Source: Spirochaetales bacterium (GTDB lineage: Bacteria; Spirochaetota; Spirochaetia; SZUA-6; RPPD01). Taken from it: a stretch of 64,000 bases of DNA. This document shows positions 1 to 64,000 of the stretch, one piece after another. Position numbers and translations under genes: made by a program. Where the stretch lies: positions 1 through 64,000 of the forward strand of contig JAFGJO010000061.1 in the NCBI GenBank assembly GCA_016929065.1, given 5' to 3'. The notes beneath the pieces were generated by a model. It ran no database searches and was not told the origin of the DNA. It saw nothing but the letters and a program-made list of their open reading frames with translations. Position 1 is the first letter of the stretch. Every line of letters starts with the position of its first letter.

Positions 1-88
1 GTATTGTATACCTTTTAACAGGCACAGGAAAATTATTCAAACTACATACCAGGAGAATAATTTTTGTACGGCGGTTTCCTTCAACTCG

Positions 89-123
89 GGAGTGAATCTT
101 CCGTGTACGGAGAGATTCACTCC
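89..123. repeat. Inverted repeat (long hairpin)
   Basis: An 11-base arm (89-99, GGAGTGAATCT) is repeated in inverse at 113-123, with a smaller TCCG/CGGA stem nested inside. The two form a near-perfect 35-base hairpin. It ends 33 bases before the promoter of the first toxin gene, with no T-run after it, so it is not a plain intrinsic terminator. It may be a remnant end of a mobile unit or a hairpin at the end of an upstream transcript. What it does cannot be told from this window. Confidence 0.6.
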
Positions 124-155
124 TAACCGTTTGCGCGCAATACTTTTTAAACGCC

Positions 156-184
156 TTGACTCAAGTATTTATTTTGTATATACT
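156..184 (+). promoter_or_regulatory. Sigma-70-type promoter of the BrnT-like toxin
   Basis: TTGACT at 156-161, a 17-base spacer, and TATACT at 179-184. The toxin ATG begins at 193, only 8 bases beyond the -10 box, where transcription itself should start. No Shine-Dalgarno lies before that ATG. The toxin mRNA is therefore predicted to be leaderless or nearly so. The AT-rich alternating stretch over and after the -10 box (177-195) is a plausible binding site for the ribbon-helix-helix antitoxin, which autoregulates such operons in the BrnTA family; that part is inference. Confidence 0.75.
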
Positions 185-192
185 CTATATAT

Positions 193-480
193 ATGAAGTT
201 CATAAACTTCAGCTGGGATGATTTTAAAAATCGCTCCAACATTATCAAGCATGGCATATCCTTTGATGAAGCAAAAACAGCCTTTTACGATGATAGTGCA
301 ATTGATTTCTATGATAACGAACATTCCGAATCTGAGGAGCGTTTCTTACTCCTCGGCATGAGTTATAAACCCAGGTTACTTGTTGTTTGTTATTCAATAA
401 AAAATGACCATTCTGTTATCCGCATCATTTCCGCAAGAAAAGCAACGAGAAATGAATCTAAATACTATACAGGAGGTTAA
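193..480 (+). CDS. brnT: BrnT-like toxin of a type II toxin-antitoxin pair
   Basis: A 95-residue protein with the layout of the BrnT family, RelE-fold ribonucleases that cut mRNA. The N-terminal F-x-W-D plus N-x-x-K-H-G-I-S-F-D-E-A block (residues 7-27) and the closing R-I-I-S-A-R-K-A-T segment with E-x-x-Y near the end are typical. The usual length is 90-100 residues, so it looks complete. It is followed after two bases by a BrnA-like antitoxin, which fixes the call. There is no Shine-Dalgarno before its ATG, and the promoter places the start of transcription at the start codon. The family assignment is firm from motif order; toxicity is inferred. Confidence 0.85.
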   Translation: MKFINFSWDDFKNRSNIIKHGISFDEAKTAFYDDSAIDFYDNEHSESEERFLLLGMSYKPRLLVVCYSIKNDHSVIRIISARKATRNESKYYTGG

Positions 481-482
481 CT

Positions 483-698
483 ATGAGGAAGGAATATGAT
501 TTTTCTAAAATGAAAAGCCGCAAGAATCCTTATTCAAGACTTTTAAAACGACAAATTTCTATTAAGCTTGATAATGATACAATTGAGTACTTTAAAAAAA
601 TGTCTAAGGATTCTGGTATACCTTATCAGACTCTTATAAATATGTATCTTTCAGATTGTGCAACTAAACATAAGACACTTGAAATGATCTGGAAGTAA
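483..698 (+). CDS. brnA: BrnA-like antitoxin (ribbon-helix-helix)
   Basis: A 71-residue basic protein whose middle part (K-R-Q-I-S-I-K-L-D, then a helix ending S-G-I-P-Y-Q-T-L-I-N) matches the BrnA/CopG-type ribbon-helix-helix fold, in which the strand binds DNA and the helices form the dimer. The C-terminal tail is expected to wrap the toxin. A strong AGGAGG at 471-476, inside the end of the toxin gene, lies six bases before the ATG. The antitoxin can therefore be translated well and independently of the poorly led toxin. It should repress the promoter at 156-184. Confidence 0.82.
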   Translation: MRKEYDFSKMKSRKNPYSRLLKRQISIKLDNDTIEYFKKMSKDSGIPYQTLINMYLSDCATKHKTLEMIWK

Positions 699-729
699 AA
701 GTACAGCACGCAACAGCCTTTTTCTTTCC

Positions 730-803
730 GCGACCCCACAAGGGGGTCGCTCCGCCCTGGCGCGCGCCAAATCCTCATCGTTTCTCGGTTGGATTTGGCG
801 CGC
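730..803. repeat. Two adjacent perfect GC-rich hairpins
   Basis: Hairpin one: GCGACCCC at 730-737 pairs with GGGGTCGC at 743-750. Hairpin two: the 13-base arm 762-774 (GCGCGCCAAATCC) pairs perfectly with 791-803 across a 16-base loop. A third small one, CGGCA/TGCCG, lies at 894-906. They fill the spacer between two toxin-antitoxin pairs and are far richer in GC than the genes around them. No T-run follows. They could be ends of a small mobile cassette or extragenic palindromes; I see no integron attC core at their ends. Confidence 0.65.
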
Positions 804-931
804 TGGGGGACATTGGCCGGGCCGCATAAAAATTATTTGTAGTAGAGCAATGATTGTGTCAAAATCTTCTTTAAGTGCTGCACCGTTTAAAGTCGGCAAA
901 ATGCCGGCCGTTTAGGTGAAATCTATTTGCC

Positions 932-960
932 TTGCTTTTTCTACCAATATGTAGTACATT
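932..960 (+). promoter_or_regulatory. Sigma-70-type promoter of the RelE-like toxin
   Basis: TTGCTT at 932-937, a 17-base spacer, and TACATT at 955-960. The toxin ATG is at 967, six bases after the -10 box, which is where transcription normally starts. There is no ribosome binding site. This is the second toxin in the window predicted to have a leaderless message. Confidence 0.65.
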
Positions 961-966
961 GTAGTC

Positions 967-1236
967 ATGGTTTTCTATGATAGCGATATCAAAAAGGAAG
1001 TGAAAAAAGGACACATCCCAATTGAAATTGTGAAACTTTTTCATCATGCTTTTCAGGCACTGGACCAAACAAAGGATTTAAACCTTTTTGAAATAAAAAA
1101 ACTTGTATCGAATGCTTCTGTTGATTATTACCGACTTCGAAAAGGTAAATATCGTGCAATTTTTTCCATAGAAAACCATGATTTTTATGTCCATGCTATT
1201 TCCAAGAGATCGGAGGTTTATAAAAAATGGCCGTAA
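967..1236 (+). CDS. RelE/ParE-superfamily toxin (toxin-first pair)
   Basis: An 89-residue basic protein with the compact RelE fold pattern: an N-terminal helical part with many lysines, then Y-Y-R-L-R-K-G-K-Y-R-A-I-F (residues 57-69) and a final H-A-I-S-K-R-S-E-V-Y segment. The R-x-x-x-x-Y-R-x-x-F core is the hallmark of RelE/ParE-type toxins, most of which cleave mRNA on the ribosome; which type this is cannot be told. It overlaps the following antitoxin gene by 10 bases, so the two are translationally coupled. The order toxin before antitoxin is the reverse of classic relBE. Confidence 0.8.
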   Translation: MVFYDSDIKKEVKKGHIPIEIVKLFHHAFQALDQTKDLNLFEIKKLVSNASVDYYRLRKGKYRAIFSIENHDFYVHAISKRSEVYKKWP

Positions 1237-1433
1237 TAAGCGTTCGTCTTAATAAAGAAGAAGAAAATATTCTCAATTTCCTTACAGAATATTTTCATGA
1301 AGAAAAATCATCTCTTTTTAAAAAATCCATGTATGAACTTTATGAAGACATACAAGACATCAAATTCATTGAAGAACATATAGCCAAAAGAAAAGATCAA
1401 GAATTTATCTCTGGTGATGATTTATTTTCTTGA
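1227..1433 (+). CDS. Ribbon-helix-helix antitoxin of the RelE-like toxin
   Basis: A 68-residue acidic protein that begins with a short strand (A-V-I-S-V-R-L-N-K-E-E) followed by helices with F-L-T-E-Y and S-S-L-F-K-K-S-M-Y-E-L-Y-E-D. This is the pattern of small RHH antitoxins of the DUF6290/RelB-like group. The C-terminal D-D-L-F-S is probably part of the toxin-binding tail. A GGAGG at 1212-1216 inside the toxin gene supplies a good ribosome binding site. The call rests on fold pattern and partner; no name is justified. Confidence 0.78.
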   Translation: MAVISVRLNKEEENILNFLTEYFHEEKSSLFKKSMYELYEDIQDIKFIEEHIAKRKDQEFISGDDLFS

Positions 1434-1666
1434 TTAGAACGATAAAGAAAAATCCCCTAAACGAATAGAAGTCTTAATGCTGCGCTGACAATAAAAAGCC
1501 GCCTGTGCTTACAAGGTAAGCGCTAAATCTTCCCATCTACAAGAATAAAAAATAATCTGCAATACTTCCTGAAATTATCCGGAGGTATTGCATGAGAGTG
1601 AGAAGAAGCAGAGAAGAATGGCAAAAACTATTCTTCATCCTTCTCATGGTAAAGGAGGGGTATTCG

Positions 1667-2088
1667 ATGAACACATATAAACAGAAAGTCATCCAGCATC
1701 TTGGGATTGTCGCAGGAATTTGCAACGAAATAGAGCTTATAAAAACGATCGACGCGGAAATCGAAAAGCCGAAAAGCAAGGTCTCTGTCGGCCAAGCCGT
1801 CGAATCCATAATAATGAACGCCCCGGGGTTCAGCGGGAGAGCGATGTACCAGCATCCGGAGTATTATCGGAAACGGCCGGTTGATCTTCTGGTGGGAGAA
1901 GGGCTTGAGCCCGAAGATCTCAACGATAATCGTTGCGGAAAGCTTTGACGAAAGAAAGTCTGACGATCGGAGATCAAAAACACCGCCCCACAAAAACCCC
2001 GACCATCCGTTGGGTGTTTCAGAATTTCGAAGGAGTGATGATCTTGTATTTTTTCGTTATCGTCCTCTTCGTAGGCGCTTTAGAGTAA
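1667..2088 (+). pseudogene. Internally deleted IS1634-type transposase
   Basis: Residues from the ATG at 1667 (Shine-Dalgarno AGGAGGGG just upstream) match the N-terminal DUF4277 domain of IS1634-family transposases: H-L-G-I-V-A-G-I-C-N-E, K-V-S-V-G-Q-A-V-E-S-I-I-M-N-A, G-R-A-M-Y and the L-L-V-G-E-G-L-E-P-E-D-L-N-D block. The frame stops at 1948. From about 1950 another frame gives a typical family C-terminus (K-T-P-T-I-R-W-V-F-Q-N-F-E-G-V) that runs to a stop at 2086-2088. The whole catalytic middle, some 350 residues, is missing. The remnant is non-coding or at best a non-autonomous element. I could not find its terminal inverted repeats. A GCTTAC/GTAAGC palindrome lies just upstream, around 1509-1523. 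Confidence 0.75.
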
Positions 2089-2092
2089 ACCA

Positions 2093-2448
2093 GGCCCAAG
2101 GACCTGATGGACCTTGAAAGCAATTCCAATGACTGTTTCTGAAAGTTCTTTGCAAATACTGCTGAGTAAGTTGTGGACGTTTTGGCGAAGCCCCTAAAAA
2201 TAAGAAACCAAAACAGCAACAGCTTGTCTGGTAATCCATTACCATTTCTGACACCATATCAGCGTTAATCAGCTGTTACATAATCTCACCAGAAAAATAA
2301 CAGAATCAGTTTTCGTGGTGTCCGCAAGGAATTGCAGTTTTTCTCTTGCCGTCTGTTTCTGGTTGTAGTAACATTAATAGAAGATAGTGTTCTTTAAAAA
2401 AATGTTGCTGCGAAAAGCAGAGACAAAAACAGCCGGTGGAGGTCTTTC
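2093..2448. other. Spacer without a recognised gene
   Basis: I see no coding region here on either strand. A possible promoter for the small gene at 2449 is TTGTAG-16-TAGTGT, within about 2360-2390. A small CTGC-GAAAA-GCAG stem precedes that gene. Part of the left half may be the non-coding end of the dead insertion sequence. Confidence 0.4.
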
Positions 2449-2595
2449 ATGAAGCAGAAGAAACACAAGCATGAAACAAAAAAACCGTTACGAATGAAAG
2501 CAAATATTAAAAGCCTCTTAAAGGAAGAGGGAAAGATGATTCACGGAACCTACGGGAAGCCCTCACGCGGCGCCCGGGGCAATAAAAAGTATTAA
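2449..2595 (+). CDS. Very small basic protein, 48 residues
   Basis: An ATG at 2449 preceded by GTGGAGGTC opens a 48-codon frame that ends at TAA 2593-2595. The protein is strongly basic: a Lys/His-rich start (M-K-Q-K-K-H-K-H), a central helix-like part, and a tail with H-G-T-Y-G-K-P and R-G-A-R-G-N-K-K-Y. The good ribosome binding site and the following gene 22 bases downstream suggest a real gene in a two-gene operon. I do not recognise the family. The composition would suit nucleic-acid or ribosome binding, but that is only a guess. Confidence 0.5.
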   Translation: MKQKKHKHETKKPLRMKANIKSLLKEEGKMIHGTYGKPSRGARGNKKY

Positions 2596-2617
2596 GTGAA
2601 GCAGGAGAAAATCCTCT

Positions 2618-3034
2618 ATTAACTATCCTCTTTTTTTCATTATTCTTGTTGTATTGGGATTACTCATTATATTAACGGCTTCTTTTGGGAAATGGGGCCG
2701 TAAATCAAAAAAAAGACCTGCTGCCAAAAAAACAACGAAAACGATATGTCCTCTGTGCAATTCAGGCCTTTTTGAAGGTGAACGAATCCATTCGATAGCG
2801 TTTGACGCCGGTAAAGAAAAAATCATGCATATTCACGGCTGCCCGCAGTGCGAACCGCCGAACGGGACACGGACACGGCGCTGTCCTGTCTGCAAACATG
2901 CCATTCCGCCCGGGGGATTTTGTGTCGGCCGGATGTGGGAAAAACCGGGAAAAATGCATCTGCATATTGTGGGATGTACAGAATGCAAGCGGCAGTATCG
3001 GGTGAGTCACTCAAGCAGCAGGCTGCTTCAGTGA
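2618..3034 (+). CDS. Membrane-anchored protein with two zinc ribbons
   Basis: The protein carries two tandem CxxC...CxxC modules. The first is C-P-L-C then H-G-C-P-Q-C, the second C-P-V-C then G-C-T-E-C, each with nearby histidines; both look like zinc ribbons. A Lys/Arg-rich linker precedes them. The first usual start codon, TTG 2654, falls in the middle of a hydrophobic run. The frame is open upstream, and translation from ATT 2618 gives one complete membrane helix (L-F-F-I-I-L-V-V-L-G-L-L-I-I-L). AGGAG at 2603-2607 sits ten bases before that ATT. I therefore place the start there, which would be a rare ATT start. Function unknown. Confidence 0.55.
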   Translation: MNYPLFFIILVVLGLLIILTASFGKWGRKSKKRPAAKKTTKTICPLCNSGLFEGERIHSIAFDAGKEKIMHIHGCPQCEPPNGTRTRRCPVCKHAIPPGGFCVGRMWEKPGKMHLHIVGCTECKRQYRVSHSSSRLLQ

Positions 3035-3207
3035 GGAGTTTCGACTGTGTCGAAACATCCATTATTTTATTTCTGTATTTTGCTGTAATTGTTTGATTTT
3101 ATTGTCCATCCCTGATAACGCAATAATTTCTTTTCTGCGGAAATTATATCGGTTCTCCCTTTTTTTTCATTTATAAATACACTATCCTGTGTAAGGAAAG
3201 GATTTTT

Positions 3208-3918
3208 ATGCATATTTCTTCTGTAACAATAAACTCAGACAAATACCCTGATAAAACAGTCTACCCGTTTTCGCTTTCGGTGCTGCAGGAGACAAAAACG
3301 ATTTCTTTCACAAGCCCGGTCACCTTCTTTGTCGGGGAAAACGGATCGGGAAAATCAACATTACTGGAAGCGATTGCCCGCTCATGCGGAATCTACATCT
3401 GGCAGGGGGATACCCGCACCCGTGCCAATTTTAATCCGTATGAAAAAACATTATACAGGTATGTTTTGCCTGAATGGAAAAACGGAAAAGTCCCGGGATC
3501 GTTTTTTGCGGTTGAAATTTTCAAGAACTTTTCCCAAATTCTGGATGAATGGGCGAGTATGGATCCGGGCATTCTTGAATATTTTGGCGGGAAGTCGTTT
3601 ATGGACCAGTCGCATGGCCAGTCCTTGATGTCTTTTTTCAAATCGCGGTTTACTATTCCAGGTATTTATCTGCTCGATGAACCCGAGGCAGCCTTATCAC
3701 CAAAATCCCAGCTGGAATTGTTAAAAGTGCTCGCTGAAGCAGTGAAGGGCGGGAAGGCGCAGTTTATCATTGCCTCGCACTCACCTATTTTACTTGCCTG
3801 TCCCGGGGCCGAACTCTTCAGTTTTGATTCTGTGCCGGTAAAACCCATTGAATACACCGATACGGTATATTACAATGTGTACAAAGATTTTTTAAATAAT
3901 CCAGGGAACTATATTTAA
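3208..3918 (+). CDS. AAA/ABC-type ATPase, SMC-like P-loop protein
   Basis: A 236-residue soluble ATPase with a Walker A G-E-N-G-S-G-K-S-T near residue 44, a Walker B L-L-D-E-P-E-A-A-L near 155, and a switch histidine in A-S-H-S-P-I near 191. The short insert between the nucleotide motifs and the D-E-P-E-A-A-L signature are typical of the small stand-alone AAA ATPases of the COG3910/OLD-like group rather than of transporters. It has a good ribosome binding site (AAGGAAAGG) and no partner gene. Some relatives belong to defence or DNA-repair systems, but nothing here shows that. Substrate unknown. Confidence 0.75.
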   Translation: MHISSVTINSDKYPDKTVYPFSLSVLQETKTISFTSPVTFFVGENGSGKSTLLEAIARSCGIYIWQGDTRTRANFNPYEKTLYRYVLPEWKNGKVPGSFFAVEIFKNFSQILDEWASMDPGILEYFGGKSFMDQSHGQSLMSFFKSRFTIPGIYLLDEPEAALSPKSQLELLKVLAEAVKGGKAQFIIASHSPILLACPGAELFSFDSVPVKPIEYTDTVYYNVYKDFLNNPGNYI

Positions 3919-3968
3919 AAACCATCGGAATAAAATTAAAAAACACGCTATACTTGTTTTGAGAACAT

Positions 3969-5066
3969 ATGAATACATCAATCGAACAACGGGCGTCTTT
4001 TCATTTTATCCGCTATGCAAACTGCTGGGAGGATGCTGATATCCTCCTTGAGGCATTGCAGGGATTGGTCGGCGGAAATTATCTTTCGATTGCCTCAGCA
4101 GGCGACAACTCTTTAAGTCTCCTTACCCATCATCCAGCCGCAGTCGTTGCCGTTGACATGAATCCTGCACAAATCGCTCTTTTGGAATTAAAAAAATTGC
4201 TGTTTAAAACGTGCGACTATAATGAGGTGGTGTCCTTTTTGGGAGTACACCCCTCGCAGAACAGGACCCGGCTCTATAACAAACTACGCATTCTCCTGGG
4301 GCAAAAATCACGGGAGTTTTTCGACAGCAATAAAAAACTGATTGATACAGGACTTGTCTATACAGGAAAGTTTGAACGCTATTTTACGTATTTCAGAAAA
4401 TTCATCCTTCCCCTGATTCTCTCCAAATCAAAACGGAACAGCCTGATCAAGCCGAGGACAAAAAATGAACGGGAACTGTTTTATGAAAAAAATATCAATA
4501 CGTTTATTTACAACCGTATCTGCAGATTTTTCTTTTCCCGGTACATGATGGGAAAGCTGGGACGCGACATGGAGTTTTACCGCTTTGTCGAAGGGGGAGC
4601 GGCAAAACAAATTATGAAACGGGTCAAAATAGGCCTGACAGAGACCTCTACATCCGATAATCCGTATCTTGAATTTATTTTATTCGGAAAATATGTCAAA
4701 ACGTTTCCGCACTATCTGCGGCTGCAATCATTCGATCCAATAAAAAAAAATATCGACAAACTGGTTGTCTTTCATGGCTCGACCTCCGATTTTATTAAAA
4801 AAAATCCCAAAACCAATTTCAATGGATTTAATTTGTCTGATATCTTTGAATACATGAGTGAGGATTTGTTCAGGCAGGAAATAGAGACTCTGCTTTGCAG
4901 TGCTGTTTCAAAAGCTCGCCTGGTATACTGGAACATGCTTGTCCCCCGGCAGGCGCACCGGCTGTTTCCAAAAAAAATAAAACCGCTTTCGCAGCTGGGC
5001 AGGGAATTGTTTTTACGGGATAAAGCATTCTTCTACCGTGATGTTATTGTCGAGGAAACACTATGA
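3969..5066 (+). CDS. DUF3419/BtaA-like aminocarboxypropyl transferase
   Basis: A 365-residue protein of the DUF3419 family. The family includes BtaA, which moves the 3-amino-3-carboxypropyl group of S-adenosylmethionine onto diacylglycerol in betaine-lipid synthesis. Seen here: an N-terminal R-Y-A-N-C-W-E-D-A-D block, a SAM-binding glycine loop (S-I-A-S-A-G-D-N-S-L) and the acidic V-A-V-D-M-N-P-A-Q strand end at residues 40-65. It is the first gene of a seven-gene operon and overlaps the next gene by four bases. A TATACT box at 3949-3954 is a possible -10, with a poor -35. No BtaB-type N-methyltransferase adjoins it, so the product need not be a trimethylated betaine lipid. Confidence 0.8.
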   Translation: MNTSIEQRASFHFIRYANCWEDADILLEALQGLVGGNYLSIASAGDNSLSLLTHHPAAVVAVDMNPAQIALLELKKLLFKTCDYNEVVSFLGVHPSQNRTRLYNKLRILLGQKSREFFDSNKKLIDTGLVYTGKFERYFTYFRKFILPLILSKSKRNSLIKPRTKNERELFYEKNINTFIYNRICRFFFSRYMMGKLGRDMEFYRFVEGGAAKQIMKRVKIGLTETSTSDNPYLEFILFGKYVKTFPHYLRLQSFDPIKKNIDKLVVFHGSTSDFIKKNPKTNFNGFNLSDIFEYMSEDLFRQEIETLLCSAVSKARLVYWNMLVPRQAHRLFPKKIKPLSQLGRELFLRDKAFFYRDVIVEETL

Positions 5067-6436
5067 TCCATGAATACATCTGGATGGGCATTTATGCAGT
5101 AATTTACCTTGTTATTTTTTTGATCGCGGGAATAATCCGCAAGAAGTTTCCGGAAAAGGAAGAACTCTCGCGAAAAACCTCTCATTTCTTTGGCGGGATC
5201 GCCGCCCTGTTTATCCCGCTGGTTATCCACAGTGTGCTGCATGTGGCAATTTTATCCGCCGGGTTTTTGGTTTTTTTGTTTGTCATGAGAAGACTGGGGC
5301 ACATGAAATCCATATTCGAGGTCGGCCGAAAATCAATCGGAGTGTTTCTTTTTCCGATTACAATTTTCATTATTTATTTTTTGGCAAAGGATATTTACCC
5401 CTATTATTTTGTCGCCATTCTTGTGCTGACGTTCTCGGATTCAGCGGCCGCGCTCATCGGGACAAAATACGGGTCAGTGAAATTTGAAATAGAGGATAAT
5501 ACCAAGAGCCTGGAAGGCTCGGTGATGTTCGCGGTGATCACATTTTTATGTGTGCAGATCCCGTTGCTGCTTATGACCAGTCTTGCAAAAGAACAGGTTA
5601 TTGTCATCTCCCTGATCATTGCCGTCGTCGTTACCCTGTTTGAATCACTCTCCCCCGGCGGAAGCGATAATTTTTTCGTGCCGCTCGGTACGTATTATAT
5701 TACCGAGCGCATGTCGCACTATGCCCTGAACTACAATCTTGAGACCTGTTATCAGCTGTTGATCTCGATGGCGATCGTGCTTGCTGTTTTCACTTTTATC
5801 AAAGCGGTAAAATGGAGCGGCAAAATCGTTATCATGCTGGTCAATTTTACCTGTCTGTCGCTTATCCCCTACACCGCGCATTTTCTATGGACCGGGTGGT
5901 TTGTGACACTTGTCATGGTGGAACTGTTCCTGGCATTGGCGATTGCGATGTACACTGCGAAAGTTGAAAACACCTTTCCGAATTATCAGGTAAAGCCTGC
6001 GCTGTATATCGGGCTTGTTCCCGTAATTCTGATTTTTATCGCTGCGGGGTTTCAAAACTATGACCAGCTGTTTCTTCCCTATATCGCGGCATTTGTCGCG
6101 CAGGGAACACTGCTTGCAACATTCTTTTTTACACAAATTCAAAAGCAAAAGAAGAAACGAAGCATGTTTTTTGAAATCTGCTGTGCCTTTATCGCCAGTA
6201 TTCTGACATCCGGCCTCATCGCCACAGTGCCGGTGTTTTTGTTTTCAACAGGAAATTATTTCATCATTTTGGGCATGGTAAGCCTTGCAAGTTTTCTGGC
6301 AACGGTTATTTATATTCTGTTGGCCAGGCTTTTTCATGATAAAAAAATCATGTCATCAGCAGGCCGGCGGCAGAAACTGAGGGTCATTCCCACAGTGATT
6401 TGTGTTCTGGCAGTATATTTCATTCAGTTTGTCTAA
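5063..6436 (+). CDS. CTP-dependent lipid-alcohol kinase (dolichol/phytol kinase family)
   Basis: A 457-residue integral membrane protein. Its N-terminal half carries the motifs of the DGK1/SEC59/VTE5 family, enzymes that phosphorylate dolichol, phytol or diacylglycerol with CTP: R-K-T-S-H-F-F-G-G (about residue 37), D-S-A-A-A-L-I-G-T-K-Y-G (about 128), K-S-L-E-G-S (about 149) and E-S-L-S-P-G-G-S-D-N (about 194). The C-terminal half, from about 230, holds seven or so further membrane segments without family motifs. This makes it roughly twice the usual length. Its ATG overlaps the stop of the DUF3419 gene. The substrate is not evident; a lipid alcohol used by the neighbouring UbiA or BtaA-like enzyme is a sensible guess. 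Confidence 0.75.
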   Translation: MIHEYIWMGIYAVIYLVIFLIAGIIRKKFPEKEELSRKTSHFFGGIAALFIPLVIHSVLHVAILSAGFLVFLFVMRRLGHMKSIFEVGRKSIGVFLFPITIFIIYFLAKDIYPYYFVAILVLTFSDSAAALIGTKYGSVKFEIEDNTKSLEGSVMFAVITFLCVQIPLLLMTSLAKEQVIVISLIIAVVVTLFESLSPGGSDNFFVPLGTYYITERMSHYALNYNLETCYQLLISMAIVLAVFTFIKAVKWSGKIVIMLVNFTCLSLIPYTAHFLWTGWFVTLVMVELFLALAIAMYTAKVENTFPNYQVKPALYIGLVPVILIFIAAGFQNYDQLFLPYIAAFVAQGTLLATFFFTQIQKQKKKRSMFFEICCAFIASILTSGLIATVPVFLFSTGNYFIILGMVSLASFLATVIYILLARLFHDKKIMSSAGRRQKLRVIPTVICVLAVYFIQFV

Positions 6437-6446
6437 AGGAGTATAT

Positions 6447-8546
6447 ATGGAGAAATTCGTCCGGTTTGTCATGAGATTCCGTATCCTCATCGGTGTTTTG
6501 CTGATTGTATTCGCGGCTGTCGCGGCAATCCCCTTAAAGGATTATCATATTGATAATTCACTTGAAATCTGGTTTTTCGATGACGACCCCGCATTAAAAA
6601 ACTACCGGTATTTCCAGGAAACCTATGGGAATGACGAACTGGTCACGGTCGCCCTGAAAAGCAGCAGCAGTTTTGTAACAAAAGAGAATACAAAAAAGCT
6701 GGAGGCATTGATATCAACAATAAAACGTTTGTCGTCCGTCGAGACTGTTTACAGCGTCTTCAATACGCCATCAAAAGCAGAGTATCTTTCGAAAGACAGC
6801 ACAGCAACGCTGTTCCATGTCGTTTTAAAGCAGGTGAAAAACCCTGATGCGGTTCGCGGCCTTATTCTTGCAGACATCAAACAGATTATTGAACAAGAAG
6901 CACCGGAAGCAGGATGGCAGTATCATCTTGCCGGTCTTGGGGTCATCTATAATGCGCTCAATGAAATCGCCCTGAGTGATTCCACATTACTGATTATGAT
7001 CAGCTATGTGCTGATTTTTATCTTTCTTGCATTCGCATTGCGTCGTCCATTGTTCATTGTCATCGGCATTTTTGTTGTCTGCTTGACCCTGGTCGTCGTG
7101 CTCGGGCTGTTTTTCTTTTTTGGAAAATCAATAAACACGGTCACCATGATACTCCCCACCTTGATCATGATTTTCAGTATTGCCGACATCATCCACATCA
7201 CAAACACCTACCGCCGGCATTATAATGACAATCCAAAACAGGAGAATGAAGAGCTGGTCGTCGGGAGCATCAAGTCGATTATAAAGCCCTGTTTTTTTAC
7301 GAGCCTCACCACGGCCGTGGGTTTTGCAGCACTGACCGTTTCCCGGGTGCAGGTAATCCGCGACCTCGGGATATTCGGGGCAATCGGAATTATGTGTGCA
7401 TTTGTCTTCTCGATACTGTTTACCATTATTTTCTTTTCGTTCATCAAAAAGAATGCTGCACTCAAACAAAAACCAAATGAAACAAACAGCCGTCTGGTTC
7501 AGCTGTTTTATCCCAAAAAAGCAGCAGTGCTGATTATCCCGGCCCTGTTTTTTATTGCCTGCATCATCGGCATGTTTTTTCTTGAAGTGGATACCTATAC
7601 CATCCAGTTTTTCAAGGATGATCATCCTGTAAGAAAGGGGTCGGATTTTATTGAAAATAATTTTGGAGCGTACACACCCCTTGAGTTTCTGGTGAAACCG
7701 GAAAGTGGAACCTTTGAATCGCCGGAAGCCTGGAAACAGCTGGCCGAAGTGGAAAAAAAGATCGTAGAAATTGACGGGGTAACAATATATCCGGCGCTTT
7801 CTGCACTTATCGCGAACATGGCGCAGCAGGAAGACCGTGAATCAATAAAACAGATTCTGGACTATATCCCGCAAAACCTGAAAAACAATTTCATGAAAAA
7901 AGATTATTCAGAAATACGGATTTCGACGCGAATCAAAATGGACAGCGCGCAGGGTTTTAAAAAGGTGATTCAAAAGGTGATGGACAATATTCCCGGCAGC
8001 GGCAAACAATGGTCTTTAAAGGTAGCTCCTTCGGGATATCTTCCCCTGTACGTCAAAATGATCGACTACATTACCGATACTCAGGTATTCAGCTTTATCA
8101 TTGCCTTTTTTCTTGTTTTCGGCATCACCTTTCTGTTGGCCGGTTCGATCAAGCTTGGACTGTTTGCGGTCATTGCGAACCTGTTCCCCCTGGTGGGGAC
8201 ACTCGGCATTATGGGGCTTTTGGGGATACGGCTCGATATTGCAACCGTCACCATTTCCGCAATCGCCATGGGAATTGTGGTTGATGACACAATTCATTTT
8301 TTGTCGCAGTACAAAAAAACAGGTGAGGTGAACAGAACACTCGACAAGGTATTTCGGCCGATTGTCTCGACCTCGCTCATCCTGATTTTCGGATTTGTTG
8401 TTCTGCTGTTTGCACAGGTAACCTCGGTAATCTATTTCGGGCTTCTGTCGATGCTTGTTATTATTCTTGCGCTTGTCGGTGATATTATTATTCTGCCGGC
8501 CTTGCTGAAACTGTTTCCCGGAAAAATACAGGGAGTGAAAAAATGA
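6447..8546 (+). CDS. MMPL/RND-type lipid exporter
   Basis: A 699-residue RND-superfamily protein with the duplicated MMPL layout: one helix, a large extracytoplasmic domain, five helices, then the same again. The first membrane block (about 180-335) carries F-S-I-A-D-I-I-H-I; the second (about 560-690) carries A-M-G-I-V-V-D-D-T-I-H-F, both with the acidic residue used for proton coupling. Relatives such as HpnN and MmpL move lipids across the envelope. I chose the ATG at 6447, preceded by AAAGGAG, over an in-frame ATG at 6402 that would overlap the upstream gene. It overlaps the next gene by four bases and is probably the exporter for the product of this operon. Confidence 0.8.
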   Translation: MEKFVRFVMRFRILIGVLLIVFAAVAAIPLKDYHIDNSLEIWFFDDDPALKNYRYFQETYGNDELVTVALKSSSSFVTKENTKKLEALISTIKRLSSVETVYSVFNTPSKAEYLSKDSTATLFHVVLKQVKNPDAVRGLILADIKQIIEQEAPEAGWQYHLAGLGVIYNALNEIALSDSTLLIMISYVLIFIFLAFALRRPLFIVIGIFVVCLTLVVVLGLFFFFGKSINTVTMILPTLIMIFSIADIIHITNTYRRHYNDNPKQENEELVVGSIKSIIKPCFFTSLTTAVGFAALTVSRVQVIRDLGIFGAIGIMCAFVFSILFTIIFFSFIKKNAALKQKPNETNSRLVQLFYPKKAAVLIIPALFFIACIIGMFFLEVDTYTIQFFKDDHPVRKGSDFIENNFGAYTPLEFLVKPESGTFESPEAWKQLAEVEKKIVEIDGVTIYPALSALIANMAQQEDRESIKQILDYIPQNLKNNFMKKDYSEIRISTRIKMDSAQGFKKVIQKVMDNIPGSGKQWSLKVAPSGYLPLYVKMIDYITDTQVFSFIIAFFLVFGITFLLAGSIKLGLFAVIANLFPLVGTLGIMGLLGIRLDIATVTISAIAMGIVVDDTIHFLSQYKKTGEVNRTLDKVFRPIVSTSLILIFGFVVLLFAQVTSVIYFGLLSMLVIILALVGDIIILPALLKLFPGKIQGVKK

Positions 8547-9430
8547 AACGATGGCTGAAATTCATCATCACCCGGTTTCCACCGCTGGCATATATTCCGC
8601 TTATCGCCGCATTTACTATGGCATGTTTCATGCTGGCCGGAAAAGCCTTTGCCATGCCGGAATATTTGTCATACCGTTTTATCGCGACGGCATTTATTAC
8701 ACTGCTTTTTTTCTTTCATCTTCGGGTATTTGATGAAATAAAAGATTATAATACCGATATTCACGTGCATCCCGAACGGCCGCTGGCAAGCGGTGCGATC
8801 CGGGTAAAGGAAGCCAAGGCGGTTGCGTTTTGTGTTGTCGCAGCAGAATTACTGCTGGGAGTGTTTCTCGGCTGGGCGGGATTTGTCGGTTTGGTTTTTG
8901 CCGTGGGATATTCGGTGTTAATGTACAGGGAGTTTTTTATTAAACAATGGCTTGTAAAACGCATGGTCATGTATGCGTTGACGCATACGCCTGTTTCCGC
9001 CCTGCTTACCCTGTTTTTGTTTTCCGCGTTTGCAAATCTGTTTTTTTGGCAGGCTCCCCTGTTTTATGTCTTTTTTGCCTTTGCAAACTGGGCGATATCC
9101 AATGTGTTTGAGTTTTCAAGAAAAACGTTTTCCGCAGATCAGGAGACCGGGGCTGAATCGTATTCAAAAAAATGGGGCATTCCCCGTGCCTCTTTGTTTG
9201 TCTCCTTTATGCTTGTTGTTTCATCCACTTTTATGCTGACCGGGATTTATATTCTTGAACAGAACATGTTGTGGTTCGTATTGTTCGGCAGCTTGTGCAT
9301 GTTGTCTCTGGGCTTTACCGTATTGTTTATGGTAAAAAAAACCGGTCTGTCTGCCAGACTGTTTCAAGGGTTTCACTCTGCAAGCATTCTGCTCTTCTAT
9401 AGTATTATCATTACCGGTGTACTTGTATGA
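8543..9430 (+). CDS. UbiA-family prenyltransferase
   Basis: A 295-residue membrane protein with about eight helices and both aspartate-rich motifs of the UbiA superfamily: R-V-F-D-E-I-K-D-Y-N-T-D followed by H-P-E-R-P-L near residue 60, and S-A-D-Q-E-T-G-A-E-S-Y near 195. These motifs bind the diphosphate of a prenyl donor through magnesium. UbiA relatives prenylate aromatic rings, chlorophyll precursors, haem or glycerol phosphates. The acceptor is not predictable from the sequence. The surrounding lipid genes argue for a lipid or quinone-like acceptor. It overlaps both its neighbours by four bases. Confidence 0.8.
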   Translation: MKRWLKFIITRFPPLAYIPLIAAFTMACFMLAGKAFAMPEYLSYRFIATAFITLLFFFHLRVFDEIKDYNTDIHVHPERPLASGAIRVKEAKAVAFCVVAAELLLGVFLGWAGFVGLVFAVGYSVLMYREFFIKQWLVKRMVMYALTHTPVSALLTLFLFSAFANLFFWQAPLFYVFFAFANWAISNVFEFSRKTFSADQETGAESYSKKWGIPRASLFVSFMLVVSSTFMLTGIYILEQNMLWFVLFGSLCMLSLGFTVLFMVKKTGLSARLFQGFHSASILLFYSIIITGVLV

Positions 9431-12111
9431 AACCGGTTCAATGGTACCATGCGATTTCTTTCCGCCGGCAAATACTACCGCATATCGGCGGCAAAGCATT
9501 CGGGCTGGTCAGCTTGGGGAAAGCCGGACTGCCGGTTCCCGAGTGGTTTGTCGTGACCTCGGACTTTCTTGCATCACTGCTTCAGCAGGATCCCAAAATA
9601 ATCCGCCTGCTTTCATCGCTTGACGGGTCGGTGAAACAAAGCGCCGAACTGAAAAGCCTGATAAAAAAATACAAATTCAATGAAAGCACAATTGAACTGC
9701 TTGGGAAGAACTGGAAAAGGCTGTCAAAAAACGGGGCAATCCCGCTCGCTGTGCGGTCCTCGGTGGCGGATGAAGATTCATCAGAGCATTCATTTGCCGG
9801 GCAGATGGATTCGTATCTGAATGTGAAAACTTTTCGGGATTTTCTGAAAGCCCTGCGCCATTGCTGGGCCAGCTTTTTTAATGAAAGGGCAATCGCCTAC
9901 CGCCTTGAAAACAATCTGGAGATGCAAGGGGTGCAGTGTGCAGTGGTTGTCCAGCGGATGATCAAGGCAGATGTCTCCGGGGTGCTGTTCACCGCGAATG
10001 TGCTGACCGGAGCAAGGGATGAAACCGTGATCAACACGGCATGGGGCCTTGGTGAGGGGATTGTCTCCGGCAGGCTTGATACCGACAGTTTTATTCTGGA
10101 CAGCAAGGGTGTCTGTATTGAAAAAAAAATTGTAAAAAAGAAAGAAGCGGTCTGTTATAAAGATGACGGGGCAACCCTTTACGCTGCTGTTGAAAAAGAA
10201 AAACAGACAATGGCGACGCTGAATACTGCCTCGCTTATGCTGCTTGCCCTGTTCACAAAAAAAATCCGAAAATATTTCCAAAAGCCTGTGGATGTCGAAT
10301 TCGCTTTTTTGGGAAAACGGCTTTATCTGCTGCAGGCACGGCCGGTTACAACACTTAAAGGGCAACATAACAATTTCATTGTATGGGATAATTCAAACAT
10401 TGTGGAAAGCTACAGCGGGGTGACAACACCGCTGACCTTCTCATTTATCAAGATGGTATATGAATCGGTCTACATCCAGTTCTGCGAAGTATTGGGAATC
10501 GACAAACTCACCATAAAGAAAAACAGGAATGTTTTCCCCAATATGCTCGGGCTCATTCATGGACGGGTATATTATAATCTGCTGAACTGGTACCGGCTCG
10601 TTAGCCTGCTGCCGGGATTTTCCTATAACCGTAGGTTTATGGAAGAGATGATGGGACTGCAGAAAGTGCGCAGGCATTTTAAAAGGGAAACAGAAAAATC
10701 GGTGATGCGGAAATATTTTTATCATCTGCCGCGCCTGTTTCTTGTTGCTTTCAAAATGGTTTTGCTGCAATTTGCATTGCCGAAAAGGATAAAAAGATTT
10801 TTTCTGAAATTTTACCGGACCTACAATGCATATTCTGCTTTTGATTTTTCACGGATGAATGAATATGAGCTCAAGCTCCTGTCACAGGATTTGCGTGAAA
10901 AAATACTCGGGCATTGGAAAGAACCAATTTTAAATGATTTAAAAACAATGATTTTTTATGGAATTTTGAAAAGCATGTCAACAGCAGTGCCTTCACTGCA
11001 GACCTTGTATAATGACCTGCTGGTCGGCGAAGGAAATATAAAAAGCAAAAAGGTAATCACTGAATTGTTTACACTTGCGCGTGATATTTCTGCCGACCCC
11101 GCGGTAAAAAAAATGCTTTCGTCCGGCAGTGCGGAGAAAGCATATAAATTACTTACAACAAGAGCAGAATGTTCGGTATATTACGGGCGGTTTAAAAAAT
11201 ACATAAAAGACTATGGTGTCCGGTCGGTTGAAGAAATGAAGCTTGAATCGATCCCGGTAAAAAACAATCCTGTTTTTGCGATGGCGACTATCCAAAATTA
11301 TCTTCGTACAGATACAGACGCGCCCGATGCGCAAAACATGCATCAGAAAGAACTGGATATGCGCAGGAATGCAGAGCATGAAGTAAAAAAAGCCTTCAAA
11401 GGAAAGCGGTTTCTGCTTTTGTTTTCAAAATACAAATTATACAATTGGGTGCTGAGGCATGCGCGGTTGGGAATTCGTGACCGTGAAAATCAGCGGTTCT
11501 GCAGATCGGAAATATACAGTGTCGTCCGGGATATTTTTATGTCAATCGGGATGCGCTGGGAAAAAGCCGGTATAATAGAAAAACAAAGGGATATTTTTTA
11601 TCTTTCATGGGACGAAATCTGGGCCATGGTGGATGGCGTGGCAGTGAGTTCAGAATTGAAGGCTGTTATTGCTCTACGGAAACGGGAATACAAGCGATAT
11701 GAAAAAATGGATCTGCCGGATTATCTGGAGACAGAGGGTGTGGTGTATTCCATGGAGAATCTTGAACGCAACGCGGATGACGATATTCCCGCTGCAAAAG
11801 CGCTCACCGGCCTGGGATGTTCTTCGGGGAATGCGACCGGTATTGTACGGGTGGTAAAAAAACCGGATGCCCGTCTCAAACTAGACGGGGAAATAATGGT
11901 CGCAAAACAGACCGATCCGGGCTGGGTGATTTTATTTCCTGCCATCTCGGGACTTGTTGTGGAAAAGGGAAGTATGCTGTCGCATTCAGCAATCGTGGCC
12001 CGTGAGATGGGCATTCCCGCGGTAGTGGGTGTGCGCAATGCATGTAGGTTGTTGAAGGATGGGGACAAGGTGCGTATCGACGGCAAGAAGGGAACAGTGG
12101 AGCTGCTATGA
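9427..12111 (+). CDS. PEP-synthase-like dikinase/phosphotransferase
   Basis: An 894-residue protein with a pyruvate-phosphate-dikinase-type ATP-grasp domain at about 1-320 (H-I-G-G-K-A-F-G-L near the start; A-V-R-S-S-V-A-D-E-D near 110). A long middle region follows. The C-terminal domain is the swivelling phosphohistidine domain (about 790-894), with G-S-M-L-S-H-S-A-I-V-A-R-E-M-G-I-P-A holding the catalytic histidine. The layout, with the His domain at the very end and no PEP/pyruvate barrel, is that of rifampicin phosphotransferase and its relatives rather than true PEP synthase (PpsA). Such enzymes move the beta-phosphate of ATP to a small molecule. The middle region, which should bind the acceptor, is unlike any I know in detail. 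It probably phosphorylates an intermediate of this operon. Confidence 0.75.
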   Translation: MKPVQWYHAISFRRQILPHIGGKAFGLVSLGKAGLPVPEWFVVTSDFLASLLQQDPKIIRLLSSLDGSVKQSAELKSLIKKYKFNESTIELLGKNWKRLSKNGAIPLAVRSSVADEDSSEHSFAGQMDSYLNVKTFRDFLKALRHCWASFFNERAIAYRLENNLEMQGVQCAVVVQRMIKADVSGVLFTANVLTGARDETVINTAWGLGEGIVSGRLDTDSFILDSKGVCIEKKIVKKKEAVCYKDDGATLYAAVEKEKQTMATLNTASLMLLALFTKKIRKYFQKPVDVEFAFLGKRLYLLQARPVTTLKGQHNNFIVWDNSNIVESYSGVTTPLTFSFIKMVYESVYIQFCEVLGIDKLTIKKNRNVFPNMLGLIHGRVYYNLLNWYRLVSLLPGFSYNRRFMEEMMGLQKVRRHFKRETEKSVMRKYFYHLPRLFLVAFKMVLLQFALPKRIKRFFLKFYRTYNAYSAFDFSRMNEYELKLLSQDLREKILGHWKEPILNDLKTMIFYGILKSMSTAVPSLQTLYNDLLVGEGNIKSKKVITELFTLARDISADPAVKKMLSSGSAEKAYKLLTTRAECSVYYGRFKKYIKDYGVRSVEEMKLESIPVKNNPVFAMATIQNYLRTDTDAPDAQNMHQKELDMRRNAEHEVKKAFKGKRFLLLFSKYKLYNWVLRHARLGIRDRENQRFCRSEIYSVVRDIFMSIGMRWEKAGIIEKQRDIFYLSWDEIWAMVDGVAVSSELKAVIALRKREYKRYEKMDLPDYLETEGVVYSMENLERNADDDIPAAKALTGLGCSSGNATGIVRVVKKPDARLKLDGEIMVAKQTDPGWVILFPAISGLVVEKGSMLSHSAIVAREMGIPAVVGVRNACRLLKDGDKVRIDGKKGTVELL

Positions 12112-13205
12112 TTGTTGAAGAGTTTGTTGTCAATGACAGAAAATGCGCAGCGTTTGTGGATTTTGGCTTTGAAATATATAAAAATGACACCCGGTGGATT
12201 CCGCCGTTTAGAAAATCAATATATGAACTGCTTGATGTGAAAAATCCCGTGTATCATAACGGCCGGTTTAAAAACTTTTTAGTCATTTCAGATAATGCTG
12301 TTATCGCGCGGTGCACAGCCTTTTTCAATCAGCTGGCATTTCATAATGACAAACAGACAGGATTTATAGGATTGTTTGAAGCTGTTCATGACCTGGAGGC
12401 AGCAAGCATACTCCTCGATGCTGCAATTGAATACCTTCGGGAGCAGGGGGCGGCATACGTTTGGGGGCCGGTGAATTTTTCAACCTGGGAAAATTACCGG
12501 TTTTTGACAGGGGAGGCAAAACATGCTCCATTTTACGGAGAACCCTATAATCCGCCATATTACCCGGAGATGTTTGCTGCAAACGGTTTCAAAAAAATAA
12601 AAACCTACTATTCACATCTGATTACCGACAATCAACAGGTTCTTCACAGTGAACAGATTCACAGGGAACGTTTTGACAAAAACAACTATACCATTCGGCC
12701 GATACAGCTCGGCAGGTTTGAGCATGAGCTTCATATACTGTATGGCATATCCGCGAGTGCATTCAGATTCAATTTCGGGTACACCGAAAAATCATTTGCA
12801 GGATTTCGGGCCCAGTATATAAAGCTGAGACCGTTTATCGAAAAGGAAAATATTCTGATCGCAGAAGACGCACACGGCACACCGGCTGGATATGCTTTCA
12901 CGTTTCGGGATAATGCAGATGCGATACGAAGAATGAACGGTTCACTCGATATTTTCTCAAAAATCAAATTCATCGTCACACCGAAATCCCCTGACACGCT
13001 TATATTCAAAACCATTGCGGTGGCACCCGGATTGCGCAAGGTCCGGGTCGGGGCCGCATTGGTCTATGCGGTGCATGAGTATGCGGTGAGAAACGGGTTT
13101 GCGCGGGTGATTCACGCATTGATGAGCGAAGACAATCTGTCCCGGTCATTTTCCGGACTTCCTGAAATATATAACGAGTACGGGTTGTATGGCAAAGAAA
13201 TCTGA
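12108..13205 (+). CDS. GNAT-superfamily acyltransferase-like protein
   Basis: A 365-residue soluble protein of a large GNAT-related family. The N-terminal part has W-I-P-P-F-R-K-S-I and N-P-V-Y-H-N-G. The middle has G-F-I-G-L-F-E-A, then W-G-P-V-N-F-S-T-W-E-N and Y-N-P-P-Y-Y-P-E-M-F, which mark the family. The C-terminal half repeats a GNAT-like fold with K-T-I-A-V-A-P-G-L-R-K-V-R-V-G-A-A-L, an acyl-CoA-binding-loop-like segment. It may N-acylate an amino lipid such as the product of the BtaA-like enzyme; this is inference. It overlaps the upstream gene by four bases and the acyl-AMP ligase downstream by 17. Confidence 0.65.
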   Translation: MIVEEFVVNDRKCAAFVDFGFEIYKNDTRWIPPFRKSIYELLDVKNPVYHNGRFKNFLVISDNAVIARCTAFFNQLAFHNDKQTGFIGLFEAVHDLEAASILLDAAIEYLREQGAAYVWGPVNFSTWENYRFLTGEAKHAPFYGEPYNPPYYPEMFAANGFKKIKTYYSHLITDNQQVLHSEQIHRERFDKNNYTIRPIQLGRFEHELHILYGISASAFRFNFGYTEKSFAGFRAQYIKLRPFIEKENILIAEDAHGTPAGYAFTFRDNADAIRRMNGSLDIFSKIKFIVTPKSPDTLIFKTIAVAPGLRKVRVGAALVYAVHEYAVRNGFARVIHALMSEDNLSRSFSGLPEIYNEYGLYGKEI

Positions 13206-14787
13206 TTTCAGTTTTATCGCCTCCCTGGCAACCGTCGCACGCTCTACTCCTGATAAAACAGCCCTCTTTGAACCGGCGGCAAGCAGGCGGAAGGTGCATC
13301 ACCGGCAATTTACTTTCAGGCAGCTTGAAGACGATTCAACAGCAATTGCTGCGGCGCTTTGGCAAAAAGGGATAAAAAAAGGCGACCATGTTTTTTTTCT
13401 TGTTCCGCCGGGGTATTCATTGTTTGTACTTGTCACAGCATGTCTCAAGCTGGGAGCAGTGAGTGTTTTCGCTGACCCGGCCATGGGAATAAAAAACATT
13501 CTTCATTGTATGGAGCTTGCCAAACCAAAGCTTTTTGTCAGCATCGGCATTTCCCATCTTTTCAGAATCATGCATCGCGTCTTCCGGAAAATACCGCTTC
13601 AAATGAGTATTGGGTTCTCGCTTGTTCCTGCAATGAATTATAAAAAAATCCTGAATCAGTTTCAGCAAGCGGTTTTTCATCCCCGCCATTACAATGAAAA
13701 AGACCCGGTAATGATCACCTTTACCTCCGGCAGTACCGGTGTTCCCAAAGGTGCGCTTCGGACATATGAATTTATTATGGAGCAAAACCGGGTGATCAGC
13801 GATACGTTGAATTATGCCCAGGATGAAATTGAGCTGTCCAATCTTCCATTGTTTATCCTGAACAATATTGCGAACAATATAGCAAGCGTCATTCCCGCTG
13901 TACGGAGCTTGTCTTCGCTTGATGCGAAACTTTTATTTTGCCAGATAGAGCGCACCGCGGTGACGCATATTACCGCATCACCAGCGTTGTTCAGGAAACT
14001 TTCAGCGTACTGCCTGAGTGAACAAAAAAGCCTGCCCCGCATTACAAAAATATTTACCGGTGGCGGGCCAGTTGATGTTCCCCTGCTGAAACAGATGAAA
14101 AAATGTTTTCCACATGCAAAAATAACAGTGGTATATGGATCGACTGAGGCAGAACCAATTTCCCATATAGAAGCCGACAGGGCAATTGACGCAGCTCTAA
14201 AAAACAACAGGGGATTTTGTGTGGGCAAACCGATCCGGCAGGTGAAGGTGAAAATACTCCCCCTTGGAAATGATTTTTTACACAATAAAAAAATACCCGT
14301 ACTGCCGGCGCTTGAAACCGGTGAAATCATTGTCACCGGAAATCATGTCAACAAGGCCTATTATAAAAACAAGAAAGCAGAAGCCGCATGCAAGATTACC
14401 GATGTTGCCGGAGAAATCTGGCACCGGACCGGCGATACCGGTTTTTTTGATGCTTCCGGCAGACTGTGGCTGACCGGCCGTGTGCAGGATGCTATTTACC
14501 GAAAAAACGAAATATTCCATCCCTTTGAAATAGAACAAAAGGTGCAGGAACTTGATTTTATTGAACGCGGTGCAGCAGTGGGCATGCCCGATGATTTCAT
14601 GACAAACCGGCTGCGGCTGGTTGTTGAATTAAAAAAACAAGTACCATTGAAGAAGGAATCATTGCAGACAAAAATAAGCGATTTTTTAAAAATGTACCCG
14701 GTTGATGAAATCCTGTTTGTAAAAAAAATACCCCTCGACAAGCGGCACAACACAAAAATACTGTATCACCGCCTGCGGGAGATGTAA
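13189..14787 (+). CDS. Acyl-AMP ligase of the fatty-acid/OleC-like group
   Basis: A 532-residue adenylate-forming enzyme. The P-loop T-S-G-S-T-G-V-P-K-G lies near residue 180, Y-G-S-T-E-A-E-P-I-S near 318, the H-R-T-G-D-T-G core near 408 and a hinge L-T-G-R-V-Q-D-A near 425. The short distance after the P-loop, the N-L-P-L-F-I-L run, A-S-P-A-L-F and the T-E-A-E-P-I-S motif resemble the OleC-type clade (beta-lactone or acyl-AMP forming) more than classic acyl-CoA synthetases. No OleA, OleB or OleD is present, so olefin chemistry is not supported. The final loop contains K-K-I-P-L-D-K-R-H-N-T-K, with a lysine where the catalytic one sits. It probably activates a fatty acid for the GNAT-like neighbour. 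Confidence 0.75.
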   Translation: MAKKSDFSFIASLATVARSTPDKTALFEPAASRRKVHHRQFTFRQLEDDSTAIAAALWQKGIKKGDHVFFLVPPGYSLFVLVTACLKLGAVSVFADPAMGIKNILHCMELAKPKLFVSIGISHLFRIMHRVFRKIPLQMSIGFSLVPAMNYKKILNQFQQAVFHPRHYNEKDPVMITFTSGSTGVPKGALRTYEFIMEQNRVISDTLNYAQDEIELSNLPLFILNNIANNIASVIPAVRSLSSLDAKLLFCQIERTAVTHITASPALFRKLSAYCLSEQKSLPRITKIFTGGGPVDVPLLKQMKKCFPHAKITVVYGSTEAEPISHIEADRAIDAALKNNRGFCVGKPIRQVKVKILPLGNDFLHNKKIPVLPALETGEIIVTGNHVNKAYYKNKKAEAACKITDVAGEIWHRTGDTGFFDASGRLWLTGRVQDAIYRKNEIFHPFEIEQKVQELDFIERGAAVGMPDDFMTNRLRLVVELKKQVPLKKESLQTKISDFLKMYPVDEILFVKKIPLDKRHNTKILYHRLREM

Positions 14788-14830
14788 AGAATCTGTTTAT
14801 AATTGTTTTTTTATTGTACATTAATAGAAT

Positions 14831-15550
14831 ATGGAAAGCATGTTTGCCTTTGAAGGAGCCCGGTTCCAGTTTTATTCAATCTCTCATATTGTCCCCCTGA
14901 TAATTATTGCTGCGGCAGCGGCTGCGCTGTACTTTTTTCGAAGGTTCCTGCAGCAGTCTGCGGTATCGAAAAGAATCATTGGAATCATCATCCCCTTTCT
15001 TGTGCTGACAGCCTTTGCTCTGCAATTTATATGGATTGTCAGCAGGGGATATTTCAACATCCGCTATTCCCTGCCGCTGCATTTATGCGACATCACCTTC
15101 ATGCTTGTTTTTTTTCTGTGTTTGTTTCCGAACAAATATCTGGCCGAGATCATGTATTTTATCGGGATCGGTGGGGCACTGCAGGCCCTGCTTACCCCCG
15201 CACTTGCGTATGATTTTCCGCATATCAATTATCTGTTTTTCTTTGCTGAACATGGACTGGTTATTGTCTCTGCGCTTTATTTTGTCTTTGTCAAAAAATA
15301 TCACATCACATTGAAGTCGTTGTTCAGGGCGTTTCTGTTTTTTAATGTAACAGGAGTAATTGTGCTGGGAGTGAATCTGATTCTGGGCAGCAATTATATG
15401 TTTATTATGAAAAAACCGGCCTTTCCCTCGCTGTTCGATCTGCTTGGGCCCTGGCCGGTGTATTTGGTCATTGCTGAAATGATAGCGGCCGCCGTGTTTG
15501 GCCTGCTGTATCTGTTGTTTTTTATTGCACAGAGAAAAAACGGGAATTAG
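14831..15550 (+). CDS. YwaF/TIGR02206-family integral membrane protein
   Basis: A 239-residue protein with about seven membrane helices. The segments Y-S-L-P-L-H-L-C-D, L-T-P-A-L, F-F-A-E-H-G-L-V-I, N-Y-M-F-I-M-K-K-P and L-G-P-W-P-V-Y are characteristic of the TIGR02206 (YwaF) family, whose function is unknown. It starts 43 bases after the lipid operon on the same strand, so it may be read with it. It converges on the pectate lyase gene, and the two coding ends overlap by four bases. Confidence 0.75.
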   Translation: MESMFAFEGARFQFYSISHIVPLIIIAAAAAALYFFRRFLQQSAVSKRIIGIIIPFLVLTAFALQFIWIVSRGYFNIRYSLPLHLCDITFMLVFFLCLFPNKYLAEIMYFIGIGGALQALLTPALAYDFPHINYLFFFAEHGLVIVSALYFVFVKKYHITLKSLFRAFLFFNVTGVIVLGVNLILGSNYMFIMKKPAFPSLFDLLGPWPVYLVIAEMIAAAVFGLLYLLFFIAQRKNGN

Positions 15551-16674
15551 GGCTGAGGTCCTGCATTAGTTGTAATGGCAGTCACCATAGCCGCATCTGC
15601 TGTGTCAGCGGTGTAGGTGTAATATGTTGATGGATCCCAGCTGGATGAATCTGCAATAAGCGGAAGCATGGCAGGATCAGTCGGGGCAAGATTTATCATG
15701 TTGCAGTTTTCCGTTGCACTTCCGGTATCATAAACATATCCGCGGTTAGCGATGTCGTCATATGCCCGAACTGGTCTGTAGACGTCATTGAAATAATTGT
15801 TCTCGGAGTAGATACTGCAATGGTCTCCCCGTCCTAACGCATAATCGGTGATATTCTCGTAATAATTATTAAATACATGTACCTGTCCAAAGCGCACCCG
15901 TGGTATGCGGGAGCCTGCATCATGAAAATAGTTACCAAACCAGGTTACTTTTAGTTTGCCCACATCGTAATCATGATCATCGGTACTGCCGAGCAGACAG
16001 GTTTTGCTGTTGTGGTGGATGTTGCAGTTTGAAACGGTGATATAGTTGGCGCCCTTGGTGATGTCGAGCAGGCCGTCATACCAGCAGTAAGAAGAGTAAT
16101 TGGTAAGACTGCCATATTTGGCAATATAATCGTCTTCATCAATTACGGTGTTATAAATCTCTACATGGTCAATCCATATATGTGAAGACCCTTCTACTGA
16201 TATACAGTCGTATCTGTTGTTCCACCCGTCACTTGAGTCCCAGGTGGGGTTTGGATCAACCGCGTCACATACAGTGAGGTTTTGTATAATCACATTGTTG
16301 ACACCCAAGAGTTTGAGGTTTCCATGCTGCAGCACTGCATTGTTGATCCCCCGGATGGTTTTATTTGAACCGATAAGATAAACGGTTCCCATGCCCAGAT
16401 CAATAACCCCGCCGGAGCCGTCAACAATAATCACCTTCTGTCTGTTGCCGCTGATAGCCGACGCAAAACCGCTTTTGGTTGTCACGGTGACCGGTTCCAG
16501 GTCGCTGCCGCCGTAGGTGCCGTCGCCGACTGTTGCCCAGCCAATGTAGCTTGGATCAACCGGAAGTACCTTTACCAGCGGGATCGGGTCAGGACAGCTA
16601 ATGAGTAATGTCGTCAAAAATATTGTAATTATACTTGCTATAATCAATTTTCCTGAAAAAAAACGGGTGTGCAT
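15547..16674 (-). CDS. Pectate lyase, family PL1, lipoprotein
   Basis: A 375-residue secreted polysaccharide lyase. The N-terminus has a hydrophobic signal ending L-L-I-S-C-P, a lipobox, so it should be lipid-anchored on the cell surface. The body is a PL1 right-handed beta-helix: I-W-I-D-H-V-E-I near 168, W-Y-D-G-L-L-D-I-T-K-G-A near 198, and R-I-P-R-V-R-F-G near 253, which holds the catalytic arginine. It cleaves polygalacturonate by beta-elimination with calcium. The 160-base region upstream to 16848 is shared with the divergent DUF4846 gene and is AT-rich. It points to plant pectin as an environmental substrate. Confidence 0.85.
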   Translation of the reverse strand: MHTRFFSGKLIIASIITIFLTTLLISCPDPIPLVKVLPVDPSYIGWATVGDGTYGGSDLEPVTVTTKSGFASAISGNRQKVIIVDGSGGVIDLGMGTVYLIGSNKTIRGINNAVLQHGNLKLLGVNNVIIQNLTVCDAVDPNPTWDSSDGWNNRYDCISVEGSSHIWIDHVEIYNTVIDEDDYIAKYGSLTNYSSYCWYDGLLDITKGANYITVSNCNIHHNSKTCLLGSTDDHDYDVGKLKVTWFGNYFHDAGSRIPRVRFGQVHVFNNYYENITDYALGRGDHCSIYSENNYFNDVYRPVRAYDDIANRGYVYDTGSATENCNMINLAPTDPAMLPLIADSSSWDPSTYYTYTADTADAAMVTAITTNAGPQP

Positions 16675-16847
16675 TGTCCCTCCTGTAAAGTAAAAAGCAG
16701 CCTTTTACGCTGAATACAATGTGAACATAATATACAATTTTTTGAAAATAATACTATATAAAATCGCATCATTTTTTTGATTGTAAAAGTTTGTAAAATC
16801 GGCACGGCTGCGGAGATTTTATTCCGAGTTTGTGATAAATTTAGATC

Positions 16848-17693
16848 ATGCGGATTTTTATTATCGCACACAGAGCACTCACAATTGCATTCTGTCTCTT
16901 GTTTTGCCTTCCAACAGCGTATGCCGAAGGCGCAGCTGAAAAGCAGGAGAGCACCGCCGCACCGGTTCGTCCGGTTTCTAGCGGCTTGATTGATCCTGCC
17001 GGGTCAACAATCGGTACCCGCGTGCAGGTGCCGGAAGGATATACACGGGTGTCCGCGGCCCCGGGCTCGTTTGAAGAGTTTCTCCGCAGCCAGCCGCTTC
17101 GGCCGCATGGAACAAGGGTGAAATATTTTGACGGCAGGGAAAAACGGTCGGAGGGTATTTATTGCGCAGTCATTGACCGTTCCATCGGGAACCGTGACCT
17201 GGAGCAGTGTGCGGATGCGCTCATGCGCATCAGAGCCGAATATTTGTATGCTCAAAAACGGTATTCTGAAATTCAGTTTGCATTTCTGCATGACGGCAAG
17301 CCGCGAAGGTACGTGGATTATGCGGGAAAAGACCGCTCGTATAAAACATTTTTAAAATACATGGATTTTATTTTTTCCAGTGCGAATACCACCTCGTTTT
17401 ACAGGGAATTGAAACCGGTGACGAATTTACAGGAAATAAAAATTGGCGATATTTTTATTCAAAAGCACCGGCCTATCAACCACGCGATGATGGTGGTGGA
17501 TATGGCAGTGCATTCGCAGACAGGCGAGAAAATATTTCTGCTTGCGCAAAGCTACATGCCGGCGCAGGAAACTCAAATTGTCATAAATCCGGGGAGCGAT
17601 TCACTTAGTCCCTGGTACAGCGCCAACTTTGGGGAAGTGCTTGATACCCCGGAGTGGCGGTTTTCTCCTGCAACCGATTTAAGGAAGTTTTAA
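16848..17693 (+). CDS. DUF4846 exported protein
   Basis: A 281-residue protein with a signal peptide (hydrophobic core about 9-25, cleavage after A-Y-A) and a DUF4846 domain over most of the rest (F-E-E-F-L-R-S-Q-P-L near 75, V-K-Y-F-D-G, R-I-R-A-E-Y-L-Y, F-L-K-Y-M-D-F-I-F, I-G-D-I-F-I-Q near 202, H-A-M-M-V-V-D and the tail). The function of the family is unknown. Its last 57 codons are repeated exactly 999 bases downstream as a headless fragment. It converges on, and overlaps by four bases, a fragment of a GH15 gene. Confidence 0.75.
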   Translation: MRIFIIAHRALTIAFCLLFCLPTAYAEGAAEKQESTAAPVRPVSSGLIDPAGSTIGTRVQVPEGYTRVSAAPGSFEEFLRSQPLRPHGTRVKYFDGREKRSEGIYCAVIDRSIGNRDLEQCADALMRIRAEYLYAQKRYSEIQFAFLHDGKPRRYVDYAGKDRSYKTFLKYMDFIFSSANTTSFYRELKPVTNLQEIKIGDIFIQKHRPINHAMMVVDMAVHSQTGEKIFLLAQSYMPAQETQIVINPGSDSLSPWYSANFGEVLDTPEWRFSPATDLRKF

Positions 17694-17997
17694 TTAAACT
17701 GGATTATTTCAAGAATTTCTTCTTCTTTTGTCACTGCCCCATCCGAGAGATTCATCGCAGCCTCGATGAGCGCTAAATGTGAATGGGCCTGCGGGAAATT
17801 TCCCAAAAGCCGCTTTGTTTCAAAATCCATGTCCTCGCTGAGCAGTCCGACGTGGTTGCGGTGATTCAATATTCCCTCAAAGAGCCTGACTGCCTCATCT
17901 TTTTCGCCAATTTTGTGCAGGCTGTCGATCAGCCAGAACGTGCAGATAATAAATGAAGAAGCAGGCGGGCCGAAATCATCGGGATTTTTATACCGGT
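17523..17997. repeat. Direct repeat copy 1 (DUF4846/GH15 junction)
   Basis: 475 bases that recur at 18522-18996 at a constant offset of 999 bases, with no gaps. By eye the coding parts are about 90 per cent identical, with one weaker stretch just after the stop codons. This copy ends the complete DUF4846 gene and carries only the 3-prime end of a GH15 gene. Together with copy 2 it brackets hicA-hicB. Confidence 0.9.
17690..17997 (-). pseudogene. 3-prime fragment of a GH15 gene
   Basis: About 102 codons that match the last 100 residues of the complete GH15 protein at 18689-20500, including the L-L-S-E-D-M-D-F-E-T-K and L-G-N-F-P-Q motifs. The frame is intact to its stop but has no start; upstream it breaks off sharply at 17997, next to hicB. 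Its tail has diverged (L-E-I-I-Q-F-N versus L-E-V-I-H-H-N). It is the leftover of one of two tandem copies. Confidence 0.85.
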
Positions 17998-18006
17998 CCG
18001 CCTGGA

Positions 18007-18219
18007 TTACTGAATCACAAGAATCTCGCTTTCAGCAAATGCTTCCGGTATTTCGATGCCCTCTTCCCGCATCCCGTCAAGGTGAAATTGGAGGGCTTCA
18101 AAAATGTTTTGCTCAACCTCGTCACGGGTGCTGCCGGTTGCCATGCAGCCGGGAAGATCAGGAGCATATGAGCTGTAACCTGTTTCTGTCTTTTCAATTA
18201 CAACGAGATATCTTCTCAT
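18007..18219 (-). CDS. hicB: HicB antitoxin
   Basis: A 70-residue protein with the HicB N-terminal (UPF0150) pattern: Y-L-V-V-I-E-K, G-Y-S-S-Y-A-P-D-L-P-G-C-M-A-T-G and a helix ending in L-Q-F-H-L-D-G-M-R-E-E-G. HicB neutralises HicA through this RNase-H-like fold. It lacks a separate DNA-binding domain, so it is of the short type. An AAGGAG seven bases before its ATG gives it a strong ribosome binding site. It follows hicA by four bases on the same strand and ends ten bases from the broken GH15 fragment. Confidence 0.9.
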   Translation of the reverse strand: MRRYLVVIEKTETGYSSYAPDLPGCMATGSTRDEVEQNIFEALQFHLDGMREEGIEIPEAFAESEILVIQ

Positions 18220-18223
18220 TTGA

Positions 18224-18421
18224 TCACTCCTTGCCCTTTATCCGCGCCTGCTTGCGTATGCTTCCAAGCGTACCCGGCGCGATATCATCATTCATGCCGT
18301 GGAAGGCAATTGTGACTAATCCCTTTTTAACCGGATGTTTGAACTGCCGGTGACTGCCCCTCTGACGTACAAGATACCACCCGTCCATTTCCATTTCTTT
18401 TATAATTTCACGCACTTTCAT
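18224..18421 (-). CDS. hicA: HicA mRNA interferase toxin
   Basis: A 65-residue protein of the HicA family (dsRBD-like fold). The core G-W-Y-L-V-R-Q-R-G-S-H-R-Q-F-K-H-P contains the catalytic histidine (S-H-R), followed by V-T-I-A-F-H and a helix ending I-R-K-Q-A-R-I. HicA cuts mRNA independently of the ribosome. The order hicA then hicB is the usual one. Its promoter places the transcription start next to the ATG and there is no Shine-Dalgarno, as with the two other toxins in this window. Confidence 0.9.
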   Translation of the reverse strand: MKVREIIKEMEMDGWYLVRQRGSHRQFKHPVKKGLVTIAFHGMNDDIAPGTLGSIRKQARIKGKE

Positions 18422-18430
18422 ATAGAGATA

Positions 18431-18459
18431 AATATATACTTTTAAAAAATACTTTTCAA
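18431..18459 (-). promoter_or_regulatory. Sigma-70-type promoter of hicA
   Basis: Read on the minus strand: TTGAAA (18459-18454), a 17-base spacer, TATATT (18436-18431), then nine bases to the hicA ATG at 18421. Transcription should begin at or within a few bases of the start codon, and no ribosome binding site is possible. The third leaderless toxin message predicted here. Confidence 0.7.
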
Positions 18460-18521
18460 TGTATCAGTTGAGCAACAATTCGCACGAACCAGAGCAGGCG
18501 AAAATTAAAGATGGCGACGGA

Positions 18522-18692
18522 GGAGAAAAAATATTTCTGCTTGCGCAAAGCTACATGCCGGCGCAGGAAATTCAAATTGTCATAAATCCGGGGAGTGATT
18601 CACTCAGTCCCTGGTACAGTGCGGATTTTGGCCCGATACTTGATACGCCGGAGTGGCGGTTTTATCCTGCAACCGATTTAAGGAAGTTTTAA
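18522..18692 (+). pseudogene. 3-prime fragment of a second DUF4846 gene
   Basis: The last 57 codons of a DUF4846 gene (from G-E-K-I-F-L-L-A-Q-S to D-L-R-K-F), in frame to the stop. An ATG at 18459 would give a 77-residue frame, but its first 21 codons overlap the hicA promoter and have no DUF4846 resemblance. No signal peptide or ribosome binding site is present. Best read as the remnant of a duplicated gene whose first part was lost when hicA-hicB came to lie here. Confidence 0.8.
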
Positions 18693-18996
18693 TTATGATG
18701 AATCACCTCGAGAATCTCTTCTTCCCTTGTAACTGCATTGTCGGAAAGAATTATCGCAGCTTCTATGAGCGCCAGATGCGAGTACGCCTGCGGGAAATTT
18801 CCCAAAAGCCGCTTTGTTTCAAAATCCATGTCCTCGCTGAGCAGGCCGACATGGTTGCGGTGATTCAATATTCCCTCAAAGAGCCTCTCTGCTTCATCTT
18901 TTTCGCCGATCTTGCGCAGGCTGTCGATCAGCCAGAATGTGCAGATAATAAATGAAGAAGCCGGCTGGCCGAAATCATCCGGATTTTTATACCGGT
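18522..18996. repeat. Direct repeat copy 2 (DUF4846/GH15 junction)
   Basis: Second copy of the 475-base repeat. It carries the end of a broken DUF4846 gene and the 3-prime end of the complete GH15 gene. The complete genes therefore lie on the outer sides of the two repeats and the broken ones on the inner sides. Confidence 0.9.
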
Positions 18997-20500
18997 ACAT
19001 CAGGCCGTTGTAACAGAGATCCTTTTTTATCTGTAGCACGGTACTTTTATATTTTGGATCATCCGCTTTTATAAACCCGTAATATTCCATCAGCAGATTC
19101 GCAGCGTCCATTTCTTTTGACCCGTAACTCTGCGTGAAAGCCTGTATGTCATCGTTCCATGCTTTTTCATAAACATCTTCTTTTATTTTATCTTTCAGGG
19201 CTGTCCATGCGGGAATGTACTCCTTCATATTGATCAGCTGCGCTATTTTTATTGCCCGGTCAACGGCTGTCCAGCAGAGCACTTTCGAAAAAGTAAAATG
19301 TTTGTTTTCACTGCGGATTTCCCAAATCCCCTTGTCCGGTTTCATCCAGTTCGCGGCCACAGTCTTTACAATACTGCGGGTAATGGTCCATAAATCCTCG
19401 CTGTTCTGCATCGTGTTTTCGAATATTCTGAACTGGTGGTACAGTGCATCCATGAGTACGCCGTAGATATCATTCTGTTTTTGTTTGAAAGCCGCGTTCC
19501 CGATTCTCACCGGTTTTGAGTTTTCATATCCCGCAAGATAATCAAGTTCGGTCTCGGAAAGTTCTTTTTCGCGGTTAATCCCGTACATAATCTGTATTTT
19601 TTCGTCTTTTTCTGGAATAATATCGATCACGAAATTGATATAGCGCTTCGCCATGTTGAAATGGCCAAGGTGCGTCATCACCCGGACAACCATGGAGGCG
19701 TCACGAATCCAGCAGAACCGGTAATCCCAGTTTCTGATTTCCCCCAGCGATTCCGGCAGGGAGGTGGTGGCCGCGGCAATGATGGCTCCTGTTTTCTGGT
19801 AGCTGAGTAGTTTTAACACCAGCGCGCTGCGCATGATTGCTTCGTTGTATTTTTTATATTTTACTGTCCGTTCACTCCAGTTCAGCCAGTATACCTTTGT
19901 TCTCTGCAGTTTCAGGTAGGACCGTTCCACGGTTTGGGCGAGTATTTTCTGATTATAGCTTAAAAGGAAAAAAGAATTCTCCGTCAATTGTATTTCTTCG
20001 GAATCCAATATTTTTTGGCGGTCAAGGTTGGTATACAGATACACTGAATCATATGATCCCCTGGTTGTATAACTCTTTATATAGTTTTTTTCAATGATTG
20101 ATTTAGTCTCATATTTTGCGTATTCCAGCCGGGGGTTATATTTTATACGGAATTTCGGAGAACCGCTTTTAAGTTTGATATGGCGGACAAGATCCGGCGG
20201 AAAGTAATAATGATGATCGCTGTTCTGGTAGCGCGGCATGAAATCGACCACCTCGAAACAGTCGATGCCGTTTGAAAAACTGGTGACAAGGATATTTGTT
20301 TTGTCGATGTAAAATTGTCTCGTCCAATAGCTGGCCTCAACGATAAATTCAAAGCTCCCTCCCTTTTCAGTATCGAGAAGCTTTGCAAATACCGAGGACG
20401 AGTCGAATGACGGCAGACAGCACCAGTCCATTGACCCGTTTTTTGAAATGAGAGCGGCACTCTGGCAATTGCCGATGATGCCATAATCAAGATTGTTCAT
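18689..20500 (-). CDS. Glycoside hydrolase family 15 (glucoamylase/trehalase-like)
   Basis: A 603-residue cytoplasmic-type GH15 protein: G-I-I-G-N-C-Q-S-A-A-L near the start, G-S-M-D-W-C-C-L-P-S-F-D, the R-N-W-D-Y-R-F-C-W-I-R-D-A block near 255 with acidic active-site residues, D-K-G-I-W-E-I-R near 400, W-T-A-V-D-R-A and the closing L-L-S-E-D-M-D-F near 560. Relatives hydrolyse alpha-glucosidic bonds of starch-like glucans or trehalose; which applies here is open. I chose the ATG at 20500 because GGAG lies seven bases before it; a start at 20524 is less likely. No signal peptide. Confidence 0.85.
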   Translation of the reverse strand: MNNLDYGIIGNCQSAALISKNGSMDWCCLPSFDSSSVFAKLLDTEKGGSFEFIVEASYWTRQFYIDKTNILVTSFSNGIDCFEVVDFMPRYQNSDHHYYFPPDLVRHIKLKSGSPKFRIKYNPRLEYAKYETKSIIEKNYIKSYTTRGSYDSVYLYTNLDRQKILDSEEIQLTENSFFLLSYNQKILAQTVERSYLKLQRTKVYWLNWSERTVKYKKYNEAIMRSALVLKLLSYQKTGAIIAAATTSLPESLGEIRNWDYRFCWIRDASMVVRVMTHLGHFNMAKRYINFVIDIIPEKDEKIQIMYGINREKELSETELDYLAGYENSKPVRIGNAAFKQKQNDIYGVLMDALYHQFRIFENTMQNSEDLWTITRSIVKTVAANWMKPDKGIWEIRSENKHFTFSKVLCWTAVDRAIKIAQLINMKEYIPAWTALKDKIKEDVYEKAWNDDIQAFTQSYGSKEMDAANLLMEYYGFIKADDPKYKSTVLQIKKDLCYNGLMYRYKNPDDFGQPASSFIICTFWLIDSLRKIGEKDEAERLFEGILNHRNHVGLLSEDMDFETKRLLGNFPQAYSHLALIEAAIILSDNAVTREEEILEVIHHN

Positions 20501-20631
20501 GAATACTCTCCGGTCTTTTAACATTGATGGATATCATAATATATTTTTCAATTTTACTTAAGTCCCCTGATTTTCTGAAATTTATCGTATTGGTAATGAC
20601 AAAAACCGATTGTTGGAATATTCTGAATAAT

Positions 20632-21951
20632 ATGATTTTTACAGAATATCTGACTCCGGACAGAATTGTGTTTCTGAAAAGCCAGCAGAAAGATGAAGCC
20701 TTCTCTGAATTGGCAGATCTGTTATGCAGTGAGGCTGCTGCGCTTGACAAGGATACTGTTATGGCGAATGTCTGGGAAAGAGAGCGTCTTGCAACTACAA
20801 AGCTGGCGCCCGGAATCGCACTGCCGCATGCCAAAATCGAACATATTGCTTCTCCCATTATTGTCGTGGGTATAAGTCATAAGGGAATTGTCTATGAATC
20901 GGGTGATACTGATCCTGTTCATCTCATGATCATGATTATTAGTGATCCAGCAAGATATCTCCCTGTTTTGAGCAGCATAGCGGCGCAATTGAATGAAAAA
21001 GCGGTGTATGAAAAAATTGTATCATCCAACAGTGTCCATGATGTATTTGAAATATTGACCAATGTGTACACGCCGAGTGAAATGAATGCCGCGGAAACAG
21101 GCCTTTGTAAGACGATGATGCGGTATGCCTGTCAGATTTATAAAGAGGCGGACGCACATGCGCTGGTTGTCTATGCGGATGCGGTCGATTCTATTGATGT
21201 ACTTCTTGATGAATGCGGTGGAGAGAAAGTATATATTATCACCGGCATGAGGGACAAGTATCAGTATCTTGAAAAACGGGTGAATGTAACTGTTGTCCAG
21301 GTTCCCTTTGGTAATTTGAGCCGGAGCGGACAGATAGAAATGGGACATTTGTTTATTACCGCAAAAAATCTGGTGAAAAAAAATTACCGGGTTATAAGTG
21401 TCTATGGAAAAAAAAATTCCGGACTGTTTGATACCATATTTATTTCGCATATCGAAAAAGAGTATGCCGATTATTTTCCCGCCGAGTCGGATATGCTTCC
21501 CGCGGATTTACATGAAGAAGTCTTTGCCCGGGCGGTGCAACTGCTTGGAGACCTCGCGGCTGAAGGCCGGGAAGGGAAGGCAGTCGGGACCATTTTTATT
21601 TTGGCCGACCATGAAGAGGTGCTGCCGTATTGCCAGCAGATGGTCATCAATCCTTTCAAGGGAATTGACGAGGAAGAGCGGAATATCCTTGATCCAAGTC
21701 TTGAAGAAACAATAAAGGAATTTTCAAAAATGGATGGCGCATTTGTCATCCGGGGGGACGGGGTTCTGATTGCTTCCGGAGCGTATATAAGTACGCACAT
21801 GCCGAATGCCCAACTGCTCCGTGGCCTCGGAGCACGGCATGCGGCCGCTGCGAGTATCACCTCGGCATCAAAGGCGATTGCATTGGTATTGTCCGAATCA
21901 ACGCGGAAAATCAGTTTTTTCCGGGCCGGAAAACGGTTTATGGTGATCTAA
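20632..21951 (+). CDS. EIIA(Ntr) fused to a DacZ-like diadenylate cyclase
   Basis: A 439-residue three-part protein. Residues 1-145 are a PTS EIIA domain of the nitrogen type, with the phosphorylatable histidine in I-A-L-P-H-A-K. Residues 150-290 form an alpha/beta domain like the pyruvate-kinase C-terminal fold of archaeal-type DacZ/CdaZ. Residues 300-439 are a DAC (DisA_N) domain with D-G-A-F-V-I and G-A-R-H-A-A-A-A-S-I-T, the residues that bind ATP to make cyclic di-AMP. The start at 20632 gives the usual EIIA beginning (E-Y-L-T-P-D-R-I); a TTG at 20524 would add 36 residues without Shine-Dalgarno. It is divergent from the GH15 gene. The fusion suggests PTS phosphorylation controls c-di-AMP synthesis. 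Confidence 0.85.
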   Translation: MIFTEYLTPDRIVFLKSQQKDEAFSELADLLCSEAAALDKDTVMANVWERERLATTKLAPGIALPHAKIEHIASPIIVVGISHKGIVYESGDTDPVHLMIMIISDPARYLPVLSSIAAQLNEKAVYEKIVSSNSVHDVFEILTNVYTPSEMNAAETGLCKTMMRYACQIYKEADAHALVVYADAVDSIDVLLDECGGEKVYIITGMRDKYQYLEKRVNVTVVQVPFGNLSRSGQIEMGHLFITAKNLVKKNYRVISVYGKKNSGLFDTIFISHIEKEYADYFPAESDMLPADLHEEVFARAVQLLGDLAAEGREGKAVGTIFILADHEEVLPYCQQMVINPFKGIDEEERNILDPSLEETIKEFSKMDGAFVIRGDGVLIASGAYISTHMPNAQLLRGLGARHAAAASITSASKAIALVLSESTRKISFFRAGKRFMVI

Positions 21952-22033
21952 TACGCTTGCACGAATTTGTTATTTCCGGTATTTATTTCTAATAGTAAAT
22001 ATACAAGGAACAGTCTATTATCAAGAGGGCCGC

Positions 22034-22357
22034 ATGAAAAAAAATAATATTTTTCACGAACTGTTTTCCATTCTTGAGCAGCGGAAAACCGCCTCGCCGG
22101 AAAGTTCCTATGTTGCCAGACTCTTCGCAGAGGGGACGGGAAAAATCAACGAAAAAATAGCCGAAGAAGCCGGCGAAGTCTGTGAAGCAGCAGATGAGAC
22201 CGGGACAGAGCACCTTGTGTATGAAATTTGCGATCTTCTTTTTCATACGTTTGTGCTTGCAGCGCATAAAAATATCACCCTTCAAGACATAGAAAATGAA
22301 TTATCCCGCAGGTATGGGAAAAGCGGCCTTGAGGAAAAGGCCTCGCGGAAGAAATAA
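22034..22357 (+). CDS. hisE: Phosphoribosyl-ATP pyrophosphatase
   Basis: A 107-residue HisE, second step of histidine synthesis, hydrolysing phosphoribosyl-ATP to phosphoribosyl-AMP. The MazG-like core is clear: K-I-N-E-K-I-A-E-E-A-G-E-V-C-E-A-A (about 38-54) and Y-E-I-C-D-L-L-F-H (about 64-72), which coordinate magnesium. It is a single-domain enzyme, not fused to HisI. It lies ten bases before hisG in a two-gene unit. Confidence 0.9.
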   Translation: MKKNNIFHELFSILEQRKTASPESSYVARLFAEGTGKINEKIAEEAGEVCEAADETGTEHLVYEICDLLFHTFVLAAHKNITLQDIENELSRRYGKSGLEEKASRKK

Positions 22358-22367
22358 GGACAATAGA

Positions 22368-23228
22368 ATGAAAAAACTTTCTACAATAAAAATAGCAATC
22401 CCCAACAAGGGCCGTCTGCGGGACCCGTCCCTCGAACTGCTCAAAGCAGCCGGATACCGGTTTCGAATAAAAGAACGCATGTTATATGCAACCTGCTCCA
22501 ATGCCGGGGTGACGCTCATCTTCCTGCGCGCCGATGATATCCCATTGCTGGTGGCTTCGGGCATTGTTGACCTCGGGATTACAGGGCAGGATCTGGTGAG
22601 AGAAAAAAACGCAAAAATCAAAGAAATCCTTCCGCTGGAATTGGGAAAGTGCAGGCTCTGTGTTGCTGTTTCCGACAATTTTAAATATAAAAATCCAGCA
22701 TCGCTTGACGGAAAACGGATTGCAACAAGTTTTCCCAATATTACAAAATCCTTTTTCAAAAAAAACAGGGCTGCAATCGATTGTCTTGAAATGTCGGGAG
22801 CCCTTGAAATAACCGTCGGGCTGGGACTGGCGGATGCGATCGTCGATATCGTGGAAACAGGCGATACGCTCCGGGAAAACAAACTGCGGGTAGTTGAGGA
22901 TATTGGCACGTATCAGACAAGCCTTATCGGCAATGCAAAAAGTGCCTTATCGCCGGAAGTCAAACAAATTAGGCGCCGGCTTGAAGGTATTCTGATTGCA
23001 CGCCGTTACAGTATGCTTGAATACAACATTAAAAAAGAGCTTTTTAAAAAGGCAGAGACCATCACTCCTGGTTTTGAAGCGCCCACGGTCTCTGAAATCG
23101 ATGAAGCAGGATGGTGCGCGGTGAAGGTGATGGTTGAAAAAAAACAGGTTATTGAAGTGATGGACAGGCTCGAATCTCTCGGCGCCACGGCAATTCTGGA
23201 AACAGAGATAAAAAATTGCAGGTTGTAG
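22368..23228 (+). CDS. hisG: ATP phosphoribosyltransferase, long form
   Basis: A 286-residue HisG, first and committed step of histidine synthesis, joining ATP and PRPP. Seen: I-A-I-P-N-K-G-R-L near the start, D-L-G-I-T-G-Q-D-L near 75, and the PRPP-binding D-A-I-V-D-I-V-E-T-G-D-T-L near 165. The C-terminal 75 residues form the ACT-like regulatory domain of the long type, so no HisZ partner is needed and histidine feedback is expected. The ATG at 22368 gives the conserved start; an ATG at 22296 lies inside hisE. Confidence 0.92.
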   Translation: MKKLSTIKIAIPNKGRLRDPSLELLKAAGYRFRIKERMLYATCSNAGVTLIFLRADDIPLLVASGIVDLGITGQDLVREKNAKIKEILPLELGKCRLCVAVSDNFKYKNPASLDGKRIATSFPNITKSFFKKNRAAIDCLEMSGALEITVGLGLADAIVDIVETGDTLRENKLRVVEDIGTYQTSLIGNAKSALSPEVKQIRRRLEGILIARRYSMLEYNIKKELFKKAETITPGFEAPTVSEIDEAGWCAVKVMVEKKQVIEVMDRLESLGATAILETEIKNCRL

Positions 23229-23334
23229 CGCCCATAACTTTTTTTTGACAAGCCGGGAAGTGTCGAGTTTTTTTGAATAAAATAAACTGACGCATTGCTG
23301 AAAAAGAATAAAATGAATTTGTGATTGTATTTTG

Positions 23335-25266
23335 CTATTCAGGCATCTGGTCCTGAATTTTCTGCTCGGCAAGCCGCTTCTCGCAGCTCTTGAGAATAAG
23401 CCCGAGCATTTCGGGGTATGATACTCCGCTGATCCTGGACATCTTTGCCAGATGCCCGTCCCAGCACCAGCCTGGATTGGGATTTACTTCAAGCAGGCGG
23501 GGAGTTCCGTGTTTGTCAATTCGCCAGTCAAAACGGGCATAATCCCGGCAGTCCAGCCGGCTGAACAGTTTCAGACAACTGGCAACAAGGAAACGTTCGG
23601 TTTCTTCGGGCAGTTCGGCCGGGATGGATTTCAGATTTTTCCAATATGGTGATTGTGGGTCCCATTTAGCTTCGTAACCGCAAATCCTGGGCAGGTCTTC
23701 GGGCAGGTCAGAGTAATCCTCTTCAATAATCGGCAGTATTGTATAGGCATCAGGCATATTTCCAATAATTCCGACACTCAAATCCTTGCCGGTTAAAAAA
23801 TCTTCCACCAGAATATTTGAATCATAGCCGACTTTTTGGCGTACCGCAGTGATGATCTCTTCAAGTTCACGGAAATTATTGCATACATTGTCCTTGGTGA
23901 TGCCAAAACTGGAATCTCCCAGGTTGGGTTTTACAATCACCGGAAATTGAAGGGGGAATTCAATAAACGTAATGTCATCGGGTTTGACAATAAACGCCTG
24001 CGGAACCGGGATATCCAGTTCGATGGCAATACCGCGGACAAGCGATTTGTCATAGCAGAATGCGAGGCACTGCGGATTTCCGCCGGTATAGGGGATTTCA
24101 AGCATTTCAATCAGGGCAGGTACATGCAGTTCCTTGATCGCCTCATTGTTGTATCCTTCGTCACACAGATTAAGAATGAAATCTATCGTACCCTTGTTTT
24201 TTTGAAGATCATTAATCAGTGTTTTATGATTGTTGAGGTATGAAAAGCGGTACTCTTTCAGTGATGACAATGCCTTCTTTAATTCATTTATTGTATGAAA
24301 ATCATCGGTATCGAAGGTATTGTTCGGTTTGATGATATCGGAGACATTCGGGTCTCCCATGAGAACGGCAACATGTTTTTGCTCCTGCTGTTTTGGAATC
24401 CGGGTCCATTCTTTTTCCGCTGTGCCGGTGATGATAATACGCTGCGCCATCATGCCCAAATCCTGGTTCCGCTGGGATTCGGTAATAATTTTGCTGTGTA
24501 CCATTGTGTTTGTAAAGCCGCTTTCGGTGAACAGTCTGAAGAGTGTCTCCTGAGAGTACAGCCGCTCAGCATAGAACTGGTCTGCGATCACCCCTTTTTT
24601 TACATGGGTGATGACTTCCCGGGAAACAAGCCTGTCTTCATCCTGCGACAGGCAGCGTTCGCGGCACACGAAATAATCTTTATCGATCCATTCCCATGAC
24701 CGCGGCTCGAAAGTCTTTCTGACATGATCGCCTTCGGTGACATCGATCAGGAGGGTCCCGCCTGGTTTTAGTACGCGGAATGCCTGGTTCAGCACTGCCA
24801 GGTCATCGTTCTGTGATTCAAAGTAGCCGAAGCTGTTTCCCAGGATAAGAATGACATCAAAGAAGTCAGTCGGATAGGGGAGCCGCCTTGCATCGCCTTC
24901 CTTGAAATTGACGGTTCTGGCTTCGCGGCGTGTCTGGGTTCGCCCCTTGGTTATCAGATAATGCGACCGGTCAATGCCGTACACATTCTTGAACCCGCGG
25001 TCAGACAGTTCAAAGCAGTGTCGGCCCTGCCCGCAGCAGAGATCAAGAATGTACGCGTTATTGTCGCAATTTAAAATTGAGAGGAATTTGTCGATTTCTT
25101 TTTTGGTGATTTCCATGTCACTGACGACATCGCCGTCGGTGCGCAGGTAATTGGCGTTGAATATTTCACGCCACCAGTCTGCTTTGACATAACTTTCAAG
25201 GCTGGATACCGGACCCAAAACCTGGGTGATTTTCTTTTTTTCTTTTTTTCCGGTTTCTTTTTTCAT
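23335..25266 (-). CDS. Methyltransferase fused to a D-Ala-D-Ala ligase-like ATP-grasp
   Basis: A 643-residue fusion. Residues about 75-290 are a class I SAM methyltransferase (Y-I-L-D-L-C-C-G-Q-G-R-H; the D-V-I-L-I-L-G-N-S-F-G-Y-F segment; V-L-K-P-G-G-T-L-L-I-D). Residues about 310-630 are an ATP-grasp ligase of the D-alanine-D-alanine ligase kind (F-P-V-I-V-K-P-N-L-G-D-S-S-F-G-I; Y-A-R-F-D-W-R-I-D; L-L-E-V-N-P-N-P-G-W-C-W-D-G). The pair suggests one step that ligates an amino acid or small acid and one that methylates. No partner gene adjoins, so substrates are unknown. The ATG at 25266 has GGGGGAG before it and is preferred over 25302. Confidence 0.8.
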   Translation of the reverse strand: MKKETGKKEKKKITQVLGPVSSLESYVKADWWREIFNANYLRTDGDVVSDMEITKKEIDKFLSILNCDNNAYILDLCCGQGRHCFELSDRGFKNVYGIDRSHYLITKGRTQTRREARTVNFKEGDARRLPYPTDFFDVILILGNSFGYFESQNDDLAVLNQAFRVLKPGGTLLIDVTEGDHVRKTFEPRSWEWIDKDYFVCRERCLSQDEDRLVSREVITHVKKGVIADQFYAERLYSQETLFRLFTESGFTNTMVHSKIITESQRNQDLGMMAQRIIITGTAEKEWTRIPKQQEQKHVAVLMGDPNVSDIIKPNNTFDTDDFHTINELKKALSSLKEYRFSYLNNHKTLINDLQKNKGTIDFILNLCDEGYNNEAIKELHVPALIEMLEIPYTGGNPQCLAFCYDKSLVRGIAIELDIPVPQAFIVKPDDITFIEFPLQFPVIVKPNLGDSSFGITKDNVCNNFRELEEIITAVRQKVGYDSNILVEDFLTGKDLSVGIIGNMPDAYTILPIIEEDYSDLPEDLPRICGYEAKWDPQSPYWKNLKSIPAELPEETERFLVASCLKLFSRLDCRDYARFDWRIDKHGTPRLLEVNPNPGWCWDGHLAKMSRISGVSYPEMLGLILKSCEKRLAEQKIQDQMPE

Positions 25267-25668
25267 GGCTCCCCCATTTTGGGAAAAATACTCACTACAC
25301 AAATAGTGAACCGATTATAGATCAACAATAGAAAAGGTCAATATATAATATACAAAAAAGAAATATTTATCGGAAAAGAATCGGGAATTTTGTTGTGCTG
25401 ATACGGAACAATTTTAAAACGTGGTTGTGGCCGAATAAAAACGTATCTCCAGTAATCAAAAAACCGGAGTTGATCCGGTCTTTACCGTGTGGTCAACAAA
25501 TCCCTGTCCGGTATCTGGCAGAATATGCAGGGTTCCGTACCTGTTGGCGAAAAAGTGTTGTTTCACCCGCCGGCTGAATATTCCGGAAAGAACCATGGCC
25601 AGAAGGCGGTGGCGTATTCGCAGCACCCCTCTTGCATATCCATCCTGTGAATGATAGATTCCATAATT
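25267..25668. other. 400-base divergent spacer
   Basis: Between two divergent genes. No convincing protein gene, tRNA or other known RNA was found. The stretch 25490-25660 is less AT-rich than a usual promoter region here and ends, on the minus strand, in a good terminator at 25459-25483. This suggests a short minus-strand transcript, either a small RNA or a decayed gene. Confidence 0.4.
25459..25483 (-). terminator. Intrinsic terminator on the minus strand
   Basis: On the minus strand CCGGA-TCAAC-TCCGG is followed by TTTTTT. With flanking A/T pairs the stem reaches ten pairs, one of them G-U. It does not end any annotated gene: aspS points away, and the methyltransferase gene starts downstream of it. 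Confidence 0.65.
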
Positions 25669-27450
25669 ATGGAAACAATGAAGCGTACACACACCTGCGG
25701 CGAGCTGACCGCGGCCCTTAAAGACAGGGAAATTACACTCAATGGATGGGTACACCGTCACCGTGCACAGGGAGGGATCACCTTTATTAATCTGCGTGAC
25801 CGCTACGGGATTACCCAGATTGTTGTGGAATCCGACTCCTCCAAAGAATTACTCGAGACAGCCGACAAGCTGAAGTTTGAATATTGTATTGCAGTCAAGG
25901 GAATTGTCCGTGAGCGTCCAGAGGGGATGAAGAATACCGGGATGAAGACCGGTGACATTGAGGTGAAAGCACTGGAGATTCAGATTCTTTCTACCTGCGA
26001 AATCCTGCCCTTTATGGTCGAAGAAGAATCACAGGCAAAAGAGGATCTGCGGCTGAAATACCGTTACCTGGATTTGCGGTCATTCGGCATGCAGAAGCGG
26101 ATTAAGCTTCGTCATGAAGTGACCTTTGCAGCACGCGAATATCTTATCAATAAGGGATTTTACGAGATAGAAACTCCCACCCTTATCCGCTCAACACCGG
26201 AGGGGGCGCGCGATTTTCTGGTGCCTTCACGTGTGCTTTCGGGGCGGTTCTACGCGCTTCCGCAGTCGCCGCAGCTATACAAACAGATACTGATGGTTTC
26301 CGGTTTTGATAAATATTTCCAGATTGCCCGGTGTTACCGTGACGAAGATGCGCGCGGCGACCGTCAGCCCGAGTTTACCCAGATCGACCTGGAAATGAGT
26401 TTTGTCTCGCGCGATGATGTACTCGCAGTGACCGAAGGCATGATGCAGAACATTTTTAAAAAAGCATCCGGGATCGATTTGTCCATTCCCTTTAAACGGC
26501 TCTCCTATGATGATGCAATGAATACTTACGGCAGCGACAAACCGGATCTGCGGTTTGAGCTTCCGCTTCAGGATTTTGCTTCCTTTGCAAGCAAGGGAGA
26601 TTTTCAGGTCTTTAAAACCGTACTTGAGAATAAAGGTGCGGTAAAAGTACTGGTGGTGCCCGGGTGCAGTGAATACTCCAGAAAACAGATCACTGATCTG
26701 GAGGATGTCGCGAAGACATACGGCGCCAAAGGCCTTGCATGGATGAAAATAACCGGTGATTCGGGTGTTGAGGGCGGCATCGCCAGATTTTTTGAAAGTT
26801 CTGCAAAAGACATAATCACCGCACTTGGCGCAAAACAGGGCGACTTGCTGTTGTTTGTCGCAGACAAGCCGAAAACCGCGTGCACGGCTCTGGGGGCTGT
26901 TCGTTCCCGGCTTGGTACGGATCTTGGATTGCTCAAAGCAGATGATTTTCAGTTTTGCTGGATCATCGATTTTCCGCTTTTTGAATATAATGAGGAAGAA
27001 TCGCATTGGGACCCGGCACACCATCTGTTTTCAATGCCGCAGGAGCAGTTTCTTGAAACACTGGAAAAAGATCCGGGTGTTGTAAAAGGTGATTTATATG
27101 ACCTTGTCTGCAATGGTGTTGAGCTGGCCTCGGGATCAATAAGAATTCATGATCCAAAACTGCAGGAAAGGGTGTTTTCGGTTGTCGGATTCTCAATGGA
27201 AGAGGCGCAGAAAAAATTCGGTTTTCTTTTGGAATCATTCAAATACGGGCCGCCGCCGCACGGCGGAATTGCTCCCGGGCTTGACCGGCTGATCACCCTT
27301 TTGTGCAATCAGGGATCTATCCGTGAGGTCATTGCGTTTCCAAAAAATACCGTTGGAGCTTCGCCCATGGATGACTCCCCGTCCCCGGTTGATACACAGC
27401 AGCTGAAAGACTTGAGCTTGCAGTTAATCGAAACCGAAAAAAAAGAATAG
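25669..27450 (+). CDS. aspS: Aspartyl-tRNA synthetase, bacterial type
   Basis: A 593-residue class II synthetase. Order: OB-fold anticodon domain (G-W-V-H-R-H-R-A-Q-G-G near 25), catalytic core with motif 2 (Y-R-D-E-D-A-R-G-D-R-Q-P-E-F-T-Q near 220), a GAD insertion (about 285-420), and motif 3 (G-I-A-P-G-L-D-R-L near 535). The GAD domain marks the bacterial type. No strong ribosome binding site precedes either ATG (25669 or 25678); the second gives the more typical beginning M-K-R-T-H. Whether it also charges tRNA-Asn cannot be decided here. Confidence 0.93.
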   Translation: METMKRTHTCGELTAALKDREITLNGWVHRHRAQGGITFINLRDRYGITQIVVESDSSKELLETADKLKFEYCIAVKGIVRERPEGMKNTGMKTGDIEVKALEIQILSTCEILPFMVEEESQAKEDLRLKYRYLDLRSFGMQKRIKLRHEVTFAAREYLINKGFYEIETPTLIRSTPEGARDFLVPSRVLSGRFYALPQSPQLYKQILMVSGFDKYFQIARCYRDEDARGDRQPEFTQIDLEMSFVSRDDVLAVTEGMMQNIFKKASGIDLSIPFKRLSYDDAMNTYGSDKPDLRFELPLQDFASFASKGDFQVFKTVLENKGAVKVLVVPGCSEYSRKQITDLEDVAKTYGAKGLAWMKITGDSGVEGGIARFFESSAKDIITALGAKQGDLLLFVADKPKTACTALGAVRSRLGTDLGLLKADDFQFCWIIDFPLFEYNEEESHWDPAHHLFSMPQEQFLETLEKDPGVVKGDLYDLVCNGVELASGSIRIHDPKLQERVFSVVGFSMEEAQKKFGFLLESFKYGPPPHGGIAPGLDRLITLLCNQGSIREVIAFPKNTVGASPMDDSPSPVDTQQLKDLSLQLIETEKKE

Positions 27451-27531
27451 AGCAGAAATCGCCGTGATGTTCCTGGCAGATCAACTCACAGGCAGGAGAG
27501 TTTGAGCCCAAAAACCGGTGGTTGCTTGCAT

Positions 27532-27560
27532 TTGACAACTAAATGATTTGAGAGTATACT
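27532..27560 (+). promoter_or_regulatory. Near-consensus sigma-70 promoter
   Basis: TTGACA at 27532-27537, a 17-base spacer and TATACT at 27555-27560. This is the closest match to consensus in the window. The transcript should start near 27567. A hairpin (GGAAA...CAGG/CCTG...TTTCC, 27568-27598) then sits at its very 5-prime end. The first gene begins 141 bases downstream, which leaves an unusually long leader. Confidence 0.75.
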
Positions 27561-27707
27561 TAAATTTGGAAAGTAGCAGGTAATAATTCCTGATTTCCAT
27601 ATGTGTCAAAAAAATAAGTTTAAATCTCCAAGTCAATTTTAATTCGTGTACATTAGTTGCTCTATGAAATGATGGTTTTTTGTCATTGGAGAGTGGGCAG
27701 GGGATGA

Positions 27708-28082
27708 ATGTCGATACAGAGACAATATCTTCGATGGGTGGTTCCAGCTGCCTCGGGAATGATTTTCCTGATGATAATGGCTTTTGTTGTTGTCATGCTG
27801 GGCATTCCTGCTGCGACGGATGATGCGGTGTTGACCCGTTTTTCATTGGATGCCCCGGACGCTGAATCGGTGGCGCTTGTTGGAGATTTCAATAAATGGG
27901 ATATCAAATCACATTTGATGTATAAGGAAGAAAATATCTGGGTTATCGATGTCCGTTTAAAAAAAGGCACGTACTCATATAAATTTGTGATAGATGGCGA
28001 GAAATGGATCACGGATCCGGCACAGGTCGCAACAGTAGATGATGTATTCGGCGGAAAAAATACCGTTATAGAAATCTATTGA
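27708..28082 (+). CDS. Membrane-anchored CBM48-like glycogen-binding domain protein
   Basis: A 124-residue protein: one N-terminal membrane helix (about 10-32), then a single early-set domain of the CBM48/AMPK-beta type (V-A-L-V-G-D-F-N-K-W-D near 55, W-V-I-D-V-R-L-K-K-G-T-Y-S-Y-K-F near 80, G-E-K-W-I-T-D-P). Such domains bind alpha-glucan in branching enzymes and AMPK. Here there is no enzyme attached. It opens a run of four envelope-type genes. The role is unknown; binding a polysaccharide or a protein partner at the membrane is likely. GGGG lies before its ATG. Confidence 0.75.
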   Translation: MSIQRQYLRWVVPAASGMIFLMIMAFVVVMLGIPAATDDAVLTRFSLDAPDAESVALVGDFNKWDIKSHLMYKEENIWVIDVRLKKGTYSYKFVIDGEKWITDPAQVATVDDVFGGKNTVIEIY

Positions 28083-28113
28083 AATGCGGTGTATACTGTA
28101 ACAGGGGGATACC

Positions 28114-28641
28114 ATGAAGCAGGCTTTTTTTATTGTAGCAAGTGTTTTTTTTATTCTCCTTTTTGTTAATCCGCTGTTTTCTGATGAACACACAGAGCTG
28201 TTTACACAAGCCGTTGCTTCCCGTATGGGAAACGGCTGGCAGGAAGAGTTCAAGAACGAAATTTCTGTGCTGATCAACAATAAAGCAGTATCTGCCTATA
28301 CATTAAAAGTGACCGGTTCGGTTCTCAAAACATTGGATATTCCGGATGACCCTGTTTGGGCGGCTCATCTTGCATTTGATCTGCTTCTGGAAAATGAGGA
28401 TTCGTTCAAAAAGGGGATCAGTATTTCGCAGATCAGGGTGCAATCTGCAGTGATGTGGAAGAAATCAGTCATGGAGAAAAAAACCAGCGCTGCCCCGCCG
28501 GTGAAGAAGGATGTTATTGAAACGATAGTCGACGACAACAAGGTGAAGCTCGACAAAGATGTGAAAATAAAAATAGACAAAGACAAGGTGAAGATAAAGA
28601 TTGATGATAAAGTAAAAGACAAAGAAGACAAAATTAAATAG
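28114..28641 (+). CDS. Exported protein with a Lys/Asp repeat tail
   Basis: A 175-residue protein with a signal peptide (hydrophobic core about 5-20) and a helical middle part. The last 45 residues consist almost only of K, D, V and I in an alternating pattern (K-I-K-I-D-K-D-K-V-K-I-K-I-D). Alternation of charged and beta-branched residues suggests a beta-strand or a charged surface layer. I recognise no family. It lies 31 bases after the CBM48-like gene and has AGGGGG before its ATG. Confidence 0.55.
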   Translation: MKQAFFIVASVFFILLFVNPLFSDEHTELFTQAVASRMGNGWQEEFKNEISVLINNKAVSAYTLKVTGSVLKTLDIPDDPVWAAHLAFDLLLENEDSFKKGISISQIRVQSAVMWKKSVMEKKTSAAPPVKKDVIETIVDDNKVKLDKDVKIKIDKDKVKIKIDDKVKDKEDKIK

Positions 28642-28722
28642 AACACGTGACAATGAAGGGATCTGTCAGGCTTTTTATCCCCGCGTTTGATGATGCCTGA
28701 ACCATGCGGGTTAAATGGTGTA

Positions 28723-29445
28723 ATGAATCAAAAAATACTGCTCTTGATCATTTTTTTATTTACTCTTTCACCCGGCTGCTTTTTTGGCCAGGAGAGTCAA
28801 AAAGTCATTGAGAACTGGTTTTCACAGAATTCCAGATCGTATCTGTATCAGGAGATCAAAAGAGAACTGCAGGAACTGTTCACCCAGGCGGGATTTGCCC
28901 AAATTCCACTGGAACTCCTTACAGAACTCATGGATGAGGGCGCTGCAAAAAATGTTCCGGATGAAGCGATTCTGAGTGCCTTACGGCAAAAAACAATTGA
29001 ATACAAGCGCGTTCAGGAGTTGTTTTCTTCGGCTAAAAACTGTTACCGGTCGATTGCGCCCGGTGGAGCGGAAAATGCCGTGTTTTTAAAGCATTGGTCT
29101 TCTTTTCGGAACAGGGGAATCCCGGAGATTTCTCTGGAAGATTTGCTTGCCTTTTCCTGTTTGCAGAAGCTGGCTAAAGATCGTTTGCTGTCGGTTTTTC
29201 GGGGTATCGCCGGGATTCCGGTACTTTCCCGGTTGTCAGCTGCGGATCAAACACGACTGGGGAAAACCCTGCTTGAAAGCAGTTTGTCTGTTTCAACGTT
29301 CAATTCGCTTGGTTCATTGTATGTGAAGGGGCAATTAAAAAATATTCCAATAAGTGAAATCACTGCTATTATTATTGACGCATTGGAAAGCGGGAAGGGA
29401 TTGATTCGAATTGAACAGGAATTTAATCGGCGGGGGCGCCAATGA
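28723..29445 (+). CDS. Putative lipoprotein of unknown function
   Basis: A 240-residue protein with a lipoprotein signal (hydrophobic stretch then L-S-P-G-C, about residues 16-19). The remainder is mainly helical with no motif I know. A start at 28687 would add twelve residues before the signal and is unlikely. It overlaps the following barrel-like gene by four bases, so they are translated together and may act together at the outer membrane. Confidence 0.6.
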   Translation: MNQKILLLIIFLFTLSPGCFFGQESQKVIENWFSQNSRSYLYQEIKRELQELFTQAGFAQIPLELLTELMDEGAAKNVPDEAILSALRQKTIEYKRVQELFSSAKNCYRSIAPGGAENAVFLKHWSSFRNRGIPEISLEDLLAFSCLQKLAKDRLLSVFRGIAGIPVLSRLSAADQTRLGKTLLESSLSVSTFNSLGSLYVKGQLKNIPISEITAIIIDALESGKGLIRIEQEFNRRGRQ

Positions 29446-30452
29446 GAGGTAAAAACAGAATTCTATTCATGGTGTTTGGATTTTTGGCAGTGTTTGGATT
29501 GCACGGCGAACTGAGTATTGCTGTGGGAAGCGGGGTAACCCTTGTGCCGGAGGAACCCGTTGAAGTATTCCCGGATATCCGCCTTCTGCTTGGAACAGAT
29601 ATTTTCCTTCCGCTTACTGATATATGGAATTTCGGCATGAAGGCTGGGGGTGCCGGATATTTCAAGCCGATAGACCAGTATTCCAGATATTTCTATTCTG
29701 CATCGATGGCTTTCTCGGCACGGGAAGATTTTTTCTTTTTCCGGACTACGCTCTCCGCTGCAGGTGAACAGCAGTACTTTCAGGAATTTCCGGCATTGCC
29801 TGATCTGTTTGACAACAGGGTTTCTGCTGAGGTTACATTTGACATTGGTGATACGACACTTGCATTTATTCCCTCGGTAACTTTTCAAAGAAGGGAACTT
29901 GTCGGCGATCTGTTTTCAGCAGACGGGAAAATCAGGTTTACATTTTTACTGGCGGAAACACTGGTATGCGCAGCGGAGGTGTCAGGGAGCATGAATATAT
30001 ATTCATTCGATGCAACATACTATGCTTTGTCTCCTTCGATAAACCTTTCATGGTATCCTGCGGCACCGCTGGTGATAACCGAATCGGCTGGCGTCTCATT
30101 TGAGGATTCTGATTACACAGAAACAGTGTTGGCCGAGGCAGTCCAGAGGAAAGATTTTACTGCGGTGTTCCTGAACTCGGAGTGTGCGGTTTCATTCACT
30201 GATTCTCTGCTTTTCACCCTGTCTGTGCCGGTGAAAATAAAATTCTTCAGCTATAACGCAATCCAAAACAGCGCATTTATTTCAGAAAATGAATGGATAT
30301 TGTATGCGGGTCTTGAGATGGATTTTGTCGTTATCCCTTATGATCATGGAAAGTGGCTGTTTTCACTCATGGCAGAACAGTTGTTTTCAAACAGTGATTA
30401 TCTGAGCCCCGGAAGTGTCATTTTTTCGGTTTCCTGTCAGTGGAATTATTAA
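29442..30452 (+). CDS. Outer-membrane beta-barrel-like protein
   Basis: A 336-residue protein with a short signal peptide and a body made of many alternating aromatic/hydrophobic strands (for example F-F-F-F-R-T-T-L-S-A-A, T-L-A-F-I-P-S-V-T-F) that ends in an aromatic C-terminal strand (S-V-S-C-Q-W-N-Y). That is the usual signature of an outer-membrane barrel. It is the last gene of the four-gene set and converges on the phosphatase gene, with five bases between them. No family name is justified. Confidence 0.6.
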   Translation: MRGKNRILFMVFGFLAVFGLHGELSIAVGSGVTLVPEEPVEVFPDIRLLLGTDIFLPLTDIWNFGMKAGGAGYFKPIDQYSRYFYSASMAFSAREDFFFFRTTLSAAGEQQYFQEFPALPDLFDNRVSAEVTFDIGDTTLAFIPSVTFQRRELVGDLFSADGKIRFTFLLAETLVCAAEVSGSMNIYSFDATYYALSPSINLSWYPAAPLVITESAGVSFEDSDYTETVLAEAVQRKDFTAVFLNSECAVSFTDSLLFTLSVPVKIKFFSYNAIQNSAFISENEWILYAGLEMDFVVIPYDHGKWLFSLMAEQLFSNSDYLSPGSVIFSVSCQWNY

Positions 30453-30457
30453 TGTAA

Positions 30458-32002
30458 TCACATTTCCTCGACTGCTTCATGTTCCAGAATAAGAAATGCA
30501 ATATCGTCATCGAACTCGGGATTGGGGTGGATTTGCTGTATTTTTCTGTCCACTGCTTCACAGATACCCTCTATGCTTTTATTCCTGTTTTCGGTGAGCA
30601 GTGTGATGAGTGTTTCATCTGAAAATTCTTCTCCGCTCCCCATGCAGTCAAGCAGGCCGTCCGAAAAAAGCATTAACCGGTCTTTCTCATGGAAATCAAA
30701 TTCCACTTCGCTGACATCAATATCCGGAAATACTCCAATCGCGTGGCCCTCTGATTTGAGATGTTGGAATTTCTGCCCTGATTTGAACAGTAAAGGATAT
30801 AAATGCCCGGCACGGGCAATAACGCCCTTTTTCGCCTTGCTGTCTATGGTGCCGTAAACAAGAGTAAAAAAGGGATTATTATTTGCCTCAAAATAAAACC
30901 GTTTGTTCAGTTCTTTTATTACCATGGCGGGGCTTGAAATTGAAGTTGCCGGTTCAGAGGCGAACTTTCTGTTTTTCTGAATCCCGATTTCATGGGATAA
31001 AAAGGAGTGGATGGTGATGGAGAGCACGGCGGCGGAAAATCCATGCCCCATAACATCGAGCAGGTAAAATCCAACCTTTGAATCGCTGATTGGAAATACG
31101 TTAAAAATATCGCCGGAACCGAAAATGCTTGGGTGAAATATCCAGTGAGAAGCAATCCCCTGCAGAGAGTGGCCCTTTTTCGGAAGCAGGTTAATCTGGT
31201 ACTGTTTTGATCGTTCAAGTTCAAACCGGATTGCCTCTTCCTGTTCCTCTTTTTCTTCCAATGTGCGGAATAATGTGATGATGCCGATGGTATTGTTATT
31301 TCTGTTTTTCAGCGGTGACATTGTATACTCAGCGGGGATTTCCTGGTCCCGGGAAAGGATATGAATGTGGTCGGTGATACAGGGGTTCTCTTCAATAATC
31401 ATCTGGGTAAAAGGGAGGGCAACCGGGTCTTTGGTCACCGGGCTAATTGCGGTCAACATTGAATTCAGCGGTTTTCCCGTGCATTCCTGCTTTGGAATGT
31501 TGAACAGACGGGAAGCGGATTGATTCATGTATTTTATGAGCCCCTTTTCATCTGAAATCACAATCGCATGAGGCAGATTTCTGATGATCGTCTCGTCCCA
31601 CTGATGTGCCTTATCCTTTTCATTTTCTTTTTGTGCCTTGAACAGGGCAACCTCAATGGCTGCGCGCAGGGCGCGTTCCTCAAACGGTTTCAGCAGGTAT
31701 CCGTAGGTTTCGGTATGTTTGGCCCGTTGTATCGTTGTTTCATCCGAGTGAGCAGTGAGATAAATTATCGGGATGTTGAAATTATTATGGATTTTCCCGG
31801 CGGTTTCGACTCCGTCGATTTCTCCTTCAAGTCTGATATCCATGAGAATCAGATCGGGATGCTCGGCAACCACTTTTTCAAGGGCTTCACGCCCGGTAGC
31901 AACGACCGGCAGTACCTTGTATCCCATTCGGGTCAATGCTTCAGAGAGTTCGAGGCCGACAATTCCTTCGTCCTCAACGACCATTATTTTTGATGCAGTC
32001 AT
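30458..32002 (-). CDS. Response regulator with PAS and SpoIIE-type phosphatase output
   Basis: A 514-residue protein: receiver domain 1-125 (acceptor aspartate in L-I-L-M-D-I-R-L), PAS domain about 140-260, and a PP2C/SpoIIE phosphatase from about 275. The phosphatase keeps its metal-binding acids: L-L-D-V-M-G-H-G, F-S-D-G-L-L-D and F-D-D-D-I-A-F. Such RsbU/RsbP-like proteins dephosphorylate an anti-anti-sigma factor, turning phosphorylation of the receiver into a switch for a partner sigma factor. The kinase 170 bases upstream on the same strand is the likely donor. No anti-sigma gene is in the window. Confidence 0.85.
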   Translation of the reverse strand: MTASKIMVVEDEGIVGLELSEALTRMGYKVLPVVATGREALEKVVAEHPDLILMDIRLEGEIDGVETAGKIHNNFNIPIIYLTAHSDETTIQRAKHTETYGYLLKPFEERALRAAIEVALFKAQKENEKDKAHQWDETIIRNLPHAIVISDEKGLIKYMNQSASRLFNIPKQECTGKPLNSMLTAISPVTKDPVALPFTQMIIEENPCITDHIHILSRDQEIPAEYTMSPLKNRNNNTIGIITLFRTLEEKEEQEEAIRFELERSKQYQINLLPKKGHSLQGIASHWIFHPSIFGSGDIFNVFPISDSKVGFYLLDVMGHGFSAAVLSITIHSFLSHEIGIQKNRKFASEPATSISSPAMVIKELNKRFYFEANNNPFFTLVYGTIDSKAKKGVIARAGHLYPLLFKSGQKFQHLKSEGHAIGVFPDIDVSEVEFDFHEKDRLMLFSDGLLDCMGSGEEFSDETLITLLTENRNKSIEGICEAVDRKIQQIHPNPEFDDDIAFLILEHEAVEEM

Positions 32003-32172
32003 AGAAACCTCTTCATTCCATAATTATTGCGGCAGTAAAAAAACCGCTTGACATAACTTTTTGATTATACTTTGAAGAGGATGACCTTTTCTTTCAGTGT
32101 ATAATCTTTTTTATTCAAAGTCAATTATTTCTCTTTGCTGAAGCGCAGGCAAATATCTGGTTTTATCCTGCG

Positions 32173-33963
32173 TTATGGCTCCTCCAATGGAAATAAAATC
32201 GAAACGCTGGTTCCGGAATCGTGGGAAAACTCCACACTGCCTTTGAGTTGACGAACCAGAGTGTGGATAATTTTCAATCCAAGGCTTGATTCCTTCCCCT
32301 CAAGATAATTTTGCGGTATCCCTGTTCCGTTATCCCTGATCGTCAGTATATACATCTCGTCTTGTTTTACAAAACTGATGACGATCTGTTTTTCTTCGTT
32401 CGCGGTTCCTTGTTTATTTTTTGGAAAAGCATGTTTCAGGGCATTGGTGAACAGTTCGTTGATGATAAGTCCGCACAGAATGCTCCTGTTAATGCTCAAC
32501 AACACCTTTTCAACGTTCAGGACGAGATTGATGTTCTCGCCGGGCTCACTCTGGGAGGAAAGGATATAATAGGTGAGTTCATGGATGTATTCGGGAAAAT
32601 TTGTGTGGGAAAGATCTTCCGATTTATACAGTTTTTCATGAATGAGGGCAATTGAGCGGATTCGGGCAATTGACAGATTGAAGGCATCTTTTGCTTTTTT
32701 ATCAGTCAGGTAATGGCTCTGCAGATTCAGCAGGCTGGAAATTATCTGCAGGTTGTTTTTTACCCGGTGATGCAGCTCGCCCAGAAGTATATTTTTTTCT
32801 TCAAGTGAAGACTTGATGATGTTTTCGGCTTTTGTCCGTTCAACTATTTCATCGATGAGGGCGGTATTTGCCTCCTTGAGCTCACGGGTTCGTTCATGGA
32901 CGCGTACCTCAAGTTCCAGTTTCATTTCCCGAAGTGTCTGCTCGACAGTCTTCAATTTGGAAATATCGCGGAGCACCAGTACCCGGCTGATGAGTGTATT
33001 TGTCCAATTCCGGATCGGCGAAATATTGACATCAAAAACTTTGCCGTTCAACTCTATCTCTTCGGAAAAAGATTGCTCGTCTCCCGCCTTTTTCAGTAAT
33101 GTGGCCAGGTCAGGGGAGAGTGTTTCAATGGGCTTCCCGATAAACGATATATCCATGTTTTTCAAAGAAAGTGATCCCGCCCGGTTGACATAAATGATTC
33201 TGTCATCGGGCCCCAGGATAATCACATTGTCATTCATTGATTCAATGACAACATGCTGTGTCAGTGGAATGGTCCGGAAATATCGCAGGCGGGTGAAATA
33301 GATCACCGCAAGGCTTGAAAGGGAAAGAATAATCGGGGTTAAATCGTAGAAAAACAGTTCCTCATGCCATATTGCATCGATAAAGTAGACACCAAGCGGT
33401 GCGAGGACGGATAGAATTAAAAGAGCCTGGCGCCGCAGCTCAATGAGCCCTTTTTTCAGGGATGAATGCAGCAGAATAACAATCCCGCCGGCGAGAATGC
33501 AGAAAATAAAGACGGTAAAAATAAAATAGAGCGGCCCGTACTCATCAAGAAGCAGAATATTGTTCGGCGAGAGAACAGTGGATTTCCAAAAGAGGGTGCT
33601 GTTTCCGGAAATCATCAATCCGCCAAGCACCAGAGCAGGAAGCCCGGAAAGGATAAAAAAAATCGCTTTATTAATGACTGGTTTTATTTTGAGATCGACG
33701 AATTCGATTGAAAACGAAAACCATGCAGAGGCAAGGAATCCGATACCAAAGTACTGAATAAAATGAAATGTGCGCTTGATTGAAATGTCTTTAAACAGTC
33801 CCTCGCCGATTTGTGTAATGATCCATATCCAGATTGCGGCGACCATGATTAAAAAAAAACTCGGGTTCAGTACCTTTCTGTTTATCCACAAATGAAAACC
33901 CATCGCAGTGGTAATGCTTCCCGAGATGATCAGTGCTGATATATAGAAGATATTCCAGATCAT
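32173..33963 (-). CDS. 7TM-type sensor histidine kinase with PAS and HisKA_2
   Basis: A 596-residue kinase. The N-terminal 220 residues form about seven membrane helices like the 7TM histidine-kinase sensor domain. A PAS domain (about 230-350) and a coiled coil follow. The HisKA_2 dimerisation domain has E-L-H-H-R-V-K-N-N-L-Q-I-I-S-S-L-L near 395, with the phospho-accepting histidine. The ATPase domain ends with I-R-D-N-G-T-G-I-P and L-G-L-K-I-I. HisKA_2 kinases usually pair with receivers of the kind found in the next gene. The likely ligand is a small membrane-permeable or envelope signal. Confidence 0.88.
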   Translation of the reverse strand: MIWNIFYISALIISGSITTAMGFHLWINRKVLNPSFFLIMVAAIWIWIITQIGEGLFKDISIKRTFHFIQYFGIGFLASAWFSFSIEFVDLKIKPVINKAIFFILSGLPALVLGGLMISGNSTLFWKSTVLSPNNILLLDEYGPLYFIFTVFIFCILAGGIVILLHSSLKKGLIELRRQALLILSVLAPLGVYFIDAIWHEELFFYDLTPIILSLSSLAVIYFTRLRYFRTIPLTQHVVIESMNDNVIILGPDDRIIYVNRAGSLSLKNMDISFIGKPIETLSPDLATLLKKAGDEQSFSEEIELNGKVFDVNISPIRNWTNTLISRVLVLRDISKLKTVEQTLREMKLELEVRVHERTRELKEANTALIDEIVERTKAENIIKSSLEEKNILLGELHHRVKNNLQIISSLLNLQSHYLTDKKAKDAFNLSIARIRSIALIHEKLYKSEDLSHTNFPEYIHELTYYILSSQSEPGENINLVLNVEKVLLSINRSILCGLIINELFTNALKHAFPKNKQGTANEEKQIVISFVKQDEMYILTIRDNGTGIPQNYLEGKESSLGLKIIHTLVRQLKGSVEFSHDSGTSVSILFPLEEP

Positions 33964-33991
33964 TGCTGTTAATTGACAAGATACGATCCAG

Positions 33992-34897
33992 TCAGGTTAA
34001 TGTCAATCGCTTGAAGCGGCGCAGTCCTGGTGCCTGGCCCCCTGCCGGGAAAACACGGTATTTTTTAAGAAAAGCGCACGGCCGGTAGGTCAATTTTGCC
34101 TGACGCAGGCCCTCATTGCCAAGATCCTGTTCGCGGTTGAGATATATATATTCTTCAGGAATCATCTCTGCATAAGCTTTGTTGATATACTGATAGATTC
34201 CCCGGTAGGTTGTATCCGCTTTTTCAAAATGAATGACATAACTGATTTTCTGGGGAAGCGGCTCACCAATCACAAATGCAGCCGGTTTTGTGTCAATATA
34301 AAACACTCTTCCTTCAATATCCAGTTGGCCAAACCATGCGAGCGCTTCGGATGTTGCCGCATAATCCGCAGGATCCTCCTGGGTCGCGTGCCAGTTTTGA
34401 AGAATTTCCTGTGCATCTGCAATTGTTGCTGAAGATATCGGTTTGTTTGTCACCTGATAATCTTTCATAAATCCCGTGACAAAATTTCTCTTTTTTCTGA
34501 ATTTTTTTCCGGGGAGTTCGGCAAGTTCGTTTCTGAAATAGAGATAGTCAAAATTATCCCTGTCTTCTTCAACGTTGTATCCCATGGCCAGAAAAGCAGC
34601 ACGCCGTGTCTCTGAGACACACTTGATATTTCCATACTGTTCAAGCAGCATATCGATCATGTCTTTTTCGGGGATCCCGGCAGGGAAAATACAAAAAGGG
34701 TTTCCCTCATCATTCCCCGACAGGACAAGAACTTGATCTGACAGCCTGCTTATTGCATAATGATGTGATTCCCGAAACATGAAAAAACCGGCAAAACTGA
34801 ACTCGGATAATCCCTCGTTATAATCTGCAAGCAATGCGGACAATTCATTTTTTAATTTTATTGATAAAGGTACATTTTCGGGATATTGTGGAATCAT
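33992..34897 (-). CDS. DUF2156 (phosphatidylglycerol lysyltransferase C-domain-like) protein
   Basis: A 301-residue soluble protein of the DUF2156 family, whose GNAT-like double fold is the catalytic part of lysyl-phosphatidylglycerol synthases (MprF) and also occurs alone. Seen: F-A-G-F-F-M-F-R near 37, the K-K-R-N-F-V-T-G-F block near 135, N-K-A-Y-A-E near 245 and L-N-R-E-Q-D-L-G-N-E-G-L-R-Q-A-K-L-T-Y near 255-275. Without the membrane half, the acceptor of this type is unknown. It lies 28 bases upstream of the kinase gene on the same strand, so it may be in its operon. Confidence 0.75.
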   Translation of the reverse strand: MIPQYPENVPLSIKLKNELSALLADYNEGLSEFSFAGFFMFRESHHYAISRLSDQVLVLSGNDEGNPFCIFPAGIPEKDMIDMLLEQYGNIKCVSETRRAAFLAMGYNVEEDRDNFDYLYFRNELAELPGKKFRKKRNFVTGFMKDYQVTNKPISSATIADAQEILQNWHATQEDPADYAATSEALAWFGQLDIEGRVFYIDTKPAAFVIGEPLPQKISYVIHFEKADTTYRGIYQYINKAYAEMIPEEYIYLNREQDLGNEGLRQAKLTYRPCAFLKKYRVFPAGGQAPGLRRFKRLTLT

Positions 34898-35014
34898 AAG
34901 TGTATGGTAAACGTACAGAGCGTCCTGAATAAAGTCAAGTGTTTATTTATTTTCCAATTGGAACACAGGCCGGGGGAACCACATCCGCTGCATTCGGCAC
35001 TTTTTTTCTTTCTC

Positions 35015-35043
35015 TTGCTCAAATTATTGTTTTTCATTATAGT
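35015..35043 (+). promoter_or_regulatory. Sigma-70-type promoter of hisB
   Basis: TTGCTC at 35015-35020, a 17-base spacer, TATAGT at 35038-35043. It points to hisB, whose ATG is about 30 bases from the expected start of transcription. Confidence 0.6.
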
Positions 35044-35078
35044 TGCCGATAATTACCATAATAAACGACAGGACGTCA

Positions 35079-35666
35079 ATGAAGCAAAATATGATAACCA
35101 AAAAAAGAATTACCAAAGAAACATCCGTTGAAATCAGCCTCGATATGTCTGCAGTTGAACCGGTTGAAATTGAAACCTCGGTCCCGTTTTTCAATCATTT
35201 GTTGACTTCAATGGCATTTCATGGCCATTTCAGCCTTACAGTAGCCGCCTCGGGGGATACCGATGTTGACGCGCATCACGTGGTTGAAGATACCGGCCTG
35301 GTTTTTGGTGATGTTCTCCATGAACTTTCCCTGGGAAGGGATTCGCTTGCCCGGTTTGGTCATGCAGTAATTCCCATGGACGAGGCACTTTCAGAAGTAA
35401 ACCTTGATGTCTGCGGGCGTTCAGCCTGCGTTTTTGAAGCGGCCTTCCCGCAGCAGCTTGTCGGAACATTTGATACTGCTCTTTTAAAGGAATTTTTGCT
35501 TGCACTTGCACAGCGTGCAAAAATAAGCTTGCATGCAGAAATCCGGCGCGGGGATAACAGTCACCATATGGCTGAATCAATGTTCAAGGCGCTGGGCAAG
35601 GCACTTTCGGCTGCATATCAGGAGGGTACCCGGAAGGGATTATCAACCAAGGGTGGTATCGGGTAA
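35079..35666 (+). CDS. hisB: Imidazoleglycerol-phosphate dehydratase
   Basis: A 195-residue HisB, the manganese enzyme of step seven of histidine synthesis. The two symmetric metal motifs D-A-H-H-V-V-E-D-T-G (about 60) and N-S-H-H-M-A-E-S-M-F-K-A-L (about 162) are intact, and the length is normal for a single-function enzyme with no phosphatase domain. The ATG at 35079 has AGGA before it; one at 35043 lies within the promoter. It is 13 kb away from hisE-hisG, so the pathway is scattered in this genome. Confidence 0.93.
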   Translation: MKQNMITKKRITKETSVEISLDMSAVEPVEIETSVPFFNHLLTSMAFHGHFSLTVAASGDTDVDAHHVVEDTGLVFGDVLHELSLGRDSLARFGHAVIPMDEALSEVNLDVCGRSACVFEAAFPQQLVGTFDTALLKEFLLALAQRAKISLHAEIRRGDNSHHMAESMFKALGKALSAAYQEGTRKGLSTKGGIG

Positions 35667-35808
35667 TATGACGGGGCAGGAATTCGCTGTAATTCTATCA
35701 TTTAACAATAAAATGCCTGTTGAGTGTTTCCGGCAAATCTGAGAAAAATGTTTGAAATCAGAAGATTTTTCTTTTATTATTTATTCTATAGCAAGAAGTG
35801 AATATTGG

Positions 35809-36141
35809 ATGAAAAAAGAGGATGTGTTAAAAAACATTCCCAAAGAGGGATTTCTGAAGCTCGCGGAAGAAACCATTGATATCCCGGATGCAAAACGTGT
35901 TGTCCTGATACGCAGGGGGAACGAGTTGTTTAACCGGGGAGAATTTGAGCTTGCACAGAAGGTTTTTTTAACCACTCAATACAGCGACGGGCTGGTCCGG
36001 ATTGGTGACCGATACATTTCTGAGCATAAACCGCTTGAGGCATTCCGGATGTACTGGCTGGCGCATGACAAGAAGAAAAAAGATGCTCTTGTGCAAAAGA
36101 TGGCAAGTGTGATAAAAAATTGGCTGAAAGAAGAGAGGTAA
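35809..36141 (+). CDS. Small conserved-looking helical protein next to a TPR gene
   Basis: A 110-residue soluble protein with TPR-like helices (N-E-L-F-N-R-G-E-F-E-L-A-Q-K-V-F; H-K-P-L-E-A-F-R-M-Y-W-L-A-H). It ends nine bases before a TPR protein gene and is probably translated with it. I do not recognise a named family. A start at 35752 would add 19 residues, but the ATG at 35809 gives a protein that begins with a charged helix. Function unknown; a partner or regulator of the TPR protein is a fair guess. Confidence 0.6.
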   Translation: MKKEDVLKNIPKEGFLKLAEETIDIPDAKRVVLIRRGNELFNRGEFELAQKVFLTTQYSDGLVRIGDRYISEHKPLEAFRMYWLAHDKKKKDALVQKMASVIKNWLKEER

Positions 36142-36150
36142 TAGAAAAAT

Positions 36151-37314
36151 ATGGATGATGCACATACACACGAAGGTGACGGAATGTTTAACGATCAGCT
36201 GTTTGAAACTCCCCAGGAGGAAGCGCTTGAAAATGCGACAAATACCATCATCGCGGAGCTGTCAAAAAAAGGATATACATACCTAAAAGAAGATCTCCTG
36301 GATGAGGCAGAGGAAAATTTTGTTAAAATTCTTGAATACGAACCGGAAAATAACTACGCTCTTGTCGGCCTGGGTGATGTAAAACGGAAAAAGAGCCGGT
36401 ATTCAGATGCAATTGAATATTATCAGCGGTGCCTGCAGTATCACGAGGGGAATAATTATGCCCTGTTCGGCCTTGCCGACTGTTTCAAAGCGCTCGGACA
36501 TTTCCAGAAGGCGATTGATATCTGGGAAAAATATCTTGTACATGATGAACACAATATAACTGTTCTTACCCGTGTTGCTGATGCTTACCGGAAAGTGAAA
36601 AACTTTAAAAAATCACGTGAATTGTATCAACGGGTACTGGAAAAAGAGCCAGGAAACGCATATGCCCTGATTGGGCTGGGCCATCTTCATTATGATTTCA
36701 AGGAATTTGAGACAGCTCTGAAATACTGGGAAAAGATGATGCTCATCAACCAGGAAAATGTGGACATTCGTGTTCTTACTTCAATCGGGAACTGTCACCG
36801 TAAGCTGAAAACATTTGAAAAGGGCCTCACCTATTTTGAAGAGGCGCTGAAATCGGAACCCAATAATTTCTATGCTTTATTTGGAATTGCAGACTGCTAC
36901 CGCGGATTGAACATGCATGAAGAATCCCTGAAATACTGGCTGCGGATTTTGGAACGCGACGGCAATAACAAGGTTATCCTTACCCGTGCGGGCGATGCAT
37001 TGCGTAATCTTCACCGTCTTGATGATGCGGAAGAATACTACAAGCGTGCTTTGAATATTGAATTTGATACCTATGCAGTTCTTGGGCTGGCGCTGATCAA
37101 TAAACAAAAAGGCAATTTCCTGGAGGCATTGGAATCACTTACCGGGTTGCTGGTCAATGAGTCAAAAAATCCCCGTCTGTATATAGAAATTGCAGAGTGT
37201 TATCTGGAATTGGGAAATAAGGATAAAGCTCAGGATATTCTGACACGGTTTTTACGAACCGGCCAGAAAAACGCGCGGATTACCGAATTGCTGGATAAGA
37301 CGAGGAACGATTAA
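36151..37314 (+). CDS. TPR-repeat scaffold protein
   Basis: A 387-residue soluble protein made of about ten tetratricopeptide repeats from residue 30 to the end, each with the usual pattern of small and aromatic residues (for example N-N-Y-A-L-V-G-L-G-D, N-N-Y-A-L-F-G-L-A-D, N-A-Y-A-L-I-G-L-G-H at 34-residue steps). The last position of many repeats is Y-Y-Q-R or Y-W-E-K. Such arrays bind partner proteins. No enzymatic domain is attached and no signal peptide is present. Gene order with the small protein upstream suggests a two-gene operon. Confidence 0.8.
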   Translation: MDDAHTHEGDGMFNDQLFETPQEEALENATNTIIAELSKKGYTYLKEDLLDEAEENFVKILEYEPENNYALVGLGDVKRKKSRYSDAIEYYQRCLQYHEGNNYALFGLADCFKALGHFQKAIDIWEKYLVHDEHNITVLTRVADAYRKVKNFKKSRELYQRVLEKEPGNAYALIGLGHLHYDFKEFETALKYWEKMMLINQENVDIRVLTSIGNCHRKLKTFEKGLTYFEEALKSEPNNFYALFGIADCYRGLNMHEESLKYWLRILERDGNNKVILTRAGDALRNLHRLDDAEEYYKRALNIEFDTYAVLGLALINKQKGNFLEALESLTGLLVNESKNPRLYIEIAECYLELGNKDKAQDILTRFLRTGQKNARITELLDKTRND

Positions 37315-37383
37315 TTCCTGCGAGCAATTGATTTTCTCAAATAACCTGTCTGAGTCAAAGATGGGAAGGTGCAGTGAGTTTTT

Positions 37384-39171
37384 CTATGAGAGAACCGCAC
37401 GAATTCTGCGCACTCCGGCAGAGGATGACTGTTCCTTGGTAATTTTGAATATTCCCAGTTCTCCGGTGTGTTCCACATGCGGGCCGCCGCAGACTTCTCT
37501 GGAAAAATCCCCTACCGAATAGACCTTCACGTTTTCCTCATATTTTTCACCAAACAAGGCCATTGCTCCGGCTTTTTGCGCATCCTCAAGTTTCATGATT
37601 TTCATGGAGACCGGCAGGTCGCGTTTGATCTGCTCGTTCACAATCTCTTCGACCTTTACAATCTGCTCGGGGGTCATTTTATCATGATGGGTAAAGTCAA
37701 ATCGCAGACGCTCACTGGTGATATTGCTTCCCTTTTGTTCAACATGTTCGCCAAGAACCATGCGCAATGCCTTGTGTAGAAGATGCGTGGCAGTATGCAG
37801 GGCAGTCGTCATGTCGGAATGGTCGGCGAGCCCGCCCTTGAAACTCTGTTCTGAGCCCTTCTTGGACAATTCCTGGTGTTTTTTAAAGGCTTCTTCGAAT
37901 CCTTCACGGTCTACGGTCATGCCATGCTCGGATGCGAGTTCTTCGGTTAATTCTATCGGAAAGCCGTAGGTGTCATACAGGCGGAAGGCAAGCCTGCCCG
38001 GCATTTGTTTTTTGGGGTTTTTCAGCAGATTGGGCATCAGCTTCTCGAATTCATGTTCGCCCTTCTTTAATGTTTCAAAAAACTTGTCTTCTTCCCGTTT
38101 CAGCTCTTGGAGAACGATGTCCCTTTTTTGAATAATGACGGGGTGTGCTTCCTGATACATTTCAAGTACTATTTCCGCAACCCGGGCAAGAAAATTGGTT
38201 TCGATCCCCAGTTTGCGGCCGTGCCGTACTGCACGGCGGATGAGCCGGCGTAATATATACCCCTGGCCGACGTTTGACGGGGTTACTCCCCTTTCATCGC
38301 CAAGGATAAATGTCGAGGTCTTGATATGGTCGGAGATAACCCTGATAGACTGGTCCTGATCGGCATTGAGGCCGTAAGCAACACCGGAGATCTCTTCAAG
38401 GCATTGAATGATCGGGGTAAAGAGTTCGGTTTCGTATACACTTTTTTTTCCGTTGAGCATGGTAATGGTCCGTTCCAGGCCCATACCGGTATCGACACAC
38501 TTTCGGGAGAGCGGTTCATATGCCCCGTCGTCTTTTTGATTATACTGCATGAATACATCATTCCATATCTCAAAATACTTTCCGCATGAACATCCCGGCC
38601 TGCATTCTGTTCCGCATTGTTCTTTTCCGGTGTCGATGAACATCTCGGTATCCGGGCCGCACGGGCCCCTCCCGCTGCCGGTTGACCACCAGTTATCGGT
38701 TCTCGGCAGAAAGTAGATCCGTTCTTCGGGAATTCCAAGAGATGTCCAGATTTCAGCGGCTTCGTCATCCCGCGGGACTTCGGCGTCGCCTTCGAAGACA
38801 GTGACAGACAGTTTGTTTTTATCGAGTCCAAGCCATTGTGATGAAGTCAGAAATTCAAAGCTCATGGCAATTGCTTCCTGCTTGAAATAATCGCCCAATG
38901 ACCAGTTGCCGAGCATTTCAAAAAAAGTGAGATGGCTTGGGTCACCCACTTCTTCGATATCACCCGTGCGGATGCACTTTTGATAGTTTACCAGCCGCGA
39001 CCCGGCAGGATGAGGTTCTCCCAGTAAAAAGGGGACGAGCGGGTGCATGCCTGCTGTGGTAAACAACACCGTCGGGTCGTTTTCCGGGATGAGTGACCGT
39101 CCGGAAATCTGGGTATGGTTTTTTGAAATAAAAAACCTGATATATTTTTCGCGTAATTCTTTTGCTGTCAT
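37384..39171 (-). CDS. alaS: Alanyl-tRNA synthetase, short form without C-Ala domain
   Basis: A 595-residue AlaRS with the class II core (residues 1-260), the tRNA-recognition helices, and the editing domain whose zinc ligands are visible as H-T-A-T-H near 460 and C-G-G-P-H near 565. It stops right after that domain, while most bacterial AlaRS go on for about 280 residues with the DHHA1/C-Ala domain. Shortened AlaRS of about 595 residues are known from Treponema and Borrelia, so the length is probably native and not a truncation. The ATG at 39171 is preferred to a TTG at 39180. Confidence 0.93.
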   Translation of the reverse strand: MTAKELREKYIRFFISKNHTQISGRSLIPENDPTVLFTTAGMHPLVPFLLGEPHPAGSRLVNYQKCIRTGDIEEVGDPSHLTFFEMLGNWSLGDYFKQEAIAMSFEFLTSSQWLGLDKNKLSVTVFEGDAEVPRDDEAAEIWTSLGIPEERIYFLPRTDNWWSTGSGRGPCGPDTEMFIDTGKEQCGTECRPGCSCGKYFEIWNDVFMQYNQKDDGAYEPLSRKCVDTGMGLERTITMLNGKKSVYETELFTPIIQCLEEISGVAYGLNADQDQSIRVISDHIKTSTFILGDERGVTPSNVGQGYILRRLIRRAVRHGRKLGIETNFLARVAEIVLEMYQEAHPVIIQKRDIVLQELKREEDKFFETLKKGEHEFEKLMPNLLKNPKKQMPGRLAFRLYDTYGFPIELTEELASEHGMTVDREGFEEAFKKHQELSKKGSEQSFKGGLADHSDMTTALHTATHLLHKALRMVLGEHVEQKGSNITSERLRFDFTHHDKMTPEQIVKVEEIVNEQIKRDLPVSMKIMKLEDAQKAGAMALFGEKYEENVKVYSVGDFSREVCGGPHVEHTGELGIFKITKEQSSSAGVRRIRAVLS

Positions 39172-39240
39172 GATGTGCAATACTATAAATCCCGCATCAC
39201 TCTGTCAATAACCGCGGAACAGATTTATCTGTTGTGCTGT

Positions 39241-40380
39241 CTATTGCAGCTGTTTTATGGCATCCTTGATTTTTACGTTTGCTTCCTTCAGCTGCTGCTC
39301 GAGAGTTATTTTGTCTTTTTTCAACCGCTCAATTTCACTGCGGTAGGTATCTTTTTCGATGGACAAGGTTTTTATCTGCTGTTCCAGCGACTTGATTTTT
39401 TCTTCTATTTCGTTTCCGCTCTGCGTCCGGTCAATCCCCAGTTCAGGTTTTTCCAGTTCCAACTTGAACTTATAAATACGGTTTTCACCCTGTTTTGCAG
39501 TGATGACAAATGACTGGTCTTTGTATCCCGGGCTGTGCAGCCGCACTGCGATTTCAGTCCCCGCATTGTAGATACCTGCAAAGATTCCATTTCCGGCAAG
39601 CTGACTGTCAACATATATCTCTGCTGTTGACGGAAGCGCTGCAATACCGATTTTTATCAGTTTTTGGCTGTCGGCACCGGCAAGTTTTATCTGTTTGACC
39701 GTTTTAATGTTTTCCAGTACAGATGAGGATATATTTGAAAGAGGCAGGGCTGCGGGGGGGGGATCAGTTTTGTCATGAAGTATGATTTCCCTCCGGGAGG
39801 CAATACGGGCCGCTTCCCTTTTTGATTCCGGGTCGATGACTGCTACTGCACCGGAAAGGACTGCGCATGTTGTTTTTGCGATGCTGCGGTCGATAAAGAA
39901 TTCCGTGCCGCGCACGCCGAATGCACGTGTTCCGGCCCGGATGACCATATCGTCATTATCCCCAAGCTTCATCACTTTATAGAGAACTGTCCCGATTAGA
40001 ATTTCCGAATCACTCTGTGTTGTATCCTCGGTCTGCAGGACAACATACAGTTTGATCAGTGCATTCTCCCTCATGGAAAATGATATTTTTTCGCCAATCT
40101 GGATTTCACAGTAGGAATTTTCAAATGTCTTGATATAATCATTTTCCTTGAGGATTTCTCCAATCGAGACAGGCTTCCATTCGTTATTCCTGAAAAAGAA
40201 TACTTCCCCTGAAAAAAATGTAACAATTGCTTCTTTAGCCTGCGGGGCTGTGAAGGGCTGGAGTGAAACCTCCCGCTCGGTGTATCCGTTTGTCAAATTG
40301 ATAATTAAAAGAATCGCTCCTGCAATACTGAAAGCAATAATGAGCCCAAAAACAAGGATGATTTTATCGGTTCGTTTCAT
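39241..40380 (-). CDS. FecR-domain protein with PEGA and coiled coil
   Basis: A 379-residue protein: N-terminal membrane helix (about 7-29), a FecR domain (about 45-200, with G-E-I-L-K-E-N-D-Y-I-K-T and G-T-R-A-F-G-V-R-G-T-E-F), a PEGA-like domain (about 235-310), and a coiled coil from about 320. It is exported but membrane-tethered. FecR-PEGA proteins in spirochaetes are often envelope structure or surface-signal proteins. No FecI-type sigma factor adjoins, so the classical iron-signalling role is not supported. Confidence 0.75.
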   Translation of the reverse strand: MKRTDKIILVFGLIIAFSIAGAILLIINLTNGYTEREVSLQPFTAPQAKEAIVTFFSGEVFFFRNNEWKPVSIGEILKENDYIKTFENSYCEIQIGEKISFSMRENALIKLYVVLQTEDTTQSDSEILIGTVLYKVMKLGDNDDMVIRAGTRAFGVRGTEFFIDRSIAKTTCAVLSGAVAVIDPESKREAARIASRREIILHDKTDPPPAALPLSNISSSVLENIKTVKQIKLAGADSQKLIKIGIAALPSTAEIYVDSQLAGNGIFAGIYNAGTEIAVRLHSPGYKDQSFVITAKQGENRIYKFKLELEKPELGIDRTQSGNEIEEKIKSLEQQIKTLSIEKDTYRSEIERLKKDKITLEQQLKEANVKIKDAIKQLQ

Positions 40381-40457
40381 TTTTCATTTCCTTATTAATA
40401 CTGTATCACAAAATCAGAAGAATATCTATTCCATAACCAGAGTGCAGGAGCCGGGAT

Positions 40458-41168
40458 TTATATACGGATAGCTTTTTCGTATCCCTGGAAATAGTCCCGC
40501 CAGTTTCCCTGACGTGTCGGGTGCTCCAGGCACTGTTTCAACAGGTCAAGATAGTTTTTTCTTGGCAGTTCCCAGGCTCCCATGCTCGCAAGGTGCGGGG
40601 AATGTACCTGGCAGTCAATGACCATAAATCCGAGTTCGGAAAGACGTTTGCACAATATGATAAATGCCGCTTTTGAGGCATTTGCCTGGATATGAAACAT
40701 CGATTCTCCGACAAATATACTGCCCAATGAAACACCGTACAGTCCCCCGACAAGACTCGTATTATGCCACACTTCTATGGAGTGGGCAAATCCCATGTCG
40801 TGAAGCCGGCAATATGATTCAAGAATCGCAGGGGTGATCCATGTCCCCGGGCCTGTTCTGCGCGGTTTGGAACAGGAAACCATTACTTCACGAAAACAGG
40901 TATCCGCAGTGAAGGAAAATATTTGTTTGTTGAACAGCTTTTTCATGGATTCCGAGACAACCGCCTCATGAGGAAAAAGAATACAGCGGGGATCGGGCGA
41001 CCACCATAAAATGGGTTCCGGCTCGCTGTACCATGGAAAAATCCCCCGTTTATATGCTTCCAGGAGACGGCCGGTCGAGAGATCTCCGCCCATGGCAAGA
41101 ATCCCGTCTTTTGTAGACAGCTCTACCGGAGGAAACATGTTGCTTTCATCCAGCTTGAAAATCGGCAT
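40458..41168 (-). CDS. aat: Leucyl/phenylalanyl-tRNA-protein transferase
   Basis: A 236-residue Aat, which adds Leu or Phe to proteins that begin with Lys or Arg and so makes them N-degron substrates of ClpS/ClpAP. Motifs: F-P-W-Y-S-E near 45, W-W-S-P-D-P-R-C near 55, G-T-W-I-T near 103, G-G-L-Y-G-V-S-L-G and F-V-G-E-S-M-F-H near 140, and D-C-Q-V-H-S-P-H-L near 178. It starts six bases after clpA ends, in an operon clpS-clpA-aat that holds recognition, unfolding and tagging together. Its length is normal. Confidence 0.93.
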   Translation of the reverse strand: MPIFKLDESNMFPPVELSTKDGILAMGGDLSTGRLLEAYKRGIFPWYSEPEPILWWSPDPRCILFPHEAVVSESMKKLFNKQIFSFTADTCFREVMVSCSKPRRTGPGTWITPAILESYCRLHDMGFAHSIEVWHNTSLVGGLYGVSLGSIFVGESMFHIQANASKAAFIILCKRLSELGFMVIDCQVHSPHLASMGAWELPRKNYLDLLKQCLEHPTRQGNWRDYFQGYEKAIRI

Positions 41169-41174
41169 ATATGT

Positions 41175-43439
41175 TTATCTGGATTTTCCCTTTATTTTGA
41201 ATTTAATCTCATTATCTGCAACCGTTACACTGACTGTTCCTCCGTGAGACAGTTTTCCGAACAGCACTTCATCGACAAAAAAATACTTCACTTTATCCTG
41301 GATCAGCCGGGCAACCTCACGGGCGCCATACTGGGGAGAGAAAGCCTTTTCGGCCAGCCATTGTATGGTTTTATCGTCGATCTCAAGGGATACATTTTTC
41401 TCGAGCAATTGCTCTTTAAAATCATTTATTTCCTTGGCAACAATCTTTTGCATGATTTCATCGTCGAGGTCGTTAAACGTGACCACCGAGTCAAGCCGGT
41501 TTCTAAACTCCGGGGTAAAGATGTCTTTGAGCGCATCGGTAATCGCGTCTTTTGAGACATTTCTGTTTCCGAATCCCATGAGCGGCTTTCCGATTTCCCG
41601 GGCTCCCGCATTCGACGTCATGATGAGAATGACATTCCGGAAATCCGCTTTTTTCCCGTTATTGTCAGTGAGGGTGGCATAATCCATTACTTGTAATAGC
41701 ATGTTGAAAATATCTTCATGCGCCTTCTCTATTTCATCGAGGAGCAGAATGGAATGTGGATTCCTGCGGATGGCATCGGTCAACAGCCCCCCGTCATCAT
41801 AGCCCACATATCCGGGGGGGGCACCGATGAGCCGGGAGACAGTGTGTTTTTCCTGGTACTCGCTCATATCAAACCGGTGGAGCGGAACTCCCAGAAACCC
41901 CGACAGCTGCCGCGCCAGTTCAGTCTTTCCCACGCCGGTTGGGCCGACAAACAAAAGAGAGGCCACGGGTTTGTCGGGTTTATGAAATCCGGCCCGTGAA
42001 CGCTTTATTGCATCGGCAACCATGCGTACTGCATGGTCCTGGCCGAAAATGACCGATTTCAGTTCTGTCTCAAGATCCTGGAGTTTGCGGCCTTCTGTCG
42101 ATGAAACACTTTTTTCTGGAATTTTCGCGATCTTCGCAATTATTTTTTCAATATCCACAGGGGTAATTGTCTTTTGGGGAGTCTCGCCTGTCCCTGCATA
42201 AAGCCGGACATATGCACCTGCTTCGTCAATGACGTCAATTGCCTTATCCGGCAGGTACCGGTCGTTGATATATTTTGCAGAGAGTTCAGCGGCTGCATAC
42301 AGCGCTTCGTCAGTATATTTGAGTTCGTGATATTCCTCGTATTTCTCCCGCAGCCCAAGAAGAATTTTATAGGTATCCTCAATCGACGGTTCAGGGATTT
42401 CAATTTTCTGGAAGCGTCTTGATAAAGCACGGTCCCGGTCAAAGAATTTTTTGTATTCTTCATATGTCGTGGATCCGATGCAGCGGATTTTCCCCGAAGT
42501 GAGTACGGGTTTCAGAATATTTGATGCATCAAGTGATCCGCCCGAAACAGAACCCGCTCCCACAACGGTATGAATTTCATCAATAAACAAAATGACCTTT
42601 TCAATTTTCTGGAGTTCTGTTAAAACCCGCTTGAGCCGTTCCTCAAAATCACCGCGGTATTTTGTGCCTGCGAGCAGGGCGCCCATATCCAGGGTGTATA
42701 CCCTGAAATCAAGTAAGGGGCGGGGAACCTTTCCTTCGACGATCATCTGGGCAAGGCCCTCGGTGATGGCGGTTTTGCCGACTCCGGGGTCGCCCACATG
42801 AACCGGATTGTTTTTCATCCGCCTGCAGAGAACCTGGATGGTCCGTTCAAGAATATCTTCCCGCCCGATGAGCGGATCAATGTCACCGTTTTTTGCTTTT
42901 TCGATCAGGTCGACGGTAAATGCCTCAAGCCCGCGCTGCTTTTTTTGCGGTTCGGGACGTTCTTCTCCGTCACCATAAAATTCGTGTTCATTTTCCCGGA
43001 TATCGTCATCCGGGTACAGGGTTGTGCCGTGTGAAATATAATTCAGCAGATCAAGCCTGGTAATGCCTTCCTTATGCAGGTAATATGCCGCATGAGAATC
43101 CTTTTCCTGGAGCAGGGACGCAAGAACATCTCCGATGTCCATTTCGGGTTTTTCCGAGTTCACTACATGAAGAAAGGCCCGTTCCATAATATTCTTGAAG
43201 GAATTTGACTGGATCGGTTCGCTTTCATTGACCACCGGCAAATTGGAGGCAAAGAACTTCTCCAGTAATTCCTGTATTCGGGAAGGGTTTCCTCCGAGTG
43301 CCTTGACGATATTCCGCCCCTCTTCTGAGTTAAGGGCAGAGAACAATACATGTTCCGGGGTGAGGAACTCATGAGTTCTGGTTTTTGCCTCAAGATAAGC
43401 CTGAGAAATTATATTGTTCAATTCTTTGTTAATATTCAT
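41175..43439 (-). CDS. clpA: ClpA-type AAA+ unfoldase
   Basis: A 754-residue class I Hsp100: N-domain (1-145), first AAA module with Walker A G-D-P-G-V-G-K-T near 217, second with G-P-T-G-V-G-K-T near 500, arginine finger T-P-E-F-R-N-R-L-D near 655. There is no ClpB-type coiled coil, so it is ClpA and not ClpB. The ClpP-docking loop reads M-G-F instead of the usual I-G-L or I-G-F. No clpP lies in the window. It is read after clpS with a 27-base gap and before aat. Confidence 0.93.
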
Positions 43440-43466
43440 ATCGTTACCCGCTTCATGGTCGTGGTA

Positions 43467-43775
43467 TTATGCCTCTTCACAAGAGCATCGCAGGGGATAG
43501 CTTCGCTGTTTTGCAAGTGAATGTACCTGATCTACCTTTGTCTCTGCAATATCACGTGTATACATACCGACCGTTCCCATGCCCTTCCGGTGTACATCAA
43601 GCATTATTTGTGTTGCATCCTGTGCTGACTTGTGAAAAACAACCACAAGCACTTCAACGACAAACTCCCTTGTTGTAAAATGATCATTATGAAGCAGTAC
43701 TCTATACATTTTCGGCGTTTCTGCTTCATCTTTTGATTTTATTGATACATCTTCATCATACTCAAAAAGAGGCAT
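43467..43775 (-). CDS. clpS: ClpS N-degron adaptor with changed pocket residues
   Basis: A 102-residue ClpS that hands proteins with Phe, Leu, Trp or Tyr at the N-terminus to ClpA. Shared elements: L-H-N-D-H-F-T (strand 1), E-F-V-V-E-V-L, D-V-H-R-K-G (holding the ligand-binding histidine) and A-E-T-K-V-D-Q-V. Two positions differ from Escherichia coli. N-D-D is N-D-H here, so the second aspartate is lost. The pocket gatekeeper methionine in T-P-M-E-F is arginine in T-T-R-E-F. Substrate choice may differ. First gene of the clpS-clpA-aat operon. Confidence 0.9.
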   Translation of the reverse strand: MPLFEYDEDVSIKSKDEAETPKMYRVLLHNDHFTTREFVVEVLVVVFHKSAQDATQIMLDVHRKGMGTVGMYTRDIAETKVDQVHSLAKQRSYPLRCSCEEA

Positions 43776-43951
43776 TATCCCTGTCCCTGCCTTCCCGTTT
43801 TCGTCAATCAGACCTTTATCATGAAAAAAGGATCAACAAATAGAGAATTGTAATGTATGTTCTGCCTTGTCCGTATACATTTCTGTATACCCGTTTTTTA
43901 AAAAATAGCACTATTTTTCAATAAAGAAAAGAAGTTGTTCCCCGATAAATA

Positions 43952-43974
43952 ATTGCCGTTGTTGTTCCGGCAAT
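43952..43974 (-). terminator. Possible terminator of tpx
   Basis: Perfect seven-base inverted repeat (ATTGCCG / CGGCAAT) overlapping the tpx stop codon; on the minus strand it is followed by TTATTT. A weak T-tail, so only a candidate. Confidence 0.4.
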
Positions 43975-44483
43975 CAGAAAAGTTTTTTCAAGGCGTCAAA
44001 GGCTTTATCATAATTCGGATGATTGTGATTTTCATCAACGATTTCAATATAATTAATGTGGTTCGATTCATCAAGAATAAATACCGACCGGTTCAAAAGA
44101 CGCAGTTCCTTGATGAGAACACCATAGTTAATCCCGAATGAAGCATCAATGTAATCTGACAACGTGATGATATTTTTTGCCTTGCAGGCTTTGGCCCAGC
44201 GTGAGAGGGCAAAGGGCAGGTCCATACTCAGGCTCAAGAGCACGATGCGGTCGGATATTTTTACTGCTTCATCATTGAATTTTTTGCTTTGCAGGTCACA
44301 GATACTGGTATCGATTGACGGGATGACACTGATCAGTTTTATTTTGCCATCGAAATCAGATAATGAAACCTGAAAAAGATCATTATTCCGAACGGTAAAA
44401 TCCGGGGCAGGGTCCCCAAGGTTCGGGGTATTCCCGACGAGCGTGATGATGTTTCCCCCCATTCGGCTTACCTGACGTTCCAT
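43974..44483 (-). CDS. tpx: Thiol peroxidase (Tpx), atypical cysteine position
   Basis: A 169-residue peroxiredoxin of the Tpx class that reduces hydroperoxides with thioredoxin. Seen: G-D-P-A-P-D-F near 22, the peroxidatic cysteine in P-S-I-D-T-S-I-C, and D-L-P-F-A-L-S-R-W near 83. In other Tpx the resolving cysteine follows this R-[FW] directly; here R-W is followed by A-K-A-C, so it is three residues later, one helix turn on. The ATG at 44483 has GGAGG before it; one at 44567 adds 28 residues with no similarity. Confidence 0.9.
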   Translation of the reverse strand: MERQVSRMGGNIITLVGNTPNLGDPAPDFTVRNNDLFQVSLSDFDGKIKLISVIPSIDTSICDLQSKKFNDEAVKISDRIVLLSLSMDLPFALSRWAKACKAKNIITLSDYIDASFGINYGVLIKELRLLNRSVFILDESNHINYIEIVDENHNHPNYDKAFDALKKLF

Positions 44484-44609
44484 AATTCCTCCATTTTTAC
44501 ATTCAACTGATTTTAAAGGTTTTTTATCCCTCACTTCATATGTAATACGAAATGATAAATTCTTCAAGCTGTTGGATGAAAAAGGTGTGGAATATATAAT
44601 TTTTCTGGA

Positions 44610-46553
44610 TCAATCGGAAACGACGTGAGAATGCCAGAATTCCCCCAGTTCCTGCAGCAGCCGGATGATTTGGTCTTCCGGGACAGTATGGAGGGGATTC
44701 TCTTCTGCCTGCTGTTCGCAGACCAGGATGAGACCAAGGAGCCGGTCATAAAACTCCCGCATAAAAAGGCGGATAAAGGAATAGTCGGCATGGCGCAGGG
44801 AACCGGCCAGTCCGCGAAGGCTTTTCCACCGGCTGTACAGGGAAGTATATTCTGTAAGGAGATAGTCCGCCTGTTCAATATTATTCAGGTCGAGGTACTC
44901 TATATAATAATATGTTTCAAGCAGAAAAAGAACAAGGCTGGCATGGTAAATATACACCAGTTGTTCCTCACGGTCATTCATCTCCTTAATGTTTTCAATT
45001 ATGGGAATGACTGCATCTTTCACTTTTTCAATGTCGGTAAAGGAGAGAAGCCGGTACGCACAGCCGATTTCAAGGAATGTATAATAAATAATCAGCGGAT
45101 TGTAATATCCTTCCAGGATCAGCTGGTTTTTTTTGTTTTTAAATTCATGTTCGAGAATCCTGACATCCGTATTGTGTGCCGCCTTTTCATTGTGCAACAC
45201 TGTCTTTGCCTGATTGGTAAAAAACGGGTCAAAGGATCCTTCAAAAAAAAGCTGCCGGATAATCATGTACTTTTCTGTTTCATCCTTTGCAGGATGATCC
45301 TGTCTGTAGTAGTCAAGAATAGAAGAATAACAGGCGTTTACCCGGAACAGTCGGAATGCCGAATGATAAAATCTGTACCTGCATTGGGTTTTCCCGACAG
45401 ACAAATGGTCAATTTTCCGCGCATCAGCTGTTTCCATGGATGACAGCCGTTCAAACAGGGATTCTACCACGAGCGGATGAAAATGGACAAATGAATATTC
45501 AATAAGTACCTGTGTCGCTTCATAAAACGAAACAGGCTCTTTATAGGGCCGTTTTGAGGTGAGGGCATCGAGTGCATCGGCACAGCTGACAACCGAAACA
45601 AGCAGGTGAAGTCGTACCGGAAGTTTCTCCCCATTGTGGGTATAATAATGTATATTTTCAGTGCAGAGCGGGCGGCCGGTTGGATACCCGTTTCCCAGAA
45701 ACATTTCATGATGGTATAATTCACCGAAAACCGCCGGTGAAAAAGGAAGACTGGTTTCTGCATTAAGCAAAATTGAAGAAATGGCAGTATGCATCTGGAT
45801 AATTGCCACTTCTTTTTCTGTTAAAACCCCTGCTTTGTTCAGTATTTCTTCGGGGATGCCGATTTTTCCCTTGTCATGGTCGCGTACCATTTCTTTGAGA
45901 CAGAACTCTTCCGCATCATTCAGGTTCAGGACAGGAGACGAACCGATGAGCGTGGAGAGTACTTCGACACGCGCACTGTGGGAATATGTATGCGACGATA
46001 CGAAATGAAATACATTCTGCTTTTGCGCGCGTTCCTGCACTTCGAAAATCAGTTTCCTGCTTTTATCAGAAAGCGCCCTCTGGTATGCAATAATCTGCCG
46101 GCGCAGTTCCTTTTTGATATAATTTCCGATCAAAAGCGGTTCGAATGGTTTCGTGAATACATGGTCCGCTTCCAGCTCAAGCCCTTTCAGCTGCTCGGTG
46201 GTGTCCCTGACCGCTCCGGAGATAAAAAAAATCGGGGTATCCTCACAGTGGTTGAAATCGGGATTCCGACGGAGGGTTTTGCATATTTCATAGCCGTCCA
46301 TCATCGGCATGACAATATCCAGAAGAATGAGATTGACTTTTTTGTCTTTGAGCATTTCCAACGCATCGATCCCGTTATTTGCCGAGAGCACGGTTATTTT
46401 TTTCCGGATTTCATCGTCAATCAGAAGACGCTTGTTTTTCAGAATAAGGTTTGTCAATTCACGGACGAGTATTTCTTCATCATCAACAATGAGCACTGTT
46501 AATTCCGGGATCTCTCCCTGGTAAATTGCGTCCCTCCCGTTTTTGATCAACAT
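44610..46553 (-). CDS. Response regulator with HD-GYP domain
   Basis: A 647-residue protein: receiver domain about 20-150 (acceptor aspartate in L-I-L-L-D-I-V-M-P), then an HD-GYP domain about 180-370 with H-S-A-R-V, R-D-H-D-K-G-K-I-G-I-P, the H-H-E motif with G-N-G-Y-P, and D-A-L-T-S-K-R-P-Y. These match active c-di-GMP phosphodiesterases, although the usual H-D-I-G-K is H-D-K-G-K. A helical domain of about 270 residues with no recognised family follows. The start at 46553 has GAGGAG before it. It is the last of three signalling genes in one operon. Confidence 0.85.
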   Translation of the reverse strand: MLIKNGRDAIYQGEIPELTVLIVDDEEILVRELTNLILKNKRLLIDDEIRKKITVLSANNGIDALEMLKDKKVNLILLDIVMPMMDGYEICKTLRRNPDFNHCEDTPIFFISGAVRDTTEQLKGLELEADHVFTKPFEPLLIGNYIKKELRRQIIAYQRALSDKSRKLIFEVQERAQKQNVFHFVSSHTYSHSARVEVLSTLIGSSPVLNLNDAEEFCLKEMVRDHDKGKIGIPEEILNKAGVLTEKEVAIIQMHTAISSILLNAETSLPFSPAVFGELYHHEMFLGNGYPTGRPLCTENIHYYTHNGEKLPVRLHLLVSVVSCADALDALTSKRPYKEPVSFYEATQVLIEYSFVHFHPLVVESLFERLSSMETADARKIDHLSVGKTQCRYRFYHSAFRLFRVNACYSSILDYYRQDHPAKDETEKYMIIRQLFFEGSFDPFFTNQAKTVLHNEKAAHNTDVRILEHEFKNKKNQLILEGYYNPLIIYYTFLEIGCAYRLLSFTDIEKVKDAVIPIIENIKEMNDREEQLVYIYHASLVLFLLETYYYIEYLDLNNIEQADYLLTEYTSLYSRWKSLRGLAGSLRHADYSFIRLFMREFYDRLLGLILVCEQQAEENPLHTVPEDQIIRLLQELGEFWHSHVVSD

Positions 46554-46566
46554 ACTCCTCACTATT

Positions 46567-48501
46567 CTATTTTGTTCGATTTTTGAGTATCCGTTGCATC
46601 TTATCGAATAATTCGATAAAGTCAACCGGTTTCCTCAGGATATCCTTCACCCCCAGATCGTTTAATGTTTTCAGAATGGAATAGTCTTTTTTCGTTCCAT
46701 GAAACAGAATTCCTGAAATAATTAATACAGGGATAGTTGAATTGATACGGTTCAGCTGTTCAATAAATCCGATCCCGTCAAGGGGTGTCATTTCTATATC
46801 GGAAATAATGAGATCAACCTGATCTGCAGCAGAGGTGATTTTTTCCAGTGCAGTCTCTGCATTTGAAAATGTCTCCACTATCTGGATTCCGGACTTTAAA
46901 AGGAATTCCTTGAAGAGATTCAGAATATGCAGGTCATCATCCACAATATATACATGTTTGCCCCTGAACTCGGCAATACTCATGGGATTTTCCGCGTCAT
47001 CATATTCCTCGTCGAAATCAATTTCTTCGGCTTTTGTTACCTTCGGGAATCCAATGACGAATACTGCGCCTTCACCGGGAATCCCTTCCTCGCGGATGAA
47101 TCCGCCGGATGATTCCACGGTATTTTTTATATCCCTCAGTCCGATTCCGTGGTCTCCCTCTTCGGTTTTGTCGGAATCTCCCCTGAAGATTGATTCTTTC
47201 CGGTCTGCGGCAATTCCTGTACCGTTGTCTTCCCATTTGAGTATTGTAAATTCTTCACCATCAATGACCTCATCAAATGAGGTGAGACGGATCCATTTTT
47301 TTTCCCGTTTAGACTCATGCACTTTTCGGATCGAATTGGTCAGCATATTTTCTATGATATTGATGAGCGCGAAGTCCAGTACTCCGATATAGACATCCTG
47401 TTCGTGGAGATTTACTTCAAAATGAATGTTGATTTCACCGGATTTATCTTCCAGAATTTCACGGTATTTCTGGCGCACCCGGTTGGTCATGCTTTTCAGG
47501 TGTGTGGGTTTTGCATTGAAGTAGATGGTCTCACCGATGAGCGACCGCTGCACCGCCTTGATATATCCGGTCATGGTTTTATGGATATTCAGATCGGTTT
47601 TTTTTCTTTGCTGCGAAAGGCGGGAAAAGACAAAAAACTTCAGTTCCTGGATAACCTGCACAATGCTGTCGATGGTGTGCTCGCCCTTGCCGGCATCTTC
47701 AATGATGGAGTCGATGGTGGTCTGGATATCTTCAATAACATGATTTTCACGGCGGTCGATTGACAGCTGGATCTGAAGCATGTTCACCAGCGAATGCAGA
47801 ACACTTCTGATAAACAGGTTGTTCCGGATGCTGTTCTGCAGTGAAGAGAGTGTCCGGCTCATTTTTTCCGCTTCCTGTTCAATCAGGATCTTTTCGATGG
47901 TGGTGATATTCAGCTCTTTTGAAATTTGTTCAAGTTCATGTTTTTGAATTTCAAGTTCGGAAATCTTTTCATTGAGTATTTTGCTTAAGGTATCAATAAC
48001 CTTGCGTTCCTTGTTGACTTTTTTTCTTTCATTCTCAAGTTCCCGCCTGCGCGCTGCCAGATCATGCTCTTGTTGAAAACTTTTTATGGCTTCCTTGAGG
48101 GTCAACGCCAGATCCTCCAGTTCCCATGGTTTTGCAATGTACCGGTAGAGGTTGGCCGAGTTTACTGCACTGGTAACACCTTCTGTTGTCGCTTGTCCTG
48201 TTAATAGAATTGTCTTTGTTGTGGGTGATAGTGTATGTATTCTGGAAAGCAGCAGATCGCCTTTCATTTTTGGCATGATATAATCAGAGATCACGATCGG
48301 GATTTCACGGTTTTCCTGCATGAGCGTTTCAAACAGTTCAAATGCTTCGCTGCCGCTTTCCGCGATCTCTATGGAATAGTCACTTCCGAATATTTCTTTC
48401 AGTTCGACCTTGAGACTTTCAAGAATAACCCGTTCATCATCCACGCAGAGGATCACCGGTTTCGCTGTTGTTTTGTTTTTCACATCACGCCTGTTTTTCA
48501 C
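46567..48501 (-). CDS. REC - kinase - REC hybrid protein
   Basis: A 644-residue protein with a receiver (about 17-140; acceptor in I-V-I-S-D-Y-I-M-P), a coiled coil (about 145-215), a poorly conserved dimerisation region with a candidate acceptor histidine in V-L-H-S-L-V-N-M-L-Q, an ATPase domain (D-N-G-T-G-I; G-D-H-G-I-G-L near 455) and a second receiver (about 515-640; L-I-I-S-D-I-E-M). It has no membrane segment and no sensory domain of its own. It overlaps the upstream propeller kinase by four bases and is followed after 13 bases by the HD-GYP regulator, so it probably relays phosphate between them. Confidence 0.85.
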   Translation of the reverse strand: MKNRRDVKNKTTAKPVILCVDDERVILESLKVELKEIFGSDYSIEIAESGSEAFELFETLMQENREIPIVISDYIMPKMKGDLLLSRIHTLSPTTKTILLTGQATTEGVTSAVNSANLYRYIAKPWELEDLALTLKEAIKSFQQEHDLAARRRELENERKKVNKERKVIDTLSKILNEKISELEIQKHELEQISKELNITTIEKILIEQEAEKMSRTLSSLQNSIRNNLFIRSVLHSLVNMLQIQLSIDRRENHVIEDIQTTIDSIIEDAGKGEHTIDSIVQVIQELKFFVFSRLSQQRKKTDLNIHKTMTGYIKAVQRSLIGETIYFNAKPTHLKSMTNRVRQKYREILEDKSGEINIHFEVNLHEQDVYIGVLDFALINIIENMLTNSIRKVHESKREKKWIRLTSFDEVIDGEEFTILKWEDNGTGIAADRKESIFRGDSDKTEEGDHGIGLRDIKNTVESSGGFIREEGIPGEGAVFVIGFPKVTKAEEIDFDEEYDDAENPMSIAEFRGKHVYIVDDDLHILNLFKEFLLKSGIQIVETFSNAETALEKITSAADQVDLIISDIEMTPLDGIGFIEQLNRINSTIPVLIISGILFHGTKKDYSILKTLNDLGVKDILRKPVDFIELFDKMQRILKNRTK

Positions 48502-51500
48502 TTTTTTTGGTGAAAAGACTCCTCCTCTCTCTGTAAATTGGGAAGGATGACTGTAAACGTTGTCATCCCCGGTTTGCTTGAAAGATGTATTTCACCATTA
48601 TGCTTCTCGACAATTTTATTCACAATATCAAGTCCAAGGCCAGTGCCTTCGCCGCGGGGTTTTGTGGTAAAAAATGGTTCAAAAATCTTTTTTTGGATTT
48701 CTGGCGGAATCCCTTTTCCCGTATCGGAAACAGTAATTGCAACATTTTTTCCTTGTTCTTCCACGCCGATAATCAGCTTTCCTTTTTTGTGCATCGCATG
48801 CAGCGCGTTATTGATAAGATTCATCCATACATGAATGAGATCCTCGGGAAAGCACAAAATAACCGGCCGGGATTTGTACTCCCGTACCACTTCAACTTCA
48901 TACTTGATTTGATTATGATAGAGAGTGAGAACTGTTTCAAGTCCTTCTATAATATCAGTGTAAACACGGGCAGATTCCGAATCAGTGCGGCTGTAATGTT
49001 TCAGGGCGGAAATGACATTGGATGCCTGGGTTGTTGCCGTGGTGATGATTTCTGAAGACCGGTACAACCCGGAAACTTTTTCTGCCATATGAATAATCCG
49101 GGGGAATTCTTCACTGGTAAAAAGAGGGGAAAAATCCTCAATGTCGGTATAGATTCTCATAGTGATGAGCGCTTCGGCGATTGTCTCGGAATTACCGACC
49201 TGGTGGGCGTCAAGGAAAATCATCAGTGTCTTTTTGAATTCACGTTCTTCCCTTGATGAATAGCGGGTATGCGTGGATACTGATTTCTCGATCAGAAGCA
49301 TAAAATAATTCAACTCTTCCACACTCAGCAGTTGAAAAAAGAAGGGAAGGGCCCGGACTGTCTGGTCAAGTACTTTCGCAATGTTGTGAACCGATGAGCG
49401 GATTGCACTGAGCGGCGAGTTTATTTCATGCGCGATGCCGGCAATAAGTTGTCCCAGGGCAGCCATTTTTTCCGATAACAGCAGCTGTTTCTGCGTATTT
49501 TGAAGATGTTCCAGGGTTTTTGTCAATTCCTGTGTACGTTCTTCCACCATTTCTTCAAGCTGCTTTCTGTTCTTTTGCAGTTCCAGTTCAATGTTTTTCC
49601 GTTCAGTTGTATCAATGCACATCACATCAAGAAATTCTTCATTCTCTGTCGGAGTCTGAATTTTTGTCGCGATAATGGTCACCCAGACCGTCTCTTCTGT
49701 CTTTTTCTGCAGTCGTGCTTCTATGGGCTTTATTCCTGCATGGTGCAGTATATAATCAAAAAGAGAACCTTCAGGGGGATGATCAATGGAAAGAATTTCC
49801 TTTGTTTTTGTAATCAATTCCTGTGCATCGCTGTATCCGAGCATTGAGAGAATTGTCCTGTTTACATAAATAATATTCGGCCCGGGAAGCTGAAAGCGCA
49901 GATGCCCGATATTGAGATTTTTAAACAGCAATTCATATTCATGACTTGAAACCAGGCCAGATGCAGCGGTTATGATGATTGTGCATTTCGCCGGTTCTTC
50001 GGAAACAATGAGACTCCTGTTTACTGCATACACTGTAAAAGTATATTTGCCCGGTTTGCAGTTATGATATTCACAATTGTTTCGCCATGTTTGTCTGTAT
50101 TCTGTGTCATGGCCTTCAAGGCAATAACTGTAACTAAATTTATTTGAAGCAAGGTGTACTCCCTGCCAGTTTATTTTTAGATATGGTGTCTGGCCTATTG
50201 TCAGAACCGGAGTATATGCGTACTCCTGGTCAGCCTTGATGGACGTAATCGTTATTTTCGGCATGGTGAGAGGAAGATTTTTCAGTACCACAATGCCATT
50301 GTAGGTGCTGACAATCAGTGAATTATCATGCTGGGGGATGATCCCGGAAATACCGTTGCCCGGAATTCCGTCAACTGCTGATAGCCGCTGAATGTGCGTT
50401 TTGTCGGTGACAAACAGTCCGTTTTTTGTACCAAAATACAAAGTGCCAAAAAAACCTGCTGCCGCCGTTTGATGGTTTGTTTCGTCGATTCCCTCAATCG
50501 GAGTCCATCGGTGAAATTTGTCTTCATCGAAAAAAAAGATTCCCGCATGTGTTCCAATCCAGATCATCTTGTCGTGGTCTTCCATGATAGAAAGCACTGC
50601 TTCATTATCAAGCCCGTGTTCCCGGTTAAAAAAATATCCGGTTGTTCCATCAATGCAGGCAAGTCCGTCCGGGGCATAACCGCCGTACCACAGCCTGCCT
50701 TTCGAATCTTCAAACAGCCGTGAAATGATCTGCTGCGGCACTTTTCTTGATACAATTTTTCTGTTGTTTATGAAGGCAATACTCCCCGGATTTCGAAGGC
50801 CTGCGATCACTGTATTGTCGTGTGTCTCAAGTAATGAGTATACTTCATCTGAGGGAAGATTATCAGACTTTGTAAAGTGTTGACATGCATTTTCCAGAAC
50901 TGATTTTTTGGATGCATACACGAATATCCCGTGATGTTCGGTTGCAACCCAGATATGATTTTGTGAATCGATCATAATACAGCTGATTTTGCCGGGGAGA
51001 ACCTGCACTGCCTCCTCTTTCCCGTCATGAACACAAAGTTCATTATTGCTCGCGTACCAGAGGTTATTGTTCCCATCCTTGACCATGGTCCCGGTGACAA
51101 TTTTGCGGGAGACAATCACTGCTTCATCAAGTGTTATCCGGCTCAATCCTGCATATTGATACCCTGCCCAGATGGAGTTGTCCGGGCCGGGGTACAATGT
51201 CGCAATATAGGGACTCAGGAGGCCGTCATTCTGTCTGATATGAAAAACCTCCTCATTCTCGATAACAGATATCCCGGTGAAACTGCCGACCCATTTTCTT
51301 TTTTTTGAATCAATGCAGATACAGGTAATTGGTATCCCTGTAATTTTCGGATGCACTGATATTTCCGGGCCGTTTGTGCCTTTTATTGTAAATAACCCTG
51401 TATCGGTTCCGCACCAGAGCATCCCGTTTTCATCAAACAGAAAACACAGTATGTTTTTTGACGGCAGACCGTGCTCCTCGGTAAAATTCAGAGTTTCCCC

Positions 51501-52070
51501 GGCTTTTTTGGTAAACACTCCTTCGTTGGTCCCGCACCAGAGATTTCTTTCTGTGTCATGACAAAGCGCCGTGATGCGCTTGTCATGACATTCCGGAATA
51601 TCGTCAAACCGGTGAAATGCTCCGTCTTTAAAGCAGGCAATGCCGGATTGTGTCCCCGCCAGAAGCATGCCGGATGAGGGGTCCAAACAGAGTGTATGAA
51701 CATTATTTGCGGGAAGGCCGTCGGTCTGTTGATATAATGATATCCCGGCAGTTTCAATTTTCAGGATTCCGCTATGGGTGGCAGCCCAAATACAATCCTG
51801 TCGGGGATCCTGAATAATTGAATGTATCTTTTTTGCTTCATAGGAAATTGAACGGGACAGGGTGATCGAAGAAAAATTCAAACCGTCAAATCTGAATATT
51901 CCTTCATAATGGCTTCCGATCAGAAATTTGCCGCTGTCCTCGGGAATAATCTGTGTAATCCCGGCGGGTGCACCGGGAATTGAGTTGTAATGAGTACAAT
52001 GAACCCGTGAAGGTACAGACGGAGAGGAAAGAATGAATAATCCGTTTTTTTTCTTTTGTGAGTGTGTCAC
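48498..52070 (-). CDS. Two-component propeller histidine kinase without membrane helix
   Basis: An 1190-residue kinase. Residues about 30-640 are Reg_prop repeats, about a dozen, of the form N-x-x-W-x-G-T-x-x-G-I, which build two beta-propellers. A Y_Y_Y domain (about 645-735) follows, then PAS (about 745-855), a coiled coil, HisKA (I-A-H-E-I-N-S-P-L-S-A-I near 905) and an ATPase domain (D-T-G-K-G-I-P and G-T-G-L-G-L). In Bacteroides-type HTCS sensors a signal peptide and a membrane helix flank the propeller. Neither is visible here, so the sensor seems to be cytoplasmic. The start is a GTG. It heads a three-gene operon. Confidence 0.88.
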   Translation of the reverse strand: MTHSQKKKNGLFILSSPSVPSRVHCTHYNSIPGAPAGITQIIPEDSGKFLIGSHYEGIFRFDGLNFSSITLSRSISYEAKKIHSIIQDPRQDCIWAATHSGILKIETAGISLYQQTDGLPANNVHTLCLDPSSGMLLAGTQSGIACFKDGAFHRFDDIPECHDKRITALCHDTERNLWCGTNEGVFTKKAGETLNFTEEHGLPSKNILCFLFDENGMLWCGTDTGLFTIKGTNGPEISVHPKITGIPITCICIDSKKRKWVGSFTGISVIENEEVFHIRQNDGLLSPYIATLYPGPDNSIWAGYQYAGLSRITLDEAVIVSRKIVTGTMVKDGNNNLWYASNNELCVHDGKEEAVQVLPGKISCIMIDSQNHIWVATEHHGIFVYASKKSVLENACQHFTKSDNLPSDEVYSLLETHDNTVIAGLRNPGSIAFINNRKIVSRKVPQQIISRLFEDSKGRLWYGGYAPDGLACIDGTTGYFFNREHGLDNEAVLSIMEDHDKMIWIGTHAGIFFFDEDKFHRWTPIEGIDETNHQTAAAGFFGTLYFGTKNGLFVTDKTHIQRLSAVDGIPGNGISGIIPQHDNSLIVSTYNGIVVLKNLPLTMPKITITSIKADQEYAYTPVLTIGQTPYLKINWQGVHLASNKFSYSYCLEGHDTEYRQTWRNNCEYHNCKPGKYTFTVYAVNRSLIVSEEPAKCTIIITAASGLVSSHEYELLFKNLNIGHLRFQLPGPNIIYVNRTILSMLGYSDAQELITKTKEILSIDHPPEGSLFDYILHHAGIKPIEARLQKKTEETVWVTIIATKIQTPTENEEFLDVMCIDTTERKNIELELQKNRKQLEEMVEERTQELTKTLEHLQNTQKQLLLSEKMAALGQLIAGIAHEINSPLSAIRSSVHNIAKVLDQTVRALPFFFQLLSVEELNYFMLLIEKSVSTHTRYSSREEREFKKTLMIFLDAHQVGNSETIAEALITMRIYTDIEDFSPLFTSEEFPRIIHMAEKVSGLYRSSEIITTATTQASNVISALKHYSRTDSESARVYTDIIEGLETVLTLYHNQIKYEVEVVREYKSRPVILCFPEDLIHVWMNLINNALHAMHKKGKLIIGVEEQGKNVAITVSDTGKGIPPEIQKKIFEPFFTTKPRGEGTGLGLDIVNKIVEKHNGEIHLSSKPGMTTFTVILPNLQREEESFHQKK

Positions 52071-52085
52071 ACTATTTCCATTTCT

Positions 52086-52114
52086 AGTATAGTATGAGTA
52101 TATATCAAAAACAA
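52086..52114 (-). promoter_or_regulatory. Sigma-70-type promoter of the propeller kinase operon
   Basis: Minus strand: TTGTTT (52114-52109), a 17-base spacer, TATACT (52091-52086). The GTG start at 52070 is about 15 bases past the -10 box, so the leader is only eight to ten bases long and has at most a partial Shine-Dalgarno. Confidence 0.6.
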
Positions 52115-52216
52115 GGAATAAACGGTCAGTAAAAAAGATTAGACAAGCCTTGATTTTTTCAGGATAATGATTTCACCTGTTTTTTAGAAAAGACATTTTC
52201 TTGAAAAGGAATATTC

Positions 52217-52867
52217 ATGGCAAAAATATTAATTGTTGAAGATGAAAAACCAATTGCAGACCTCATTGCAATGAACCTTGAAATGGCAGGTTTTGAAACA
52301 GAACACGCGGCGGACGGGGAAAAAGCATTCAAATTGATTGCTGCAAACAAATACGATCTTGTTCTGCTCGATATTGTCCTGCCGAAAATGACCGGTGTTG
52401 AGTTGTTTCCGAAAATTGTCGGTCAAAAAATACCTGTTATTTTTCTCACTTCAAAAGATGCGGTCAGAGACAAAGTACACGGGCTTACCCTGGGGGCAGA
52501 AGATTACATCACCAAGCCGTTTGACAATGCCGAACTTGTTGCCCGGATCAAGGTAGTGCTGCGTCGGCAAAAAAAACAGACACCCAGTATAAAAATAGGC
52601 GACATTACTGTTGATATGGAAAAACGTGTGGTGAAGAAAGTGAGCCAGGAAATCAGCCTTACCATGAAAGAGTTCGAGCTGCTGCATTATTTGATATTGC
52701 ATCGGGGGAGTATTGTCTCGAGGGATCAATTACTGGAAAATGTCTGGGGGTATAATTTTACCGGAAATACGCGAACCATTGATATTCATGTGAAAAAGCT
52801 GAGGGAAAAGCTCGGTACAGAAAAAATAAAGACTGTTTTCAAGATGGGATACAAACTGGAGGAGTGA
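52217..52867 (+). CDS. OmpR-family response regulator
   Basis: A 216-residue regulator: receiver domain 1-115 (V-L-L-D-I-V-L-P with the acceptor aspartate, F-L-T-S-K-D and Y-I-T-K-P-F) and a winged-helix DNA-binding domain (about 125-215, with R-G-S-I-V-S-R-D-Q-L-L-E-N-V-W-G and D-I-H-V-K-K-L-R-E-K-L). It is transcribed divergently from the propeller kinase and followed after seven bases by its cognate kinase. The target genes are not evident. Confidence 0.93.
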   Translation: MAKILIVEDEKPIADLIAMNLEMAGFETEHAADGEKAFKLIAANKYDLVLLDIVLPKMTGVELFPKIVGQKIPVIFLTSKDAVRDKVHGLTLGAEDYITKPFDNAELVARIKVVLRRQKKQTPSIKIGDITVDMEKRVVKKVSQEISLTMKEFELLHYLILHRGSIVSRDQLLENVWGYNFTGNTRTIDIHVKKLREKLGTEKIKTVFKMGYKLEE

Positions 52868-52874
52868 GGATGCC

Positions 52875-54320
52875 ATGCGAGTAAGAAACAGGATTCTTGT
52901 CCTCTGTATCATTCTGTGTACTGCGGTCATTACTCTTCCCGGAATTATACTTATCCATTCAAGCAACGAATCGCTCCAGGAGTATGAATTCAACAGCCTC
53001 CGCCGTGATATGCTTCAGGCAAAAAATACCTTTACCAATATGTACTATTCCGAGCAGCATCTCGCCTATATCGAATCGTTTGATTCACCTGATCTGCCAA
53101 AAAAAGACACTGATCCACTTGTCAAGAAAGTCGCCCAGGAACTTTTTTCGGGTTTTAAAAGCACAAATTTGTTTGTTGATCTGTTTTCCTGGAATAAGGA
53201 ACTGTTGTATTCAAACCATGTTTTTTTTTCTGATGAGCGAAAGGAAATTCTTGATTACAAGGAAGGAACGTGGAGTCTCTCGGTGAAGAAAATTGAAGAA
53301 AAACGTTTTACGGTAATTACCGACAGTATTGAGATAGCAGATTCGAAGCTTATTATTTCTTTATCCAGGGATATTTCCCATGTTGATGACAGTCTGAGGA
53401 CACAATACCTGGTGTTTTTTATCATCCTCGCCGGGGCAATTGCACTTCTGTCGATAATTATTCCTCTTGTCACCGCACAGATAACGAAGCCGATTGAAGA
53501 GTTGGTCGAAACGGCAGAAGAAATCAGCAATGGACATTACAACCGGCGCGTGATTCCCCGGGGTAAAGATGAAATTGGACGGCTTGGACTTGAGTTTAAC
53601 CGGATGACAGAAGCGATTGAACATACCATTTCATTACTGAATGAACAGGCAGAGCAAAAACAGCGGTTTATTGATAATCTTACCCATGAATTAATGAATC
53701 CGCTCACCTCGATCATCGGTTATGCTGATTTTTTGCGAAGCAACAAATACAACAAGAAAATATTCGACAAAAGTCTTGGGTATATCTACACAGAGGGAAA
53801 ACGCATTGGCGAGCTTGCCGAGCGGCTGTTTGACCTGATGTTGTTCAAGAATAAAAAAGCTGCTCTGAAAAAGGAAAAAGTAATGCCCCTGTTTCAGGAG
53901 ATACGGGAGAATCTGCAATTCAAGCTCAGAAGAAAAGAAATAACAGCTGTGCTTGAAGGAAAGGATTTTTCTATAGGAATGGACCGCACATTGATGAAGG
54001 CCGCTCTTGTTAATCTGGTGGATAATGCAATCAAAGCCTCCCCGTTCGGGGCGAACATTTATTTCGGTGCGGAAAAAAACAGGATGGAGGCTGTGCTTTT
54101 TGTCCGTGATGAAGGAAAGGGGATAAAACAGTCTGAATTAAAAAAAATTCTTGAGCCATTCTATCAGGTGGAAAAAGGGAAAACCGGGCCCGCGACAGGT
54201 GCCGGTCTGGGACTGGCAATTACTGTTGAAATTGTCAACCTTCATGGTGCGAAGCTGGAGTATGACTCAACCGAGGGGAAAGGAACAACGGCACGAATTA
54301 TCTTCCAAAAGTCTATATAG
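52875..54320 (+). CDS. HAMP-domain sensor histidine kinase
   Basis: A 481-residue membrane kinase: first helix about 5-27, an extracytoplasmic domain of about 145 residues without a named family, a second helix about 174-198, HAMP domain about 200-250, HisKA (N-L-T-H-E-L-M-N-P-L-T-S near 270, with the phosphorylated histidine) and an ATPase domain with N-L-V-D-N-A-I, R-D-E-G-K-G-I and G-A-G-L-G-L. All catalytic boxes are intact. It pairs with the OmpR-type regulator seven bases upstream. Confidence 0.92.
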   Translation: MRVRNRILVLCIILCTAVITLPGIILIHSSNESLQEYEFNSLRRDMLQAKNTFTNMYYSEQHLAYIESFDSPDLPKKDTDPLVKKVAQELFSGFKSTNLFVDLFSWNKELLYSNHVFFSDERKEILDYKEGTWSLSVKKIEEKRFTVITDSIEIADSKLIISLSRDISHVDDSLRTQYLVFFIILAGAIALLSIIIPLVTAQITKPIEELVETAEEISNGHYNRRVIPRGKDEIGRLGLEFNRMTEAIEHTISLLNEQAEQKQRFIDNLTHELMNPLTSIIGYADFLRSNKYNKKIFDKSLGYIYTEGKRIGELAERLFDLMLFKNKKAALKKEKVMPLFQEIRENLQFKLRRKEITAVLEGKDFSIGMDRTLMKAALVNLVDNAIKASPFGANIYFGAEKNRMEAVLFVRDEGKGIKQSELKKILEPFYQVEKGKTGPATGAGLGLAITVEIVNLHGAKLEYDSTEGKGTTARIIFQKSI

Positions 54321-54512
54321 TCAAATACCTCCAGTATAGTTTACATTAAATTTACAACTTTTAGCTGTGCTTTTTTCGGGAATATAGTAGTATTGCTAGT
54401 GTGTCGATTGAATTGATGATAATCAATGTAACATTGTGTTTAAACAGATGTTTGTTTACAAGAAGTAAAAAAACAGTATTTTCCGGATAGGGGAGTATGG
54501 TGAGATAAGATT

Positions 54513-55088
54513 TTGACTGGAGTGTACCAGGTGCTGTATAAATATTTTTGCATTATTTCCATTCTCCTTTTCCTTTTGCCGGGGGGTACACTTGCAGCAG
54601 AGGGCCAGGCAGAAGACCAGCTGCACCGTATCATGAACCAGGACGATTCCCGGCCTGTACCCGGAATTGCCCAGTTGATTACACCTGCCGAAAGAATCGG
54701 ACTTTTCCATCTGGGGATGACGAAAGCAGATTTACTCCTCATTATAGGCGATCCGGATGCAGTATATGACGCCACACACAAAGCTCTTTCAGATCTGAAA
54801 ACTGATGAGCTGTATTTGCTTTACAAATCCCTGGGACTTGCGTTTGTTTTGAAGGGTGAAACATTGCAGAAAATTATAACATTCAGCCCGCAATACCGGC
54901 TCGAGACGGGTTTGGGGATCGGTTCTTCACAGGAGAATGTAATAAAAACCTATGGAACTGCATTCATCCTCTCCCGGAATGAGCAGCGGGATATTCTTGA
55001 ATATAAAAACATCGGGATTGCATTCGCATTCCGAAAAAATGATAAAACAGTCTGGGAGGTGATCGTCTTTTCAACATCCTCGCCGTAG
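54513..55088 (+). CDS. Exported protein with two SmpA-like repeats
   Basis: A 191-residue protein with a signal peptide (hydrophobic core about 11-26, ending L-A-A-E). Two similar motifs follow: L-G-M-T-K-A-D-L-L-L-I-I-G-D-P near 70 and L-G-I-G-S-S-Q-E-N-V-I-K-T-Y-G near 135, the G-x-x-x-x-x-V-x-x-x-x-G pattern seen in SmpA/OmlA-type outer-membrane proteins. I place the start at a TTG (54513) with GGTGAG upstream; a GTG nine bases later is possible. Function unknown. Confidence 0.55.
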   Translation: MTGVYQVLYKYFCIISILLFLLPGGTLAAEGQAEDQLHRIMNQDDSRPVPGIAQLITPAERIGLFHLGMTKADLLLIIGDPDAVYDATHKALSDLKTDELYLLYKSLGLAFVLKGETLQKIITFSPQYRLETGLGIGSSQENVIKTYGTAFILSRNEQRDILEYKNIGIAFAFRKNDKTVWEVIVFSTSSP

Positions 55089-55202
55089 GTTTTTAATTCC
55101 CTCCCCATAATATGCGGAAAATAACAGTAAACCTCTAACCGGGATGTTGTCGACAATATAAGGGAAAGATATTCAAGGCCATTCTGACTTTTAAGGGTTG
55201 GA

Positions 55203-55445
55203 ATGATACAAAGAGATTTTAATGAACCTGGGATCATTGAAGGGAACATAGCTGTGGCGCAAAATAATTGTAAAACCAATCCACCAGTGACTTTTTTTAC
55301 TGTCTGTTCTATCTGTAAAAAAGCCAGAATAAAGAACAATATCTGGAAAAAAATATCTCTTGAAGACCTTGAAAATCCTGAACATATTATCAGTCATGGT
55401 TTGTGTCCGGACTGCATGACGCGACACTATGCCGACATTATGTAA
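55203..55445 (+). CDS. Small stand-alone zinc-tail protein
   Basis: An 80-residue protein that resembles the C-terminal tail found on many bacterial PAS or receiver proteins: C-S-I-C-K-K-A-R, W-K-K-I-S-L-E-D and I-S-H-G-L-C-P-D-C-M-T-R-H-Y. The two CxxC pairs and nearby histidine suggest a zinc site. It stands alone here, without the sensor part. Either it is a real small signalling partner or a remnant of a longer gene. There is a weak AAGGGTTGGA before the ATG. Confidence 0.5.
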   Translation: MIQRDFNEPGIIEGNIAVAQNNCKTNPPVTFFTVCSICKKARIKNNIWKKISLEDLENPEHIISHGLCPDCMTRHYADIM

Positions 55446-55548
55446 AATTGGAAACAAAATCCTGTAACACTGCACAAAACTGTTATCGATCTCTTGTAAA
55501 GAATAAAAAATAAAGCTATTTTTTGTTTTTTACGGTGAAAGGAAGCAT

Positions 55549-56535
55549 GTGCAAAAATTATCAGATATTACCGCTTTCCAGGCAGCACTGAATAATTTTG
55601 GCAGAGATCGAATACCCTGCCTGTTTATCGTTGATTATGCCATGAAGAATCCGCTAATAGTCAGGCTGGATGAAGTTGATCCACATGCTTGCTTGTATTA
55701 TTTTCGGGGGAAAACAAATGCGTTCTATTCCCAAAGGAAAAAAACCCTGGTTGAATTGACGAAAAAACCGGTACAGTACCAGGATTATGAAAAATCTTTT
55801 TCAATCATTCAAAAAGAGCTGAGGAACGGCAATACCTATCTGGTAAACCTGACAGCACCCACAGCGATACAGTGCAACGAAACACTGCGTGAAATATTTT
55901 TTGCCGCTTCGGCAAAATACAAGCTCTGGTATAACGGGGAGTTTGTATTTTTTTCCCCCGAACAATTTGTTTTTATCAGGGAAAATATGATCAGGACATT
56001 TCCAATGAAGGGTACCATTCGTGCTTCAGTCCCGGATGCTGAAAATATTATTTTGGCTGATGAAAAAGAAATGGCAGAGCACATCACTGTTGTGGATTTG
56101 TTGAGAAATGATATCGGCATGGTTGCGCGGAAAGTGGCCGTTGACCGTTTCCGGTACATTGAACATGTCGTTACTCCGGAGGAGACACTCCTGCAGGTGA
56201 GCTCGGAGATCTCCGGCAATCTTGATGTGTCATGGAGGGAAAACCTGGGGAATCTCATGGCCATGCTGCTCCCTGCGGGATCGGTAACCGGAGCACCCAA
56301 GAAAAAAACCATGGAAATAATCGGGGAAGCGGAACAGTATGATCGGGGGTATTATACAGGGGTCGCCGGAATATTTGACGGTGATTCACTGGACAGTTGT
56401 GTCATGATTCGTTTCATCGAAAAAACTGCTGAAAGCAAATATGTCTATAAAAGCGGCGGCGGCATCACCGTTTACAGTAACTGCGAATCTGAATACAGGG
56501 AGTTGGTGGATAAAATATATGTGCCGGTTGCTTGA
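55549..56535 (+). CDS. pabB: Aminodeoxychorismate synthase component I
   Basis: A 328-residue chorismate-binding enzyme that makes 4-amino-4-deoxychorismate for folate. The C-terminal half carries the signature (T-F-P-M-K-G-T-I, H-I-T-V-V-D-L-L-R-N-D, G-S-V-T-G-A-P-K-K-K, Y-K-S-G-G-G-I-T-V). It is the short type without the N-terminal TrpE-like extension. The start is GTG with AAGGAAG before it. No pabA glutaminase lies next to it, so ammonia must come from elsewhere. It overlaps the next gene by 17 bases. Confidence 0.85.
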   Translation: MQKLSDITAFQAALNNFGRDRIPCLFIVDYAMKNPLIVRLDEVDPHACLYYFRGKTNAFYSQRKKTLVELTKKPVQYQDYEKSFSIIQKELRNGNTYLVNLTAPTAIQCNETLREIFFAASAKYKLWYNGEFVFFSPEQFVFIRENMIRTFPMKGTIRASVPDAENIILADEKEMAEHITVVDLLRNDIGMVARKVAVDRFRYIEHVVTPEETLLQVSSEISGNLDVSWRENLGNLMAMLLPAGSVTGAPKKKTMEIIGEAEQYDRGYYTGVAGIFDGDSLDSCVMIRFIEKTAESKYVYKSGGGITVYSNCESEYRELVDKIYVPVA

Positions 56536-57121
56536 AACAATCCGTTATTCCCGGGATGGATACGATAATCTTTTTTATCACACACAACGAATGAACACCT
56601 CCCGGCAGCAACTCTATGGTGCGGATAATGTTCTGGATCTGGAACAAATGCTCGAAAAGAAGCCGTTGGTTCCCGATGGAATTGTAAAATGCCGGGTGGT
56701 CTTGTCACAAACAATAGAAAAGGTGGAATATATCCCCTATTTCCCCCGGCCTGTTCGAAGCCTTCAGATTATATATGATGATACGATTGAATACCGGTTC
56801 AAGTATGAAAACAGAGAGCAGCTGCAAAAGCTTTTTTTACAAAGAAAATCGTCTGATGATATCATTATTGTAAAGCAGGGGCAGGTGACAGACACATCAT
56901 TCTCAAACATCGCATTTTTATACAAAGGAAAATGGATAACTCCGGCAGCGCCGCTCTTGTTCGGGACGCGGCGGGCACAGCTGATTGATGAAGCCATCCT
57001 TGAAGAAGAAGAAATGACTGTCCTGTTTATACGAAAATGTGAAAAAGCGAGGTTGATTAACAGTATGTTCCGGTTTTATGAATCGCCGGAAATCGGTATT
57101 TCACAGATAATGGGTCTGTGA
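56519..57121 (+). CDS. pabC: Class IV aminotransferase-fold protein, likely aminodeoxychorismate lyase
   Basis: A 200-residue PLP enzyme of fold type IV, rather short for PabC. Seen: a H-T-Q-R-M-N-T-S-R motif near 21, R-F-K-Y-E-N-R near 100 with the lysine expected to hold PLP, and V-T-D-T-S-F-S-N-I-A-F near 122. The overlap with pabB supports the role of making p-aminobenzoate and pyruvate from aminodeoxychorismate. The ATG at 56519 is inside the pabB end; a start further upstream would be in the wrong context. Confidence 0.8.
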   Translation: MCRLLETIRYSRDGYDNLFYHTQRMNTSRQQLYGADNVLDLEQMLEKKPLVPDGIVKCRVVLSQTIEKVEYIPYFPRPVRSLQIIYDDTIEYRFKYENREQLQKLFLQRKSSDDIIIVKQGQVTDTSFSNIAFLYKGKWITPAAPLLFGTRRAQLIDEAILEEEEMTVLFIRKCEKARLINSMFRFYESPEIGISQIMGL

Positions 57122-57268
57122 TAATTGCAAAAAAGCAGATAATATTTGTTTTTTGGCATTGCAGTGTGTTTTTGATTGTGGTATATTGCACGGAATAATT
57201 AAGTTTTTAGATTTATTCGAGTTTTAAAGTTTATAATCAGACAATTATGAAAAATCAAAATAATTCAG

Positions 57269-57295
57269 TTCAATTGACGATTGTCGTCAATTGAA
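57269..57295. promoter_or_regulatory. Perfect 27-base palindrome, probable operator
   Basis: TTCAATTGACGA at 57269-57280 and its exact complement at 57284-57295 around a three-base centre. It lies between a TATAAT box (57232-57237) and the aldo/keto reductase start, so it is in the leader. A bound repressor would block transcription; as RNA it would form a 12-pair stem. The regulator is not evident in the window. Confidence 0.6.
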
Positions 57296-57343
57296 TGGTG
57301 AATATCACGTGTATATCGAGTGAACAGGGAGACGATCACTAAT

Positions 57344-58141
57344 ATGGAATTTTTCACTTTGAAATCAGGAAATAAAATGCCGGCGATTGGATTCGGAACA
57401 TACCAGCTGTGGGGTGATGAGTGCCGGGAATCGGTAAAAAAGGCTCTTGAAATCGGATATCGGAGCATTGATACAGCAGAGGATTATGAAAATCATGCGG
57501 AAATTGCCCGTGCGATTCAGGAAAGCGATATCAATCGGCAGGATATTTTTTTGACCAGCAAGATATGGAGGCTGAATCTTCGTTCCCGGGATGTTGTTGC
57601 ATCATGCGAAAAAATATTGTCTGTTTTTAAAACCGATTATATTGATTTGCTGCTGATCCATTGGCCCAGTCATGAAATACCTTTGGAGGATACGCTTGAT
57701 GGATTTAAAAGGCTCCAGACTGCCGGAAAAATGCGTGATTTCGGTGTAAGTAATTTTTCTGCGGAATTGTGTGAACAAGCTCTTCAGCTTGATTTAATTG
57801 ATATTTCAATAAATCAGATTCGGTTTAATCCGTTTTGGAATAATGAAGACACGCTGCAATTCTGCAAAAAGCATGATATCCAGGTAACTGCGTACACGCC
57901 CATAGCAAAAGGACGTGTACTTTCCGATCAGGAACTGCTTGCATTGGCCGCTCAAATAGGCCGGCCGGTAAGCCAGCTGGTTTTGCGATGGCTGTACGAG
58001 AAAGGCCTTGTGGTTATTCCCCGTTCCCGAAAAGAAGAAAACATACGGACAAATTTCGATGTGTTCTCATTTTCGCTTCCAAGAGATATCTACCAGGCGA
58101 TGGAAGATTTTCTGCATGACCATGGGGCAACCGGGGTATAA
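57344..58141 (+). CDS. Aldo/keto reductase
   Basis: A 265-residue NADPH-dependent reductase of the AKR superfamily. The catalytic four are visible: aspartate and tyrosine in D-T-A-E-D-Y-E-N-H, lysine in L-T-S-K-I-W, and histidine in L-L-I-H-W-P-S-H. The NADPH-binding P-R-S-R-K-E-E-N-I lies near 245. The bacterial 2,5-diketogluconate-reductase/YvgN group is the likely home, but the substrate is unknown. I chose the ATG at 57344; a GTG at 57320 has no ribosome binding site. A 27-base palindrome upstream suggests tight control. Confidence 0.9.
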   Translation: MEFFTLKSGNKMPAIGFGTYQLWGDECRESVKKALEIGYRSIDTAEDYENHAEIARAIQESDINRQDIFLTSKIWRLNLRSRDVVASCEKILSVFKTDYIDLLLIHWPSHEIPLEDTLDGFKRLQTAGKMRDFGVSNFSAELCEQALQLDLIDISINQIRFNPFWNNEDTLQFCKKHDIQVTAYTPIAKGRVLSDQELLALAAQIGRPVSQLVLRWLYEKGLVVIPRSRKEENIRTNFDVFSFSLPRDIYQAMEDFLHDHGATGV

Positions 58142-58181
58142 TCTCTATTTTGCGTGCTTTCCGTTCCCTGAAATAAAACCT

Positions 58182-58210
58182 TTGCGTCATGAAGGGTAAT
58201 TTTCTATAAT
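58182..58210 (+). promoter_or_regulatory. Sigma-70-type promoter of the LacI-type kinase gene
   Basis: TTGCGT at 58182-58187, a 17-base spacer, TATAAT at 58205-58210. Transcription should start near 58217, about 50 bases before the ATG at 58267. Confidence 0.7.
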
Positions 58211-58266
58211 TAAACTGGTATTCCGCAATGGTGCCGGAATAACTATTATGCTGATCGGAACCGAGC

Positions 58267-60735
58267 ATGTCTTCGTATCCTACGCTGAATCCGGAAATAT
58301 ATCAGCCGAACAAAAAGAATGTCGGCGTTTTTATACGAAACCTCTCGCATTCTGTCCCGCAGCTTGAGTGGGCGGGGATGGCAGGCGAAGCCGAGAAACA
58401 AAATATCAATCTTTTCTGCTTTACCGGAAGTTCAGTTTCATTTTTCAAGAATACATTTGAACAGGTAAAGACAATTCTCAATCTGCTGCATTCAAAGAAA
58501 TTTGACGGATTCGTCCTGTGGCTCAGTCTTATTGACAACATGTTCGCACAGGAGGAAAAAAAACTTGACATTATCAAAAAGTTCCAACAGATCCCCTGTG
58601 TGACGGGGGAGAGCAGTTTCCCTGGAATACCGGCAATCGTCCATTCACATTATGAAGGGATGAGGGAGCTGGTTTCGCATTGTATTGAAGTCCACGGGTA
58701 CCGTCGAATAGCTTTTATTCAGGGGCCAAAGGGCCATCTGGGCGCGCGGGAACGGTATCGTGCATTTTGCGATACACTTGCAGCCCATGGCATCAAACTG
58801 GAACCGCTGCTTGTAACACCGAATGTTGAATGGGGCAACGGAGAATATGCGGGATCTCTGCTGTTGAAACAAATCGGCAATGCTCCACCGCAGTTAAAGC
58901 AAATAGACTGCATAGTCTGTGCTGCAACATCGCTTTCGATAGGTGTTTTATCCTTTTTGCAGAAGCTCGGAATATCCGTGCCGCATGACATCGCAGTAAC
59001 AGGATATGATGATACCCTGGATGCACAACTGTCTTCACCTTCTATTACTACAATAAAAACACCCTTGAGGGAAATGGGGATCTGTGCGGTTCGGTGTCTC
59101 GTTGATCAATTCGAGCGGAAAAAATCAGCTGACAAAATAGAACTTCCCGGGAAATTGGTGATCAGGGAGTCCTGTGGATGCAATGCAGCTCCATTGAATC
59201 TGTTCCCCGTCATGGAAGCCGGAGAACCGGATAATGCGGGATTCAACGTATTGGACTCGCGGCTGATACAAAAAATTGTCCTTGAAGAAGAATATAAAAT
59301 GTTTGGGGATATCGGCCGGATTCTGGATTTGTTTATCCAGGTGGTCCAGTCAAATAAAAATGATGATACCAGCTTTTTCAAGGAGTTTGATCTTTATTTA
59401 TTGAACCCGGGATATGAGTCAATTGATATTTTAAAGGTTCAAAAAATACTGATACTGCTTCATGATAATATAAAGAATTCCCTGAATCAAAAAATGAGGC
59501 AGAGGGCGGATCTCCTGCTGGAAAAGGCGGTTATTTTTACCGGTGAAAAAACTCTGTGGAGAAGTGAGAAAGAACTGTGGAAAAACCGGGTACAGAACGA
59601 ATTTCTCCGTGACATTGAAACATCACTCCTCGCTGATATCACTTTGAGAAATCTTTTCAGGCTGTTGCTGGATAAACTCCCGTCAATCGGGATACAAAGC
59701 TGTTTTATGGTGCTGTTTGAAGGCACCCGGATTCCCCATGAATGGGCACGCCTGATTTTTGCCTTTAATGAGAGCGGGGAAATCCAGACAGGCCCTTCCG
59801 GTTTGCGGTTCCCGGGTGATTCCATTGTCCCGATGGGGCTTGTACCGTTGTCGCGTCAGCTGAAGATGATTGTCGAGCCAATTGCTTTTGAAAACCGGCT
59901 TGTCGGACAGATTATTTTTGAAATGCCACAGCCGGAGGGTCCGTTATATGAAACCCTCGGGATACAAATATCAAGTGCTCTGATGGGTATTCTGCCATTC
60001 GAAGTCAAAGAGCAGAAGGCGCTGCTCAGCAAACGGCTGAACAAGGAATTCACCCGGTTTATTCATGTCTTTTCCCACCCCTTGATGGAACCGCTGAGAA
60101 AAATTCTGAGTTTTGGAGAACGGGTCAAGAAAAAAATTGAGACCGTTTCTGATATCCATATGGGAGAGATCGATTCAGTGTTATCAAGCGCGCAAGAAAT
60201 GTACGGAATGGTGAACAATCTTATCCATTCGATGCGTGTACTGTTCGAGAAGGAAGAACCGGGAACATTGAGTATCCGTTCGGTGCTGGAAAAAATTATC
60301 ACCAGAATGGGAGCAAGATTGAGTGAGACGAATACCCGGATTATACTGAATGATTTACCGGTGATACAGGGGATTCAATCACAAATTGAACTGCTGTTGT
60401 ATTATCTGTTTTCCATCACACTGAATTCAATTTCAATCCGGGAAGGCCATATCCTTTCATTTTCTTCGGACATGACAGGTAAGCAGAGTTGTCTGATACG
60501 GTGTGAATTTCAGAATAGTGCAGGGATGGAAATAAAACCGGAAAATTTCCGAGGGAAAGAGAACTTCATGCTGGAAAATATGGATGATTCAAATACACAG
60601 TTTTCCGCAGCCATTTGCAGCCGGCTGGTGGCGCAATATTCCGGGAAGATTAATTATTACCGTATTCCCGAATATGGAATCATCTGGGAGGTCGCGCTGC
60701 CGTATTATCCTGATGAAAGACTGGTACCATTATAA
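58267..60735 (+). CDS. LacI-like sensor with degenerate kinase output
   Basis: An 822-residue soluble protein. Residues 15-300 are a LacI/PurR-type sugar-binding fold without its DNA-binding head (G-Y-R-R-I-A-F-I-Q-G-P, V-P-H-D-I-A-V-T-G-Y-D-D-T, then E-S-C-G-C-N). A helical region and a GAF-like domain (about 455-595) follow. A kinase-like part begins at about 600 with F-S-H-P-L-M-E-P-L-R-K-I, an H-box with its histidine. The ATPase part is degraded: no G-x-G boxes and no clear N-box. It probably does not phosphorylate itself and may signal through binding. It converges on a paralogue with a chemoreceptor output. Confidence 0.8.
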   Translation: MSSYPTLNPEIYQPNKKNVGVFIRNLSHSVPQLEWAGMAGEAEKQNINLFCFTGSSVSFFKNTFEQVKTILNLLHSKKFDGFVLWLSLIDNMFAQEEKKLDIIKKFQQIPCVTGESSFPGIPAIVHSHYEGMRELVSHCIEVHGYRRIAFIQGPKGHLGARERYRAFCDTLAAHGIKLEPLLVTPNVEWGNGEYAGSLLLKQIGNAPPQLKQIDCIVCAATSLSIGVLSFLQKLGISVPHDIAVTGYDDTLDAQLSSPSITTIKTPLREMGICAVRCLVDQFERKKSADKIELPGKLVIRESCGCNAAPLNLFPVMEAGEPDNAGFNVLDSRLIQKIVLEEEYKMFGDIGRILDLFIQVVQSNKNDDTSFFKEFDLYLLNPGYESIDILKVQKILILLHDNIKNSLNQKMRQRADLLLEKAVIFTGEKTLWRSEKELWKNRVQNEFLRDIETSLLADITLRNLFRLLLDKLPSIGIQSCFMVLFEGTRIPHEWARLIFAFNESGEIQTGPSGLRFPGDSIVPMGLVPLSRQLKMIVEPIAFENRLVGQIIFEMPQPEGPLYETLGIQISSALMGILPFEVKEQKALLSKRLNKEFTRFIHVFSHPLMEPLRKILSFGERVKKKIETVSDIHMGEIDSVLSSAQEMYGMVNNLIHSMRVLFEKEEPGTLSIRSVLEKIITRMGARLSETNTRIILNDLPVIQGIQSQIELLLYYLFSITLNSISIREGHILSFSSDMTGKQSCLIRCEFQNSAGMEIKPENFRGKENFMLENMDDSNTQFSAAICSRLVAQYSGKINYYRIPEYGIIWEVALPYYPDERLVPL

Positions 60736-60767
60736 GGCGGAGGTTCTCGATTGCTTTTCTTCACCGG

Positions 60768-63251
60768 CTATACCGCATCATCGGAAGATAAAAAGTTTTC
60801 CTGTGTTTCTTTTCCCAATTCAGCAACCTCGCTGATTGCCTCGGTAATTTCACGGCTTCCCTGCGCCGCATTCACCAGGAGATTTGATACATCACTCGTG
60901 GCTTTTTCCTGTTCCGTGATTGCAATGGTGATTCCCGCTGACAGGTCTGATACCCGGCTGATGATTTCCTTGACGCGGGTGATCGCCTCTGCACTCATTT
61001 TTGTTCCAGCATGAATTTTTTTTATCATCTCGGCTATTTTTTCCGTGGAACTGACTGTGCTGTACGCGAGTTCCTTGACTTCACGAGCGACCAGCGAAAA
61101 TCCTTTTCCGGCTTCTCCGGCGCGCGCTGCTTCAATGGAAGCATTCAGCGCAAGAATTTTTGTTTTTTCGGCTATTTCCGAGATGAGCCCGACAATATCG
61201 TCGATTGCGGTTGATTGGGTTTTCAGATTGGTGATATCGGTATGCGCCGACTGGGTGAGGGTGACCGATTCGGTAACAATATCCATGACACCGCGGATAT
61301 TTTTCGAAATCTCCTTGACACTTGCCGACAGTTGTTCCATTGACGCAGAACTTTCTGTAACATGATCACTGATGCTTTTGCTCCGGTCGGAAACAATCGA
61401 TGCCTTGTGCTGCATTGCAGCGAGTGTAATTTCCAAAAGCTGCCGGACCTCTGCCCGTTCTTTTAAGAGAAGTGCGCCATAGAAAGAACTTGACAGCTGG
61501 GTTCGCAGTGAATCATAGATGATTCCTTCTGTCGGCCCGACTTCAAAGACAACATACCCGATTTGAAGCTCATTAAAAAACAGCGAATGAATAACGTGAA
61601 CATGCGGGGCGGCAGTATCAACAGCAATTTCCGGAAGAAGTTCCTTTGTGGGGAAACGCATTCCATCTGCGGTAAGTGAAAGCCGTCCCTTTTCATTATA
61701 ACCGAATATCAGCCGGGAGGTCGGGGGAACTTCGCCTGTCGCAGTAAGGCTGATCCGCGCCCGGTCGTACAAGACAATATAGCAGCCGGGAATCATAAGT
61801 CCCGGAAGTTCCTCGGCGAGAATATCCATGAGTTTTGCCAGATCATATGTGGTAATCAGTTTTGATCCGATATCGCGCAGGATGTGCTCTTGCTGAACAA
61901 TCTGCAGGTACCCGAATTCCTTGAAACGCAAGGCTGTTTCACCGATCATGACGCGGGCTTGTCCCCACAAATCTTCTGACTGTGTAATGAGATTTTGTTC
62001 TTTGAGCAATTCAAGAAAAGCAGAGCGCATGACCGAGATCACCCGATGGAGAACATCAAGGTCGATATTTTTATCAACAAGACGGCGAAGAACTTCGCTC
62101 AGGCGGGACAGAAAATATCCGGAGCGTTTCTCTTCGATTTCACGGGTAAATGACTCAATTAAAATGAGTGATTGGTCGTGAAAGAATTCGGTTTCAATAT
62201 TTGATCCGGGCATATTCTCTTCGACAGATTTAGTCATGGCCTGGACAATGGTATCGATTGAGGTGACTTCTGCGATAGCCTGCGGAGCGCCTGTTTTTTG
62301 TTTTTCTCCCCGAATATGGTCAAGAAAACATTGAAACAATGACTGACGCTGATCCATATCGACCGGTTTATTGACCGCTGCTCCTTTGACAATTTGCGAC
62401 TGACAGCCGCAGGATTGGCCAAGAACCATTTGAGCGGGGAGGTGTGTTTCATTGTCAATGGAAAGCCCCTGCATCAAGTTGTCCAATAGTCGCGCGCTCG
62501 TGTAGCCCTGCTGGATAAACGGCATGGCGACAGATGTCAGCGGCGGATTCATGCATCGGCCTTCTTTTGTGTCATTATACCCCACAACCGCGAGCTCATC
62601 CGGAATGCGTAATCCGCGCCGGGTGAGTTCCTCGATGCTCCCGATCGCGATTGTATCGTTGCAGCAGACGATTGCCTGAATATCCTTTTGAATGATTTTA
62701 TTCCGTTTGTCGAAAAACAGCTGAACGCCGTCGATGCCCGTGCTCTTTGCCCACGTTCCCGGCGGGGTGATGAGATTGTCATCGATTGGTATGCCGTGAC
62801 GTTCGAGTGTCTGTTTATATGCTTTAAAGCGCTCCTGGGCATAGACATGATTTTCCGGCCCGCGGATAAATGCGATTTTGTTGAAATGATGCTGCGTAAT
62901 CAGGTGTTCGATCACCTCTCTGATACCATGAACATTATCGATTGAAACCACCGGTGTTTCGGGCAGTTTCAAAGAGATGGAGAGGAAAGGTTTTTTGTCA
63001 AATCTGCGGTAATATTCAGTTGTATCGTCAACAGCTGTGCTCGCCCATGTTGCAAAACTGTCATACCGGCCGGCATCGATTACCTGATAGAGCATCGAGG
63101 CCGGGTCTTTTCCCAGAACTCCGGCTCTGAAACAATACAGATTGATGTTATGCTCCCGGGCATAGTTGTACATTCCCTGCCAGATATGGCCCCCGACTGT
63201 ATCTTCTATCCCGCGGGAGAGAAACGCAACTGATTTGAACCGGTTTTCCAT
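60768..63251 (-). CDS. LacI-like sensor fused to a cytoplasmic chemoreceptor domain
   Basis: An 827-residue soluble protein. Residues 5-300 are a LacI/PurR-type binding fold (F-N-K-I-A-F-I-R-G-P, I-P-D-E-L-A-V-V-G-Y-N-D-T, then Q-S-C-G-C), paralogous to the neighbour. A helical and GAF-like region follows. From about 600 there is a methyl-accepting domain whose tip reads A-L-N-A-S-I-E-A-A-R-A-G-E near 700. There is no membrane segment, so it should sense a cytoplasmic sugar-like ligand and pass the signal to CheW/CheA. It converges on the kinase-like paralogue with 32 bases between. Confidence 0.85.
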   Translation of the reverse strand: MENRFKSVAFLSRGIEDTVGGHIWQGMYNYAREHNINLYCFRAGVLGKDPASMLYQVIDAGRYDSFATWASTAVDDTTEYYRRFDKKPFLSISLKLPETPVVSIDNVHGIREVIEHLITQHHFNKIAFIRGPENHVYAQERFKAYKQTLERHGIPIDDNLITPPGTWAKSTGIDGVQLFFDKRNKIIQKDIQAIVCCNDTIAIGSIEELTRRGLRIPDELAVVGYNDTKEGRCMNPPLTSVAMPFIQQGYTSARLLDNLMQGLSIDNETHLPAQMVLGQSCGCQSQIVKGAAVNKPVDMDQRQSLFQCFLDHIRGEKQKTGAPQAIAEVTSIDTIVQAMTKSVEENMPGSNIETEFFHDQSLILIESFTREIEEKRSGYFLSRLSEVLRRLVDKNIDLDVLHRVISVMRSAFLELLKEQNLITQSEDLWGQARVMIGETALRFKEFGYLQIVQQEHILRDIGSKLITTYDLAKLMDILAEELPGLMIPGCYIVLYDRARISLTATGEVPPTSRLIFGYNEKGRLSLTADGMRFPTKELLPEIAVDTAAPHVHVIHSLFFNELQIGYVVFEVGPTEGIIYDSLRTQLSSSFYGALLLKERAEVRQLLEITLAAMQHKASIVSDRSKSISDHVTESSASMEQLSASVKEISKNIRGVMDIVTESVTLTQSAHTDITNLKTQSTAIDDIVGLISEIAEKTKILALNASIEAARAGEAGKGFSLVAREVKELAYSTVSSTEKIAEMIKKIHAGTKMSAEAITRVKEIISRVSDLSAGITIAITEQEKATSDVSNLLVNAAQGSREITEAISEVAELGKETQENFLSSDDAV

Positions 63252-63546
63252 AATAGCCTTTCACATTGGTTTGTATTTCCGGCCGGCATGTCAATTTTAT
63301 TTAAATAAAAAAGCAGCTCAATACAGGAAATGCCATTCATGGTCATAAATTCCCTGTCATTCGGCAGAATTCAGAATTCATGGCCTTCACAATTAATAAT
63401 AAATGATTCAAAACAAGTTGCAAATGATTTTTTTTAAGATTATCCAAAAGATATTGCATATTTGCCTATGGAAAATTTTACATTTACTTATTAATCTGTA
63501 TAGAGAAGAATTAATGTCATTTCGGTCACCGGACGGAGTTTTCAAT
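63252..63546. other. Divergent AT-rich spacer
   Basis: The 295 bases between the chemoreceptor and moxR genes. I see no gene here. A TTTTATTTAAATAAAA palindrome lies near 63297-63312. No clear consensus promoter was found on either strand. Confidence 0.4.
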
Positions 63547-64000
63547 ATGAACAATTTGGAAATCAGGGAAATTCAGGAAAAAATATTTAAAATAGAGGAA
63601 AATATCTCTGAAATATTTATTGGAAAGCATGAAAAAATTCGATTAATGCTTCTTGGGTTGTTTTCCGGCCTGCACGTGCTGATCACAGATGTTCCCGGTG
63701 TCGGAAAAACCACCCTGACACGGTGCTGCGCTGCAAGTACGGGAATGGATTTCGCCCGGATTCAGTTTACTCCGGATTTGCTCCCGGGAGATATCGTCGG
63801 GATGACCGTTTGGGATATTGAACGACAGGAGTTTGTCTTCAAGCAGGGCGCGATCATGCATCAGTTTATTCTTGCGGATGAAATCAACAGGGCAACTCCC
63901 CGTACCCAGTCAAGTCTGCTTGAAGCAATGCAGGACGGAACCGTGAGTGTTGACGGAAAAACATGGCCGCTGGCCGAGCCGTTTTTTGTGATTGCGACCC
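63547..64000 (+). CDS. MoxR-family AAA+ ATPase (cut by window end)
   Basis: The first 151 codons of a MoxR ATPase; GGAG lies eight bases before the ATG. Walker A (D-V-P-G-V-G-K-T-T) is near residue 49 and Walker B with the MoxR-specific follow-on (F-I-L-A-D-E-I-N-R-A-T-P-R-T-Q) near 109. MoxR ATPases act as chaperones with a von Willebrand-type partner, normally encoded downstream together with a DUF58 protein. The gene runs out of the window, so that part cannot be checked. Confidence 0.9.
   Translation, partial: MNNLEIREIQEKIFKIEENISEIFIGKHEKIRLMLLGLFSGLHVLITDVPGVGKTTLTRCCAASTGMDFARIQFTPDLLPGDIVGMTVWDIERQEFVFKQGAIMHQFILADEINRATPRTQSSLLEAMQDGTVSVDGKTWPLAEPFFVIAT

Follow-up and report, generated by a model that had tools for sequence, protein, structure and literature searches.

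Six of seven closely packed genes in a spirochaete genome belong to a gene cluster that recurs across distant bacterial phyla, and these six almost certainly act in one shared pathway. A product bearing an aminocarboxypropyl group derived from S-adenosylmethionine (SAM) is rather probable, and the fuller scheme, which treats the seven genes as a local variant of a conserved but patchily spread cluster making an undescribed aminocarboxypropyl (homoserine-ether) lipid, is a serious possibility that we rate somewhat below an even chance.

Organization of the cluster in a spirochaete genome

Seven forward-strand open reading frames (ORFs) fill positions 3969–14787 of the window, i.e., the whole 64,000-nucleotide stretch analyzed, which comes from contig 15 of a 3.49-Mb draft assembly that is 95.8% complete (Table 1). 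In order, the junctions between them measure −4, +10, −4, −4, −4, and −17 bases, in exact agreement with the gene order and spacing of the original prediction. The MMPL transporter gene starts at an ATG with AAAGGAG immediately 5′ of it, and a GTG at position 6402 is a possible alternative. Downstream of the ligase gene, a TMEM164/TP0381-type gene may lie on the same transcript as the cluster, and no relative of it was found in the 80 related loci described below (the best 80 of at least 523 relatives). A promoter scan gave matches that were not in excess of shuffled sequence, and terminator-like matches, which did outnumber those in shuffles, were left uninterpreted because they are scattered inside genes on both strands.

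Table 1 Genes of the cluster and its downstream neighbor in the window
Feature	Position	Strand	Supporting evidence
DUF3419/BtaA-like SAM 3-amino-3-carboxypropyl transferase (core)	3969..5066	+	PF11899 E 1e-63; WEDAD, SAGDN, NLSDIFEYM motifs kept in clade
COG0170-type (phytol/dolichol kinase-like) membrane kinase (core), 457 aa, extra C-terminal membrane half	5063..6436	+	RKxxH, DxxAAxxG, KSxEGS motifs
MMPL/HAE3-type RND transporter (local accessory)	6447..8546	+	PF03176, TIGR00921
UbiA-family membrane prenyltransferase-like protein (core)	8543..9430	+	PF01040; first motif DEhKDxxxD
Rph/PigC-architecture dikinase (core): ATP-grasp, own middle domain, swivelling His domain	9427..12111	+	PF01326 + PF00391
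YghO-type tandem-GNAT N-acyltransferase (core)	12108..13205	+	PF00583 weak; tandem-GNAT fold
OleC/FadD-like acyl-AMP ligase (core)	13189..14787	+	PF00501 E 1e-50; PRK09274
TMEM164-related membrane acyltransferase (local accessory), 43 bases downstream of ligase	14831..15550	+	PF14808 E 1e-50; TIGR02206 above cut-off

A six-gene core conserved across bacterial phyla

The host's own phylum has few close relatives of the DUF3419 protein, which were detected in 3 of 393 sampled genomes besides the host (E 2e-50 or better). A profile built from these four DUF3419 proteins and scanned against one genome per species recovered at least 523 confirmed BtaA-like relatives, and the best 80 of these were taken as the set of related loci, with up to 10 kb of flank per side. 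Iterative HMMs for each protein of the window, run on every ORF of 84 loci, detected the dikinase and the kinase in 70 loci each, UbiA and the ligase in 66 each, and GNAT in 61. The MMPL transporter, counted as part of the set in the original prediction, was detected in 3 of the 84 loci only and is a local extra, not a core component. When the BtaA-like gene was well covered on both sides (≥7.9 kb each, 31 loci), all six core families were present at 23 loci, five at 7, and four at 1. Overlap between adjacent same-strand genes was common (206 of 311 pairs, 90 of them by exactly 4 bases), these counts being approximate because start codons were chosen by script. Meanwhile, ten control stretches (~187 kb in total, including four that surround distant DUF3419 genes) contained no kinase, UbiA, ligase, or HMG-CoA reductase (HMGR) homologue of the cluster families. 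Taken together, this supports, for the six core genes, the suggestion made from the window alone of one shared pathway, and the lack of co-conservation that would have refuted it was looked for and not found.

The loci, as the best 80 of at least 523 relatives, span 27 phyla, with at least two core genes in 25 of these, where phylum is the NCBI lineage in the locus title and many loci are metagenome bins whose labels may be wrong. The commonest gene order was HMGR-UbiA-dikinase-BtaA-kinase-GNAT-ligase, the HMGR homologue being a further member described below, and the rotation GNAT-ligase-HMGR-UbiA-dikinase-BtaA-kinase was also found; the stable units were the pairs UbiA-dikinase, BtaA-kinase, and GNAT-ligase, the last being paired in 40 loci. 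Two loci (L014 and L016) held the BtaA-ligase pair alone, and four clusters (L027, L028, L030, and L031) had no recognizable GNAT, showing that components may be lost or exchanged. Since some clusters lack GNAT or the HMGR homologue, these two may be dispensable or replaced by unrelated enzymes.

On the BtaA tree, phylum labels change 40 times against a minimum possible of 25, a pattern compatible with inter-phylum transfer though no proof of it. Roseinatronobacter sp. S2 carries one copy of the cluster on a plasmid, and the search of viral contigs returned no relative. Within the order of Methylomonas, a cluster-type BtaA was found in 1 of 201 genomes, i.e., the source genome only. Cultured strains carrying the cluster include Desulfobulbus rhabdoformis DSM 8777, Methylomonas sp. 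SURF-1, Lentisphaerae bacterium WC36, and Roseinatronobacter sp. S2, so that the pathway can be tested now.

Several loci also showed unusual local features. Nine near-identical clusters (L032, L041, L042, L046, L052, L056, L066, L071, and L091) form one clade in bins labeled as six phyla, reflecting either recent transfer in a shared habitat or mislabeled bins. Two Omnitrophota clusters (L028:12468-16793 and L097:3940-8223) have a very large BcrAD/BadFG + DUF2229 activase-like gene inserted within them. PAP2-type phosphatase/transferase genes, possibly head-group or tailoring enzymes, lie near the cluster at L045:17635-18303 and L099:6182-6874, one of them adjoining a cytochrome P450 gene. 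At L016:2507-11520, in a genome from the same class as the window, short repeated proteins with a EEDYRELTLEEQYLVNGG leader look like a secreted peptide family; next to them lie a secretion-like operon and a gene for a peptidase-type ABC transporter.

A divergent HMG-CoA-reductase-like enzyme as an additional member

Clustering of the remaining ORFs yielded one further recurrent family, an HMGR homologue (PF00368, E 1e-113 and 1e-120) found in 43 of the 80 loci (the best 80 of at least 523 relatives), and by HMM in 44 of the 84. Among well-covered loci, it was present in 21 of 31 and absent from 10, and the window's genome contains no HMGR. In an alignment with the human and archaeal enzymes, the positions of E559, K691, D767, and H866 (human numbering) were kept in all 38 cluster members, while the K735 position was M, V, I, L, or A and the S684 position E or D in all 38. 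In published structural work on the human enzyme, K735 forms a salt bridge with the carboxylate of HMG, and S684 is part of the HMG-binding loop. The one member scanned did not reach the NCBIfam cut-off set for the NADPH enzyme.

In each of 12 hosts tested, the cluster gene was the sole HMGR; HMG-CoA synthase was detected in one of these, as a weak match, and the MEP-pathway enzyme GcpE in 11. Conversely, the genome of locus L055, whose cluster has no HMGR, encodes two unlinked HMGRs and no GcpE. Because the catalytic residues are kept, the HMG lysine is lost, and the hosts are mostly MEP users without HMG-CoA synthase, the cluster enzyme very probably reduces an acyl thioester other than HMG-CoA, and a role in isoprenoid synthesis is disfavored on the same grounds.

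Features of the core enzymes

The WED and SxGDN regions of the BtaA-like protein recur in the DUF3419 protein of locus L017, which has an adjoining methyltransferase gene in the BtaA-BtaB arrangement. The NLSDIFEYM motif is confined to the BtaA-like clade and missing from the L017 protein, and identity between the clade and more distant DUF3419 proteins is only 25–33%, and the clade may use a different acceptor. No significant match was obtained when solved structures were searched by sequence. Family homology (PF11899) supports the group transfer of the original prediction, with a lipid hydroxyl as a putative acceptor. The prediction had also pointed to a missing BtaB, and this holds genome-wide: no BtaB orthologue was found in the window's genome, the L017 methyltransferase returning a single weak, partial match (E 8e-4, 100 residues). 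At two further loci (L047:7472-9432 and L072:3494-5498), a cluster-type BtaA-like gene is followed by a squalene/phytoene-synthase homologue without other core genes, perhaps a second pathway attaching an aminocarboxypropyl group to an isoprenoid.

The membrane kinase had no significant Pfam match and no match among curated models, yet carries the RKxxH, DxxAAxxG, and KSxEGS motifs, which we take to be those of phytol/dolichol kinases (COG0170). Its predicted structure (pLDDT 92.5) had as best fold match a CDP-DAG synthase, a statistically weak one. Across the 393 phylum genomes, the kinase profile exceeded 370 bits only in the host and in one other genome (G052), both with the BtaA-like gene directly upstream; elsewhere, it reached at most 108 bits, mostly over the first 220 positions only. 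This N-terminal stretch of 220 residues has homologues in single-domain proteins whose spirochaete genes adjoin DUF92 genes. Since DUF92 includes the plant phytyl-phosphate kinase VTE6, this adjacency suggests that the kinase may act in isoprenol phosphorylation. Homology and fold are the support for reading the lipid-alcohol kinase of the original prediction as a putative prenol-type enzyme. In three spirochaete loci (L109:1501-2952, L110:1396-3044, and L112:659-2238), the single-domain relative lies directly upstream of the DUF92 gene, an arrangement resembling the plant VTE5-VTE6 phytol-salvage pair.

For UbiA, the nearest solved structure was a DGGGP synthase (E 1.4e-5); the first Asp-rich motif, DEhKDxxxD, is kept and the second altered to ExxRK..E. 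The dikinase, in which the catalytic His motif SHSAIVARE is invariant among cluster members, matches PF01326 and PF00391 only, without the PEP-binding barrel PF02896 that is seen in a PEP synthase-type protein of locus L019. Having the ATP-grasp and swivelling His domains without this barrel, the dikinase is of Rph/PigC and not of PEP synthase architecture.

The GNAT family is homologous to Escherichia coli YghO over 318 columns, and the bacterial ceramide synthase bCerS presumably belongs with YghO. The predicted structure of the cluster GNAT has the tandem-GNAT fold (pLDDT 88.7, Foldseek E 1e-12), with no significant match in a search of solved structures by sequence. PF13444, a domain common to known aminolipid N-acyltransferases (PMC11631085), is absent. 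In the ligase, the C-terminal lysine motif DxRHxxK is conserved. Overall, homology and fold are consistent with the predicted N-acylation by ligase and GNAT, the substrates being putative.

A candidate two-tailed lipid and alternative products

In the scheme that family membership suggests for the chemistry of each step, the BtaA-like enzyme would transfer the 3-amino-3-carboxypropyl group from SAM onto the hydroxyl of a lipid alcohol in the membrane, which is probably an isoprenoid. The ligase would activate a fatty acid, with which the YghO-type GNAT would acylate the free amine, and the result would be an N-acyl-homoserine ether with two tails, much like a ceramide. The HMGR homologue, where present, would reduce a non-HMG acyl thioester to an alcohol, either to supply the acceptor alcohol or by acting on the activated carboxylate of the lipid itself. 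Phosphorylation of alcohols would fall to the COG0170-type kinase and the dikinase, and UbiA would join the activated group, probably a prenyl. In the window's host, MMPL would export the product, which may also be modified by the TMEM164-like acyltransferase. Hints of an isoprenoid come from UbiA, from the kinase relatives beside DUF92, and from the L047 and L072 genes beside squalene/phytoene-synthase homologues. More tentatively still, the cluster could define a new class of two-tailed membrane lipids spread over ~25 phyla, in which an isoprenoid or fatty alcohol is ether-linked to N-acyl-homoserine; such lipids would be ceramide-like yet built from SAM and not serine, the usual reductase being an HMGR turned to another acyl thioester.

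Among the alternatives, the DUF3419 protein may use SAM otherwise, with an amine or a small molecule as acceptor, and UbiA, kinase, and dikinase may instead make a prenylated phospholipid or glycolipid, the amine coming from elsewhere. The clade's own NLSDIFEYM signature would fit this, as would the fact that no characterized enzyme of the BtaA-like clade was found; however, the SAM-region and WED motifs are common to the L017 protein, and a GNAT requires an amine, which the BtaA reaction provides. We consider this reading unlikely, if the strongest of the contenders. Slightly less probable is that the product is no membrane lipid at all, i.e., a small diffusible or exported specialized metabolite (signal or antibiotic) containing an aminocarboxypropyl or N-acyl amino acid moiety. 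Such a product would be consistent with the patchy distribution, the plasmid-borne copy, the MMPL exporter at some loci, and the dikinase relatives PigC, RedH, and Rph, which act in or on antibiotics, but it accords poorly with several lipid-type membrane enzymes, a 27-phylum spread (among the best 80 of at least 523 relatives), and neighborhoods without recurring assembly-line, regulator, or resistance genes. That the genes simply make betaine lipids (DGTS), with the methyltransferase encoded elsewhere and the neighbors unrelated, as the BtaA family membership of the DUF3419 protein might suggest, is very improbable given the weak, partial methyltransferase match in the genome and the conservation of the neighbors across phyla. 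Finally, an accidental neighborhood of unrelated lipid genes, however much the local MMPL and TMEM164 extras and the permuted gene order between lineages may recall one, is effectively ruled out for the six core genes by their co-localization with overlapping frames in distant phyla and by the empty control stretches.

Relation to known lipid pathways

No description of this gene set was found in the open-access literature, within which the original claim of an undescribed pathway stands; an earlier description outside it is unlikely, though hardly far-fetched. A conserved lipid-type pathway in ~25 phyla without a known product would amount to a whole bacterial lipid class that has been missed. 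The homoserine-ether scheme gives lipidomics a defined group to seek and provides a function for orphan genes of the DUF3419, YghO, and HMG-CoA-reductase-like types across many genomes; it may also include the first enzyme of the HMG-CoA reductase fold with another substrate.

Each of five known pathways (to betaine lipids, ceramides, aminolipids, olefins, and mevalonate) has defining features that the cluster lacks. As in betaine-lipid synthesis (BtaA-BtaB, DGTS), a DUF3419 SAM-dependent aminocarboxypropyl transferase would start the pathway, but the resemblance to BtaA is at the family level only, there is no BtaB, and the DUF3419 proteins of the cluster form their own clade and are linked instead to ligase, GNAT, UbiA, dikinase, and kinase. 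Bacterial ceramide synthesis, which involves Spt, bCerS, CerR, a specialized ACP, and an acyl-CoA synthetase (PMC11087976, PMC9386255), similarly has a soluble acyltransferase and an acyl-activating ligase N-acylate a long-chain amine; in the cluster scheme, the amine would derive from SAM, and neither serine palmitoyltransferase nor CerR was found in the cluster or among the recurring neighbors of the 80 loci (the best 80 of at least 523). Aminolipid enzymes of the OlsB/OlsF type (PMC11631085) likewise include GNAT-family N-acylation of an amino acid, yet carry PF13444, unlike the cluster GNAT. The ligase is on the same acyl-AMP ligase branch as the beta-lactone synthetase OleC but falls under the OleC cut-offs, and OleA, OleB, and OleD are absent from the cluster and the recurring neighbors of these 80 of at least 523 loci. 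The dikinase shares its three-part architecture and catalytic His with the rifamycin phosphotransferase Rph and the prodigiosin ligases PigC/RedH, although it scores far under their equivalog cut-offs and has conserved middle-domain motifs of its own. Lastly, the HMGR homologue has the fold and the four catalytic residues of class I HMG-CoA reductase and differs from it in both HMG-binding positions, which are replaced throughout the cluster members.
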